This document shows positions 1 to 41,923 of a stretch of DNA of 41,923 bases, piece after piece; positions within the stretch are counted from its first letter, which is position 1; each line of letters starts with the position of its first letter. Below the pieces are notes generated by a model. It saw only the letters and a list, made by a program, of their open reading frames with translations. It was not told the origin of the DNA and did no database searches. Both the position numbers and the translations under genes were made by a program. Source of the DNA: an uncultured Bacteroidia bacterium (GTDB taxonomy: Bacteria > Bacteroidota > Bacteroidia > J057 > CALAJH01); contig CALAJH010000065.1 in assembly GCA_937922655.1 (NCBI GenBank), positions 1 to 41,923 on the forward strand, written 5' to 3'.

Positions 1-139
<139 letters not shown>

Positions 140-183
140 AAGTCTGTTTCCCTTACCCTATAAGTGCCTTCCTGCTTCCCTTA

Positions 184-196
184 CTCTCAAAGAACT
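184..196 (-). promoter_or_regulatory. boxA-like antitermination element in the rRNA leader
   Basis: The minus strand reads GTTCTTTGAGAG about 45-55 nt before the 16S gene, inside the leader made from all three promoters. This resembles the boxA sequence (core CTTT) bound by the NusB/S10 antitermination complex in rRNA operons. The call rests on similarity and position only. Confidence 0.45.
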
Positions 197-248
197 TTTA
201 TGACCATCCCTCGCTTGCGCTTGGGCGTTTGTTTCTATTTTAGAGCCG

Positions 249-279
249 CAAAATTAGCGCTTGTTTTTCAATCCGCAAA
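249..279 (-). promoter_or_regulatory. rRNA promoter, 16S-proximal copy
   Basis: On the minus strand: TTTG (279-276), 19 nt spacer, TAATTTTG (256-249), an exact match to the Bacteroidota housekeeping promoter (TTTG at -33, TAnnTTTG at -7). Expected transcription start is near 242, giving a leader of about 105 nt. An A/T-rich stretch upstream (281-302) resembles an UP element. Confidence 0.85.
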
Positions 280-363
280 ACTTTTTCAAAAAAAATTTTT
301 TTTTCGTTCCGCGGACGCCTTCCCCTCGACCGTAACAAGTGCGATTCTTTGGGAAGGCGGATG

Positions 364-394
364 CAAAATTAGCGCCTTTTTTTCAATCCGCAAA
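364..394 (-). promoter_or_regulatory. rRNA promoter, middle copy
   Basis: TTTG (394-391), 19 nt, TAATTTTG (371-364) on the minus strand. Boxes and spacer length are identical to the other two copies. Expected start is near 357. It is preceded by an A/T-rich tract at 396-418. Confidence 0.85.
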
Positions 395-477
395 ACTTTT
401 TCAAAAAAAATTTTTTTTCGCTCCGCGGATGCCTTCCCTTCGACCGCAAGAAGTGCGATTCTTTGGAAAAGCGGATG

Positions 478-508
478 CAAAATTAGCGCCTTTTTTTCAA
501 TCCGCAAA
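478..508 (-). promoter_or_regulatory. rRNA promoter, distal copy
   Basis: TTTG (508-505), 19 nt, TAATTTTG (485-478) on the minus strand. Expected start is near 471. The upstream tract at 511-527 is A/T-rich. This is the last recognisable promoter copy before the end of the phosphatase gene at 614. A short hairpin (AAGGGG/CCCCTT, 544-558) sits between them. Confidence 0.85.
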
Positions 509-613
509 ACTTTTTCAAAAAAAAACAATCCGCGCTCTTAGCCAAGGGGAAGCCCCTTCGTCGGCCTTGAAAAGAGACTTGTCTTTGGACGCAAGGCGAG
601 TGTAACACGTCCG

Positions 614-1258
614 TTAATCGGGGACGTTGAGATGTTCGACGTCGTTGAGGCGTTCGGGGACGAAAAGCGCGCCGCGACGAACAAGGACGTTAAGGGCGGC
701 ATTTTGATGAGGAAATTGATTCATTTTTTCGAGTCCCGCCCCCGTAAGGGTCGCCAAAAGGATTCGCAGAACGCGGCCGTGAGTGCAAATGAGGACGTCG
801 CCTCGGGGGTGTCTGCGAAGAATTTCCCAAATGGCGGCAAGAACACGGGCTTGAACGACGTGAGGCGTTTCCGCGCCTTCGACGGCATAGTCGAAATCGC
901 CGTTTTCCCAACGCAAGTTGGCGTCCGAAAACATTTGTTGTTGTTCGGGGGTAGGGTCGACGCCCTCCAAGATTCCCCAATTCATCTCGTTAAGCCGAGG
1001 TTCGCGAACAAATACCGCCCCTTTTTCCATGAACGGAGCCATCGTTTGCGCCGTACGTCGCAGTCCCGTAACATAATATCCGACGAACGGATGCGTACCG
1101 TAGCGTCGAAAAAAAAGTCGTCCCTGACGGCGCCCCGTTTCGTTGAGGTCGCTATTGACCCCGCCGCCTTGAATGATTTTCGTTTTGTTGTAATCGGTTT
1201 CGCCGTGTCGAACCAAAAACAGCCTTTGGTTGGCCGGCAATGTCGTATCGGAATTCAT
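614..1258 (-). CDS. Histidine phosphatase (phosphoglycerate mutase-like) family protein
   Basis: A 214-residue protein. The signature LVRHGETDYN lies near the N-terminus, giving the catalytic His and Arg of the histidine phosphatase superfamily. The second conserved motif ICTHGRVLRILL near residue 165 supplies the second His, and a Glu near residue 85 (LNEMNWG) fits the proton donor. Likely a cytosolic phosphatase or mutase for a small phosphorylated metabolite; the substrate cannot be told. I start it at the ATG at 1258 rather than the in-frame TTG at 1270, because family members begin a few residues before the RHG motif. It is transcribed away from tRNA-His and towards the rRNA operon. Confidence 0.85.
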   Translation of the reverse strand: MNSDTTLPANQRLFLVRHGETDYNKTKIIQGGGVNSDLNETGRRQGRLFFRRYGTHPFVGYYVTGLRRTAQTMAPFMEKGAVFVREPRLNEMNWGILEGVDPTPEQQQMFSDANLRWENGDFDYAVEGAETPHVVQARVLAAIWEILRRHPRGDVLICTHGRVLRILLATLTGAGLEKMNQFPHQNAALNVLVRRGALFVPERLNDVEHLNVPD

Positions 1259-1329
1259 CGTAAATAACAACGGATGTCTTTCTTCGGTTTTCGTGGAAAG
1301 CGTCCGAAAAAAAAATTAGACGTCAAAAA

Positions 1330-1361
1330 TTTGAAATATTGGAATTGGCGCCGTATTTTTG
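1330..1361 (+). promoter_or_regulatory. Promoter of tRNA-His
   Basis: TTTG (1330-1333), 20 nt spacer, TATTTTTG (1354-1361), a match to the Bacteroidota promoter. Transcription would start near 1367, 8 nt before the tRNA. Confidence 0.75.
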
Positions 1362-1374
1362 CCGCGTTTTTGAC

Positions 1375-1449
1375 GGAGGTTGTAGCTCAGCCGGTTAGAG
1401 CGTCGGATTGTGGTTCCGAAGGTCGTGGGTTCGAGTCCCATCTGCCTCC
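1375..1449 (+). tRNA. tRNA-His (GTG anticodon)
   Basis: Full cloverleaf. D-arm GCTCAGCCGGTTAGAGC; anticodon stem TCGGA/TCCGA with loop TTGTGGT (anticodon GTG); T-arm GTGGG-TTCGAGT-CCCAT. The extra 5' G (1375) facing C73 (1449) is the G-1:C73 pair specific to tRNA-His. The acceptor stem has one T-T mismatch at pair 6. CCA is not encoded. Confidence 0.95.
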
Positions 1450-1453
1450 CTTG

Positions 1454-1493
1454 CGTTGGCCTCGGACGTTTGTCGTTCGGGGCCAACGACTTT
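1454..1493 (+). terminator. Hairpin terminator after tRNA-His
   Basis: Inverted repeat with CGTTGGCC (1454-1461) pairing GGCCAACG (1481-1488) and a partly paired GACG/CGTT interior, followed by the weak T-run ACTTTAA. It lies between tRNA-His and the convergent end of moxR. The T-run favours plus-strand termination. Confidence 0.55.
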
Positions 1494-2433
1494 AACGCGG
1501 CACTTCGACGCGCTCGATGATTTGTTTGACGGCGGCGACGGGGGTTAATCCCTGCATTTCTTTTTCCGGGGTGAGGATGATGCGGTGTCGTAAAGCGGGA
1601 ACGGCAACGAAACGGACGTCGTCGGGGGTGATGAAGTCGCGCCCTTGCATGGCGGCAACCGCTTTGGCGCCGGCCAAAATCGCAAGCGAGGCCCGAGGCG
1701 ACGCTCCCAAGAACACGGCCCCGTCGATACGCGTCCGGCGAACCAGCCGCGCAATGTATTCGACGACCGTGCGTTCGGCCCGAACCGAACGCACGGTTTT
1801 TTGGTGGGCGTCGAGCGCAGGCGCGTCCAAGACCGCCCCAATCGATGCCGAAGCCCGTCCCGCCGCTCCTTCCATTATCGCCACCTCGCCCTCAAAATCC
1901 GGATAACCCGCCTCCACCAAAAACAAAAATCGGTCCAACTGCGCCTCGGGAAGGCGATAAGTGCCTTCGTGTTCTATGGGATTTTGCGTCGCAAAGACCA
2001 AAAACGGAACGGTCATCGAATACCTAACGCCGTCTATCGTCGCCTGACGCTCTTCCATCACCTCGAAAAGAGCCGACTGCGTTTTGGCCGGCGCACGGTT
2101 GATTTCGTCGACCAAAACGAACGAAGAAAATATCGGCCCCCGTTTAAATTCAAATTCCGAGGTTTTGACGTTGAAAACGTTGGTGCCGAGAACGTCCGAG
2201 GGCATAAGGTCGGGAGTAAATTGCAAGCGCCCAAAATTGACGTCCAACGTTTTGGCCAAAAGCTTGACGGTAAGCGTTTTGGCCACCCCGGGCACACCCT
2301 CGATTAACACGTGGCCGTCGGCCAATATCGCCGCCAAGAGCAAATCCAACATCTCCTCTTGACCCACCAGCGCCTTTCGTACCTCGGCTTTAATGCTTTC
2401 GACGTCTTTGCATAAGCGTTCAATCTGCTCCAT
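1492..2433 (-). CDS. MoxR-family AAA+ ATPase
   Basis: A 313-residue cytosolic ATPase. It has Walker A GVPGVAKT at residues 46-53, Walker B FVLVDEINR at 105-113, sensor-1 region FATQNP, and the MoxR-typical EGTYRLPEAQLDRF segment. MoxR ATPases act as chaperone-like factors, usually with von Willebrand A-domain and DUF58 partners. I start at the ATG at 2433 (MEQIERL), which fits family N-termini; the longer frame upstream is composition-driven and overlaps the glycosyltransferase. No DUF58 or VWA gene is adjacent: downstream is tRNA-His, and 86 nt upstream is a glycosyltransferase. The partner genes must be elsewhere or absent. Confidence 0.92.
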   Translation of the reverse strand: MEQIERLCKDVESIKAEVRKALVGQEEMLDLLLAAILADGHVLIEGVPGVAKTLTVKLLAKTLDVNFGRLQFTPDLMPSDVLGTNVFNVKTSEFEFKRGPIFSSFVLVDEINRAPAKTQSALFEVMEERQATIDGVRYSMTVPFLVFATQNPIEHEGTYRLPEAQLDRFLFLVEAGYPDFEGEVAIMEGAAGRASASIGAVLDAPALDAHQKTVRSVRAERTVVEYIARLVRRTRIDGAVFLGASPRASLAILAGAKAVAAMQGRDFITPDDVRFVAVPALRHRIILTPEKEMQGLTPVAAVKQIIERVEVPR

Positions 2434-2519
2434 GCCGGCAATACTACGAATATTTTTGCAACCCAACGCCGTCGCTACGTAAGTCTTGTTTCCCACGAGT
2501 TTCGAAACCGGCGCCGGGT

Positions 2520-3626
2520 TCAATTCGCCCGTGCGTAAAGTTTTTCGTATTCTTTGACGACGACGCGGATGTCGAAGCGGTTTTTGACGTCCTGGAGAGC
2601 GTTGGCAACGATGCGCTTTTTTTCGTCGGGGTTCTGTAAAAAAAAGCGCACGCCTTCGGCAATGCCCTTGGGGTCGTTGAAGTCCACGACGTAGGCGTTG
2701 TGCAGGTGGCGGACAAATTCCAAGGCTATGCCCGAAAGAGTGAACACGCACGGCACGCCCGCCGCCGGCGCCTCGACGTACGTCTGGCCGAAGGCCTCCA
2801 AATAAGGGTCTATCGGCACGTGGACGTACACGTCGAAAAGCCGATAGAGCGAAAAAACGTCGGACTCAAACGGGATTTCCACGTAACTTTCGGGCGGCAA
2901 ATGATTTTGTAGCAATTTTTTGACTTCCGGGGCGTAATCGCCCGAAGCGTTGGCCAAAATCAAGAGTAAATCCGGGTAGTCGTTGCGCAAAACGGCGACG
3001 GCGGGAAGAATGTTTTGAAGTCCTTTGTAATGCGTATAACGGGATACGACGCCAATTACCGGAGATTTTCCCGCCGGGTTGTATTTTGAAGCGAAATCTT
3101 GGGTCGATCGGGCGATACGTTCAAAATCGAAACCGTGGGGAACGACGGTAATTTTTGAGGCTTTGGCGCCGTCGTTTTCAATCAAGACTTTTTCCACGGC
3201 TTTTGAAATAGCCAGAACGTCGGTGGCGACGGAATTGAGAAACCGGTCCACCCGCACCATTTTGGGGTGGTAAACGTGGTGATTGGAGCCGTAATGACGG
3301 GTATAAATGCGTTGAGGGACGGCGGCGGCGCGTGCCGCCGTAAAGGCGGCCAAGCCCGCATCCCAAAAGTGGGCGTGTACCGTGCGCGGCCGCCGGCGCA
3401 TAAACATTGACCACAAACGGGCCGTAACCCGGGGCAAATCTTTTTTGTCGTGGTAGGATATGCGCCGTACAAAGGCTCCGCGTTCTTTGAGCCAACGCTC
3501 GAACTCGGAATCTTTGGAATTTAAGAGTACGAAACCGGGCTTAAATTCGGGAGCCAAGTAATCGTAAAGCCATTCGAAGCCGAAAGATTTGTACAGGTGG
3601 GAAACGACGTGTACGATTTTCGGCAT
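2520..3626 (-). CDS. Family 4-type glycosyltransferase (GT-B)
   Basis: A 368-residue protein beginning MPKIVHVVSHLYKSFGFEW. The C-terminal nucleotide-sugar-binding half contains GVVSRYTHYKG (group 1 transferase start), followed by the EAFGQTYVEA segment with the E-x7-E spacing of GT4 enzymes, and late NPDEKKRIVANA helices. It likely transfers a sugar from a nucleotide-sugar donor at the inner face of the cytoplasmic membrane; the substrate is unknown. It sits 15 nt after the coiled-coil protein and 86 nt before moxR on the same strand, so it may share their transcript. It is unrelated in composition to the AT-rich polysaccharide locus at the other end of the window. Confidence 0.82.
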   Translation of the reverse strand: MPKIVHVVSHLYKSFGFEWLYDYLAPEFKPGFVLLNSKDSEFERWLKERGAFVRRISYHDKKDLPRVTARLWSMFMRRRPRTVHAHFWDAGLAAFTAARAAAVPQRIYTRHYGSNHHVYHPKMVRVDRFLNSVATDVLAISKAVEKVLIENDGAKASKITVVPHGFDFERIARSTQDFASKYNPAGKSPVIGVVSRYTHYKGLQNILPAVAVLRNDYPDLLLILANASGDYAPEVKKLLQNHLPPESYVEIPFESDVFSLYRLFDVYVHVPIDPYLEAFGQTYVEAPAAGVPCVFTLSGIALEFVRHLHNAYVVDFNDPKGIAEGVRFFLQNPDEKKRIVANALQDVKNRFDIRVVVKEYEKLYARAN

Positions 3627-3641
3627 CGGAGCGTACCGGAA

Positions 3642-4616
3642 CTATCGAATGACAAATTCGGCAAAGCCGGCGGCGTAAGCCTTGCCGTCGCCGTCCTGAA
3701 TGAAAATTTCGGCACGATGCGTACCACGGTCGTATTCGAAGGATTCGACGGGCGAAAAAACGATTTCTACGTTTTGATGTTGGTTGTTGTAAGAAACGTT
3801 CTTTTTTCCGGCAAAAACAAGCGCGCCTCGTTCGGTTTCGACGTTCGGTCTTCCCGTCATTTGGGCGGGATAAGCCTTGCCCGAAGGCGAGGTAATGACG
3901 GCATAAACAACGCGGTTGCCCGCTTCGGCAACGGTATTTTTGAGAATACGCGCCTTGATTTTGAGTTTGTCCAACTTGCGGGTACGAAATTCGGGGCCGA
4001 CGTCCACTTTTCCATTGGCCCGAACGCCCTCAAACTCGATTTCGTCCACCGACAAGCGCGCCCCTTCCTTGAGATTTTCGCTCAAAGAAGCGATGGCGGC
4101 GTTCTTTTTCTCGTTTTCTTGGCTGACAACGGCCAATTTTTCGTCTTTGGCCTTGATTTCCGCGTCTTTGGCCTCGATTTCCGCACGCAAGCGCAAGACC
4201 TCCATGCGATAGTTTTCCTTGTAGTGTTCGAATTGCATGGCGATGCCTTCGAACTTTTTGCGCTTTTCTTCGGTAAGCTGTCCGGCGCGGATGGTTTCCG
4301 CAAGTTTGACTTTGTAATAACCGAGTTTGTCTTCGAGTTCTTTGATGCGGGCGGTGAGCGCGACCTTGTCTTGACCGGCTTGGGTGAGCTGTTCGGAAAG
4401 ACGTTCGGCCTCGACGGTCAGTTCTTGCACCTCGAGTTCGAGTTTTTCGTTTTCGGCACGCAACTCGTGAATTCTGGCGCCCGCGCTAAACGAATAGGCA
4501 ATAAACCCCACGCCCAAGGCAAGGGTCATAAGGGCCAAGGCATACATGACGACTTTGCCTCTAGCGTCCAAACCCATTCCGGGGGGGAGGCTTTGCCGTG
4601 CGGCTTGTTGTTTCAT
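3642..4616 (-). CDS. Membrane-anchored coiled-coil protein of unknown function
   Basis: A 324-residue protein started at the ATG at 4616 (MKQQAARQSL), 22 nt after the zinc-ribbon gene. One transmembrane helix lies at about residues 24-45 (VVMYALALMTLALGVGFIAY). A long heptad-rich coiled coil follows to about residue 170, then a beta-rich C-terminal domain of about 140 residues. The predicted topology is N-in with the coil and C-terminal domain in the periplasm. The longer upstream frame overlaps the zinc-ribbon gene and is not used. I do not recognise the family. Conserved position between the Nif3/zinc-ribbon pair and a glycosyltransferase suggests an envelope role, but this is inference. 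Confidence 0.75.
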   Translation of the reverse strand: MKQQAARQSLPPGMGLDARGKVVMYALALMTLALGVGFIAYSFSAGARIHELRAENEKLELEVQELTVEAERLSEQLTQAGQDKVALTARIKELEDKLGYYKVKLAETIRAGQLTEEKRKKFEGIAMQFEHYKENYRMEVLRLRAEIEAKDAEIKAKDEKLAVVSQENEKKNAAIASLSENLKEGARLSVDEIEFEGVRANGKVDVGPEFRTRKLDKLKIKARILKNTVAEAGNRVVYAVITSPSGKAYPAQMTGRPNVETERGALVFAGKKNVSYNNQHQNVEIVFSPVESFEYDRGTHRAEIFIQDGDGKAYAAGFAEFVIR

Positions 4617-4638
4617 AGCGCCGTGTAAATCAAAAAAA

Positions 4639-5403
4639 TTATGAAACCAATGGTGCTTCCTGCGTTTGGGGAACGGCAAAATAAGATTCGTCGACCAAAA
4701 TACGTCCGCAATTTTCGCAAACGATGATTTGCCGGCGCTGACGAACTTCAAATTGACGTTGGGGCGGGATGATGGCGAAGCATCCGCCGCACGCGCCTTT
4801 GTTGTACATCGTAACGACGGCCAAACCGTTGCGCATATTTTTACGTATGCGGCGGTAAGCGTAAAGCAGGCGCGGCTCGATTTTCGATTCGGCTTCTTGT
4901 GCCGCCGCATGCAATTGTGCTTCTTCGATGGCCGTTTCCTCCATGATTTGGTTAAGTTCCAAGCGTTTTTCGTCCAAATCGTGTTGGCGCTCGCGATAGA
5001 TGCGTTCGACCTCAAGAATTTTCGCCTCGCGCTCGTGTATAGCCTCGGAAAATTTGCGGATTTTGCGCTCGGCCGCCATGATTTCGAGCTCGGCCACCTC
5101 GATTTCTTTGGTGACGGCCTCGTGTTCGCGACTGTTGCGCACGTTGTCGAGCTGGGCGTTGAACTTGACGATGTTGTCTTTGGAAACGGAAATGACGACG
5201 TTGCAGTCGGCGATGTCGCGCCGGGCTTGGTCGTTTTCCGCCGTCAAACGTTCGATACGGGTCTGCAAACCCTCGAGTTCGTCCTCAAGGTCGCGCACTT
5301 CCTCCGGCAAACCGCCCCGAATTTGGACAATTCGGTCGATGCGGCTGTGTATTTTTTGTAAGTCGGTAAGCGCCTGCAAACGCTGATGTACCAAGGCATC
5401 CAT
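4639..5403 (-). CDS. C4-type zinc-ribbon coiled-coil protein (CT398/CdsZ-like)
   Basis: A 254-residue protein. A long helical coiled coil (about residues 5-180) is followed by a zinc ribbon with two cysteine pairs: ACGGCFAIIPP and VCENCGRIL. This is the arrangement of the CT398 family (zf-RING_7-type ribbon). Family members commonly sit beside Nif3-like genes, as here: the Nif3 stop is 2 nt before this start. The molecular role is not established in most bacteria; RNA- or protein-binding scaffolding is plausible. It is cytosolic, with no signal or membrane segment. Confidence 0.85.
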   Translation of the reverse strand: MDALVHQRLQALTDLQKIHSRIDRIVQIRGGLPEEVRDLEDELEGLQTRIERLTAENDQARRDIADCNVVISVSKDNIVKFNAQLDNVRNSREHEAVTKEIEVAELEIMAAERKIRKFSEAIHEREAKILEVERIYRERQHDLDEKRLELNQIMEETAIEEAQLHAAAQEAESKIEPRLLYAYRRIRKNMRNGLAVVTMYNKGACGGCFAIIPPQRQFEVRQRRQIIVCENCGRILVDESYFAVPQTQEAPLVS

Positions 5404-5405
5404 CT

Positions 5406-6203
5406 CTATTGATGATAATATACGGGGTTGGTCGAAAACGGCAACAATCCCACGTCAAAATTAGGAAATTTATTTTTAATTGCCTCAAATAAAATTTCGG
5501 TGGTGTATTGTTCGGATTCGTAATGACCGACGTCGAGCAAAAACAGTTCGGCGTCGAAAAATTTGTGGTAGGAAACGTCGGCGGTAACGAGGGCGTCGGC
5601 ATGGGCGTTTTGGGCGGCGGAAATCAAAAAACTTCCCGCGCCGCCGCAAACAGCGACCCGCGATATATGAGTGGGGCCGCGTCCGTTGTGTCGTACGACG
5701 GGCGTTTGGAACGCCGTTTTCACATGTGCCAAAAATTCCGTCTTTTCCATGGGCGTGCCCAAGGTTCCCAACATGCCCGAACCGACCGAGGCGTCCCCCG
5801 CGCGAGGTTGAAGTATTTCCACGTCTTTAAGGGCCAATTTTTCGCCCATTTTCGCGTTTACCCCCCGCACGACGTTGTCCAAGTTGGTGTGGGCGGCGTA
5901 AAGGGCGACCCCGGCACGTATCGCCTTCATGATGCAACGCGACGCAAGGTCTTCGCCCGTCAAGCGTTTTTTGGCGCCGAACCATATCGGGTGGTGGGAA
6001 ACGACAAGGCCGTAACCGTTTTCCGCCGCGTATTCGACCACCCCTTCCGTCACGTCCAGCGTTACCAACGCTTTTTGAATTTCGTCCGTCGCCCTGCCGA
6101 CCAAAAGGCCGACGTTGTCGTAGGACTCGGCGTAAACCGGCGGCGCGAACGCTTCCAAGGCCGCACAAACGTCGGCAACGCGCAAAATTGTGGCGTTTGT
6201 CAT
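5406..6203 (-). CDS. Nif3-like dinuclear metal-centre protein
   Basis: A 265-residue protein. Conserved metal-binding features: VVSHHPIWFG (about residue 70), AAHTNLDNV (about 105), and the late DVGHYESEQ helix containing His and Glu ligands. Family members form hexameric toroids with two metals per subunit; some are annotated as GTP cyclohydrolase type 2 on weak grounds. The length matches the short form lacking the PII-like insertion. I choose the ATG at 6203 (MTNATILRVADVC) because the family N-terminus begins just before this helix; an in-frame ATG at 6239 is possible. It is 48 nt after rng and 2 nt before the zinc-ribbon gene. Confidence 0.88.
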   Translation of the reverse strand: MTNATILRVADVCAALEAFAPPVYAESYDNVGLLVGRATDEIQKALVTLDVTEGVVEYAAENGYGLVVSHHPIWFGAKKRLTGEDLASRCIMKAIRAGVALYAAHTNLDNVVRGVNAKMGEKLALKDVEILQPRAGDASVGSGMLGTLGTPMEKTEFLAHVKTAFQTPVVRHNGRGPTHISRVAVCGGAGSFLISAAQNAHADALVTADVSYHKFFDAELFLLDVGHYESEQYTTEILFEAIKNKFPNFDVGLLPFSTNPVYYHQ

Positions 6204-6251
6204 CGGGGCGATTACGGACGACGAACGAAAAGGTTGCATAAAATCAAAATT

Positions 6252-7802
6252 TTAATCGAATTTTATAGCCTCCCCCGTGCCGTCGAAATATTTGACGGTC
6301 GTAAACGGGAGTTGTGCGTTGGAGGTAATCGTAATCCACCGGCCGTACTTGAAAAACCATTTCCACCGGATACTCGGAAATCCGTGTTTGAAGTACGCGG
6401 CCAAATACGGGTTCATGGTCAGTTTTAAGCGTTTGACCTTGTTTTTGTTGATGAGGAAGTCCACGTTTCTTGCCACTTCGTCGGCCAAGAGTATCGAGGG
6501 CTGGATTTTGCCGGTGCCGTTGCACGACGGACAATTTTCGTCGGTGGAAATGCTTACTTCGGGCCGGACGCGGTGACGCGTGATTTGAATCAAGCCAAAA
6601 GGACTCATGGGTAAAACGGTGTGGCGGGCGCGGTCGGACTCCATGCAGTCCTTCATGTATTGATAAATTTTGCGTCGGTTCTCGGGCAAACGCTGGTCGA
6701 TGAAGTCCACGACGATGATGCCTCCCATGTCGCGAAGGCGAAGTTGGCGGGCGATTTCGGCGGCGGCCTCGAGGTTGATGCGCAGGGCGTTGTCTTCGGG
6801 CGAGAGTTCGCCCGCCTTGGCGCTGCCGCTATTGACGTCGAAAACGTGCAGGGCCTCGGTATGTTCGACGACGATGTACGCGCCGTTGGAAAGATTAACC
6901 GTTTTTCCGAAGGCGCCTTTAATTTGTTTGTCCACCCCCATGGCCTCGAATATGCCCACGCGCGACTTTTTCAAAAACAGGCGCCGGCGCAACTCGGGTT
7001 GATGACGCTCAAGAAATTCGGCAATTTCGGAATAGACCCCTTGGTCGTCGGTATAGATGGCGTCAAAGCCCGTTGAGAGCATATCACGCAAAATACCGGT
7101 GGTACGATCGAGTTCGCTTAATATTTTTTGTCCCGGTTCGGCGGTGCGGCAGGCGTGCGCCAAGTCCTCGAAGCGCTCCATGAGCCGATAAAACTCCTGA
7201 CCTATCAATTGCAGGTCGGCCCCCTCGGCCGCCGTCCGTACAATGACCCCGATGTTGCGCGGAACGATTCCCTCCAAATACCTTTTGACGCGCCGCTTCT
7301 CTTCAATCGATTTGAACTTGCGCGACACCGAAACGTCCTGCGAAAACGGCATGACGATAATATACTGCCCCGCCAACGACAGTTGGCTCGAGAGCCTCGG
7401 CCCTTTCGACGAAATGGCCTCTTTCATGATTTGTACGGGAATCAATTGACCCGTGCGAAGCACGTCGGCAATTTTCCCGTGCTTGTCGATGTCGGGAAGA
7501 GGAGTATAAAGCGACGGGTCGGTGGGGTTGTCCGGCGACGCCGTTATCGATTTCAGATATTTGAGTTGGGTCAAAATTTGCGGGCCGAGGTCGGAATAAT
7601 GCAAAAAAGCGTCCTTGTGAAAACCCACGTCCACAAAAACAGCGTTCAGCCCCGGCAAAACCCGCTTGACTTTGCCCAAGAACACGTCGCCTACCGCATA
7701 ATAGCTGCTTTTCTTTTCGTGATGCAGTTCGACGAGCCGTCTGTCCTCGAGCAACGCGATTTGCAAGCCGTCCTCGGTGGTTTCAACGATGAGCTCGTTC
7801 AC
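6252..7802 (-). CDS. rng: Ribonuclease G (RNase E/G family)
   Basis: A 516-residue endoribonuclease that matures 16S rRNA 5' ends and cuts mRNAs. N-terminal S1 domain (YAVGDVFLGKVKRVLPG, about residues 35-75 and on). Catalytic acidic residues lie in HVFDVNSG (Asp near 322) and IVVDFIDQR (Asp near 366). The Zn-link CPSCNGTG is at about 424-431, followed by the small dimerisation domain. It starts with GTG at 7802. It follows a tiny AURKAIP1/COX24-domain gene by 10 nt and precedes nif3, so ribosome-linked and RNA functions are grouped. The length is typical for RNase G; there is no RNase E-like degradosome tail. Confidence 0.95.
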   Translation of the reverse strand: MNELIVETTEDGLQIALLEDRRLVELHHEKKSSYYAVGDVFLGKVKRVLPGLNAVFVDVGFHKDAFLHYSDLGPQILTQLKYLKSITASPDNPTDPSLYTPLPDIDKHGKIADVLRTGQLIPVQIMKEAISSKGPRLSSQLSLAGQYIIVMPFSQDVSVSRKFKSIEEKRRVKRYLEGIVPRNIGVIVRTAAEGADLQLIGQEFYRLMERFEDLAHACRTAEPGQKILSELDRTTGILRDMLSTGFDAIYTDDQGVYSEIAEFLERHQPELRRRLFLKKSRVGIFEAMGVDKQIKGAFGKTVNLSNGAYIVVEHTEALHVFDVNSGSAKAGELSPEDNALRINLEAAAEIARQLRLRDMGGIIVVDFIDQRLPENRRKIYQYMKDCMESDRARHTVLPMSPFGLIQITRHRVRPEVSISTDENCPSCNGTGKIQPSILLADEVARNVDFLINKNKVKRLKLTMNPYLAAYFKHGFPSIRWKWFFKYGRWITITSNAQLPFTTVKYFDGTGEAIKFD

Positions 7803-7812
7803 TCGTCATCAA

Positions 7813-7902
7813 TTATTTCTTTTTATGACGGTTTTTGCGCAAACGTTTTTTTCTTTTATGCGTCGCCATTTTATGGCGTTTTCTTTTTTTTCCGCAGGGC
7901 AT
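7813..7902 (-). CDS. Tiny AURKAIP1/COX24-domain ribosomal protein (bS22/mS38-like)
   Basis: A 29-residue, extremely basic peptide beginning MPCGKKRKRHK and ending KKRLRKNRHKKK. ATG at 7902, TAA at 7813-7815. The pattern K-R-H-K-x-A-T-H-K-R-K-K-R followed by K-N-R-H-K-K is that of bacterial AURKAIP1/COX24-domain mini-proteins, related to mitochondrial ribosomal protein mS38. By that relationship it probably binds rRNA in the small subunit; I recall the mycobacterial relative as bS22. It lies 10 nt upstream of rng and 36 nt after the TPR gene on the same strand. A weak TATTTTTA element precedes it (about 7913-7920). Confidence 0.88.
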   Translation of the reverse strand: MPCGKKRKRHKMATHKRKKRLRKNRHKKK

Positions 7903-7938
7903 ATGTAAATGGGATAAAAATAATTCTTGGTTTGGGGA

Positions 7939-8649
7939 TTATTTGGGCAAAGCGGACAATTGTTGCGTCACTTGCATCCGCGCCGACGAATCGGGGGCCA
8001 AAATTAGGGATTTTTCGTAGAACTTTTTCGCTTCGGCGAAATTTTCTTGGCTTTGCATCAAAAAACCGAGGTAATAGGGCGCCTCCCAACGCCCGGGTTC
8101 GGCGTTCATGGCGGTGGTGAGCCGTTCGCGGGCCTTGTCCCATTGGGCGGTCATCATCGAAAATTTGCCCATTTCGATGTTGGCGCGGTAGTGGCCGGGA
8201 TTTTTTTCGAGCACTTGTTTGAGTTTCTGTATGCCGGCCATAGGTGCGGGGGAGGCGACGTGAAAAACGGCGGCGTCGACTTGGGCGTCGAGGTCGTCGG
8301 GCTTGCGGGCGGCGATACGCTCGGCAATGCCGAGCGCCATGGCGTTCACGCTTTGATAGCGTTCCGCGTTTTGAATGACGGCGGGGTCGGCCAGAGCCGC
8401 TTTTAGTGCGGCGAGCGAATCCTCGCTCGTTTTTGCGCCCACAAGCCGCTTTTCCAACAACGCCGCATCGGGCGACAAAGGAGCGCCCGCACCGTCGGTA
8501 CCTTCGGGCTTGCCCGTTTGCGTCGTCGCGCCCGTCGTACGCGGGTTGTTCAGCGTCGTTTTGTCCGCCATCGCCAACAATATCACCGTCGTTATCCCGC
8601 CAATAATCACCGCCCAATGCGGCCAACCCATTTTTTCTTCGAACTCCAT
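7939..8649 (-). CDS. Membrane-anchored TPR protein
   Basis: A 236-residue protein started at the ATG at 8649 (MEFEEKMGWPHW); a second ATG six codons on is possible. One transmembrane helix lies at about residues 10-27 (WAVIIGGITTVILLAM), followed by a low-complexity Thr/Gly/Pro linker, then helical TPR-like repeats from about residue 70 to the end (for example NPGHYRANIEMGKFSMMTAQ and PGRWEAPYYLGFLMQSQENF). Probably a periplasmic or cytoplasmic-face scaffold; the partner is unknown. First gene of the co-directional string that runs to moxR. No convincing promoter is seen upstream. Confidence 0.78.
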   Translation of the reverse strand: MEFEEKMGWPHWAVIIGGITTVILLAMADKTTLNNPRTTGATTQTGKPEGTDGAGAPLSPDAALLEKRLVGAKTSEDSLAALKAALADPAVIQNAERYQSVNAMALGIAERIAARKPDDLDAQVDAAVFHVASPAPMAGIQKLKQVLEKNPGHYRANIEMGKFSMMTAQWDKARERLTTAMNAEPGRWEAPYYLGFLMQSQENFAEAKKFYEKSLILAPDSSARMQVTQQLSALPK

Positions 8650-8892
8650 TGCAACGGCAAAGTTCTCAAAAAAATCCGTACCATGCCGGGCCCGGACAAT
8701 ATTCATTGACGAAACCGACCCCGATTTCCAAACGCCGCGCCGCAGGCAGCAAACAAATTAACGACGACGATTGCCGTCCGGCGCCTTCACATTGCCCGCC
8801 GCCTGTTGAAATAGTACGGCTACGACGTCGATTTTTCATCGTTACGCCGCCATCTTATCCAATCGTTGCCGGTTTCACGCCGCGCTCCCCCC

Positions 8893-8920
8893 AAAAAACG
8901 CCGTGCTTGGTGCGACGGCG
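8893..8920 (-). terminator. aceA: Rho-independent terminator of aceA
   Basis: Minus strand: CGCCGT, 10-nt loop, ACGGCG, then TTTTTT. It starts about 25 nt after the isocitrate lyase stop. The rest of 8650-8943 holds no gene or clear promoter that I can see. Confidence 0.8.
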
Positions 8921-8943
8921 GTGCGGCGACCGAGACGACGCGC

Positions 8944-10266
8944 TTAACGTGGCGCGTTTTGTTTTTCAAACTGTTGGGCTTCGGTCGAGCCTTGCAACGC
9001 GACGGTGGACGAGCTTCCGCCGTTGATAATGTTTTGTACCTCGTCGAAGTATCCGGTGCCGACGAAAGATTGGTGCTTGACGGCGGCATAACCTTGGGAT
9101 TCGAGGATAAATTCGCGTTCTTGGAGTTCGACGTAGGCGCTCATACCCGCACGGGCGTATCCCGAAGCGAGTTCGAACATGCCGGCGTTGAGCGAATGAA
9201 AACCCGCCAAAGTGATAAACTGAAATTTGTATCCCATTTCGCCAAGTTTGACTTGAAAATCGGCGATGGTTCGGTCGTCGAGGTGACGTTTCCAGTTGAA
9301 CGACGGCGAACAGTTGTACATAAGCATTTTGCCGGGGTGGTGTCGGTGGACTTCTTGGGCAAATTCGCGGGCTTCGCCGAGGTCGGGTTTGGCGGTTTCA
9401 CACCAGACGATGTCGGCGTAGGGAGCGTAGGCGACGGCGCGTGCCGCCGCGTATTCGAGTCCCGATTTGACGCGATAAAACCCTTCGCGGGTGCGGGATT
9501 GGGCAATGATGAAACGTTCGTCGAGGGGGTCGATGTCGGAAGTGAGGAGTTGGGCGGCCTCGGCGTCGGTACGGGCGACAATGAGCGTCGGTACGCCGCA
9601 GACGTCGGTGGCCAAGCGGGCGGCAACGAGTTTGGCAATAAACTCTTGGGCGGGAACGAGCACCTTTCCTCCCAAATGTCCGCATTTTTTTTCGGACGAA
9701 AGTTGGTCTTCGAAGTGAACGCCGGCGGCGCCGGCGGCAATCATGCCTTTCATCAATTCGAAGGCGTTGAGCACGCCGCCGAAACCGGCTTCGGCGTCGG
9801 CGACGATGGGAACGAACCATGTTTCGACGCTCTTTTTGCCGGCGGCGCATTCGATTTGGTCGGCGCGTTGAAGGGCGTTGTTGATGCGTGCGACGAGGGC
9901 GGGAACGCTGTTGGCGGGATAAAGGCTTTGGTCGGGATAGGTGTGGGCGGAGAGATTGGCGTCGGCGGCGACCTGCCAACCGCTGCAATAAATCGCTTTA
10001 AGGCCCGCGGCCACCATTTGCACCGCTTGATTGCCCGTTACCGCGCCGAGCGCGTTGACGTACGGCTCGGCGTTGAGAAGTTCCCAAAGCCGATAAGCGC
10101 CGTTTTCGGCAAAAGTGTAGGCAATGGACAAACGACCGCGCAAACGCGCCACGTCTTGAGCCGAATAAGGCCGGACCACGCCTTTCCAGCGGGGATGGGT
10201 TTGCCACGCCGCCTCCATCGAAGAGTAACCGTTGGAGCCGTAGGGCTTACCGTGTTGTTCCGTCAT
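8944..10266 (-). CDS. aceA: Isocitrate lyase
   Basis: A 440-residue enzyme that splits isocitrate to glyoxylate and succinate, the first step of the glyoxylate shunt. The catalytic loop KKCGH is at residues 193-197 (active Cys 195), with metal-binding segments ADAEAGFGG (about 156-164) and HFEDQ (about 184-188) and the later NCSPSFNW motif (about 320). Length and N-terminus match the short bacterial form. It is monocistronic, with its own promoter (10370-10377) and terminator (8893-8920). No malate synthase is in the window. PEP carboxykinase 2.2 kb away fits growth on C2 units. Confidence 0.97.
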
Positions 10267-10369
10267 TGTTGAAACTATCGTGTTTGATTGTAAAATCGTT
10301 GTGGGCGTCGGGCTTATGTTCGTGCGGGTGCAAATTCGCGCGTCGCCAACAAGGAACCCGAAAAGGCGG

Positions 10370-10377
10370 CAAATTTA
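10370..10377 (-). promoter_or_regulatory. Putative aceA promoter (-7 element)
   Basis: The minus strand reads TAAATTTG, matching TAnnTTTG. The -33 position holds only TTCG at 18 nt spacing. Expected start is near 10363, giving a leader of about 97 nt. The 10267-10640 gap otherwise holds a perfect 7-bp hairpin (10465-10481) and the plus-strand promoter at 10585. Confidence 0.5.
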
Positions 10378-10464
10378 CAAAATAAATTTATTTTCCGAAT
10401 TTAAATGCAAAAAAAATAAAATAACGAACGATTTTTTGTAAAATTCAAAAATATATTTTAATCG

Positions 10465-10481
10465 GCCGATTCAAAATCGGC
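10465..10481. other. Short perfect inverted repeat
   Basis: GCCGATT (10465-10471) and AATCGGC (10475-10481) with a 3-nt loop, beside an A/T-rich tract on the aceA side (10380-10460). No T-run directly follows on either strand. It could be an operator or a weak processing hairpin between divergent promoters. Confidence 0.3.
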
Positions 10482-10584
10482 AACGGCGGGTAAACGTGGC
10501 GCAACGCCTCGCGATTCCAAGCCGCGTACGCATTGGCAAGGCTTGCGGTTCGTCGAAAAATAACGGCCTTTGGACGAAAAAACA

Positions 10585-10615
10585 TTTGGAAGCTCCAAAC
10601 AAATGCGTAGATTTG
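10585..10615 (+). promoter_or_regulatory. Promoter of the PID-CTERM/tatA operon
   Basis: TTTG (10585-10588), 19 nt spacer, TAGATTTG (10608-10615): both boxes and the spacing fit the Bacteroidota consensus. Expected start is near 10621, about 20 nt before the ATG at 10641. Confidence 0.8.
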
Positions 10616-10640
10616 CATTGTATTCAAAAAATATTCGGAT

Positions 10641-10829
10641 ATGAAACGACTGGGAAAAATATCGTTGTACGCGGCAATGCTGTTTTTGAGCACGACGGGA
10701 GGAATATTCGCCCAACCCCCGCCGCCGGAAGAAATTCCCGTGGACGGCGGCGCCGCCTTGTTGCTTGGCGCCGGCGCGGCTTACGCAATTAAAAAATATC
10801 GCGACTATCGCAAAAAGAAAAATCAATAA
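10641..10829 (+). CDS. PID-CTERM sorting-domain mini-protein
   Basis: A 62-residue protein that is nearly all targeting signal. An N-terminal signal peptide (basic MKRLGK, hydrophobic core, cleavage likely after GGIFAQ) is followed by PPPPEEIPVDGGAALLLG, a second hydrophobic stretch and the basic tail KKYRDYRKKKNQ. The P-x-x-IPVDGG motif plus helix plus basic tail is the tripartite PID-CTERM sorting signal found in many Bacteroidota, thought to be handled by an exosortase-type system. Little or no mature domain remains between the signals. It is 3 nt upstream of tatA and shares its promoter. Confidence 0.8.
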   Translation: MKRLGKISLYAAMLFLSTTGGIFAQPPPPEEIPVDGGAALLLGAGAAYAIKKYRDYRKKKNQ

Positions 10830-10832
10830 CAC

Positions 10833-11066
10833 ATGACCGAATTTTTTATTCCCGTCTTGCCCGGGGTCTTTGGCTTGGGGCCGTGGGAAATCGCACTCAT
10901 TGTATTGGTTATCCTTGTCCTCTTTGGCGCCAAAAAAATACCCGACTTTGCACGCGGTCTTGGGCAGGGTATCCGTGAATTTAAAAACGCCGCCAACAAC
11001 GTCAAACAGGAAATCGAACAAGAATCCCGACAGCTCGACCCCGAAAAAAACAAGTCTTTGAACTAA
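10833..11066 (+). CDS. tatA: Sec-independent protein translocase subunit TatA
   Basis: A 77-residue membrane protein. A short periplasmic N-terminus is followed by the helix GPWEIALIVLVILVLFGAKK, the FGAKKIPDFARGLGQGIREF amphipathic helix with its conserved Phe-Gly hinge, and a charged C-terminal tail. TatA oligomers form the pore that exports folded twin-arginine substrates. TatB and TatC are not adjacent. It lies 3 nt behind the PID-CTERM gene, so the two are almost certainly one transcript. Confidence 0.95.
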   Translation: MTEFFIPVLPGVFGLGPWEIALIVLVILVLFGAKKIPDFARGLGQGIREFKNAANNVKQEIEQESRQLDPEKNKSLN

Positions 11067-11151
11067 AACGCGTTCCGGAGACGCCGACCCACGACGACTT
11101 GATTCGCGGGCTCCAAAGTTTGGCTTGAAGGGTTTGATAAACCTTTGTGTC

Positions 11152-11175
11152 GCCCCGTTTCCGACGGGGCTTTTC
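11152..11175 (+). terminator. Rho-independent terminator downstream of tatA
   Basis: GCCCCGT, TTCC loop, GACGGGGC, then TTTTCG. It lies 86 nt past the tatA stop. A shallow hairpin (AAGG..CCTT, about 11127-11145) precedes it. Confidence 0.8.
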
Positions 11176-11231
11176 GTTTATCGCCCGGAAAAGTCGTGGT
11201 GGAAACGTCCACGGTTCACGCGTTTTTTTCA

Positions 11232-11239
11232 TAATTTTG
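11232..11239 (+). promoter_or_regulatory. Putative mqnE promoter (-7 element)
   Basis: TAATTTTG, the same box as in the rRNA promoters, 34 nt before the ATG at 11273; expected start is near 11245. No good -33 TTTG is seen at the usual distance. Confidence 0.5.
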
Positions 11240-11272
11240 CAAAAAAAACACGTCGTTGCGTGTTATGTGGTT

Positions 11273-12364
11273 ATGAAGGAGGTTATTGAAGAAAAAGTAT
11301 ACGCCGGCCGGCGCTTGGACGAAAACGAGGCTTTGTTTTTGTATCAATCCGCCGACTTGGGTTGGCTGGGAGAACTCGCCACCTACGTGCGCGAAAAAAA
11401 ACACGGTAAAAACACTTATTTCAACCGCAATTTTCACATCGAGCCGACGAACATCTGCATTTACACCTGCGCCTTTTGCGCCTTTGCCCGACGGCCCGGC
11501 GAGGAGGGCGGTTGGGAATATACGCTCGAAGAAATTGAAGACATTTGCCGGGGCTACGTTGGCAAACCCGTTACGGAGGTGCACATTGTCGGCGGCGTTC
11601 ATCCCAAACGCGGCGTCGAATACTACGGCGAAATGATTCAACGCATCAAACGCATTTTGCCCCACATCCACGTCAAGGGTTTTACGGCCGTGGAATTGAA
11701 GGTGATGTTTGCCCGAAGCCGTATGAGCATCGAAGAAGGGCTGGCCGCCTTGCGAGAATACGGCCTCGACTCCATCCCCGGCGGCGGCGCCGAAATTTTC
11801 CATCCCGACGTGCGCAAACAAATTTGCGACACCAAAGCCTCCACCGACAACTGGCTCGTCATTCACGAGGCCGCCCACAAACTCGGCATCCCCTCCAACT
11901 GCACCATGCTTTACGGACACGTCGAAAACTATTTTCATCGCGTCCATCATATGAACCTCTTGCGCGAACTCCAAGACCGCACCGGCGGCTTCAACACCTT
12001 TATTCCCCTCAAATTCAGGCACGAAAACAACGAGCTTTCCCACATCCAAGAAGCGTCGGTGATAGAAGACCTGAAAAACTATGCGGTGGCAAGGCTGTTT
12101 TTGGACAACATCCCCCACATCAAGGCTTATTGGCCGATGATTGGCAAACCCACCACCCAACTCGCGCTAAGTTTTGGCGTCGACGACGTCGACGGCACCA
12201 TCGACGATACGACCAAAATTTATTCCATGGCCGGCGCCGAAGAGCAGTCCCCCGCCGTTACGACGGCCGAACTCGTTCATCTCATCACCCGCGCCGGCTA
12301 TCGTCCCATCGAACGCGACTCGGTTTACAACATTCTCAACGACTTTTCCGTCGTCGCCGCATAG
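11273..12364 (+). CDS. mqnE: Aminofutalosine synthase (radical SAM)
   Basis: A 363-residue radical SAM enzyme. The 4Fe-4S ligands are Cys 62, 66 and 69 in CIYTCAFC, after HIEPTN. The following motifs VHIVGGVHPK and HVKGFTAVELK are typical of MqnE, as opposed to MqnC. The enzyme joins 3-(1-carboxyvinyloxy)benzoate and SAM to give aminofutalosine in the futalosine route to menaquinone. I start at the ATG at 11273 (MKEVIEEKVY); the longer frame upstream crosses the terminator and promoter. No other mqn gene is in the window. CofH-type enzymes share the fold and are the main alternative. Confidence 0.88.
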   Translation: MKEVIEEKVYAGRRLDENEALFLYQSADLGWLGELATYVREKKHGKNTYFNRNFHIEPTNICIYTCAFCAFARRPGEEGGWEYTLEEIEDICRGYVGKPVTEVHIVGGVHPKRGVEYYGEMIQRIKRILPHIHVKGFTAVELKVMFARSRMSIEEGLAALREYGLDSIPGGGAEIFHPDVRKQICDTKASTDNWLVIHEAAHKLGIPSNCTMLYGHVENYFHRVHHMNLLRELQDRTGGFNTFIPLKFRHENNELSHIQEASVIEDLKNYAVARLFLDNIPHIKAYWPMIGKPTTQLALSFGVDDVDGTIDDTTKIYSMAGAEEQSPAVTTAELVHLITRAGYRPIERDSVYNILNDFSVVAA

Positions 12365-12454
12365 AACGAACGTTGTGCGACAACGGCACAACGGGCGAAC
12401 GGCGATTCGCCTTCGCTTCGGGGCGCAAGCAAAAATTAAATCAAACCCAACCAC

Positions 12455-12494
12455 AAAAACATACGCCGCGCCGAAAATTTCGGCGCGGCGTATG
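12455..12494 (-). terminator. Strong terminator of pckA
   Basis: A perfect 17-bp inverted repeat (12460-12476 and 12478-12494; arms CATACGCCGCGCCGAAA and complement), followed on the minus strand by TTTTTGTGG. It begins 13 nt after the pckA stop. It could also stall transcription from mqnE, but the plus side lacks a T-run. Confidence 0.85.
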
Positions 12495-12506
12495 CATAAA
12501 AATCGT

Positions 12507-14096
12507 TTAAGCGACAACGGCGATTTTCGGCGCGGCGGCTTTGATTTCGTCGTTGGCGAAGTCGGAGTAACGCGCGAAATTGTCGTTGAAAAACCGGGCG
12601 AGTTTGAGGGCCGTGGCGTCGAAGGCGGCCTTGTCCGCCCACGTGTTGCGGGGAACGAGTACCTCGCTCGGCACGCCGGGCACGTTTTCGGGGATGGCCA
12701 ACCCAAAAACGGGGTCGTTATGGAAGGCGACGCCGTTGAGTTTGCCTTCGATGGCGGCGGTAATCATGGCCCGGGTATAGGCGAGTTTGATGCGCGAGCC
12801 CGTGCCGTACGAGCCGCCCGTCCACCCCGTATTCACCATCCAGACGCTCACTTGGTGTTTTTTCATTTTTTGCCCGAGCATATCGGCGTAGGTTGTCGGG
12901 TGCATGGGCAAAAAGGCTTGTCCGAAGCAGGCGGAGAACGTCGGTTGGGGTTCGACGACGCCGGCCTCCGTACCCGCGACTTTGGCCGTGTAACCGCTCA
13001 AAAAGTGGTACATCGCCTGTCCGGGCGTAAGTTTGGAGATAGGGGGAAGCACGCCGAAGGCGTCGGCCGTCAAAAGGAAAATGTTTTGCGGCAAACCGCC
13101 GACCGAAGGACGCACGGCGTTCGAGACGTGGAAAAGAGGGTAGGATACGCGGGTGTTTTCGGTGATGGATTTGTCGGCAAAATCGACCTTGCGCATTCCG
13201 GGATAGAAACGAGTGTTTTCGAGCAGGGCGCCAAACTTGATGGCGTTCCAGATGTCGGGTTCGCTTTCTTTGGTGAGGTTGATGCATTTGGCATAACATC
13301 CGCCTTCGAAATTAAAAACGCCGTCGTCGGTCCAGCCGTGTTCGTCGTCGCCGATGAGCCCGCGGTTGGGGTCGGCGGAAAGCGTGGTTTTTCCCGTACC
13401 GGAGAGCCCAAAGAAAACGGCGACGTCGCCTCCCGCGCCAACGTTGGCCGAACAATGCATCGGCAGTACGTTTTGATGCGGAAGCAGAAAGTTCAACACC
13501 GAAAAGACGCTCTTTTTGATTTCGCCCGTATACGCCGAACCGCCAATGAGAATGATTTTACGCGGAAAGTTGAGGATGGTGAAGTTGTGCTGACGCGTAA
13601 AGTCAATGACGGGGTCGGCGTAAAAGCCCGGCACGGCGATAAGGGTGAAGTCCGGCACGAAGTCTTTGAGTTCTTCTTTCGGCGGCCGGATGAACATGTT
13701 GTAGGCGAAGAGGCTTTGCCATGGTTTTTCGGTCAGCACCCGGATTTTGAGGCGATATTTGGGGTCTGCACAGGCGTAGCAGTCGCGGATGTAAACGTCG
13801 CGCCGCTGCATGTACGCCCGAACCCGAAGGTACAAACGGTCGAAGTGCTCGGCGGAATATTCGTGATTGACGTCCCCCCACCAAATTTCCGATGCTTCTT
13901 GGCCCTCGCGCACGACGTATTTGTCCTTCGGGGAACGACCCGTAAATTCACCCGTGTGGATGACCAGCGCCCCGGAATCCGCCAAAACACCCTCGCCCAT
14001 GCGAATGGTATGGTCGACCAACTCCGCAGGGCTTAAATTGTAATAAACTTGACCTAAATTCCTAAGATTGAGGTAGGAATATAATTCTTGAGACAT
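12507..14096 (-). CDS. pckA: Phosphoenolpyruvate carboxykinase (ATP)
   Basis: A 529-residue enzyme that converts oxaloacetate and ATP to PEP and CO2, the entry to gluconeogenesis. The kinase-1a P-loop GLSGTGKTTLS is at residues 230-240, the metal and kinase-2 motif LIGDDEHGW at about 247-255, and the oxaloacetate-binding FTGRSPKDK at about 51-59. A monocistronic unit between its own promoter element and a strong terminator. With isocitrate lyase it gives the pathway from acetyl-CoA to sugars. Confidence 0.97.
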   Translation of the reverse strand: MSQELYSYLNLRNLGQVYYNLSPAELVDHTIRMGEGVLADSGALVIHTGEFTGRSPKDKYVVREGQEASEIWWGDVNHEYSAEHFDRLYLRVRAYMQRRDVYIRDCYACADPKYRLKIRVLTEKPWQSLFAYNMFIRPPKEELKDFVPDFTLIAVPGFYADPVIDFTRQHNFTILNFPRKIILIGGSAYTGEIKKSVFSVLNFLLPHQNVLPMHCSANVGAGGDVAVFFGLSGTGKTTLSADPNRGLIGDDEHGWTDDGVFNFEGGCYAKCINLTKESEPDIWNAIKFGALLENTRFYPGMRKVDFADKSITENTRVSYPLFHVSNAVRPSVGGLPQNIFLLTADAFGVLPPISKLTPGQAMYHFLSGYTAKVAGTEAGVVEPQPTFSACFGQAFLPMHPTTYADMLGQKMKKHQVSVWMVNTGWTGGSYGTGSRIKLAYTRAMITAAIEGKLNGVAFHNDPVFGLAIPENVPGVPSEVLVPRNTWADKAAFDATALKLARFFNDNFARYSDFANDEIKAAAPKIAVVA

Positions 14097-14145
14097 AAAT
14101 GCTTGTGAATCGGCGAGTTCGTCCTGATTAATAAATTAAGGGACC

Positions 14146-14153
14146 CAAAATTA
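14146..14153 (-). promoter_or_regulatory. Putative pckA promoter (-7 element)
   Basis: TAATTTTG on the minus strand; expected start is near 14139, with a leader of about 43 nt. No -33 TTTG is seen at 19-21 nt, so recognition may need an activator. Confidence 0.5.
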
Positions 14154-14186
14154 ACAAAAAATAAAACGGCCCGCTACGGCGTGCGT

Positions 14187-14666
14187 TCAAGATGAGCGCT
14201 CGCGCTTGATGTATTCGAGCAGTGCGGCACATGAACGATCGAGTTGTTCGTATACGGCTTCAAAGTGTTTGTCTTCGCCGTGATAAGGGTCGGGAACGTC
14301 GCGTTTGCCCGTCGGGTCGAAGGCCGCCATTTTCAAAAGTTTCGCCTCCGTGCGTCGCGAGCGCATCATCTGCTCGACTTTCTCAAAGTTCATATCGTCC
14401 ATGACGACCAAATAGTGAAAGTCGAAGAGGTCGCGCGGCCGGATTTGACGGGCGCGATGCTCAAAGGGAACGCCGCGACGCTCCAAGACCTTGATGGTAC
14501 GCTCGTCCGCTTTTTCCCCCTCGTGCCAACCGCCGAGTCCCGCCGAGTCCACCTCGAAGCGATCCTCCAAACCGGCGTCGCGCACCTTTTGAGAGAATAT
14601 CGCTTTGGCCATCGGCGAGCGGCAGATATTGCCCAAACAGATGAATAAAACCCGAATTTTTTCCAT
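14187..14666 (-). CDS. Low-molecular-weight protein-tyrosine phosphatase
   Basis: A 159-residue phosphatase. The P-loop CLGNICRS (Cys 10, Arg 16) follows IRVLFI, and the general-acid segment VPDPYHG lies near residue 126. Family members remove phosphate from tyrosine; in bacteria they often act on BY-kinases of exopolysaccharide export, and some are arsenate reductases. The DPY motif favours tyrosine phosphatase. It is 47 nt downstream of the DUF4295 gene on the same strand and may be read through from the rpmG promoter. Confidence 0.92.
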   Translation of the reverse strand: MEKIRVLFICLGNICRSPMAKAIFSQKVRDAGLEDRFEVDSAGLGGWHEGEKADERTIKVLERRGVPFEHRARQIRPRDLFDFHYLVVMDDMNFEKVEQMMRSRRTEAKLLKMAAFDPTGKRDVPDPYHGEDKHFEAVYEQLDRSCAALLEYIKRERSS

Positions 14667-14713
14667 AGCCGGCCTTCTACCGCCGCCGTTTTATTACCCC
14701 GCCGAACAACGGT

Positions 14714-14878
14714 TTAGGATTTGGCCGCCTCGTCTATCAATTGTTGCACCATTTCGTTCGGGACAATCTCTTCTTTGAACGAATAGTTGCCCGTCACGGG
14801 GTTTCGCATCGCCCGGATAACCTTCGTTACCGTCGAACCTTTTTCTTTTTTCAGCGTTGCAACGACCTTCTTTGCCAT
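14714..14878 (-). CDS. DUF4295 family small protein
   Basis: A 54-residue protein, ATG at 14878, TAA at 14714-14716. It opens MAKKVVATLKK, has a central VIRAMRNPVTGNYSFKEE and ends VQQLIDEAAKS. This is the DUF4295 pattern found in Bacteroidota directly after rpmG; the function is unknown. The position and basic start suggest a ribosome-associated role. Its start is 2 nt after the rpmG stop. Confidence 0.85.
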   Translation of the reverse strand: MAKKVVATLKKEKGSTVTKVIRAMRNPVTGNYSFKEEIVPNEMVQQLIDEAAKS

Positions 14879-14880
14879 GA

Positions 14881-15066
14881 CTACTTCGTTTCTTTATGAA
14901 TGGTGTAGCGTTTCAATATCGGGTTGTATTTTTTGATTTCCATACGTCCCGGGGTGTTTTTGCGGTTTTTTTGCGTGTAGTAACGCGACGTACCCGGCAA
15001 ACCGCTCGCCTTGTGTTCGGTACACTCCAAGATGATTTGCAGACGATTGCCTTTTTTCTTTGCCAT
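14881..15066 (-). CDS. rpmG: 50S ribosomal protein L33
   Basis: A 61-residue ribosomal protein ([19 protein letters not shown]; later [20 protein letters not shown] and the conserved [11 protein letters not shown]). A single Cys in ECTEHK and no CxxC pairs indicate the zinc-independent form. In many Bacteroidota rpmB (L28) directly precedes rpmG; here the gene is preceded by a promoter and a divergent DUF962 gene, so L28 is encoded elsewhere. Confidence 0.95.
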
Positions 15067-15088
15067 GTCCGTTTTTGCTAACGAACCG

Positions 15089-15120
15089 CGAAATTACGAT
15101 GTTTCGGGCGTTTCGCCAAA
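15089..15120 (-). promoter_or_regulatory. Probable rpmG promoter
   Basis: Minus strand: TTTG (15120-15117), 20 nt, TAATTTCG (15096-15089), one mismatch to TAnnTTTG. Expected start is near 15082, about 16 nt before the rpmG ATG. Confidence 0.6.
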
Positions 15121-15269
15121 TTTTTTACGCTTCGTTCAACGGGGCGCGGGTGTTTTTTTTGACCCGACGCGCGTGCAAAAGCGACGAACGGGTCCGAAAA
15201 ATTTTCGGCGCTTCGGGCGAAATACCGAGATTTTCTTTGTAGTTTACGAGGGATTTCGACAAAATTTTT

Positions 15270-15277
15270 TATTTTTG
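15270..15277 (+). promoter_or_regulatory. Putative promoter of the DUF962/S66 pair (-7 element)
   Basis: TATTTTTG with expected start near 15283, about 11 nt before the ATG at 15294. No TTTG at standard spacing; the nearest (15236-15239) is 30 nt away. Confidence 0.5.
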
Positions 15278-15293
15278 CGTAAACGAAAACGTC

Positions 15294-15641
15294 ATGGGCA
15301 AGGAAAGAAAATACAAAACGCTCAAAGAATTTTATCCTTACTACCTAACCGAACACCAAAATCCGGTGTGCCGCGGCCTGCATTTTTTCGGTACGTTTTG
15401 GGTCATCGTCATCGCGATTGTCGCGCCGTTTTTGGGGAAAATGTCCTACTATTGGTTGATTCCTTTGGTGGGTTACGGCTTTGCGTGGTTTGGACACGCT
15501 TTTTTTGAAAAAAACAAGCCCGCCACCTTCCAATATCCGCTTTACAGCTTGGCTTCGGACTTCATCATGTTTTGGCACATCGTTACGGGTCAAATCGGTG
15601 CGAAATTGAAATGGGCGCGGGAGACGATTTACGGCGCCTGA
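15294..15641 (+). CDS. DUF962 (Mpo1-like) membrane protein
   Basis: A 115-residue protein with the DUF962 pattern: YYLTEHQNPVCRGLHFFG near the N-terminus, two or three hydrophobic helices, GYGFAWFGHAFFEKNKPATF and YPLYSLASDF. Yeast Mpo1 of this family is a Fe2+-dependent dioxygenase of 2-hydroxy fatty acids, and conserved His residues (in EHQNP, LHFFG, GHAFFE) are present here. Substrate use in bacteria is not established. It overlaps the start of the LD-carboxypeptidase gene by 31 nt. Confidence 0.85.
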   Translation: MGKERKYKTLKEFYPYYLTEHQNPVCRGLHFFGTFWVIVIAIVAPFLGKMSYYWLIPLVGYGFAWFGHAFFEKNKPATFQYPLYSLASDFIMFWHIVTGQIGAKLKWARETIYGA

Positions 15642-16540
15642 TTCCCGCTCCTTTACGTCCCGGCGACGAGGTAGCCTTTGTTGCACCGTCCAAGCCCGTT
15701 TCCGCCGAAGATTGGGCGGCGACCGAGGCGTGGTGGCAAGAACAAGGTTTTGTACCCGTAGCGTTTTTCAACCCGTTTTCCCGTTGGGGCATGTTCGCCG
15801 ACGACGACCTCGAACGCGCCCGCTTCTTACAGGCCGCGCTCGATTCGCCGACGGCGAAGGCCGTCGTCTGCCTGCGCGGAGGTTATGGCGTAAACCGCAT
15901 CATCGACAAATTAAACTGGGATTATTTTGCGCGCTTTCCCAAATGGGTTTGCGGCTTCAGCGACGCCACTCCTTTGCTCAATACCGCCGCCGCCGTTACC
16001 GTTGCCGTCCACGGGGCGATGTTCGGCGGCTTTGCGGCCGACGCCCGGCGCAACAACCACGCCGCCCTTCTTCAAGCCCTTACAGGATTTTATCCGCCGT
16101 CGATGCGCTACGATTTGCCGCCGCACCCGCTCAACCGAACGGGAAACGCCTCGGGCAGGCTTATGGGCGGCAACCTCGCCCTCATTCATTCCAACCTCGG
16201 CGCCCCCTCCGAAATTCCCACCGCCGACGTCGTGCTTTTTATCGAAGAGGTCGGCGAATATCTTTACAACATCGACCGCATGCTCGGCACGCTTCGCCGC
16301 GCCGGCAAACTCAAAAACCTCAAAGCGCTGGTCGTCGGCACGTTCACCGACCTCCAAGACAACGACCCCGCTTTCGGCGCCTCTTGGGAAGAAATCGTTC
16401 GTCAAGCCGTGGAAGATTACGCGTTTCCCGTGGCCTTCGGCGTTCCCGCCGGCCACGGCGCCGTCAATTTGCCGTTGTATTTGGGCGCCGACGTCCAAAT
16501 TTCCGTCGGAAAAGAAGGAACGTCGTGGCAATACGCTTAA
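15611..16540 (+). CDS. LD-carboxypeptidase (peptidase family S66)
   Basis: A 309-residue enzyme. The nucleophile lies in GFSDATPLL (Ser 117), the acidic partner in IEEVGEYLYNIDR (Glu near 212) and the His in PAGHG (282), the S66 Ser-Glu-His triad. Family members cut the L,D bond of murein tetrapeptides during peptidoglycan recycling; microcin-immunity relatives share the fold. No signal peptide, so cytosolic. I start at the ATG at 15611 (MGAGDDLRRLIPAPL), inside the DUF962 gene; the ORF could open earlier, but the family N-terminus is near LRPGDEVAFVAPS. It ends in a 4-nt tail-to-tail overlap with the symporter. Confidence 0.88.
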   Translation: MGAGDDLRRLIPAPLRPGDEVAFVAPSKPVSAEDWAATEAWWQEQGFVPVAFFNPFSRWGMFADDDLERARFLQAALDSPTAKAVVCLRGGYGVNRIIDKLNWDYFARFPKWVCGFSDATPLLNTAAAVTVAVHGAMFGGFAADARRNNHAALLQALTGFYPPSMRYDLPPHPLNRTGNASGRLMGGNLALIHSNLGAPSEIPTADVVLFIEEVGEYLYNIDRMLGTLRRAGKLKNLKALVVGTFTDLQDNDPAFGASWEEIVRQAVEDYAFPVAFGVPAGHGAVNLPLYLGADVQISVGKEGTSWQYA

Positions 16541-18009
16541 ACGCGCGCTTGTTTTTTGCCCGTCAGCCAAAGGCCGACAAACGTAACAAGGCCGTTGACG
16601 ACAACGGTTTCGTATCCCATTCGGTATTCGAGGCCTTTTTCAAGAGCGTAATGGAGAAGGTAGGTGAGCAGCGGCGAGCTTACGCAGACCACGGGAACGA
16701 GAGGGTCGCGAACGGCCCGGCGAGTGAACATCCCGTAAGCAAACAAACCCAGCAACGGCCCGTACGTGTAACCCGCCCAACCCAAGGCCATCGTTACGAC
16801 GTTTTCCCCCAAAAATCCCGAACGCGCCCCGTAATACAGCCCCGCCATCAACCCCACGAACATCGCCGAAAAACCGATGTAAATGCGATTTTTCAACCCG
16901 ACGTCCGAATCGTTTTCCAATACGTCCACCATAAACGAGGTCGTTAGCGCGGTAAGCGAACCGTCGGCGGAATTGTAGGCCGCCGCCACCAACCCCAACA
17001 CGACCCAAACCGCCACCGCCGGGGCAAAGCGTTCAAGAGCCGTGCGCGGAAATATTTGGTCGGCTTGGGCCGCCACCGCCGCACCGCCCCCACCCGCGTA
17101 TTCGTACAACAGCCCGCCCAACATCACCAACAACGCGCTTACCAATATCACGGCCGCCGAATAGCCCGCGATGTTCCATTGCGACTCGCGGGCCGTACGG
17201 CACGTCAAATTTTTTTGCATCATGTCTTGGTCGAGGCCCGTCATCACTATCGCCAAAAACATTCCCCCCAAAAACTGTTTGGGAAAAAAGTTGGGCAGCG
17301 CGGGGTCCCAAAAGAACACTTTGCCGTACGGTCCGGAAAAATAATGCGCCACGGGATTCGATACCCCCAAGGCAAGGGACAGGTAGGCCACCGACGCCGC
17401 CAGCGCAAATATCATGACGGCCGTTTGTAGAACGTCCGTCCAAACCACGGCCTGCATCCCCCCTTGCCCCGTATACGAGGCGATAAACACCACGGTAAAG
17501 GCGCCGGTCACGACGAAGGGCACGCCCAAAGAATCGAAGACCATCCATTGCAACACGCCCACGGCCAAATACAACCGGAGTACGGCCCCCAGCGTACGCG
17601 AAACCACGAACAGCATCGAGGCCGTTTTTCGGGCCGTCGGCCCCAGACGTTCGCCGATATAGCCGTAAATCGACGTTAGACCGTAACGATAATACAAGGG
17701 AATCAAGAGCAGGGCGATGACCGCGTAACCGGCGGCATAACCCAAAACCACCTGCATATATCCGCCTTGACGCAAAACGTGCGAACCCGCGACAACGGGC
17801 GCCCCCACGTCCCCGGGGACGGAAATAAACGACACGCCCGAAAGCGACGAACCCACCATCCCAAAAGCGACGATGTACCACGGCACGTTTTGTCCCGCCA
17901 AAAAGAACGAACGCATGCCGCTCTTGCCCCGTCGCGTCGCCCACCACGCCACGAGCTGCAAAACCACGAAATAGCCCGCAATGCACAATAATATCACCCA
18001 TGCGCTCAT
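16537..18009 (-). CDS. Sodium:solute symporter (SSS/SLC5 family)
   Basis: A 490-residue inner-membrane transporter with about 13 hydrophobic helices. Family features: early FFLAGQNVPWYIVAFGMVGS and SGVSFISVPGDV, which correspond to the LeuT-fold substrate and Na+ sites, then GLDQDMMQKNLTCR in the centre. The substrate cannot be assigned. The start is the ATG at 18009 (MSAWVIL); the TTG three codons earlier overlaps the promoter box. The stop overlaps the convergent S66 gene stop by 4 nt, leaving no room for a terminator. Confidence 0.92.
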   Translation of the reverse strand: MSAWVILLCIAGYFVVLQLVAWWATRRGKSGMRSFFLAGQNVPWYIVAFGMVGSSLSGVSFISVPGDVGAPVVAGSHVLRQGGYMQVVLGYAAGYAVIALLLIPLYYRYGLTSIYGYIGERLGPTARKTASMLFVVSRTLGAVLRLYLAVGVLQWMVFDSLGVPFVVTGAFTVVFIASYTGQGGMQAVVWTDVLQTAVMIFALAASVAYLSLALGVSNPVAHYFSGPYGKVFFWDPALPNFFPKQFLGGMFLAIVMTGLDQDMMQKNLTCRTARESQWNIAGYSAAVILVSALLVMLGGLLYEYAGGGGAAVAAQADQIFPRTALERFAPAVAVWVVLGLVAAAYNSADGSLTALTTSFMVDVLENDSDVGLKNRIYIGFSAMFVGLMAGLYYGARSGFLGENVVTMALGWAGYTYGPLLGLFAYGMFTRRAVRDPLVPVVCVSSPLLTYLLHYALEKGLEYRMGYETVVVNGLVTFVGLWLTGKKQARV

Positions 18010-18015
18010 AACCGG

Positions 18016-18023
18016 CAAAAATA
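18016..18023 (-). promoter_or_regulatory. Putative symporter promoter (-7 element), possibly leaderless
   Basis: TATTTTTG on the minus strand ends 7 nt before the ATG at 18009, so transcription would start at or next to the start codon. No -33 TTTG is seen. Confidence 0.4.
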
Positions 18024-18054
18024 CGCAAAATCTTGCGCTTTGCCGCCTTCGCTA

Positions 18055-18087
18055 AAAGCAAAGCCCCGTCCAAAATCGGAACGGGGC
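18055..18087 (-). terminator. Rho-independent terminator of the DEAD-box helicase gene
   Basis: Minus strand: GCCCCGTTCCGATTTTGGAC then GGGGC (18087-18063), with internal pairing GCCCCGTCC/GGAACGGGGC, followed by TTTGCTTTT. It starts 14 nt after the helicase stop. Confidence 0.85.
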
Positions 18088-18101
18088 GGGCGTGTCGAAG
18101 G

Positions 18102-19832
18102 TTAGTCGGCGTATTTGTATTTGCCGCGCGGAATAAAATACCGGCTTCGGTCGGATTTGGGCCTGTCGTCGAAGCGTCGTCCCAAGACGGGTCGTGCACC
18201 GCCGCGCTTGCCATCGCCCGCGCCGACGGCGTCGACGCGCACGGCACGGCCTTCAAACTCCAAACGCCGCAAGGTTTCGACCGCGTCCTCGGCCTCGTCG
18301 CTAAACAGCTCGAAAAACGAATAATTGACTTCCAAACGCACGCGGCTGATGTGCGACTTGGGCAAACCCGTCGCGTGGCTCAGCATCGCGATAAGCTCCA
18401 TTTTGTCCAAACCGTCTCGTTCGCCGAGGTTGATTTTGAAGCGCCGCGAACGCGACTCTTCACGCTCGTCGGAGCGGCGTTCGGAACGTTCTTCGCGCGC
18501 CCGCTCGCTTGGGTTGAGGTCGCGGGCGTTTTTGTACGCCGTTAAAAAATGGTCGAGTTCATGCCAACAAAGACGCTTGATGATTTCCTCGCGGCTAAGC
18601 AAATCGAGTTTTTCGTTGAAAAGCGGCAAATGTTTTTCAAGCGCCGATTCGTTGGGTTGCATGGCCACAAAGCGGTTCAAAAAGTGTTCGATGCGGCTGT
18701 TGACCACCGATTCGGCCGTCGGAATGAGTTCTTTCTCGAATTTTACGCCCAAATCGTTTTGAATTTGGCTCAAAAGCCGAAGTTGCGAACGGCTGACGAT
18801 GGAAATCGAAACGCCCGATTTGCCGGCGCGGGCCGTGCGCCCCGTGCGGTGGATGTAGGTCTCGGTGTCGTCGGGCAAAATGTAGTGAACGACGTGGGTC
18901 AGGTCGTTGATGTCCAATCCCCGGGCGGCAACGTCGGTGGCCACCAAAATTTGGACGTGGCGCTGCTTGAAAAGATTGGTTACGCGTTCGCGCTGGGCTT
19001 GTTGGAGGTCGCCGTGCAAGGATTCGGCGTCGTAGCCCGCTTTTTTCAACGATTCGGCGATGTCCTGCGCCTCGTTTTTCGTGCGCGTAAAGACGATGCC
19101 GTACATTTCGGGGTGAAAGTCAATCACGCGTTTGAGAACGTCGAAACGCGTCGCGGATTCGCACCGGTAATACACGTGGCGGAGTTTGTCGGCGGCGACG
19201 TTCTTGCGCCCCATGCTCAACTCCTTGACGTTGCGCATGTATTTGTTGACCACGCGCCGAATGCCGTCGGGCATCGTCGCGGAAAACAGCCAAATATCTT
19301 CGACGTCGCCAACCTGTGCAACAACGAACTCGACGTCTTCGACGAAGCCCATTTCGAGCATTTTGTCGGCTTCGTCGAGAATGAGCATCGAAACGCTTTC
19401 AAGATTGAGATTGCCGCGTTCGATGTGGTCGATAAGCCGTCCGGGCGTGGCGACAAGAACGTGAACGCCCGCCCGAAATTGGCGGGTTTGTTTGTCGTAG
19501 TCGGCGCCGCCGTAAACGGCCGCGATGCGTACCGGCGTTTGGGCCGCAAATTTTTGCAACTCTTCGGCAACCTGAATACACAGTTCGCGCGTCGGGCAAA
19601 GAACGACGGCTTGTATCGTTTCGTTGCCCCAATCGAGTTTTTGCAACATCGGCAGGCCGTAGGCGGCGGTTTTGCCCGTCCCCGTTTGTGCCAATCCAAT
19701 GAAATGAACGCCCTCTTCGGAAAGCAGTTCGGGTATCGCCGCCTCTTGTATCGGCGTGGGGGTCTCAAACGACAGCGTTTCCAACGCCCCCAAAATTTCT
19801 TCTTTTAAGCCAAATTCGGCAAATGTAGACAT
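18102..19832 (-). CDS. deaD: DEAD-box ATP-dependent RNA helicase with DbpA-type RNA-binding domain
   Basis: A 576-residue helicase. Q motif (FETPTPIQEAAIP), Walker A AQTGTGKT (48-55), PTREL (80-84), DEAD (153-156), SAT (184-186), ARGLD (303-307) and HRTGRTAR (328-335). After an Arg/Glu/Ser-rich charged linker (about 435-470) comes a DbpA-like RRM domain (residues about 470-545), then a basic tail. This is the CsdA/DeaD layout, associated with ribosome assembly and mRNA unwinding in the cold. The gene has an unusually long leader (19833-about 19983) with a hairpin just before the ATG, suggesting post-transcriptional control. Confidence 0.93.
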   Translation of the reverse strand: MSTFAEFGLKEEILGALETLSFETPTPIQEAAIPELLSEEGVHFIGLAQTGTGKTAAYGLPMLQKLDWGNETIQAVVLCPTRELCIQVAEELQKFAAQTPVRIAAVYGGADYDKQTRQFRAGVHVLVATPGRLIDHIERGNLNLESVSMLILDEADKMLEMGFVEDVEFVVAQVGDVEDIWLFSATMPDGIRRVVNKYMRNVKELSMGRKNVAADKLRHVYYRCESATRFDVLKRVIDFHPEMYGIVFTRTKNEAQDIAESLKKAGYDAESLHGDLQQAQRERVTNLFKQRHVQILVATDVAARGLDINDLTHVVHYILPDDTETYIHRTGRTARAGKSGVSISIVSRSQLRLLSQIQNDLGVKFEKELIPTAESVVNSRIEHFLNRFVAMQPNESALEKHLPLFNEKLDLLSREEIIKRLCWHELDHFLTAYKNARDLNPSERAREERSERRSDEREESRSRRFKINLGERDGLDKMELIAMLSHATGLPKSHISRVRLEVNYSFFELFSDEAEDAVETLRRLEFEGRAVRVDAVGAGDGKRGGARPVLGRRFDDRPKSDRSRYFIPRGKYKYAD

Positions 19833-19983
19833 AAATGCACCGGTTTTCCCTCACCGGCAAGGTCTGGTTCCAAAACCGCCCGCCCGACGCGCCTTCCCTT
19901 CTCGACCCAAGAACGTTGTCCCAACGAAATATGCGTCTTTTTTGATGTGCGTCTCTGCGGCGCCGCTTTGGAGTTGTAAATCG
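19833..19983 (-). promoter_or_regulatory. Long 5' leader of deaD with start-proximal hairpin
   Basis: About 150 nt separates the predicted start from the ATG at 19832. On the minus strand, near the gene, CCGGT (about 19854-19858) and ACCGG (about 19841-19845) form a hairpin ending about 8 nt before the ATG. Long structured leaders are common for cold-shock helicase mRNAs. I could not match it to a named riboswitch. Confidence 0.4.
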
Positions 19984-19989
19984 ACAACG

Positions 19990-19997
19990 CAAAATTA
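19990..19997 (-). promoter_or_regulatory. Putative deaD promoter (-7 element)
   Basis: TAATTTTG on the minus strand. A TTTG lies at 20024-20021, but the 23-nt spacing is longer than the usual 19-21. Expected start is near 19983. The region 20025-20208, between this and the sensor-kinase stop, is A/T-rich with no gene that I can support. Confidence 0.5.
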
Positions 19998-20208
19998 CGA
20001 CATATTCCGCCAACGGGCGGCAAAAAACAAAAAATTTAATATTGAATTTATAAAAAACTACATGCCACCAAAATGCCTGCCAAAAAACCGACGACAACAA
20101 ACCCAAGGCAAACGTTTTACCCCTTTTTCCCGCCGATACGCCCGCCACGACGAATATAAGACGCACGCACGTTTTATGGGCGCGGTCAATCGTTGGCCGT
20201 TGACGGCG

Positions 20209-23200
20209 CTATTTTTTTTTCAATGCGCTTTCGGCGGGCAAACGCACAACAAAACCCGTGGATTCGGGTTCGGAAAAAAAATCCACGCCGTAGGTGGACA
20301 AATACGCGGCGGAAAACGCGCCCGGATTCGCGGCCCGGTAAAGCGGCAAGGCCGTTTTCAACAAACGATGGACGTTGTGGCGGCAAATATGAAAACGATA
20401 AGCGGGACCGGATTCGGCGCTCATTTCCCCGTTGACGAAAAGCGCCATTTTTTCCGGCGAAAACGGCGGCACGTGAAACAGCACGCTTAAGACCGCATCC
20501 TCGTCCTCCGTCCGGATTTCGACGCGTATTTTTCCCTTGCCTTCCAACGACTCGACGGCGCTCATTATCGTGTGGCGCCAAACCTGAAGCATGAGTTGCG
20601 GCAAACCGAAAACGCGCGTCGGCGTATGTTCGACAACCTCGACCTCGCTGCCGCCAATATGCAGATGATAACGATAAAATTTGAGAAAAATATCGAGCGG
20701 TTCGCGCACGTCGAAAAACAAGGGTTGAGGATATTGACGGATATAGGCCTGGAGGTTTTCGACGAGTTCGCGGGCGCGCCGGGCGGCGGCGCGGATGTTG
20801 TGAATCTGTTTCCACAACAGACCGACTTTATAAACGGTTTCGGCGGCGGCGCGGGCGTGGACGCCGAGCGCGGCAAATTGCGCCCAATTTTCACGGGCAT
20901 TGAGGCGTATCAGACGGTCGGCGACGTCTTCGGCCTCGGCGACTCCCGCCGCCTCGAACGCCCGCGTCCATTCTTTTTTGAGCCTTCGCTCCTCGGCGCC
21001 CGAAATTTCCACCGGCTCCGCGCCGGCCAAACGCTCAAACGTTTGCCAAACCACGTCCCTGACCTTCGGCGGCAACGATTCGAGACCCGTCGCCGCCGCC
21101 GCCACCGAACGGTTGAGCTCGGCCCGCAACCATTCGAGCGAACCGCTCATGGCCGCGAACGGGTTGTTCAATTCGTGAATCACTATGGGCATGATTTCAC
21201 CGATTTCGACGAAGGGCGCGGCCTCGGCCATTTCCACGCGATGACGCTCGATTTCGTTTTTTTGGCGGTTGAGTTCGTCTTTTTGACGGCGAAGTTCGAC
21301 GTTTTGTTCGGAAATAAGTTTGTTTTGGGCTTCGAGACGCAGGTTTTGGGCTTGGGTTTCGGCGTTTTTGATTTCAAGGATTTTGCGTTTTTCGTCCAAA
21401 AGTTCGTTGAGCGAACGCAGTTCGTCGTTGGCTTTGACGACCTCCTCGGTGCGTTCGCGTACGACGGCTTCAAGTTTTTCGATGCGCGATTGTTTGATTT
21501 TGTCGTTGTAATAAACGAAAAGTTGCGCCGCGGCCATGACCAACAAGACGTAGAGCAAATACGCCGAAAGCGTGCGATAGAGCGGCGGCCGCACGTAAAC
21601 CGATATCGTCAGGGCCTCGCCCGTTTGTCCGTAGGCGTCGCGCGTGCGAATGTAAATGAGGTTGGCGCCTTCGCGCAAGGTTTGATTGAAAATATTGCCC
21701 GCGTCGTTGACCGTCCATTGCGGCGCGTCGTTTTCCGATTCGACGACGGCGTATTCGTACGTCGGCGGATTGAAGGCCGAATGGAAGGCCGCCGCCGCGC
21801 ATTCGACCCGCAGTTGGTACGTGCCGTAGGGCAAACGTGTTTTCGGGCTCGAAAGCTCGGCAAAACGTACCGACGGGTCGGAAAAACTCAAGGCGCGCAC
21901 CGTCACCGGCGGCGGCGGCAATTTTGCGTAGCGCTCCCCAAACGCCCGCAACAAGTCCACGCCTATAATGTGTTTCGATGAAAAAAATCGGCAGTCGCCC
22001 GTTTCCGACAACAACATGTTCGTTACCCTTGGGGCCAAAGCCAAAATTTGCGTCGAATCCACGCCCGTGGAAGTAATGCGGTAAAGTTTGTTTTTGTTGA
22101 GGATGTAAGTCTCTTTTTCCGTGCCGCGAATCACGGGAAAAGTCGGGTCGATGTAACGCGACAAAACCGGTTCAAAAACGAAAAGTCCTTTTTGCGGGTC
22201 GTAACGCCAAACTTTGCGCTCTTCGGTCGGGATGGCGTAAACGATTCCCGCGGCGCGGCGAACTCTGACCTCCCGGTCGCATTCGCCGACGCACATGCGC
22301 TTAAAATCCTGTTTGACTCCGTCAAAGACACGGGCAATGTAAGGAAAGCGAATCACGTCCCGATTGGCCCCGACAAACAGCTCGCCGCCGGCGTTTTCGG
22401 AAAGCGAATTGATGCGTTCGATTTTGGTTTTGAGGTTGACGTGTTTCCATTGACCGTCGACGAGTTGAAAGGCCGTAACGCCGTCGCGCCGGCTCCATGC
22501 GTAAAACCTTCCGGGCAACGTGCGCGACGAAAGTATGCCGACGAACGAGCGCCGGTCGATGACCCGCACTTCCCCCGCGTGTACTTCGAACAAACCGTTG
22601 AGCGACTTGACGACAAGCCTGTCGTCGACGCGAATGACGGTGTCGCAACGCTCCTTGATTTTTTCGCTCACGAGTCGGAGGCGAAGCGCGTCCGCGGTCA
22701 AGGTCTGCATCACCGTTCGTTCTTTGAGCGCCGCTTCGATTTCTTCGTCTTTTTCGGCGAGTTGGGCGGAAAGTTTTTCGTTTTGCGCTTCGAGCTTTTT
22801 TATTTCCGCTTCGAGTTGTGTTTTAATTTTTTTTTTGGCGGTCTTTGCCTTTTCGACTTCCGCTTTTTTTTGGGCGATGCGTTTTTCGTTGGCCTTGATT
22901 TTGTCGCGAATGACGCGTTTGGATTCGTTGATTTGTTGAACGACGCGATTTTGGGCCTCGCTCCGCTCCATGCTTTCGTCGATACCCAAGACGTAAAGAC
23001 CGTTGTTGGCGCCGACGTAGAGTTTGTCGTCGAGTTGGACGAGGGCAAGGATATTGACGTCGGGTCGAACGGGAATAAAACGCATCGGCGCCTCGATGTT
23101 CGCCCATGAGAAAGCGTAGTCGTGCAACATCCACAGGTTTTTGTCTTTGTCCAAAAAGGGATGATTGACGACGTTTTCGGGCAATCCGTTGTCAATCGAA

Positions 23201-24111
23201 AGTTGTTTTTCGGGTTTGCCCGTTTGTAGGGAAATGAAAAAACAGCCGCGGTCGTAAGTGGAAACGACGAGATGCTCGTCGGTGGCCACGCCGCCCGAAA
23301 TGGTATAGTTCTCCCGGCGCAAAAAACGGACAAATTCGGGGGCGAAAGGCTCGAAGTGGTCGAGGCCGTCGGTTAAAAAAACGTCGTTGGTCGTGCCGAT
23401 AATTCGTTTTCCGCCCGTTTCGACGGCAAACTTTATCGGTTCGTTGTTGAGAACGGGGCCGATTTCGTGTTTGGTTTTGAGTTTGCCGTTTTCGAGCAAC
23501 AGGGCGTGGTTGTTGTCGTAAACGACGACGGTGCGGTCGAGCATGAACGCGCCGTCCAATTTACGGGGGGGAAAGCTTTCGACGGTTTTGTTGTCGGCGT
23601 GATAAATAAAAAGCTGTTCGGAGGAATAATAATAAACGTAAGGCAGGGCAACGAATACCTGTTCAACGTCGCCGATGGTTTTGTTGGGAATTTTTTCGCG
23701 GTAAGGGGCGGTGAGGTCGTAGTATTTGAGTTTGCCGTCGGCTTCGGGATAAATGAAACCGAAAAGATTTTTTCCGCCGACGTAAAGAATTCCATCGGCG
23801 CCGAAGGCGAGGGCGGAAACGGCGGAGACGTCCTTGTCGGGCGCATCGCCGGCCTTGACGGCAATAAAGCGATGGTAGGCCGTACCGTCGAACTCGTAAA
23901 CGCCGCCGCGCAGACCGATGTAAATCAAGCCGTTGGGCCCTTGCGCGACGCCGAATCCTTCTTCACGGACGGGCTCGGCGCCGTCGCCCGAACGATGAAA
24001 ATACAACCGGGACTGTACCGGCGGCGCATATTGGGCGTAAACCGCAACCCGCGCCCATGCGAACGCCATGCACACGGCCCAAAACCAACCCCTCGGGCCT
24101 CCCCGTCCCAT
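20209..24111 (-). CDS. Propeller/Y_Y_Y sensor protein with degenerate histidine-kinase module
   Basis: A 1300-residue envelope protein. Order: signal peptide (1-26), beta-propeller-type sensor (about 35-375), a charged coiled coil of about 110 residues (380-490), a second propeller half (about 490-765), Y_Y_Y-like Ig domain (about 770-845), transmembrane helix (848-868), cytoplasmic coiled coil (869-965), then a DHp segment VIHELNNPFAAMSGSLEWL (His about 979) with a helical insert ending NIRAAARRARELVENLQAYI. That insert fits a known HELNNP kinase subgroup. The ATPase domain keeps LPQLMLQVW, but the N-box Asn is replaced and no DxGxG or GxGxGL motif follows. I use the ATG at 24111; a GTG at 24153 is in frame. 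No response regulator is adjacent. Confidence 0.8.
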   Translation of the reverse strand: MGRGGPRGWFWAVCMAFAWARVAVYAQYAPPVQSRLYFHRSGDGAEPVREEGFGVAQGPNGLIYIGLRGGVYEFDGTAYHRFIAVKAGDAPDKDVSAVSALAFGADGILYVGGKNLFGFIYPEADGKLKYYDLTAPYREKIPNKTIGDVEQVFVALPYVYYYSSEQLFIYHADNKTVESFPPRKLDGAFMLDRTVVVYDNNHALLLENGKLKTKHEIGPVLNNEPIKFAVETGGKRIIGTTNDVFLTDGLDHFEPFAPEFVRFLRRENYTISGGVATDEHLVVSTYDRGCFFISLQTGKPEKQLSIDNGLPENVVNHPFLDKDKNLWMLHDYAFSWANIEAPMRFIPVRPDVNILALVQLDDKLYVGANNGLYVLGIDESMERSEAQNRVVQQINESKRVIRDKIKANEKRIAQKKAEVEKAKTAKKKIKTQLEAEIKKLEAQNEKLSAQLAEKDEEIEAALKERTVMQTLTADALRLRLVSEKIKERCDTVIRVDDRLVVKSLNGLFEVHAGEVRVIDRRSFVGILSSRTLPGRFYAWSRRDGVTAFQLVDGQWKHVNLKTKIERINSLSENAGGELFVGANRDVIRFPYIARVFDGVKQDFKRMCVGECDREVRVRRAAGIVYAIPTEERKVWRYDPQKGLFVFEPVLSRYIDPTFPVIRGTEKETYILNKNKLYRITSTGVDSTQILALAPRVTNMLLSETGDCRFFSSKHIIGVDLLRAFGERYAKLPPPPVTVRALSFSDPSVRFAELSSPKTRLPYGTYQLRVECAAAAFHSAFNPPTYEYAVVESENDAPQWTVNDAGNIFNQTLREGANLIYIRTRDAYGQTGEALTISVYVRPPLYRTLSAYLLYVLLVMAAAQLFVYYNDKIKQSRIEKLEAVVRERTEEVVKANDELRSLNELLDEKRKILEIKNAETQAQNLRLEAQNKLISEQNVELRRQKDELNRQKNEIERHRVEMAEAAPFVEIGEIMPIVIHELNNPFAAMSGSLEWLRAELNRSVAAAATGLESLPPKVRDVVWQTFERLAGAEPVEISGAEERRLKKEWTRAFEAAGVAEAEDVADRLIRLNARENWAQFAALGVHARAAAETVYKVGLLWKQIHNIRAAARRARELVENLQAYIRQYPQPLFFDVREPLDIFLKFYRYHLHIGGSEVEVVEHTPTRVFGLPQLMLQVWRHTIMSAVESLEGKGKIRVEIRTEDEDAVLSVLFHVPPFSPEKMALFVNGEMSAESGPAYRFHICRHNVHRLLKTALPLYRAANPGAFSAAYLSTYGVDFFSEPESTGFVVRLPAESALKKK

Positions 24112-24158
24112 CCACGCGCATATCCCGGCTTTTGTTTTAGTTGTTTTGCCCACCGACG

Positions 24159-24166
24159 CAAAAATA
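24159..24166 (-). promoter_or_regulatory. Putative promoter of the sensor gene (-7 element)
   Basis: TATTTTTG on the minus strand; GTTG at 24192-24189 (22-nt spacing) is a weak -33. Expected start is near 24153, giving a leader of about 42 nt to the ATG at 24111. Confidence 0.45.
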
Positions 24167-24198
24167 ACAAACTCCCCGTACGGCGGTTCAACCTACCG

Positions 24199-24227
24199 AA
24201 AAAATCGACCTCGTCTTTGGGGGTCGA
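24199..24227 (-). terminator. Second terminator-like hairpin upstream of the sensor promoter
   Basis: Minus strand: TCGACC, 11-nt loop, GGTCGA, then TTTTTT. It lies between the T9SS gene terminator and the sensor promoter, so it would insulate the sensor gene from readthrough. Confidence 0.6.
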
Positions 24228-24272
24228 GGTTTCGGAAATAAATTTTAGACCGTTTCTTCATCGAAAAAAGGA

Positions 24273-24311
24273 CAAAAAAACGCGGGCGGGCCCTATACGA
24301 GTCCGTCCGCG
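24273..24311 (-). terminator. Terminator of the beta-helix/T9SS type A operon
   Basis: Minus strand: CGCGGACGG pairs with CCGCCCGCG (one A-C mismatch), followed by a run of seven T. It starts about 23 nt after the stop at 24334. Confidence 0.75.
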
Positions 24312-24333
24312 CCAAAGATGAATAATGTGTACG

Positions 24334-27174
24334 TTATTTTTGCAACACGAGCCGCCGGGACATGCGCAATCCGCCGGCTTCGAAAACCAAGAGATAAACC
24401 CCCGACGGTTCGTCGATTGAAAGGTTGAGTTCGTGGAGGCCCGCGGGGACGCGGTCGTTGAGCAGTTGGCGCTTACGGCCGTCGATGCCCGTGAGCGTCA
24501 GACGGACTTCGGCGCTTTGGGGCAAAAAGTACTTGACGACGACGGCGCCGCCGGTGGGGTTGGGATAAGGTTCGTAAAGCACGGCGCCCGTAAGCGGCGC
24601 CTCCCGTCCCGTCAACAGCGTCGTTGCGGCGTCGGGGAACAAGGGGGCCGCCTCCCGGTTTTGCACCGCGTCCTCCGCCACCGAATAAAACGCGTACGTA
24701 TGCCCGAATTCGCCCGTAAACGTTGCGCTCGTTGCCTCCACACGATATTTCCACGGCTTAAACGCCGAATCGTTGTCCGACACGTATATCGTGTAATACG
24801 TCAGGCCCGAACCCGCGTCCGTTCCTTCCCAATTTACGGTAAAGGATTTTTGTTCCCACGTTTCGGCGGGCAAGGGCAAAACGCGGCTTTGGGGCGCGGT
24901 ACGGTCGATGCGGTTGCTCCACGTGTTGGTGACGATGGGTTGGTTGGCGTCGAAATAAATGGCGGCGCGGTTGCGGACGGGCAAGGATTCGTCAAAGTCC
25001 TTGCGGGCTTCGACGGTAAAGCCAACGAAACCTTCGCCTTCGGGTTGATTGCGGTTGGGGGGCAAAAATCCCAGTTCGGGTTCGACGGTCGGCGTTCCCG
25101 AATCGGGGTCCAAACTCGTGAACGTCCATTTGACCACGCCCGTTTGCTCGTCGAACTCGCCCTTGACGTGGGCGGGCGTAAGCATTTGCGGGCGAAAATC
25201 GAGCGTGGCCTCAAAACCAAAGCGCGTTTCCGTCGGCGTAACCGAACGTCCGCCAAAACCCAAAGGCCCGAAACGGAAGGTGCTCACATCGTATTGGGCC
25301 ACGTCCAAGGTATCCAAAATCCTGCAAACCTTGACGGGTACGGTGGGCAGGCCGTTGATGAGCGTGTCCTTGTTTTCAAAGTAAATGGTATAAGGTATGG
25401 GGTGAACGCCGGAGGTGGCGCGTTGGGTTCCGATGCCGACGGGGCCGATTTTTTCGTTCGGGTCGAAGGACGTTACCGTACGCACGTTGCGCGTCGAGGA
25501 GCGTTGGGCCCGGGACATGGCCCAACAGTTGCTCGCGATATCGTAGGCGTTCCACATAAAGTTTATGCTTTTCCACGCGATGCGAAAGAGTTTGTAAGGC
25601 GGCAGTCCCGCGGCCACGCAGTTGTTCACCGCTTGAAAAACCGATTTTCCCATATCGCCGTAGACGTCGTTTTCCGTGGCGTTGCCTTGGTGCCAATGAT
25701 AGGCGGCGAAAAGGCCGTCGAAAGTGATGCGCACCGAACTTAGAATGCAATCGTAATAATCGCCGGCGACGACGCCCATCATATCGGCGAACATCCCCCA
25801 AATGGCGGAGACGCACTCGGTGGCCTCGCGTTTGACGGGCGACTGCATGAGCGGTTCGGAAACGCCGACGGCCACGGGAAATTGCACACCCAAGGGCGCC
25901 TCCAACCAAAATTCCATGGTTACCGAGCCGCCGACGGGAACTTTGGGAATCAGCAACATACAACCTTTGGCCTGCGTCGCTTGTCCGTTGAGCGAATCCA
26001 AGTCCGCCCACGTGGGAAACGAATCGGTGGGCATCCCCGGAACGTCGGGATAAAAGTTTATGTTGGGAAAAGTTACTTTGACGTTGCGGGCCGTGAGTAT
26101 TTGGAGCGGCGTCAAAAGCGCGTCGTTGTTGCCCCGGTTGGTTACCACGACTTGATACCGCCAGGCCATGCCGTGAATAATGACTTCGCGCCCGATAAGT
26201 TCGACGGTCAAGTCGGGATGCGTGCCGGCTTCGACGGTAAAGGCTTGAGCGAGGGTATAAGTTTGTCCGCCGAAAATCATTTCCACGTCCCAAAGGCCGA
26301 CGGGCGCGTCGTGCAAATCAAAGACCGCGTCCACCGAATGGGCTCCGGCTTGCGTCGCGCTTTGGGCCGTAACGACGTTGTTGCCCATTTTGAGGCGGTA
26401 GACGGCGTCGTAGGGCAGGCACGTGCCCGTCAAACGGAGGGTGGCGTAGCCCGTGTTGCCCGCCCGTTGGGGGTAAACTTCCTGCAAGGTCAAGGCCGCG
26501 CATTTTTCAAATTCATGGCTCAATATCGGACAAACGTTGCCGCGAACGTCCTCCAACCAAAAATGCGCCGCGTGAAGCCCTTCGGTCAAAGCCGAAATAT
26601 CCGCCGTCACATCCACCTGATAACGCGAGCTGTCCAAGGTTACGGCATAAGGCACGCCGTCGATATTGATTTTGTAACGGATTTTGGCCACAAAGTTGTT
26701 TTCGGGCGCGGCATAAAAACGAAAACTTTGCACGGGACTCACCCCTCCCGTTGCCGAACGCAAGCGCAGGTGCAAGACGTGGTAATCGGGGCTAAGTCCT
26801 TCGGTCGGTACGGAGACTTCGATTTCGCCGTTTGCGGGCGTAACGGTCGCCGTTTGCTTTTGGGCGTAAGCGTTGTCAAACCAATATTCGTATCCCGTAA
26901 CGTCCCCCGCATACACGAAAGGATAGGATTGTACGGGGCTGTAACGCCCTTCGCTGTCCCGGAACCTCAAATGAAGCTTGTGGGCGCCGTGGCTCAATCC
27001 CGCAAGCGATAGGGTCGGCTCGAAGTCGAAGGTGGTTTGGCTCGCCCCGGTGGCGGCGCTTTGGCGTTCGGCGTAACGGTCGTCGAACCAGTATTCGTAG
27101 TTTGTAACGACGGACTGCGCTCCGGCAAGGGCGGCGCAACCCATCCACAAAACAATGGCTAAGAACTTTTTCAC
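24334..27174 (-). CDS. Secreted T9SS type A sorting-domain protein with YEYWFD repeats
   Basis: A 946-residue surface or secreted protein. GTG start; signal peptide ending LAGAQ (about residue 20). Three related N-terminal modules follow: two begin YEYWFDD/YEYWFDN (about 26 and 95) and the third is a diverged KIRYKINIDG copy (about 165). A central region leads to FDPNEKIGPVG (about 590) and a conserved module ending NRAAIYFDANQPIVTN (about 765). The C-terminus is a type A sorting domain (YPNPTGGAVVVKYFLP and late SGVYLLVFE, MSRRLVLQK), which directs export through the type IX system. Its NRAAIYFD module recurs in the divergent type B protein. The role is unknown; adhesion is plausible. Confidence 0.88.
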   Translation of the reverse strand: MKKFLAIVLWMGCAALAGAQSVVTNYEYWFDDRYAERQSAATGASQTTFDFEPTLSLAGLSHGAHKLHLRFRDSEGRYSPVQSYPFVYAGDVTGYEYWFDNAYAQKQTATVTPANGEIEVSVPTEGLSPDYHVLHLRLRSATGGVSPVQSFRFYAAPENNFVAKIRYKINIDGVPYAVTLDSSRYQVDVTADISALTEGLHAAHFWLEDVRGNVCPILSHEFEKCAALTLQEVYPQRAGNTGYATLRLTGTCLPYDAVYRLKMGNNVVTAQSATQAGAHSVDAVFDLHDAPVGLWDVEMIFGGQTYTLAQAFTVEAGTHPDLTVELIGREVIIHGMAWRYQVVVTNRGNNDALLTPLQILTARNVKVTFPNINFYPDVPGMPTDSFPTWADLDSLNGQATQAKGCMLLIPKVPVGGSVTMEFWLEAPLGVQFPVAVGVSEPLMQSPVKREATECVSAIWGMFADMMGVVAGDYYDCILSSVRITFDGLFAAYHWHQGNATENDVYGDMGKSVFQAVNNCVAAGLPPYKLFRIAWKSINFMWNAYDIASNCWAMSRAQRSSTRNVRTVTSFDPNEKIGPVGIGTQRATSGVHPIPYTIYFENKDTLINGLPTVPVKVCRILDTLDVAQYDVSTFRFGPLGFGGRSVTPTETRFGFEATLDFRPQMLTPAHVKGEFDEQTGVVKWTFTSLDPDSGTPTVEPELGFLPPNRNQPEGEGFVGFTVEARKDFDESLPVRNRAAIYFDANQPIVTNTWSNRIDRTAPQSRVLPLPAETWEQKSFTVNWEGTDAGSGLTYYTIYVSDNDSAFKPWKYRVEATSATFTGEFGHTYAFYSVAEDAVQNREAAPLFPDAATTLLTGREAPLTGAVLYEPYPNPTGGAVVVKYFLPQSAEVRLTLTGIDGRKRQLLNDRVPAGLHELNLSIDEPSGVYLLVFEAGGLRMSRRLVLQK

Positions 27175-27180
27175 GGTCGT

Positions 27181-28170
27181 TTACTCGTTTTGGGCGCTGA
27201 CGCGCAAACGGACGTTAAGGTGGTTGCCCGACGCCGAAGGGGGCGCTTGAATAAAATCGACGTGGGGGTTGGCGGGCAAAAGACCGTCCTTCCACGGATA
27301 ATCCCCGCCGTAAATGCCCGCGTCGTCGGGGGTTTCGGGCGTGCCAAAGCGTGCCGGCGAATTGGGCTTCAAACGAAAATCGTAGGTTTCGGAAAACGTC
27401 GTCGCCCCTTCGGGAACGTTCTCGAAGAGGTCCGTCACGGGAACGTCGACGAGATTGCCCGATTGCGGACAATTGGTGCCGGAACCGCTCAAGGCGCTGA
27501 CCGTCGAAAAAACGTTGTCTTCGACGACGACGTTAATACATTCGTAAACGCCGTACGGCAGGCCTGCTCGCAAAACGATGTTTTTTCGGAAGACTCCGTT
27601 TTTGATATAAAGAGCTTGACCCGTGGGGGGAAGAAATACGTTGTTTAAGAGGTCGGCCCGGGAATCGGTCCAGACGTTGAGGTCGCGCATGACGTTGTTG
27701 TAGAAATAAGCGACGGTTTGCGTACCGGAGGTGGGCCGCACGCCACAAGAAAGGATGACGTTTTGAATGAAAATGTTTCCGGCCAAATTTTCGTATACTT
27801 CCAAGTGCGGCAAATAGCAACGCTTAACGGTAATATGGCCGGCACGAAGGGAGAGTGAGCCGGAAAAGCGCAAGCCTTCAAAAGACGAATACTCCGCCCC
27901 CGGTCGCAACGTCGGTGAATTGGTAATAAACGTTGGTCCGGTGGCGGCGGTCATGCGCCGGTCCCAGCCCACGCCCACGATGTGCACCTGCCTGTCAATA
28001 TCGGGCAAGGCGAAAGCGCCGCCGGGGAGATAGATTTTATCTCCGGGTTGGACGGCGTTGTAAGCGGCAGCGAAGTCGCCGAAAAGCGCGTCGGTAACCG
28101 TGCCTTTGACCCATATCAAGCCTTGGGCGTGGGCGTTCGCGACAAAAGCCAGCAATAATGCGACAATCAT
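27181..28170 (-). CDS. Secreted right-handed beta-helix-like protein
   Basis: A 329-residue protein with a clean signal peptide (MIVALLLAFVANAHAQ). Its opening VKGTVTDALFGDFAAAYNAV followed by PGDKIYLPGG is typical of pectate-lyase-like beta-helix proteins that start with an amphipathic cap helix. The middle has periodic short strands ending in Asn (NVILSCG, YFYNNVM, DLLNNVF, FRKNIVL, VVEDNVF). No catalytic Asp/Arg set can be named, so it may be a binding protein. No T9SS tail is present. It starts the operon, with the T9SS type A gene 6 nt downstream. Confidence 0.75.
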   Translation of the reverse strand: MIVALLLAFVANAHAQGLIWVKGTVTDALFGDFAAAYNAVQPGDKIYLPGGAFALPDIDRQVHIVGVGWDRRMTAATGPTFITNSPTLRPGAEYSSFEGLRFSGSLSLRAGHITVKRCYLPHLEVYENLAGNIFIQNVILSCGVRPTSGTQTVAYFYNNVMRDLNVWTDSRADLLNNVFLPPTGQALYIKNGVFRKNIVLRAGLPYGVYECINVVVEDNVFSTVSALSGSGTNCPQSGNLVDVPVTDLFENVPEGATTFSETYDFRLKPNSPARFGTPETPDDAGIYGGDYPWKDGLLPANPHVDFIQAPPSASGNHLNVRLRVSAQNE

Positions 28171-28192
28171 AATGTATGATGGAATAATTCCG

Positions 28193-28224
28193 CAAAATTA
28201 CATCACCGGCCCCCGTCGGTCAAT
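28193..28224 (-). promoter_or_regulatory. Promoter of the beta-helix/T9SS type A operon
   Basis: Minus strand: ATTG (28224-28221), 20 nt, TAATTTTG (28200-28193). The -7 box is perfect; -33 has one mismatch. Expected start is near 28186, 16 nt before the ATG at 28170. Confidence 0.65.
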
Positions 28225-28244
28225 GACCCTCGCCATCAAAAAGT

Positions 28245-28258
28245 ATGATTTAAATCAT
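28245..28258. promoter_or_regulatory. Perfect 14-bp palindrome, Crp/Fnr-type operator candidate
   Basis: ATGATTTAAATCAT is perfectly palindromic and contains TGAT-N4-ATCA, the spacing of the Crp/Fnr-family FNR site (TTGAT-N4-ATCAA). Its centre lies about 65 bp upstream of the predicted start of the minus-strand operon, a usual activator position. The rest of 28171-28623 holds two promoters and a short repeat, and no gene I can support. Confidence 0.4.
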
Positions 28259-28507
28259 GTTTTTTCAAGCGGGCCGGAGGTCAAACGACCCTCGTTTTCT
28301 TGTCCGCAAAAGTTTATCCTTAATTTTAAGCGATATTATAACGTCAAGTTCGTATGCGGCATACCGAACGGGGAGAACTTGTTTTATTGATTTAGGGACA
28401 AAATAGCCAATGCTTGGCAAAGGACGTTTTTGGGGGACGCGTGGTGGTTTGCCCGCAAGCATATGCGGAAGAAGTCGAGCTTTTTTAACCAAGCGATGGA
28501 TTGAAAA

Positions 28508-28559
28508 CCGTTCGCACGCCAATGGAACCGCTCGCACGCCAAGTTTGACCGTTCGCCAA
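28508..28559. repeat. Short tandem repeat (about 20-bp period, 2.7 copies)
   Basis: CCGTTCGCACGCCAA (28508-28522), CCGCTCGCACGCCAA (28528-28542) and a shortened CCGTTCGCCAA (28549-28559). It lies about 30 bp upstream of the -7 element of the SprB-repeat gene. Function unknown. Confidence 0.6.
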
Positions 28560-28589
28560 GCTCTCGAAAAATTCGGCAAAACCCCCGCG

Positions 28590-28597
28590 TAATTTTG
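28590..28597 (+). promoter_or_regulatory. Putative promoter of the SprB-repeat gene (-7 element)
   Basis: TAATTTTG, expected start near 28603, about 20 nt before the ATG at 28624. No TTTG is seen at -33. Confidence 0.5.
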
Positions 28598-28623
28598 CAT
28601 ATAACAAAAATCTATCGAACGAT

Positions 28624-31600
28624 ATGAGAACGAAAACGGCAATTTTAATATTGTCACTAATGACAATGAGTGGGGGCGGCGCTTTGTGGGCGCAACTGAC
28701 GGCGACGGCTACGAACGTCAACGCCGTCCCTTGCGCATGGACAAACAGCGGCGCGGTAACGATAACGGCTTCGGGCGGCACGCCGCCGTACCGATATTCG
28801 CGCGACGGCGGACTGACTTACGTTGCCAATCCCACGTTTACAAATTTATACGGCGGCGCCCATGTTTTTATCGTCCGCGACAATGCGGGCGAACGCGTCC
28901 ACGTACCGGTGTTTATTCCGTCGCCGCCGCCTTTGGTTGCGACCGTGAACATCGAGCCGATTTCGGCTTGCGGCGCCAACGACGGCGGAATTTTCGTCGA
29001 AGTGGAAGGCGGCACCCCCCCCTATCAAATATCGTTGAACTACGGGCCGTTCGGCGTGCAAAACCAATTCGCGAATTTGTCGCCGGGACAGTACTATATT
29101 CGGGTGCGCGATGCCGCCGGCTGTTCCGCTTTTCGCTCCGTCAATTTGTTTAACCCCACGCTATTGAACGCGACGGTAAACGTCGTTCCTCCCACCGGAT
29201 GCACCACGGCCAACGGCGTAATAGAAATCACCCCCCCGACGACCGGAACGCCGCCTTATGAATATTCGTTGAACTGGGGCGCGTGGCAGGCCGGCAACAC
29301 GTTTGCCGGTCTGCCTACGGGCTACTACAGAGTCCGGGTGCGCGACGCCGAAGCCTGCACGTTTGAAAAAAACGTAACTTTGAATTATTCTTCCCAACTT
29401 TGGGCATGGGCAACGCCGACGGTCATGCCCGCATGCCCGGGCATGGGCGGCGGAAGCGCCGAAATCCACGTCTCGGGCGGAACGCCGCCTTACAACCTTT
29501 TTTTCAACGGCACGAACTACGGCCCCGTTTCCAACGCCACGGTCTCCAACCTTACGGCGGGACAAACGTATACGGGCTTTGTAAGCGACGCCGGCGGTTG
29601 CTCGCGCAGCTTTAGCTTTTACATGCCCGCCGCCCCCAACACCTTAACCCTCGAAACCGAAACCGTCCAGCCCGACTGTTTTCAAAACAACGGCGAAATT
29701 CGCATAACCGTTAACGGCGGCACGCCCCCGTACACTTTCGCCTTCAACAACGGCCAAACCCTTTACACCAACCCCGCCGTCCTCTCCGGACTGACGTCGG
29801 GCAATTATTCCGTGGTCGTTAGCGACGCCGGCGGATGCAGTAAAAACGCAAGTTTTCAATTGACCAATTCCATCGTCGTCGAAACGAACGTCGTTCGCCG
29901 CCCGATATGTTGGGGTTCGACGACGGGAATACTGGAAATCCACGCTTCGGGTTCGACGGGACCGTACGAGTATTCCATCAACGGCGGCCAGTCGTGGCAA
30001 ACCAACAACGTTTTCACGGGACTTACGGCCGAAATCTACCAAATTCGGGTACGGGACGCATCCGCCGGCCCCGACAACGGCTGTACTCAGGGCCAATGGT
30101 TTTATTTGGAGCCCGAGACGTTTACCTTCACGCCGCACGTTACACAAGCGGTATGCGGCGGCGAACCCTCGCGCGTTTGGATAGAGGTGGCGCCGCAAGG
30201 CTACGATTTAGATTTCAGCCTTACGGGCAACGCCTTTCAAGCCGACAGCGTTTTTAACGATTTGCCCGCGGGCGTTTATCAAATTTTCGCCCGCGACCCC
30301 GTTTCCCAATGCGTCGTTTATCAAGACAGCGCCTATTCCGAGGCCAATGCTTTGGAGGTTTTCCCGCCGTTCGACTTGGCCGTCGAAAGTTTGCCTTCGG
30401 GTTGCGCGGCGCCGACGGGCAGGCTCGAAGTGTTTGCCGCCGGCGCGGAGCCTTTCGTTTACGCCCTCAACGACGGCGCGTATCAAAACCAATCCGTATT
30501 CGAGCATTTGGCTCCGGGCGACTACGTCGTGCGCGTCCGGGACGCCGAAGGGTGCGTGGCCGCCCGTGCCGTAACCGTCGAAAACAACCAACCCTTTTTC
30601 GTCTCGGGCGGACGCGCCAACGTCTCCGGCCCCGGCGCCTCCAACGGCTACATTTACATTTATGCATGGCCCAACCCCGCCTTGCCCTTGACCATCGTCG
30701 TCAACGGCGTCGAATACGTTTCCAACAACGCTTATTATCAAATCCAAGGTTTGCCCATCGGCGACTACGAAATCGTCGTTACCAACGCCGACGGCTGTTC
30801 GCAAACCCTAAACTTTGTTTTGGGCTTTGACGCGGGCAACCTCCAAAACTTGGTTACGGGCGTGGTCTTCGAGGATTGGAATCAAAACGGTCTTCGCGAC
30901 GAAAACGAGGCCCCCATCCCCCGACACTTGGTTTACGTCACGACCGAAACGGGCAGCGCTTTTTATCGATACACGACGACCGACTCCGAGGGCCGCTACG
31001 CCTTCAACCTCCCCGCCGGCAATTACCGACTCTATGCCAACCATCTTTTCCATTCCGAACAAACCGCCCCCACCGAAGCGTATTATGCTTTGTCGTTTGC
31101 GGAAAACTCTTCGATGAACGAAAACCTCGACTTCGGTTTGGGTTTTGAGCCCGTGGTGGACGCGGCCGTTACCCTTACCGCCGTCAACAACCCTGTTGCG
31201 GGCGGCGTGGTGCGTTATTATCTCACGGCCAAGAACATGGGAACGACAACGCTCGACGGCAGATTTACCTTTGAGCGCGCGGCGGGTTTGACGGGCATGA
31301 GTTCGGTCGTGGCGCCGTCCGCAAGCAACCCGCCGTTTTATACATGGGACTACGCCGATTTGGCGCCGTTCGCCTTTGCCAACCTTGCCGTCGATTGCAA
31401 CGTGCCGACGAACGCGGCGCCGGGAAGTTGGTACGTCGGCCGCGCAAATATCGAACCGACCGTCGGCGACGCCTTTTTGCCCAACAACGCCTACACCTGT
31501 TCAACCCAAGTACGCCCCGCCCCCTACGACCCGAACGTCAAGTTGGCGATGAACGACGAAGGCGCCGTCGTCGATACGATTCTTGAAACCGACGCTTTAA

Positions 31601-32904
31601 CCTACTTTATTCGTTTTCGCAACGAGGGCGAGGGCCCGGCTGAAAACGTCGTCGTCGTCGATACGCTGCCCGAACACCTCGACCCTCGCACGTTCGAAAT
31701 GCTTGGCTCGTCCTTTGCCACCCGACACAAAATCACGGGCGAAGGCATGGCCGTAGTTGAATGGCGTATGGAAGGCATCCAACTGCCACCCGCCCAAAGC
31801 GACGACCTCGGAAGCTACGGCTTTGTCAAGTTCAAAATCAAGCCGTTTGAAAACCGTCCGTGCGAAACGCTTGTTTCCAACCGCGCCGCCGTCTATTTCG
31901 ATTACAACGAACCGATTTTTACCGAATACAGCCGGGTTTTGGTCGATCCGAAGGCGAGGGCGCAAATCCATGCGCCCGACACCGTGTGGGTCAACGAGAC
32001 GTTTGTCGCAAGCGCGAGCGACGTGGTCAATTTCCGCGATTCGCACACGCTTGCGTGGAGCAACGGCGCGACGGGTCTTGAATCGTCGTTCGCGTTTTCC
32101 ACGCCCGGCCCCCAAACGCTCGCCTTGACGCTAACCGGCCCCGAAAAAAGCGACTGCGGTACGACGGTTACCCAATCGGTTTACGTCAAAGCATGCCCCA
32201 CGCCGACAAATTACCGCGTCAATCACGAAATCTGTTCGGACAGCACGCTCGTCTTGGACGCAAGCGGAATGACGGGGGCGTGGGCCGACGGTTACGCGGG
32301 CGCCGTTCGTCCCGTGAACCAAGCAAAAAGCTACGTCTTTGAAATATTTTTGGGCGGCCCCTGCAAGGATTCGTACACTTACGTCGTGGACGTAAAAAAT
32401 TGCGACACGCCGTGTCCGCCCACCGATTTGCCCGACGAACGGGTGGAAATTTGTCCGTTTGAATCGACGACGCTCGTCGCTCCGCGTGCCGACGCGGCCT
32501 ACCGGTGGACGAACGGAGAAACAAGCCGACAACTAACCGCCGACAAAGAAGGCGAATACGAGGTGGAACAAACCGATGCGGAGGGTTGCGTCGAACGCGT
32601 AAAGTTTGTGGTGCGCTACAAGTCGTGCGAGGGCAACGCGCCTTCGAACGTTTTCACGCCCAACGGCGACGGGCGCAACGACTATTGGACGATAGACGGC
32701 CACGGCATCGAGCGGGTGCAGGCATGGGTTTCGGACCGTACGGGTACGGTGGTTTTTTCCCACGACGGGGCGGCGGGATTCAAATGGAACGGCCTTTACC
32801 AAGGCGCCGAACTGCCTTCGGGCGTCTACTTCCACCGCTACCGCCTGACCATGCGCGACGGCAGAAACGTCGACGGCTCGGGAACGATAACGATACTTCG
32901 CTAA
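28624..32904 (+). CDS. Giant SprB-repeat cell-surface protein with T9SS type B (gliding-motility-type) C-terminus
   Basis: A 1426-residue secreted protein. Signal peptide ending GGALWAQ. About nine SprB-type repeats follow (residues about 25-735), most with GGTPPY followed by YSLN or YSRD and ending YRVRVRDA-like strands (TPPYEYSLNWG, GTPPYNLFF). A prealbumin-like SdrD-B domain starts GVVFEDWNQNGLRDENEAP (about 748). A DUF11-like domain comes next, then a YDPNVKLAMND...NRAAVYFDYNEPIFTE module, then PKD-like regions. The C-terminal type B sorting domain has SNVFTPNGDGRNDYWTI and late ELPSGVYFHRY. Such proteins are moved by the T9SS, and SprB itself is the gliding adhesin of Flavobacterium. An adhesin role is inferred. 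Confidence 0.92.
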   Translation: MRTKTAILILSLMTMSGGGALWAQLTATATNVNAVPCAWTNSGAVTITASGGTPPYRYSRDGGLTYVANPTFTNLYGGAHVFIVRDNAGERVHVPVFIPSPPPLVATVNIEPISACGANDGGIFVEVEGGTPPYQISLNYGPFGVQNQFANLSPGQYYIRVRDAAGCSAFRSVNLFNPTLLNATVNVVPPTGCTTANGVIEITPPTTGTPPYEYSLNWGAWQAGNTFAGLPTGYYRVRVRDAEACTFEKNVTLNYSSQLWAWATPTVMPACPGMGGGSAEIHVSGGTPPYNLFFNGTNYGPVSNATVSNLTAGQTYTGFVSDAGGCSRSFSFYMPAAPNTLTLETETVQPDCFQNNGEIRITVNGGTPPYTFAFNNGQTLYTNPAVLSGLTSGNYSVVVSDAGGCSKNASFQLTNSIVVETNVVRRPICWGSTTGILEIHASGSTGPYEYSINGGQSWQTNNVFTGLTAEIYQIRVRDASAGPDNGCTQGQWFYLEPETFTFTPHVTQAVCGGEPSRVWIEVAPQGYDLDFSLTGNAFQADSVFNDLPAGVYQIFARDPVSQCVVYQDSAYSEANALEVFPPFDLAVESLPSGCAAPTGRLEVFAAGAEPFVYALNDGAYQNQSVFEHLAPGDYVVRVRDAEGCVAARAVTVENNQPFFVSGGRANVSGPGASNGYIYIYAWPNPALPLTIVVNGVEYVSNNAYYQIQGLPIGDYEIVVTNADGCSQTLNFVLGFDAGNLQNLVTGVVFEDWNQNGLRDENEAPIPRHLVYVTTETGSAFYRYTTTDSEGRYAFNLPAGNYRLYANHLFHSEQTAPTEAYYALSFAENSSMNENLDFGLGFEPVVDAAVTLTAVNNPVAGGVVRYYLTAKNMGTTTLDGRFTFERAAGLTGMSSVVAPSASNPPFYTWDYADLAPFAFANLAVDCNVPTNAAPGSWYVGRANIEPTVGDAFLPNNAYTCSTQVRPAPYDPNVKLAMNDEGAVVDTILETDALTYFIRFRNEGEGPAENVVVVDTLPEHLDPRTFEMLGSSFATRHKITGEGMAVVEWRMEGIQLPPAQSDDLGSYGFVKFKIKPFENRPCETLVSNRAAVYFDYNEPIFTEYSRVLVDPKARAQIHAPDTVWVNETFVASASDVVNFRDSHTLAWSNGATGLESSFAFSTPGPQTLALTLTGPEKSDCGTTVTQSVYVKACPTPTNYRVNHEICSDSTLVLDASGMTGAWADGYAGAVRPVNQAKSYVFEIFLGGPCKDSYTYVVDVKNCDTPCPPTDLPDERVEICPFESTTLVAPRADAAYRWTNGETSRQLTADKEGEYEVEQTDAEGCVERVKFVVRYKSCEGNAPSNVFTPNGDGRNDYWTIDGHGIERVQAWVSDRTGTVVFSHDGAAGFKWNGLYQGAELPSGVYFHRYRLTMRDGRNVDGSGTITILR

Positions 32905-32920
32905 TTCCATGAAAACGACC

Positions 32921-32949
32921 GCCGGCGCCGAAAGGCGCCGGCTTTCTTT
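32921..32949 (+). terminator. Strong terminator of the SprB-repeat gene
   Basis: GCCGGCGCC, GAAA tetraloop, GGCGCCGGC, then TTTCTTT. It starts 17 nt after the stop. Confidence 0.9.
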
Positions 32950-32997
32950 GACGCGAAAACAAAATGTGGATAAAAAATCACACTTTTTGGGCCGATT

Positions 32998-33030
32998 TTT
33001 GCTTACGTATTTAGATAATCATTATTTTTG
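32998..33030 (+). promoter_or_regulatory. Promoter of the small secreted-protein cluster
   Basis: TTTG (32998-33001), 21 nt, TATTTTTG (33023-33030). Expected start is near 33036. The -7 box is flanked by AATCAT (33017-33022) and ATGATT (33032-33037), an inverted repeat that may be an operator. Confidence 0.65.
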
Positions 33031-33046
33031 CATGATTAATCCGTCT

Positions 33047-33214
33047 ATGAACCAAGCTCGGAAGTGGAAGTCGGCGTGGGCCTACGGAATGTTGGCCGCG
33101 TTTGTATTTTTAGTGTTGGAATCCTGCTCACCCAAGCAAAGTCCGCAACTTCGTGGAGGATGCCACGGGCAGAAAATCAACAACCATACGTCCATTAGAA
33201 AATTTTTATATTAA
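33047..33214 (+). CDS. Small lipoprotein-like secreted protein, member 1 of trio
   Basis: A 55-residue protein starting at the ATG at 33047 (MNQARKWKSAW). A hydrophobic helix (about 13-25) leads to LVLESCSPK, where Cys could be lipidated, although Glu in the lipobox is unusual. The short mature part ends RGGCHGQKINNHTSIRKFLY. The segment GGCHGQKINNH aligns with the endings of the next two genes (GKCNGMRTNNA and GHCSAMRTNNA). An in-frame ATG at 33032 lies before the predicted transcription start and is not used. Family not recognised. The next gene starts 6 nt after this stop. Confidence 0.65.
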   Translation: MNQARKWKSAWAYGMLAAFVFLVLESCSPKQSPQLRGGCHGQKINNHTSIRKFLY

Positions 33215-33220
33215 GTAAAA

Positions 33221-33352
33221 ATGAAAAACTTGAAATTGATTTACTTGGGTTTCGGGCTGGCATTGGCGGTGGCGCTCGGTGCGTGTTCGTCGTCGCATGG
33301 AATGTTCGGCAACGGTAAATGCAACGGCATGCGCACCAACAACGCACGTTAA
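33221..33352 (+). CDS. Tiny lipoprotein, member 2 of trio
   Basis: A 43-residue protein (MKNLKLIYLGFGLALAVALG then ACSSSHG). A clear lipobox LGAC (Cys 22) shows lipid anchoring. The mature part is only about 22 residues and ends NGKCNGMRTNNAR. The C-terminal C-x2-M-R-T-N-N-A is nearly identical to that of member 3 and related to member 1. ATG at 33221, TAA at 33350-33352. Translationally close to member 1 (6 nt gap). Confidence 0.75.
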   Translation: MKNLKLIYLGFGLALAVALGACSSSHGMFGNGKCNGMRTNNAR

Positions 33353-33389
33353 ACTTAAACATTGTTATACTCTTAATCTTTGGTTTGCA

Positions 33390-33656
33390 ATGAAAATCAT
33401 GATCGTCTTTCTGACCGCGGCAATAGGATTTTTCGCAAACGCCCAAGCGGCGAACGGTGCAGGCGGGGAAGGCAAAAAAATTCATAAGTCGGGTTGGTCG
33501 TCGCACCATCACTCCCACCATCACTGGACGCGAGGCGGCTCGAAGCCGCACCACGGCGTTACCCACAGCCCTATCAGCCATCACGGCAAGTCCAGAAGCG
33601 TTCACGGCGGCGGCCATTGCAGCGCCATGCGCACCAACAACGCGGGCTTCCGTTGA
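33390..33656 (+). CDS. His-rich small secreted protein, member 3 of trio
   Basis: An 88-residue protein. The start is the ATG at 33390 (MKIMIVFLTAAIGFFANAQA, a signal peptide with likely cleavage after NAQA); the longer frame overlaps member 2 and lacks a signal. The mature part is rich in His, Gly and Ser (SSHHHSHHHW, KPHHGVTHSPISHHGK), which could bind metal, and ends GGGHCSAMRTNNAGFR. It shares the terminal C-x2-M-R-T-N-N-A motif with member 2. It is 37 nt after member 2 and followed by a terminator at 33680. Confidence 0.72.
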   Translation: MKIMIVFLTAAIGFFANAQAANGAGGEGKKIHKSGWSSHHHSHHHWTRGGSKPHHGVTHSPISHHGKSRSVHGGGHCSAMRTNNAGFR

Positions 33657-33679
33657 TTTTAAGCTATAAAGCCCTTTTC

Positions 33680-33708
33680 CGTCCCGTGCGAAAGCCGGGG
33701 CGTTTTTT
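33680..33708 (+). terminator. Terminator after the small-protein cluster
   Basis: CGTCCCG, 9-nt loop, CGGGGCG (one G-T pair), then TTTTTT. It overlaps by 2 nt the end of the convergent Ig-like gene. Confidence 0.75.
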
Positions 33709-35383
33709 ATTCCGCGGTCAGCCGGATGTTTTCGGTTTTCCAGCCCGCGCGAAGCTTTAACTTCTCGGGGTGGTAAACGATTTTTTCGGGCAATCGACGA
33801 GGGGTAAGGCTTCCGGGCGTCCAACGTCCGTTACCGTCTTCGTCGTGAACGGCGTACAAGGTATATTCTCCGGCGGGAACGTACGGAAATCCAAAAACGC
33901 CGTCGGCGTTCGGCCGTGTGCCGTACGTTTTTCGCGTCGAGGACAAAAAAACGACGACGTTCGCCTTTAACGACGTTCCCCGCACGGAAGCGAAGTTGTC
34001 GAAGGAGGGCGGATTGTATTTTTCGGATATCAAGCTGTCGAGTCGAAAACCGTCGTCGGAGACGAACGAGGTATCCACGACCCATCGGAATTTGTTTAGC
34101 GAATCGTTGGGGGGCAAAAGAAACATTTCATAAGGCGAACGTCCCGGACGCGGGCGGGCGGCGATTTTTATGTTGGCGGTGTCAAGCCAATAGACGCCGT
34201 TGTAAGGCGGGGAAACCGGGGAATCGAAAACGAGGGCGAGGGTTGAGGGAGCGTCGTCGGGCGGGGAGGCTTTGGCGCAACGCAAGGAACGGGTTTTTCC
34301 CGTCGGTTTGGGAGTGAACGTTAGCGTCGTATCCGTCCACATTCCCGCCGTATCCGCCGCCCACAACCGAAAACGAAGCGTGTCGCCGCGCTCAAAAACA
34401 GAGGCCGGCAAGCGTACGCTTTTGGGGCCGTCGGTTTCAAGCCCAAAGAGCCGAACAAAACCCGAGTCGGGCGGACGTACCTCCGAAGCCCGAAGGGCAA
34501 CCGTATCCTTGCTTTGAATGCCGGGCCGAATGCGCACCTCGACGACCGGCTCGTTGAAATTGAGCAAAAAGTTGCGGTCGTTGAGGGGCGCGATGGAAAT
34601 CAAACGCGGAGCAAAAGTATCGGGTAAAAAAGAAACAAGGTTTACGCTCCGAAAACACGCCATCGATTTGCCTGCATCCGACCAACGTTCAAAAATTTCG
34701 AGTTCGTCGTCGAAAGCAAAAACGACCTTTTCCGTCGGGGCGTTGTAACGAAAATTTCCGTCTTTTTCAACCACGCCGAAGATACGGTAACGTCCGGGTT
34801 TGAGGTAGCGCAGGGCGTATTTGCCGCCCGAATCGGTTTGAGCGGCGTAAACGGGACGGCGACGGACGTAATTGCCGTCGGCGACGGAGTCGGCGTCGAA
34901 AAGCATGACCGTCGCTTCGGCGACGGGGCGGGCGGAAAACGCGTCGTTCACGCGTCCAAAGACGGTGCAGGTATCGAGACGCGGTCCCGTGGAAAAGGCG
35001 TACATCAACGGGGGGTTGAGCGGCTGTTTTTCGTGAAAGTCGCGTAATCCCGCGCCCAAAGTGAAAACGTAGGTCGTCGAATCTTTAAGCGGCGCACGAA
35101 ACTTGACGTGCAAGCGTTTGCCCTGCGTATAAAATTCGGGTTTTTTTTCGGGAACGGGCGAAATAAACACCCCCTTGGAGAAATCTCCGGCTTCGAGGTA
35201 TTTGTCGAAGGCAAAAATCACTTTTGCGGGACGGACATTGGTTTGGGCGTAAGGCGGCTCGACGCCGACAAGCGTCGGCCCTTTAAGGTCTTTGCTTCCG
35301 CCGCTCGGCCCGCGTTCCGTCGCGCAACCTACGGACAGCGCCGTCGCGGCGGCGGTTATCGTTGCGAACCGTTGAACGTTCAC
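33707..35383 (-). CDS. Ig-like-domain lipoprotein
   Basis: A 558-residue probable lipoprotein. GTG start at 35383 (MNVQRFATITAAATALSVGC), with a Cys at residue 20 and then a Ser/Gly linker, RGPSGGSKDLKGPTL, typical of Bacteroidota lipoproteins. The following strand-rich region AKVIFAFDKYLE fits an Ig-like (SbsA-type) domain. Later there is a carboxypeptidase-regulatory-like segment (VFGRVNDAFSARPVAEATV, GGKYALRYLKPGRYRI) and a related C-terminal repeat (GVFGFPYVPAGEYTLYAVHD). It probably sits at the outer membrane or cell surface. The in-frame extension to 35644 runs into the IS1 relic and is not real. Role unknown. Confidence 0.8.
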   Translation of the reverse strand: MNVQRFATITAAATALSVGCATERGPSGGSKDLKGPTLVGVEPPYAQTNVRPAKVIFAFDKYLEAGDFSKGVFISPVPEKKPEFYTQGKRLHVKFRAPLKDSTTYVFTLGAGLRDFHEKQPLNPPLMYAFSTGPRLDTCTVFGRVNDAFSARPVAEATVMLFDADSVADGNYVRRRPVYAAQTDSGGKYALRYLKPGRYRIFGVVEKDGNFRYNAPTEKVVFAFDDELEIFERWSDAGKSMACFRSVNLVSFLPDTFAPRLISIAPLNDRNFLLNFNEPVVEVRIRPGIQSKDTVALRASEVRPPDSGFVRLFGLETDGPKSVRLPASVFERGDTLRFRLWAADTAGMWTDTTLTFTPKPTGKTRSLRCAKASPPDDAPSTLALVFDSPVSPPYNGVYWLDTANIKIAARPRPGRSPYEMFLLPPNDSLNKFRWVVDTSFVSDDGFRLDSLISEKYNPPSFDNFASVRGTSLKANVVVFLSSTRKTYGTRPNADGVFGFPYVPAGEYTLYAVHDEDGNGRWTPGSLTPRRLPEKIVYHPEKLKLRAGWKTENIRLTAE

Positions 35384-35403
35384 GTCAAAATTCTTCGAGA
35401 CCT

Positions 35404-35426
35404 CGCCGTTCGTACGGCGAACGGCG
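35404..35426. other. Perfect 9-bp hairpin before the Ig-like lipoprotein gene
   Basis: CGCCGTTCG (35404-35412), TACGG loop, CGAACGGCG (35418-35426). It lies 21 nt upstream of the GTG start on the minus strand. No T-run follows. It may be an operator or a leader hairpin. A near-consensus box (GAATTTTG) lies just before the start at about 35392-35385. Confidence 0.4.
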
Positions 35427-35517
35427 TTGAGTCTGCAATTTCGCCAAAAAATCGCAAACCGTAGGGCTAAAATATTAACAATAAGAATGCCGCCCGGGAT
35501 TTCGTCGCTCAAATTTC

Positions 35518-35812
35518 GGTAGCGTTCACCGGTAACGATGGATTGTAGCGATAAACGGCAAAACCGCCGGAAGCGATGAGTATGTCGAGGGATTTGGCAA
35601 AGGAACAACTTTTTTCCAACCAAGCGCAAAACTTTGGAGCGCAACGTGCCGTTGCAACGCTCGACGTGGCGGGTTTGTCCCTTTTGAGATTACGTTTTCG
35701 GGAACGGCGCTTTGGTATACTTCGTACAAATCGGCGTAAAAAGGGAATTTTCTTGCGTTGGAATTTAATTCCACGGAATATTTTTTTTCGTCATTGCCTC
35801 CGGTACACTACC
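35518..35812 (-). mobile_element. Internally deleted IS1-family element
   Basis: About 295 bp bounded by imperfect inverted ends: GGTAGCGTTCACCGG (35518-35532, plus strand) and GGTAGTGTACCGG (35812-35800, minus strand). The inside holds only the last part of an IS1-type transposase on the minus strand. Intact IS1 elements are roughly 0.7-0.8 kb, so most of the transposase has been lost by internal deletion. No target-site duplication is evident in the flanks. It lies at the boundary between the lipoprotein gene and the polysaccharide locus. Confidence 0.7.
35527..35776 (-). pseudogene. IS1-family transposase remnant (C-terminal part, frameshifted)
   Basis: Three minus-strand frames must be joined. 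They read FPFYADLYEVYQSAVPENVI, then after a shift near 35668 HVERCNGTLRSKVLRLVGKK, then after a second shift near 35605 FAKSLDILIASGGFAVYRYN. This follows the IS1 transposase C-terminus, from the second catalytic Asp region (YAD-x-Y-x-x-Y) through the Glu helix (VERCNGTLR) and the basic RL-x-x-K-x-x-x-FAKS segment. The N-terminal part is absent. It cannot encode an active enzyme. Confidence 0.72.
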
Positions 35813-35845
35813 CGAAAATTGGGGAAAATATTCCGGACAATTTTC

Positions 35846-35853
35846 TAAATTTG
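35846..35853 (+). promoter_or_regulatory. Putative promoter of the polysaccharide locus (-7 element)
   Basis: TAAATTTG, 4 nt before the GTG start at 35858, so the message would be leaderless or nearly so. No good -33 TTTG (nearest ATTG at 35818-35821, 24-nt spacing). Confidence 0.4.
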
Positions 35854-35857
35854 CGTC

Positions 35858-36988
35858 GTGGACGCCGTACCTTTTAATCGGCCGTTTTTGACGGGCAAGG
35901 AACTGGAATACATCACGGAAGCGGTGTATTCGGGCAAACTGTCGGGCAACGGTAAATTTGGAAAGCTGTGTCAATCGTGGTTCGAGATGCGTTTCGGCAT
36001 TGAGAAAGCCTTATTGACGAGCAGCTGTACCGACGCCTTGGAAATGACGGCCCTTTTGACCGACATCGAACCGGGGGACGAGGTGATAGTTCCGAGCTAC
36101 ACCTTCGTTTCGACGGCGAACGCCTTCGTGCTGCGGGGAGCGAAGATTGTCTTTGCCGATTCCGAGGCGCAAACCCCCAATATCGACGTTTCGAAAATTG
36201 AAGGTTTAATAAGTCCGAGAACAAAAGCGGTTGTGCCGATGCATTACGGCGGCGTGGCCTGCGACATGGACCCTATTTTGGAATTGGCAAAAAAACACGA
36301 AATTTGCGTCATCGAAGATGCGGCGCAAGCCATCGGCGCCACGTATAAAGGTCGTGCGTTGGGTTCGATAGGAAATTTGGGAACGTTTTCGTTTCACGAA
36401 ACCAAAAATATCATAAGCGGCGAAGGAGGCCTTTTGGCCGTCAACGACGACGATATGATAAAACGAGCGGAAATAATTTGGGAAAAAGGCACGAATCGCG
36501 CCGCTTTTTGGCGCGGGGAAGTGGACAAATACAATTGGGTAGACGTGGGCAGTTCGTATCTTGCTTCCGAACTTACGGCCGCATTTCTGTGGGCCCAACT
36601 TCAATTCTTCGACCGTATTCAAGAAAAACGACTTGCCGTCTGGAATTTTTATCGGGAAGGTTTGCGTCCGCTCGAAGAAGCGGGAAAAATTCGTTTGTCT
36701 TACATTCCCGAGTACGCGTCAAACAACGCCCACCTGTTTTACATTCTTTGCGCGGATTTAACCGAACGCACCGCATTAATCAAACACTTAAAGAAAAAAG
36801 AAATCAACGCGGTTTTTCATTATATCTCCTTACACGCCAGTCCGTTTTACAAAGACAAACACGACGGACGCGAATTGAAAAACAGCGATAGATACAGCGA
36901 CACTTTGTTAAGATTGCCGTTGTATTATGATATAAGCGACGATATGTTGTGCATCGTCATAGACGAGATAAAAAAATTTTACCGCTAA
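35858..36988 (+). CDS. wecE: dTDP-4-amino-4,6-dideoxygalactose transaminase-like (WecE/RffA, DegT family)
   Basis: A 376-residue PLP enzyme. GTG start, MDAVPFNRPFLTGKELEYI. The Schiff-base Lys is in FHETKNIISGEGG (Lys 183), the PLP-ring Asp in IEDAAQAIG (Asp 154), and the substrate motif RGEVDKYNWVDVGSSYL matches WecE/RffA. WecE converts dTDP-4-keto-6-deoxyglucose to dTDP-4-amino-4,6-dideoxygalactose; the RmlAB enzymes that make the substrate are not in the window. First gene of a tight plus-strand operon; the methyltransferase starts 3 nt later. Confidence 0.88.
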   Translation: MDAVPFNRPFLTGKELEYITEAVYSGKLSGNGKFGKLCQSWFEMRFGIEKALLTSSCTDALEMTALLTDIEPGDEVIVPSYTFVSTANAFVLRGAKIVFADSEAQTPNIDVSKIEGLISPRTKAVVPMHYGGVACDMDPILELAKKHEICVIEDAAQAIGATYKGRALGSIGNLGTFSFHETKNIISGEGGLLAVNDDDMIKRAEIIWEKGTNRAAFWRGEVDKYNWVDVGSSYLASELTAAFLWAQLQFFDRIQEKRLAVWNFYREGLRPLEEAGKIRLSYIPEYASNNAHLFYILCADLTERTALIKHLKKKEINAVFHYISLHASPFYKDKHDGRELKNSDRYSDTLLRLPLYYDISDDMLCIVIDEIKKFYR

Positions 36989-36991
36989 ACC

Positions 36992-37636
36992 GTGGAAGAA
37001 GTGAAAGAAATAACATCAAACGACAAATTCGCATCCCTTGCCGGCAGATATTACACCGAAAAGTTCGAAATTTTCGGCGCTACTCCGCAAGGAGTGGATT
37101 GGAACGGTTCGGAATCACAACTGCTTAGGTTTAAACAATTAGCAAAAGTGTTGGATGCGGAAAACGACGACGCCGAAATAAGTTTATTGGACTATGGATG
37201 TGGGTATGGTTTGTTCTATGAATACATTGCTTCGATATTTACCCATATAAACTATACGGGCTATGATGTATCGATGCCAATGATAGAATATGCTTCCAAT
37301 AAATATACAAACGTAAACTGGACCACCGTTTTTTCTCGAACGGAAAAATATGACTACGTGGTCGCAAGCGGCGTTTTTAACGTCAAACAAGAAATCGAAG
37401 AATCCGAATGGCGTCGGTATGTACTGGATGAAATTGAAAAATTGAATGATTATTCACATAAAGGTATGGCTTTCAATCTTTTGACGTCGTATTCCGATGC
37501 CGAAAAGATGAAGCCGCATTTATTTTATGCCGATCCATGCGAATTTTTTGACTTGTGCAAGCGCAGGTACAGCCGCAATGTGGCCCTTCTCCACGATTAC
37601 AATCTTTATGAGTTTACTATAATTGTTAGAAAATAA
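36992..37636 (+). CDS. Class I SAM-dependent methyltransferase
   Basis: A 214-residue cytosolic enzyme. Motif I LLDYGCGYGLFYEYI (about 67-81) and the acidic motif II YTGYDVSMPMIEYA give the SAM pocket. The helix YDYVVASGVFNVKQEIE (motif IV region) follows. GTG start at 36992. Between an aminotransferase and an acyltransferase, it likely methylates an amino sugar or sugar of the surface polysaccharide, but the target is not readable. The next gene starts 1 nt after its stop. Base composition drops to AT-rich from here. Confidence 0.85.
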   Translation: MEEVKEITSNDKFASLAGRYYTEKFEIFGATPQGVDWNGSESQLLRFKQLAKVLDAENDDAEISLLDYGCGYGLFYEYIASIFTHINYTGYDVSMPMIEYASNKYTNVNWTTVFSRTEKYDYVVASGVFNVKQEIEESEWRRYVLDEIEKLNDYSHKGMAFNLLTSYSDAEKMKPHLFYADPCEFFDLCKRRYSRNVALLHDYNLYEFTIIVRK

Positions 37637-37637
37637 A

Positions 37638-38297
37638 ATGTCGAAATTGGTCGTATTTGGCGCCGGCGATATCGCCCGCCTTGCCAAATTCTATTTTGAT
37701 ACGGACAGCGAACACGAAGTCGTTGCGTTTACCGTGGATAAAGCTTACAAACAAGCCGACAGCTTTTTGAATTTGCCCCTCGTTGAATTTGATGAAATTG
37801 AAAAATTTTATTCACCCCAACACTACGAATTTTTTGTGGCGCTGAGCTACACCAATTATAATCGACTTCGAGCCGCAAAATATTTGACGGCAAAATCCAA
37901 AGGTTATAAAATAGCAAGCTATATATCAAGCAAATGCTCATACTTATCCCAATTTCCTGCCGGAGAAAACGCTTTTATTCTCGAAGACAATACCATACAG
38001 CCGTACGTAAAAATAGGCAACAACGTTACACTTTGGAGTGGAAACCACATTGGTCATGATTCGGTGATAAAAGACCATAACTTTATCAGTTCGCACGTAG
38101 TGATCTCCGGTCATTGCGTGATAAACGAATATTGTTTTCTTGGCGTAAATTCGACGCTTCACAACGAAGTGGAAATCGGAGAAAATTCTTTGGTTGCCGC
38201 AGGAGCGATTATTTCCAAATCCATCGAAGGCCAAAGCGTTTATGTACCGGCCCGTAGTTTAAAATTGGATAAAACGACTAGAGACATAAAAATTTAA
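37638..38297 (+). CDS. NeuD-family sugar O/N-acyltransferase (left-handed beta-helix)
   Basis: A 219-residue enzyme. The N-terminal Rossmann-like part starts MSKLVVFGAGDIARLAKFYF. From about residue 105 come hexapeptide-repeat strands (ILEDNTIQPYVKIGNNVTLW, HIGHDSVIKDHNFISSHVVI, SLVAAGAIIS) with the catalytic His in NHIGHDS. This is the NeuD/PglD layout; PglD N-acetylates 4-amino sugars, so an action on the WecE product is attractive but inferred. ATG at 37638; an in-frame ATG at 37623 overlaps the upstream gene. Confidence 0.85.
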   Translation: MSKLVVFGAGDIARLAKFYFDTDSEHEVVAFTVDKAYKQADSFLNLPLVEFDEIEKFYSPQHYEFFVALSYTNYNRLRAAKYLTAKSKGYKIASYISSKCSYLSQFPAGENAFILEDNTIQPYVKIGNNVTLWSGNHIGHDSVIKDHNFISSHVVISGHCVINEYCFLGVNSTLHNEVEIGENSLVAAGAIISKSIEGQSVYVPARSLKLDKTTRDIKI

Positions 38298-38349
38298 AAC
38301 TTCATCTTATAGATTATTTTTATTGATTTTATAATATCGACGACCACCA

Positions 38350-39303
38350 ATGTATCTTTCTATATGTTCTCCTGTTTACAGGGCGGAAAAAATTCTACCT
38401 GAACTCGTTCGAAGGATTGAGGAAGCGGTTAAGCCTCTAACCGACGATTACGAAATCATACTGGTTGAAGATTGTAGTCCTGATGCCAGTTGGAAGATTA
38501 TAGAGGAAATATGTGCTCAAAATTTACGTGTTGTAGGGATTAAGTTGTCCAAAAATTTTGGACAACATTACGCAATAACTGCAGCGTTAGCTCACTCGAA
38601 GGGAAATTACGTGGTTATAATGGACTGTGATTTGCAGGACGATCCCAAATATATTCCCGAACTTTTGTCAACGGCACAAAAAGGATACAATGTCGTATAC
38701 ACGGTCAAAAAAGCAAGGCGTCATAATGTACTTAAGAATATTTCCGCTCGTTTATATGGGTTTATTTTGGATAAGTTGACGGAAAATGAAGAGTTGTACA
38801 ATTTAAAAATTGGTGCTTATTCCATATTGAGTCGCAAAGTGGTAGAAGCATTTTTGTTATTCAAAGATGTACACCGTCATTATTTGCTGGTTTTAAAGAA
38901 GTTAGGCTTTAAAAGTACTACCATTTCCATCGAACACAAAGAGCGTTTCGAAGGAAAAAGTTCGTACAACTTTACGAAACTTTTTAATTCTGCAATTGAC
39001 GGTATAGTATCCCAATCCAACCGTTTATTGTATTTGAGTGTTTATATCGGCTTAGGAATGTTCGTTTTATCTCTATTTTTTATCGGACTATTGTTTGCCT
39101 TGTATTTCACGCAAGGTTTTCTTTCGGGATGGACAAGTTTGATGGTCATGTTGTTGTTTTCAACGGGCGTTGTCATGCTTGTTTTTGGAATTCACGGATT
39201 GTATATTGGAAAAATATTCGACCAAGTAAAAGGTCGACCGCTTTACATTGTCGAGGAGACGTTAAATTACAAAAGAGACGATGAAATGGAAAAAACTAGG
39301 TAG
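38350..39303 (+). CDS. Family 2 glycosyltransferase, GtrB/DPM1-like (polyprenyl-phosphate type)
   Basis: A 317-residue protein. GT-A catalytic domain (SICSPVYRAEKILPELV, LVEDCSPDASW, VIMDCDLQDDPKYIPEL), a lysine/arginine stretch after YTVKKARRH, RFEGKSSYNF (the conserved SxY-rich helix), then two transmembrane helices at about 230-250 and 263-290. This matches enzymes that move a sugar to undecaprenyl phosphate at the cytoplasmic face, which then flips for use by GT-C enzymes. Its last 23 nt overlap the next gene. A 52-nt gap precedes it. Confidence 0.87.
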   Translation: MYLSICSPVYRAEKILPELVRRIEEAVKPLTDDYEIILVEDCSPDASWKIIEEICAQNLRVVGIKLSKNFGQHYAITAALAHSKGNYVVIMDCDLQDDPKYIPELLSTAQKGYNVVYTVKKARRHNVLKNISARLYGFILDKLTENEELYNLKIGAYSILSRKVVEAFLLFKDVHRHYLLVLKKLGFKSTTISIEHKERFEGKSSYNFTKLFNSAIDGIVSQSNRLLYLSVYIGLGMFVLSLFFIGLLFALYFTQGFLSGWTSLMVMLLFSTGVVMLVFGIHGLYIGKIFDQVKGRPLYIVEETLNYKRDDEMEKTR

Positions 39304-40204
39304 GATTTACGATCCTCAAAGCCTTAAATGTGGAGCTTGGCACGCTTCCCATGCTGCAAATACGGTAGCCATGGCAATCAACGAAGACATATTTCGTATA
39401 TTTTTCAGTGCAAGAGACAACGAAAGGAGATCGCATATCGCTTACGCGGACGTGCGTTTATTCCCGGAATACGAAATTTTAAAATTTTCTCCTTCTCCTG
39501 TTTTATACCCCGGAAAAATAGGTTTGTTTGACGATAGCGGGGTTTCTCTTTCTTGTATTACAAAACTGGAGGACAAAGACGCGCTGTATTATTTGGGGTG
39601 GAATTTGGGGGTTACCGTGCCTTGGAGAAACAGCATAGGTATGGCGATTTTAGATTCCGACGGTTCCGCAAAACGCGTGTCTTTGGCTCCGATATTGGAT
39701 CGAAACGATAAAGATCCTTATTCGATTTCTTATCCTTTTGTACTCAAAGACGATTCCGTTTTTCGGATGTGGTATGGAAGCAACTTATCGTGGGGAACTC
39801 GTCAGGAAGATATGGCGCACGTCGTCAAATATGCCGAAAGCGAAGACGGAATCCATTGGAATCCATCGGGGATTATATCCTTAAACTTTAAAAACGAGCA
39901 TGAATATGCTATGAGTCGTCCTTGTGTAGTCAAGGAAGATGGTATTTACAAAATGTGGTATTCTTATCGTGCGGGTCCGAATACTTCCACTTATAGAATC
40001 GGATATGCGGAAAGTCGCGATGGAATCCGGTTTGAAAGAATGGACGAAATTGTGGGAATAGACGTGTCGCCGAATCCCGACGATTGGGATTCCGAAATGA
40101 TATGTTATCCTTTTGTTTTCGATTACAACGGCGACAGATACATGCTTTACAACGGCAACGGTTACGGCAAAACGGGTTTTGGCTTGGCGGTTTTGGAGCG
40201 GTGA
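39281..40204 (+). CDS. GH43/GH130-like five-bladed propeller protein of a polysaccharide locus
   Basis: A 307-residue protein without a signal peptide. Repeated blade-like segments: AMAINEDIFRIFFSARD, SISYPFVLKDDSVFRMWYGS, MSRPCVVKEDGIYKMWYSY, ICYPFVFDYNGDRYMLYNGN. The F-R-M-W-Y and Y-K-M-W-Y pattern is typical of glycosidase-like propellers (GH43/GH130 superfamily) found in polysaccharide biosynthesis clusters. Acidic residues are present, but I cannot assign a catalytic set. It may bind or trim a glycan, or act as a phosphorylase. The ATG is inside the preceding gene (23-nt overlap); the stop overlaps the WbqC start. Confidence 0.75.
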   Translation: MKWKKLGRIYDPQSLKCGAWHASHAANTVAMAINEDIFRIFFSARDNERRSHIAYADVRLFPEYEILKFSPSPVLYPGKIGLFDDSGVSLSCITKLEDKDALYYLGWNLGVTVPWRNSIGMAILDSDGSAKRVSLAPILDRNDKDPYSISYPFVLKDDSVFRMWYGSNLSWGTRQEDMAHVVKYAESEDGIHWNPSGIISLNFKNEHEYAMSRPCVVKEDGIYKMWYSYRAGPNTSTYRIGYAESRDGIRFERMDEIVGIDVSPNPDDWDSEMICYPFVFDYNGDRYMLYNGNGYGKTGFGLAVLER

Positions 40205-40932
40205 AAAAACTGGTAATCACGCAATCGAACTATATTCCATGGAAAGGATATTTTGACGCGATAAACCTCGCGGACGAATTGATTTTGTACGACGACGTAC
40301 AGTTCACCCGTCGTGACTGGCGAAATCGAAACAAAATCGTTACGCCCAACGGTTTGTTGTGGTTGACGATACCCGTTCAAAACAAAGGACGTTACTTTCA
40401 AAAAATTAACGAAACGAAGATCGACGGCAACGCATGGGCCGAAGAGCATTGGAAAACGATAATTTACAACTATAAAAAGGCGCCTTATTTTAAAGAATAC
40501 GCGCCGATGTTTGAAAGTTGTTATCGCAACCCGAACGATTATCTAAGTTTGGTAAACCGGAATTTTATCGAAACGATAAACGGTATTTTGGGAATAAACA
40601 CGAACATATTTTGGAGCAATGAATTTAATTTGATTGAAGGAAAGACCGAGCGCCTAGTGGACTTGTGCTTGCAACGCGGCGCAACGGATTATTATTCCGG
40701 GCCTGCGGCAAAGGCATACATTAATCCTGAAATTTTTGCCGAGGCGGGAATAAACCTGCATTACTTTGATTATTCAAATTATCCCGAATACAAACAGCTT
40801 TTTGGCGGATTCGAGCATGGCGTCTCCATAATGGATTTAATATTCAACGCAGGGCCCGACGCAAAAAAATACATGAAAACTTTCGGAGAAAATTTCGGTA
40901 CGTTTTCCAAGCCATTTATCAAAAACCAATGA
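40201..40932 (+). CDS. WbqC family protein
   Basis: A 243-residue protein of the WbqC family: N-terminal KKLVITQSNYIPWKGYFDAI, then LILYDDVQFTRRDWRNRNKI, and later EFNLIEGKTERLVDLC. These genes are frequent in O-antigen loci; the reaction has not been settled to my knowledge, and a role in acylation or amino-acid attachment to amino sugars is often proposed. GTG at 40201 overlaps the TGA of the previous gene; the stop overlaps the next ATG, so the last three genes are translationally coupled. Confidence 0.88.
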   Translation: MKKLVITQSNYIPWKGYFDAINLADELILYDDVQFTRRDWRNRNKIVTPNGLLWLTIPVQNKGRYFQKINETKIDGNAWAEEHWKTIIYNYKKAPYFKEYAPMFESCYRNPNDYLSLVNRNFIETINGILGINTNIFWSNEFNLIEGKTERLVDLCLQRGATDYYSGPAAKAYINPEIFAEAGINLHYFDYSNYPEYKQLFGGFEHGVSIMDLIFNAGPDAKKYMKTFGENFGTFSKPFIKNQ

Positions 40933-41923
40933 ACGTTTATTATAAAACGCTGATTGAAAATTATTTTTTGACGTTATACTGCTTGATTATACTTTACGTA
41001 GTCGGCGAGGGAGTTTTACGTCTTTTTGGACTGCTCAATCCGCGAATAAACGACATTCGCGGCGGAGTAAGATTGTTGTTTGCATTGGTATCGGGCATAT
41101 TAACCATACCGACGATACATGCTTTATGGGTTACCCGTGGCGTAACGATACTGGTGGCGATACCGCCGTTATGGTATTTGGCTCTCGGCGAATATAAGAA
41201 TGATTTGTACGTCAGGCTTAACGGAAAGTTGTTTGCTTCTTTGTTGTTTGGATATACCCTGCTTTTTGGCGGGTATTGTTTTAAGTACACAATCAACAAT
41301 GATTTAATTTATCGACCTTTTACTTGGGATGCAGGTACGTATCATGGTTCTTATTACGGTATGTTGGTTTCAGGCCGTGAAACCATATTTGCCTTTCCCA
41401 ATGTAATAACCAACCTAGAAACAAGCGTGCCGTATCATTATTTCACTTTATGGAATGCGGGGGCGTGGAGTCATATTCTCGACCGTCCGTTTCCGGTTAT
41501 ATATGCGTTTTTCGTTCCTTTGACGTTGTCGTTTTCAATATATTTTGCTTTGCTTATTTTTATGTTGAAGCATCGTTTATCATACCTGAGCGCCCTTATA
41601 ATTTTTTCAATTCTTGTGTTTTGGAGACAACCCAATTGGAAGTATATCCACGAATACCTTTCATACCATATTTCCGGAGTATTGTTGAGTGGTTTTAAGT
41701 TTCTTGCGGAACATGCCGGTCAATATTTCCATAACCATGAATGGATTTTTTTTACCTTTTCTATTAAAAAAATTTATTTAACTTTAATACTAGCATTGTT
41801 TTTGGTTTTCTCTTTTCGCCGGTCGTTTTATTTGCTTTTTATATCTCCGTTTATACATCCCGCTGCCGTAACTGTCTGGATAACCGTTTTCATTTACGTC
41901 GTACTTCAGATCGTATGGTTTCG
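40929..41923 (+). CDS. Polytopic membrane protein, GT-C- or polymerase-like (partial, runs off the window end)
   Basis: Open from the ATG at 40929 to the window end: 331 codons without a stop. At least seven or eight hydrophobic helices (for example LYCLIILYVVGEGVLRLFGL, LFASLLFGYTLLFGGYCF, FFVPLTLSFSIYFALLIF, LTLILALFLVFSF). The first large loop carries FTWDAGTYHGSYYG, and the next VPYHYFTLWNAGAW. An acidic residue in an early outer loop is a GT-C feature, and a GtrB-type donor-making enzyme lies upstream, so a GT-C transferase or polysaccharide polymerase is likely. Its start overlaps the WbqC stop by 4 nt. The 3' end is unseen. Confidence 0.75.
   Translation, partial: MNVYYKTLIENYFLTLYCLIILYVVGEGVLRLFGLLNPRINDIRGGVRLLFALVSGILTIPTIHALWVTRGVTILVAIPPLWYLALGEYKNDLYVRLNGKLFASLLFGYTLLFGGYCFKYTINNDLIYRPFTWDAGTYHGSYYGMLVSGRETIFAFPNVITNLETSVPYHYFTLWNAGAWSHILDRPFPVIYAFFVPLTLSFSIYFALLIFMLKHRLSYLSALIIFSILVFWRQPNWKYIHEYLSYHISGVLLSGFKFLAEHAGQYFHNHEWIFFTFSIKKIYLTLILALFLVFSFRRSFYLLFISPFIHPAAVTVWITVFIYVVLQIVWF

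Follow-up and report, generated by a model that had tools for sequence, protein, structure and literature searches.

The three tiny genes P0001, P0002 and P0003 are best read as a relocated, triplicated and diverged branch of a widespread family of bacilliredoxin-linked lipoproteins. They lie together in the window, by which we mean the whole stretch of 41,923 nucleotides that was analysed, and each product carries a cysteine tail. The genes and the elements around them are as follows.

28624-32904: upstream SprB/CHU_C surface-protein gene
32921-32942, plus strand: intrinsic-terminator-like hairpin ending the SprB/CHU_C gene, before the trio (z -3.4 against shuffles)
32998-33030, plus strand: Bacteroidota-type promoter of the trio, TTTG-N21-TATTTTTG, by motif match
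33047-33214, plus strand: P0001, 55-aa lipoprotein with lipobox VLESC and tail CHGQKINNHTSIRKFLY
33161-33211, plus strand: Cys tail of P0001 (GGCHGQKINNH), Cys codon at 33161
33221-33352, plus strand: P0002, 43-aa lipoprotein with lipobox ALGAC and tail GKCNGMRTNNAR, Cys codon at 33320
33307-33345, plus strand: tail repeat copy A (P0002), 39 nt
33390-33656, plus strand: P0003, 88 aa, Sec signal without a lipobox, tails GHCSAMRTNNAGFR / CSAMRTNNAGFR, Cys codon at 33618
33605-33643, plus strand: tail repeat copy B (P0003), 39 nt, 82% identical to copy A
about 33680-33709, plus strand: hairpin with a T-run, probably terminating the trio (folding energy of the stretch -17.4 kcal/mol, by itself unexceptional at z -1.1)

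The preliminary description of this DNA had proposed three plus-strand genes of 55, 43 and 88 codons, and we confirmed them at exactly these coordinates. It had also given them a promoter and terminator of their own, which is supported by the TTTG-N21-TATTTTTG element, by the strong hairpin at 32921-32942 that separates them from the SprB/CHU_C gene, and by the hairpin and T-run downstream. Promoter sites of the TTTG-N21 type number 10 in the window, against 1.35 expected by chance, and an in-frame ATG at 33032 was ruled out as the start of P0001 because the promoter spans 32998-33030. The reading of P0001, P0002 and P0003 as one transcription unit, with its own promoter and a predicted terminator, is supported by these sequence elements. 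The term "secreted" held for P0003, which has a Sec signal, but not for P0001 and P0002, whose lipoboxes mark them as lipoproteins. Elsewhere in the window, a 56-nt unit occurs three times at 248-532, with a spacing of 114-115 nt, and each copy holds a minus-strand TTTG-N19-TAATTTTG promoter; they stand a short way upstream of the start of the 16S rRNA (1-138, minus strand) and are tandem rRNA promoters. Upstream of the SprB/CHU_C surface protein, the minus strand at 20209-28170 encodes two proteins, one of 1314 aa that weakly matches a histidine kinase and one of 946 aa that contains DUF7619.

Within the trio, the tails follow the common pattern C-x-[GA]-[QM]-[KR]-x-N-N-[HA]. That they are related, as had been suggested, was borne out for P0002 and P0003, whose match was reached in 0 of 2000 shuffles, and for P0001 and P0002 (2 of 2000), but the match between P0001 and P0003, taken alone, was not above chance (552 of 2000). 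The tail of P0002, CNGMRTNNAR, runs to the stop codon and equals in length the CQATKVGNHR of same-order relatives. P0002 and P0003 share their tail as the 39-nt DNA repeat, and one tail was therefore probably copied from the other; the codon bias of the window does not separate recent copying from coding constraint. If the resemblance were accidental, or came from a recent but functionless nucleotide duplication, this would agree with the 18-nt identical run in which both tails use the same codons, and with the occurrence of exact MRTNN nowhere else. Such an explanation is disfavoured and in our judgement scarcely credible, as P0001 and P0002 fit the profile of a conserved family from which the window genome had been left out, and the tails of relatives are under purifying selection.

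Beyond the window, exact MRTNN gave only chance matches among 22 genomes of the order, 395 genomes of the class, viral contigs and a collection of 84,980 species genomes, from which records very near the window may be missing. The looser G-x-C-x2-M-[RK]-x-N-N likewise gave chance matches only (395 phylum genomes), P0002 and P0003 returned noise as BLAST queries, and class-wide matches to CxxQKxNNH outside the order were mostly chance. The preliminary description had staked its case on conservation in relatives, and the tail is indeed conserved in relatives of the order, though the MRTNN spelling was found in the window genome only.

In the same order, genome G004 encodes a clear relative of P0001 (tail NCYSQKTNNHKSSKTFIN), and a search with C-x2-Q-K-x-N-N-H subsequently located G001 and G008 (tail ECFGQKPNNHKFQ); all three proteins are tiny lipoproteins. 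In G001, in G008 and in G117, which belongs to another family, the gene is divergent from that of a THUMP-like methyltransferase (PF18096). A profile search of 247 class genomes gave clear matches to its own members only, but weak ones exposed lipoproteins in G117 and G167, and the methyltransferase could therefore serve as a locus anchor. The family was collected with this anchor, about 0.5 kb being read on its far side before extension. Twelve other genomes of the order (G001, G008 and G003, with G009, G002, G021, G012, G014, G013, G017, G015 and G011) were found to encode a lipoprotein of 38-45 aa, divergent from the THUMP-like methyltransferase, with the tail C-x-[AG]-x-K-x-[GNS]-N-H-[RK]. 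This tail reads CQA[KQT]K[VI]GNHR in the genomes listed from G009 to G011 and CQAKKTSNHR in G003. G004 is the thirteenth order genome, its lipoprotein gene lying away from the methyltransferase. All members from the order have the lipobox Cys, the tail Cys and the motif's last Asn, and nearly all have the Lys and the His. In other orders, the counterpart by position usually carries C-P-x-[FYL] before an end that varies (HKDQCPSYKISTVVGK, KGSCPKFSIDWVSFFN and NRNQCPAFSQVEAQQPAVRS, for example, or CPGV in G082), and what can still be recognised is just the Cys, as a rule with Pro after it. Outside the methyltransferase context, G167 encodes a tiny lipoprotein (L159, 1501-1623) whose tail, KCNGQRGVKVPMGVL, resembles the KCNGMRTNNAR of P0002 and may represent a separate Cys-tail family.

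Among ten members of the order, pN/pS was 0.11 in the tail, where synonymous sites are near saturation, against 0.51 in the signal region, and signal and linker diverge. These values indicate strong purifying selection on the tail, in agreement with the earlier view that the tail and not the body is the conserved part, and they also show that the lipoprotein genes of these ten members are translated. A role of the tail as a processing or sorting signal, also put forward earlier, is unlikely because the mature protein of most relatives amounts to roughly the tail alone. The trio and the ten relatives lie outside all Pfam and NCBIfam models, consistent with the claim that no named family or system has this tail, and our search of open-licence papers found nothing on such lipoproteins; the family appears to be undescribed so far. 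Short exported proteins with a conserved C-terminal tail might also be precursors whose tail is the actual product, secreted as a signal or as a modified peptide, and for one relative the MNIO-class modified-peptide model gives a weak match (16.4 bits, below the cut-off of 40). This match falls mainly over the signal, the genes annotated or read at the loci included none recognisable as a modifying enzyme, and lipidation would hold the peptide at the membrane; we regard a precursor as very unlikely.

To place the trio itself, a tail profile built without the window genome was scored on the 1542 Cys 10-mers of the window. P0001 ranked first, with a score of 23.1, the best unrelated Cys 10-mer scoring 17.7, whereas P0002 (13.6, rank four) and P0003 (10.1, rank nine) lie inside the chance range by score alone. 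The family tail near the C-terminus, C-x-[AGS]-x-[KR]-x-[NGS]-N-[HA]-[RK], is clear in P0001, and is assigned in P0002 and P0003 by position and paralogy; on inspection, a lipobox is present in P0001 (LESC) and P0002 (LGAC) but not in P0003. P0001 is thus securely a member of the family, and P0002 is one less strongly, on score, length, lipobox and adjacency. The attribution of P0003 runs mainly through its DNA repeat with P0002, because it ranks only ninth of 1542. The neighbourhood differs from that of the family: the trio has no adjoining methyltransferase, and no BrxC was found in the window. The methyltransferase of the window genome, at C58:54728, stands alone with no lipoprotein gene beside it, from which we conclude that the trio has moved; a search of the window and of some 6-7 kb around this methyltransferase found neither BrxC nor OsmC.

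In many family members, the gene directly downstream encodes BrxC/YtxJ, a monothiol bacilliredoxin (E 1e-31 to 1e-36). Of the 21 methyltransferase loci that carry the lipoprotein gene, 11 have brxC immediately next to it, compared with 0 of the 25 loci that lack the lipoprotein (Fisher p 2.6e-5, an optimistic value because the loci are related). Away from the methyltransferase, the lipoprotein gene of G004 is also directly upstream of brxC. The pair is present in several orders, usually with a gap of -4 to +17 nt (G009 5, G012 8, G014 10, G017 4, G015 4, G004 17, G097 -1, G058 8, G079 3 and G036 -4) and in G003 with one of 85 nt; the lipoprotein gene is not accompanied by brxC in about half of the relatives. 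In G115 (L187, 2715-3018), two different tiny Cys lipoproteins, CPAFETSEKRFSKK... and CPAFSQVETPAEARS, one of them with a long Lys-rich tail, stand in tandem directly before brxC, which is a precedent for the trio. At the G004 locus (L145, 2170-2908), two adjacent and very similar small genes precede the lipoprotein-brxC pair, and the second matches the CZB zinc-binding domain.

This gene order could also suit an export-monitoring arrest peptide, in which the signal would sense export and the tail would stall the ribosome and set the translation of the downstream gene, brxC: a signal is combined with a tail conserved up to a stop codon that lies a few nucleotides before brxC or overlaps it. 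We hold this to be improbable, since many members lack brxC or any other coupled downstream gene, a terminator follows the last gene of the trio, the tail-to-stop length varies outside the order, and the lipobox, needless for arrest, is kept in nearly all members. As to other neighbours, an OsmC-family gene is often convergent and lipA is often close. In two genomes of one genus, G013 (L227) and G002 (L228), the T9SS gene porZ takes the place of brxC downstream of the lipoprotein gene, the only T9SS link at the loci examined. A T9SS connection had been read from the gene before the trio, and the comparison did not support it for the window genome: the conserved neighbours elsewhere are brxC, the THUMP-like methyltransferase, the OsmC-family gene and lipA, and the SprB/CHU_C neighbour looks incidental.

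With regard to function, we see about an even chance that the trio arose by relocation, tandem copying and divergence from a tiny envelope protein that occurs across the class and whose single-Cys tail presents a reactive thiol in the periplasm. The layout would be that of a lipid anchor (in P0001 and P0002), a short linker and the single-Cys tail. The mature part is too short to be expected to fold, tails of 10-20 residues being expected to be unfolded, and a lone conserved envelope Cys is most simply a reactive thiol. Each lipoprotein would present one such thiol close to the membrane, facing the periplasm as judged from the lack of an acidic surface-export signal. Surface export by such a signal, which follows the lipid Cys in the form of, for example, K-(D/E)2 or SDDDD (PMC5080379), was tried as a candidate and rejected on inspection of the mature starts, CSPKQ and CSSSH. 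In oxidant, electrophile or metal stress, this thiol might pair transiently with an envelope partner through a disulfide, or might capture oxidants, electrophiles or soft metals. The lipoprotein would be produced together with BrxC, a cytosolic thiol-repair enzyme that takes bacillithiol off oxidised proteins (PMC10950700), bacillithiol being made by Bacteroidota (PMC6282198). A direct reaction between the two is unlikely because BrxC is cytosolic and the tail exported, and the brxC linkage may reflect co-regulation only, a likelier reason for it than direct contact. In the window genome, the set would have left brxC and tripled, and one tail would have been put on an exported, His-rich carrier resembling metal-binding proteins.

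With 14 His among its roughly 69 mature residues, this carrier (P0003) brings up a serious alternative, a role in metal binding: the tail Cys together with His or Asn, and the His-rich body of P0003, would bind, buffer or hand over Cu or Zn in the envelope. Besides the Cys tail added to these histidines, the C-x7-H pairing of Cys with His in the order-level tails would suit such a device, as would the position of the G004 gene behind a very similar gene pair of which one matches the CZB zinc-binding domain. However, the class-level tails (CPKFSIDLPIIGLSF, CPAYKITILAK) and the tail of P0002 have no His, and no metal transporter genes were seen at the loci examined; we put the probability of this role well below that of a periplasmic thiol, at perhaps one in five. 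A docking peptide comparable to LptM, whose lipid-anchored motif would insert into an outer-membrane complex and aid folding or disulfide formation, is less likely still. E. coli LptM, also a tiny lipoprotein, contacts LptD and aids its disulfides (PMC10567701), and the G003 protein weakly matches the NCBIfam LptM model (E 0.0055, 16.8 bits). Nevertheless, that match is below the cut-off of 27.7 and limited to signal and lipobox, PF13627 is not reached (10.0 against 27.3), and the order-level tails are without the Pro and aromatic residues of the class-level tails.

To our knowledge, there has been little work on bacillithiol in Gram-negative bacteria, and the known bacillithiol enzymes are cytosolic. 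A widespread tiny lipoprotein co-transcribed with brxC would be a first candidate link between bacillithiol and the envelope. Its gene is so small that annotation tends to miss it and it has no family model, yet its tail is strongly selected, and in the trio a short functional tail appears copied to an unlike carrier (P0003). Extending the periplasmic-thiol reading, one may tentatively picture a class-wide envelope thiol system of Bacteroidota, in which lipid-anchored, unfolded peptides with one reactive Cys, produced along with the bacillithiol repair enzyme BrxC, would use disulfide exchange to guard envelope proteins or to control them, and of which the window genome would have made a three-member set with a His-rich exported version; we think this broader picture possible but rather doubtful.

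Among known systems, T9SS cargo (CHU_C, Por_Secre_tail) touches the trio through the CHU_C cargo gene immediately upstream, but the trio has its own promoter and no sorting domain, and this neighbour is not kept in relatives; as a candidate identity it was rejected, the three proteins having no Pfam or NCBIfam domain. Also rejected was an MNIO-class precursor (NF050125), for which one relative reached 16.4 of the 40 bits required, the trio had no match, and no such enzyme was found at the relatives' loci. LptM (YifL; PF13627, NF047847) is likewise a tiny lipoprotein with its function in a short motif after the anchor and with a tie to disulfide chemistry, its conserved short N-terminal part contacting LptD and helping disulfides to form (PMC10567701), but the order tails share no residues with it and the gene neighbourhood differs. 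Membership of that family was rejected, as the trio gave no match and the best relative reached 16.8 against 27.7 bits (NCBIfam) and 10.0 against 27.3 (Pfam). The BrxC/bacillithiol system is the operon partner in relatives and shares the theme of a single reactive Cys, but BrxC is a cytosolic thioredoxin-fold enzyme, while the trio consists of exported unfolded tails that do not adjoin brxC in the window genome. Closest are the Bacteroidota lipoproteins of 36-45 aa encoded upstream of brxC (YtxJ, TIGR04019/PF11009), which have the same lipobox, short linker and single-Cys tail, the order-level tail fitting P0001 well and P0002 with M/R/A substitutions. The trio differs from them in being triplicated and set away from brxC and the methyltransferase, and in P0003 as a His-rich exported carrier that is not a lipoprotein. 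It appears, then, to be a variant among tiny functional lipoproteins, a known sort of protein, within a family that itself seems new to description.
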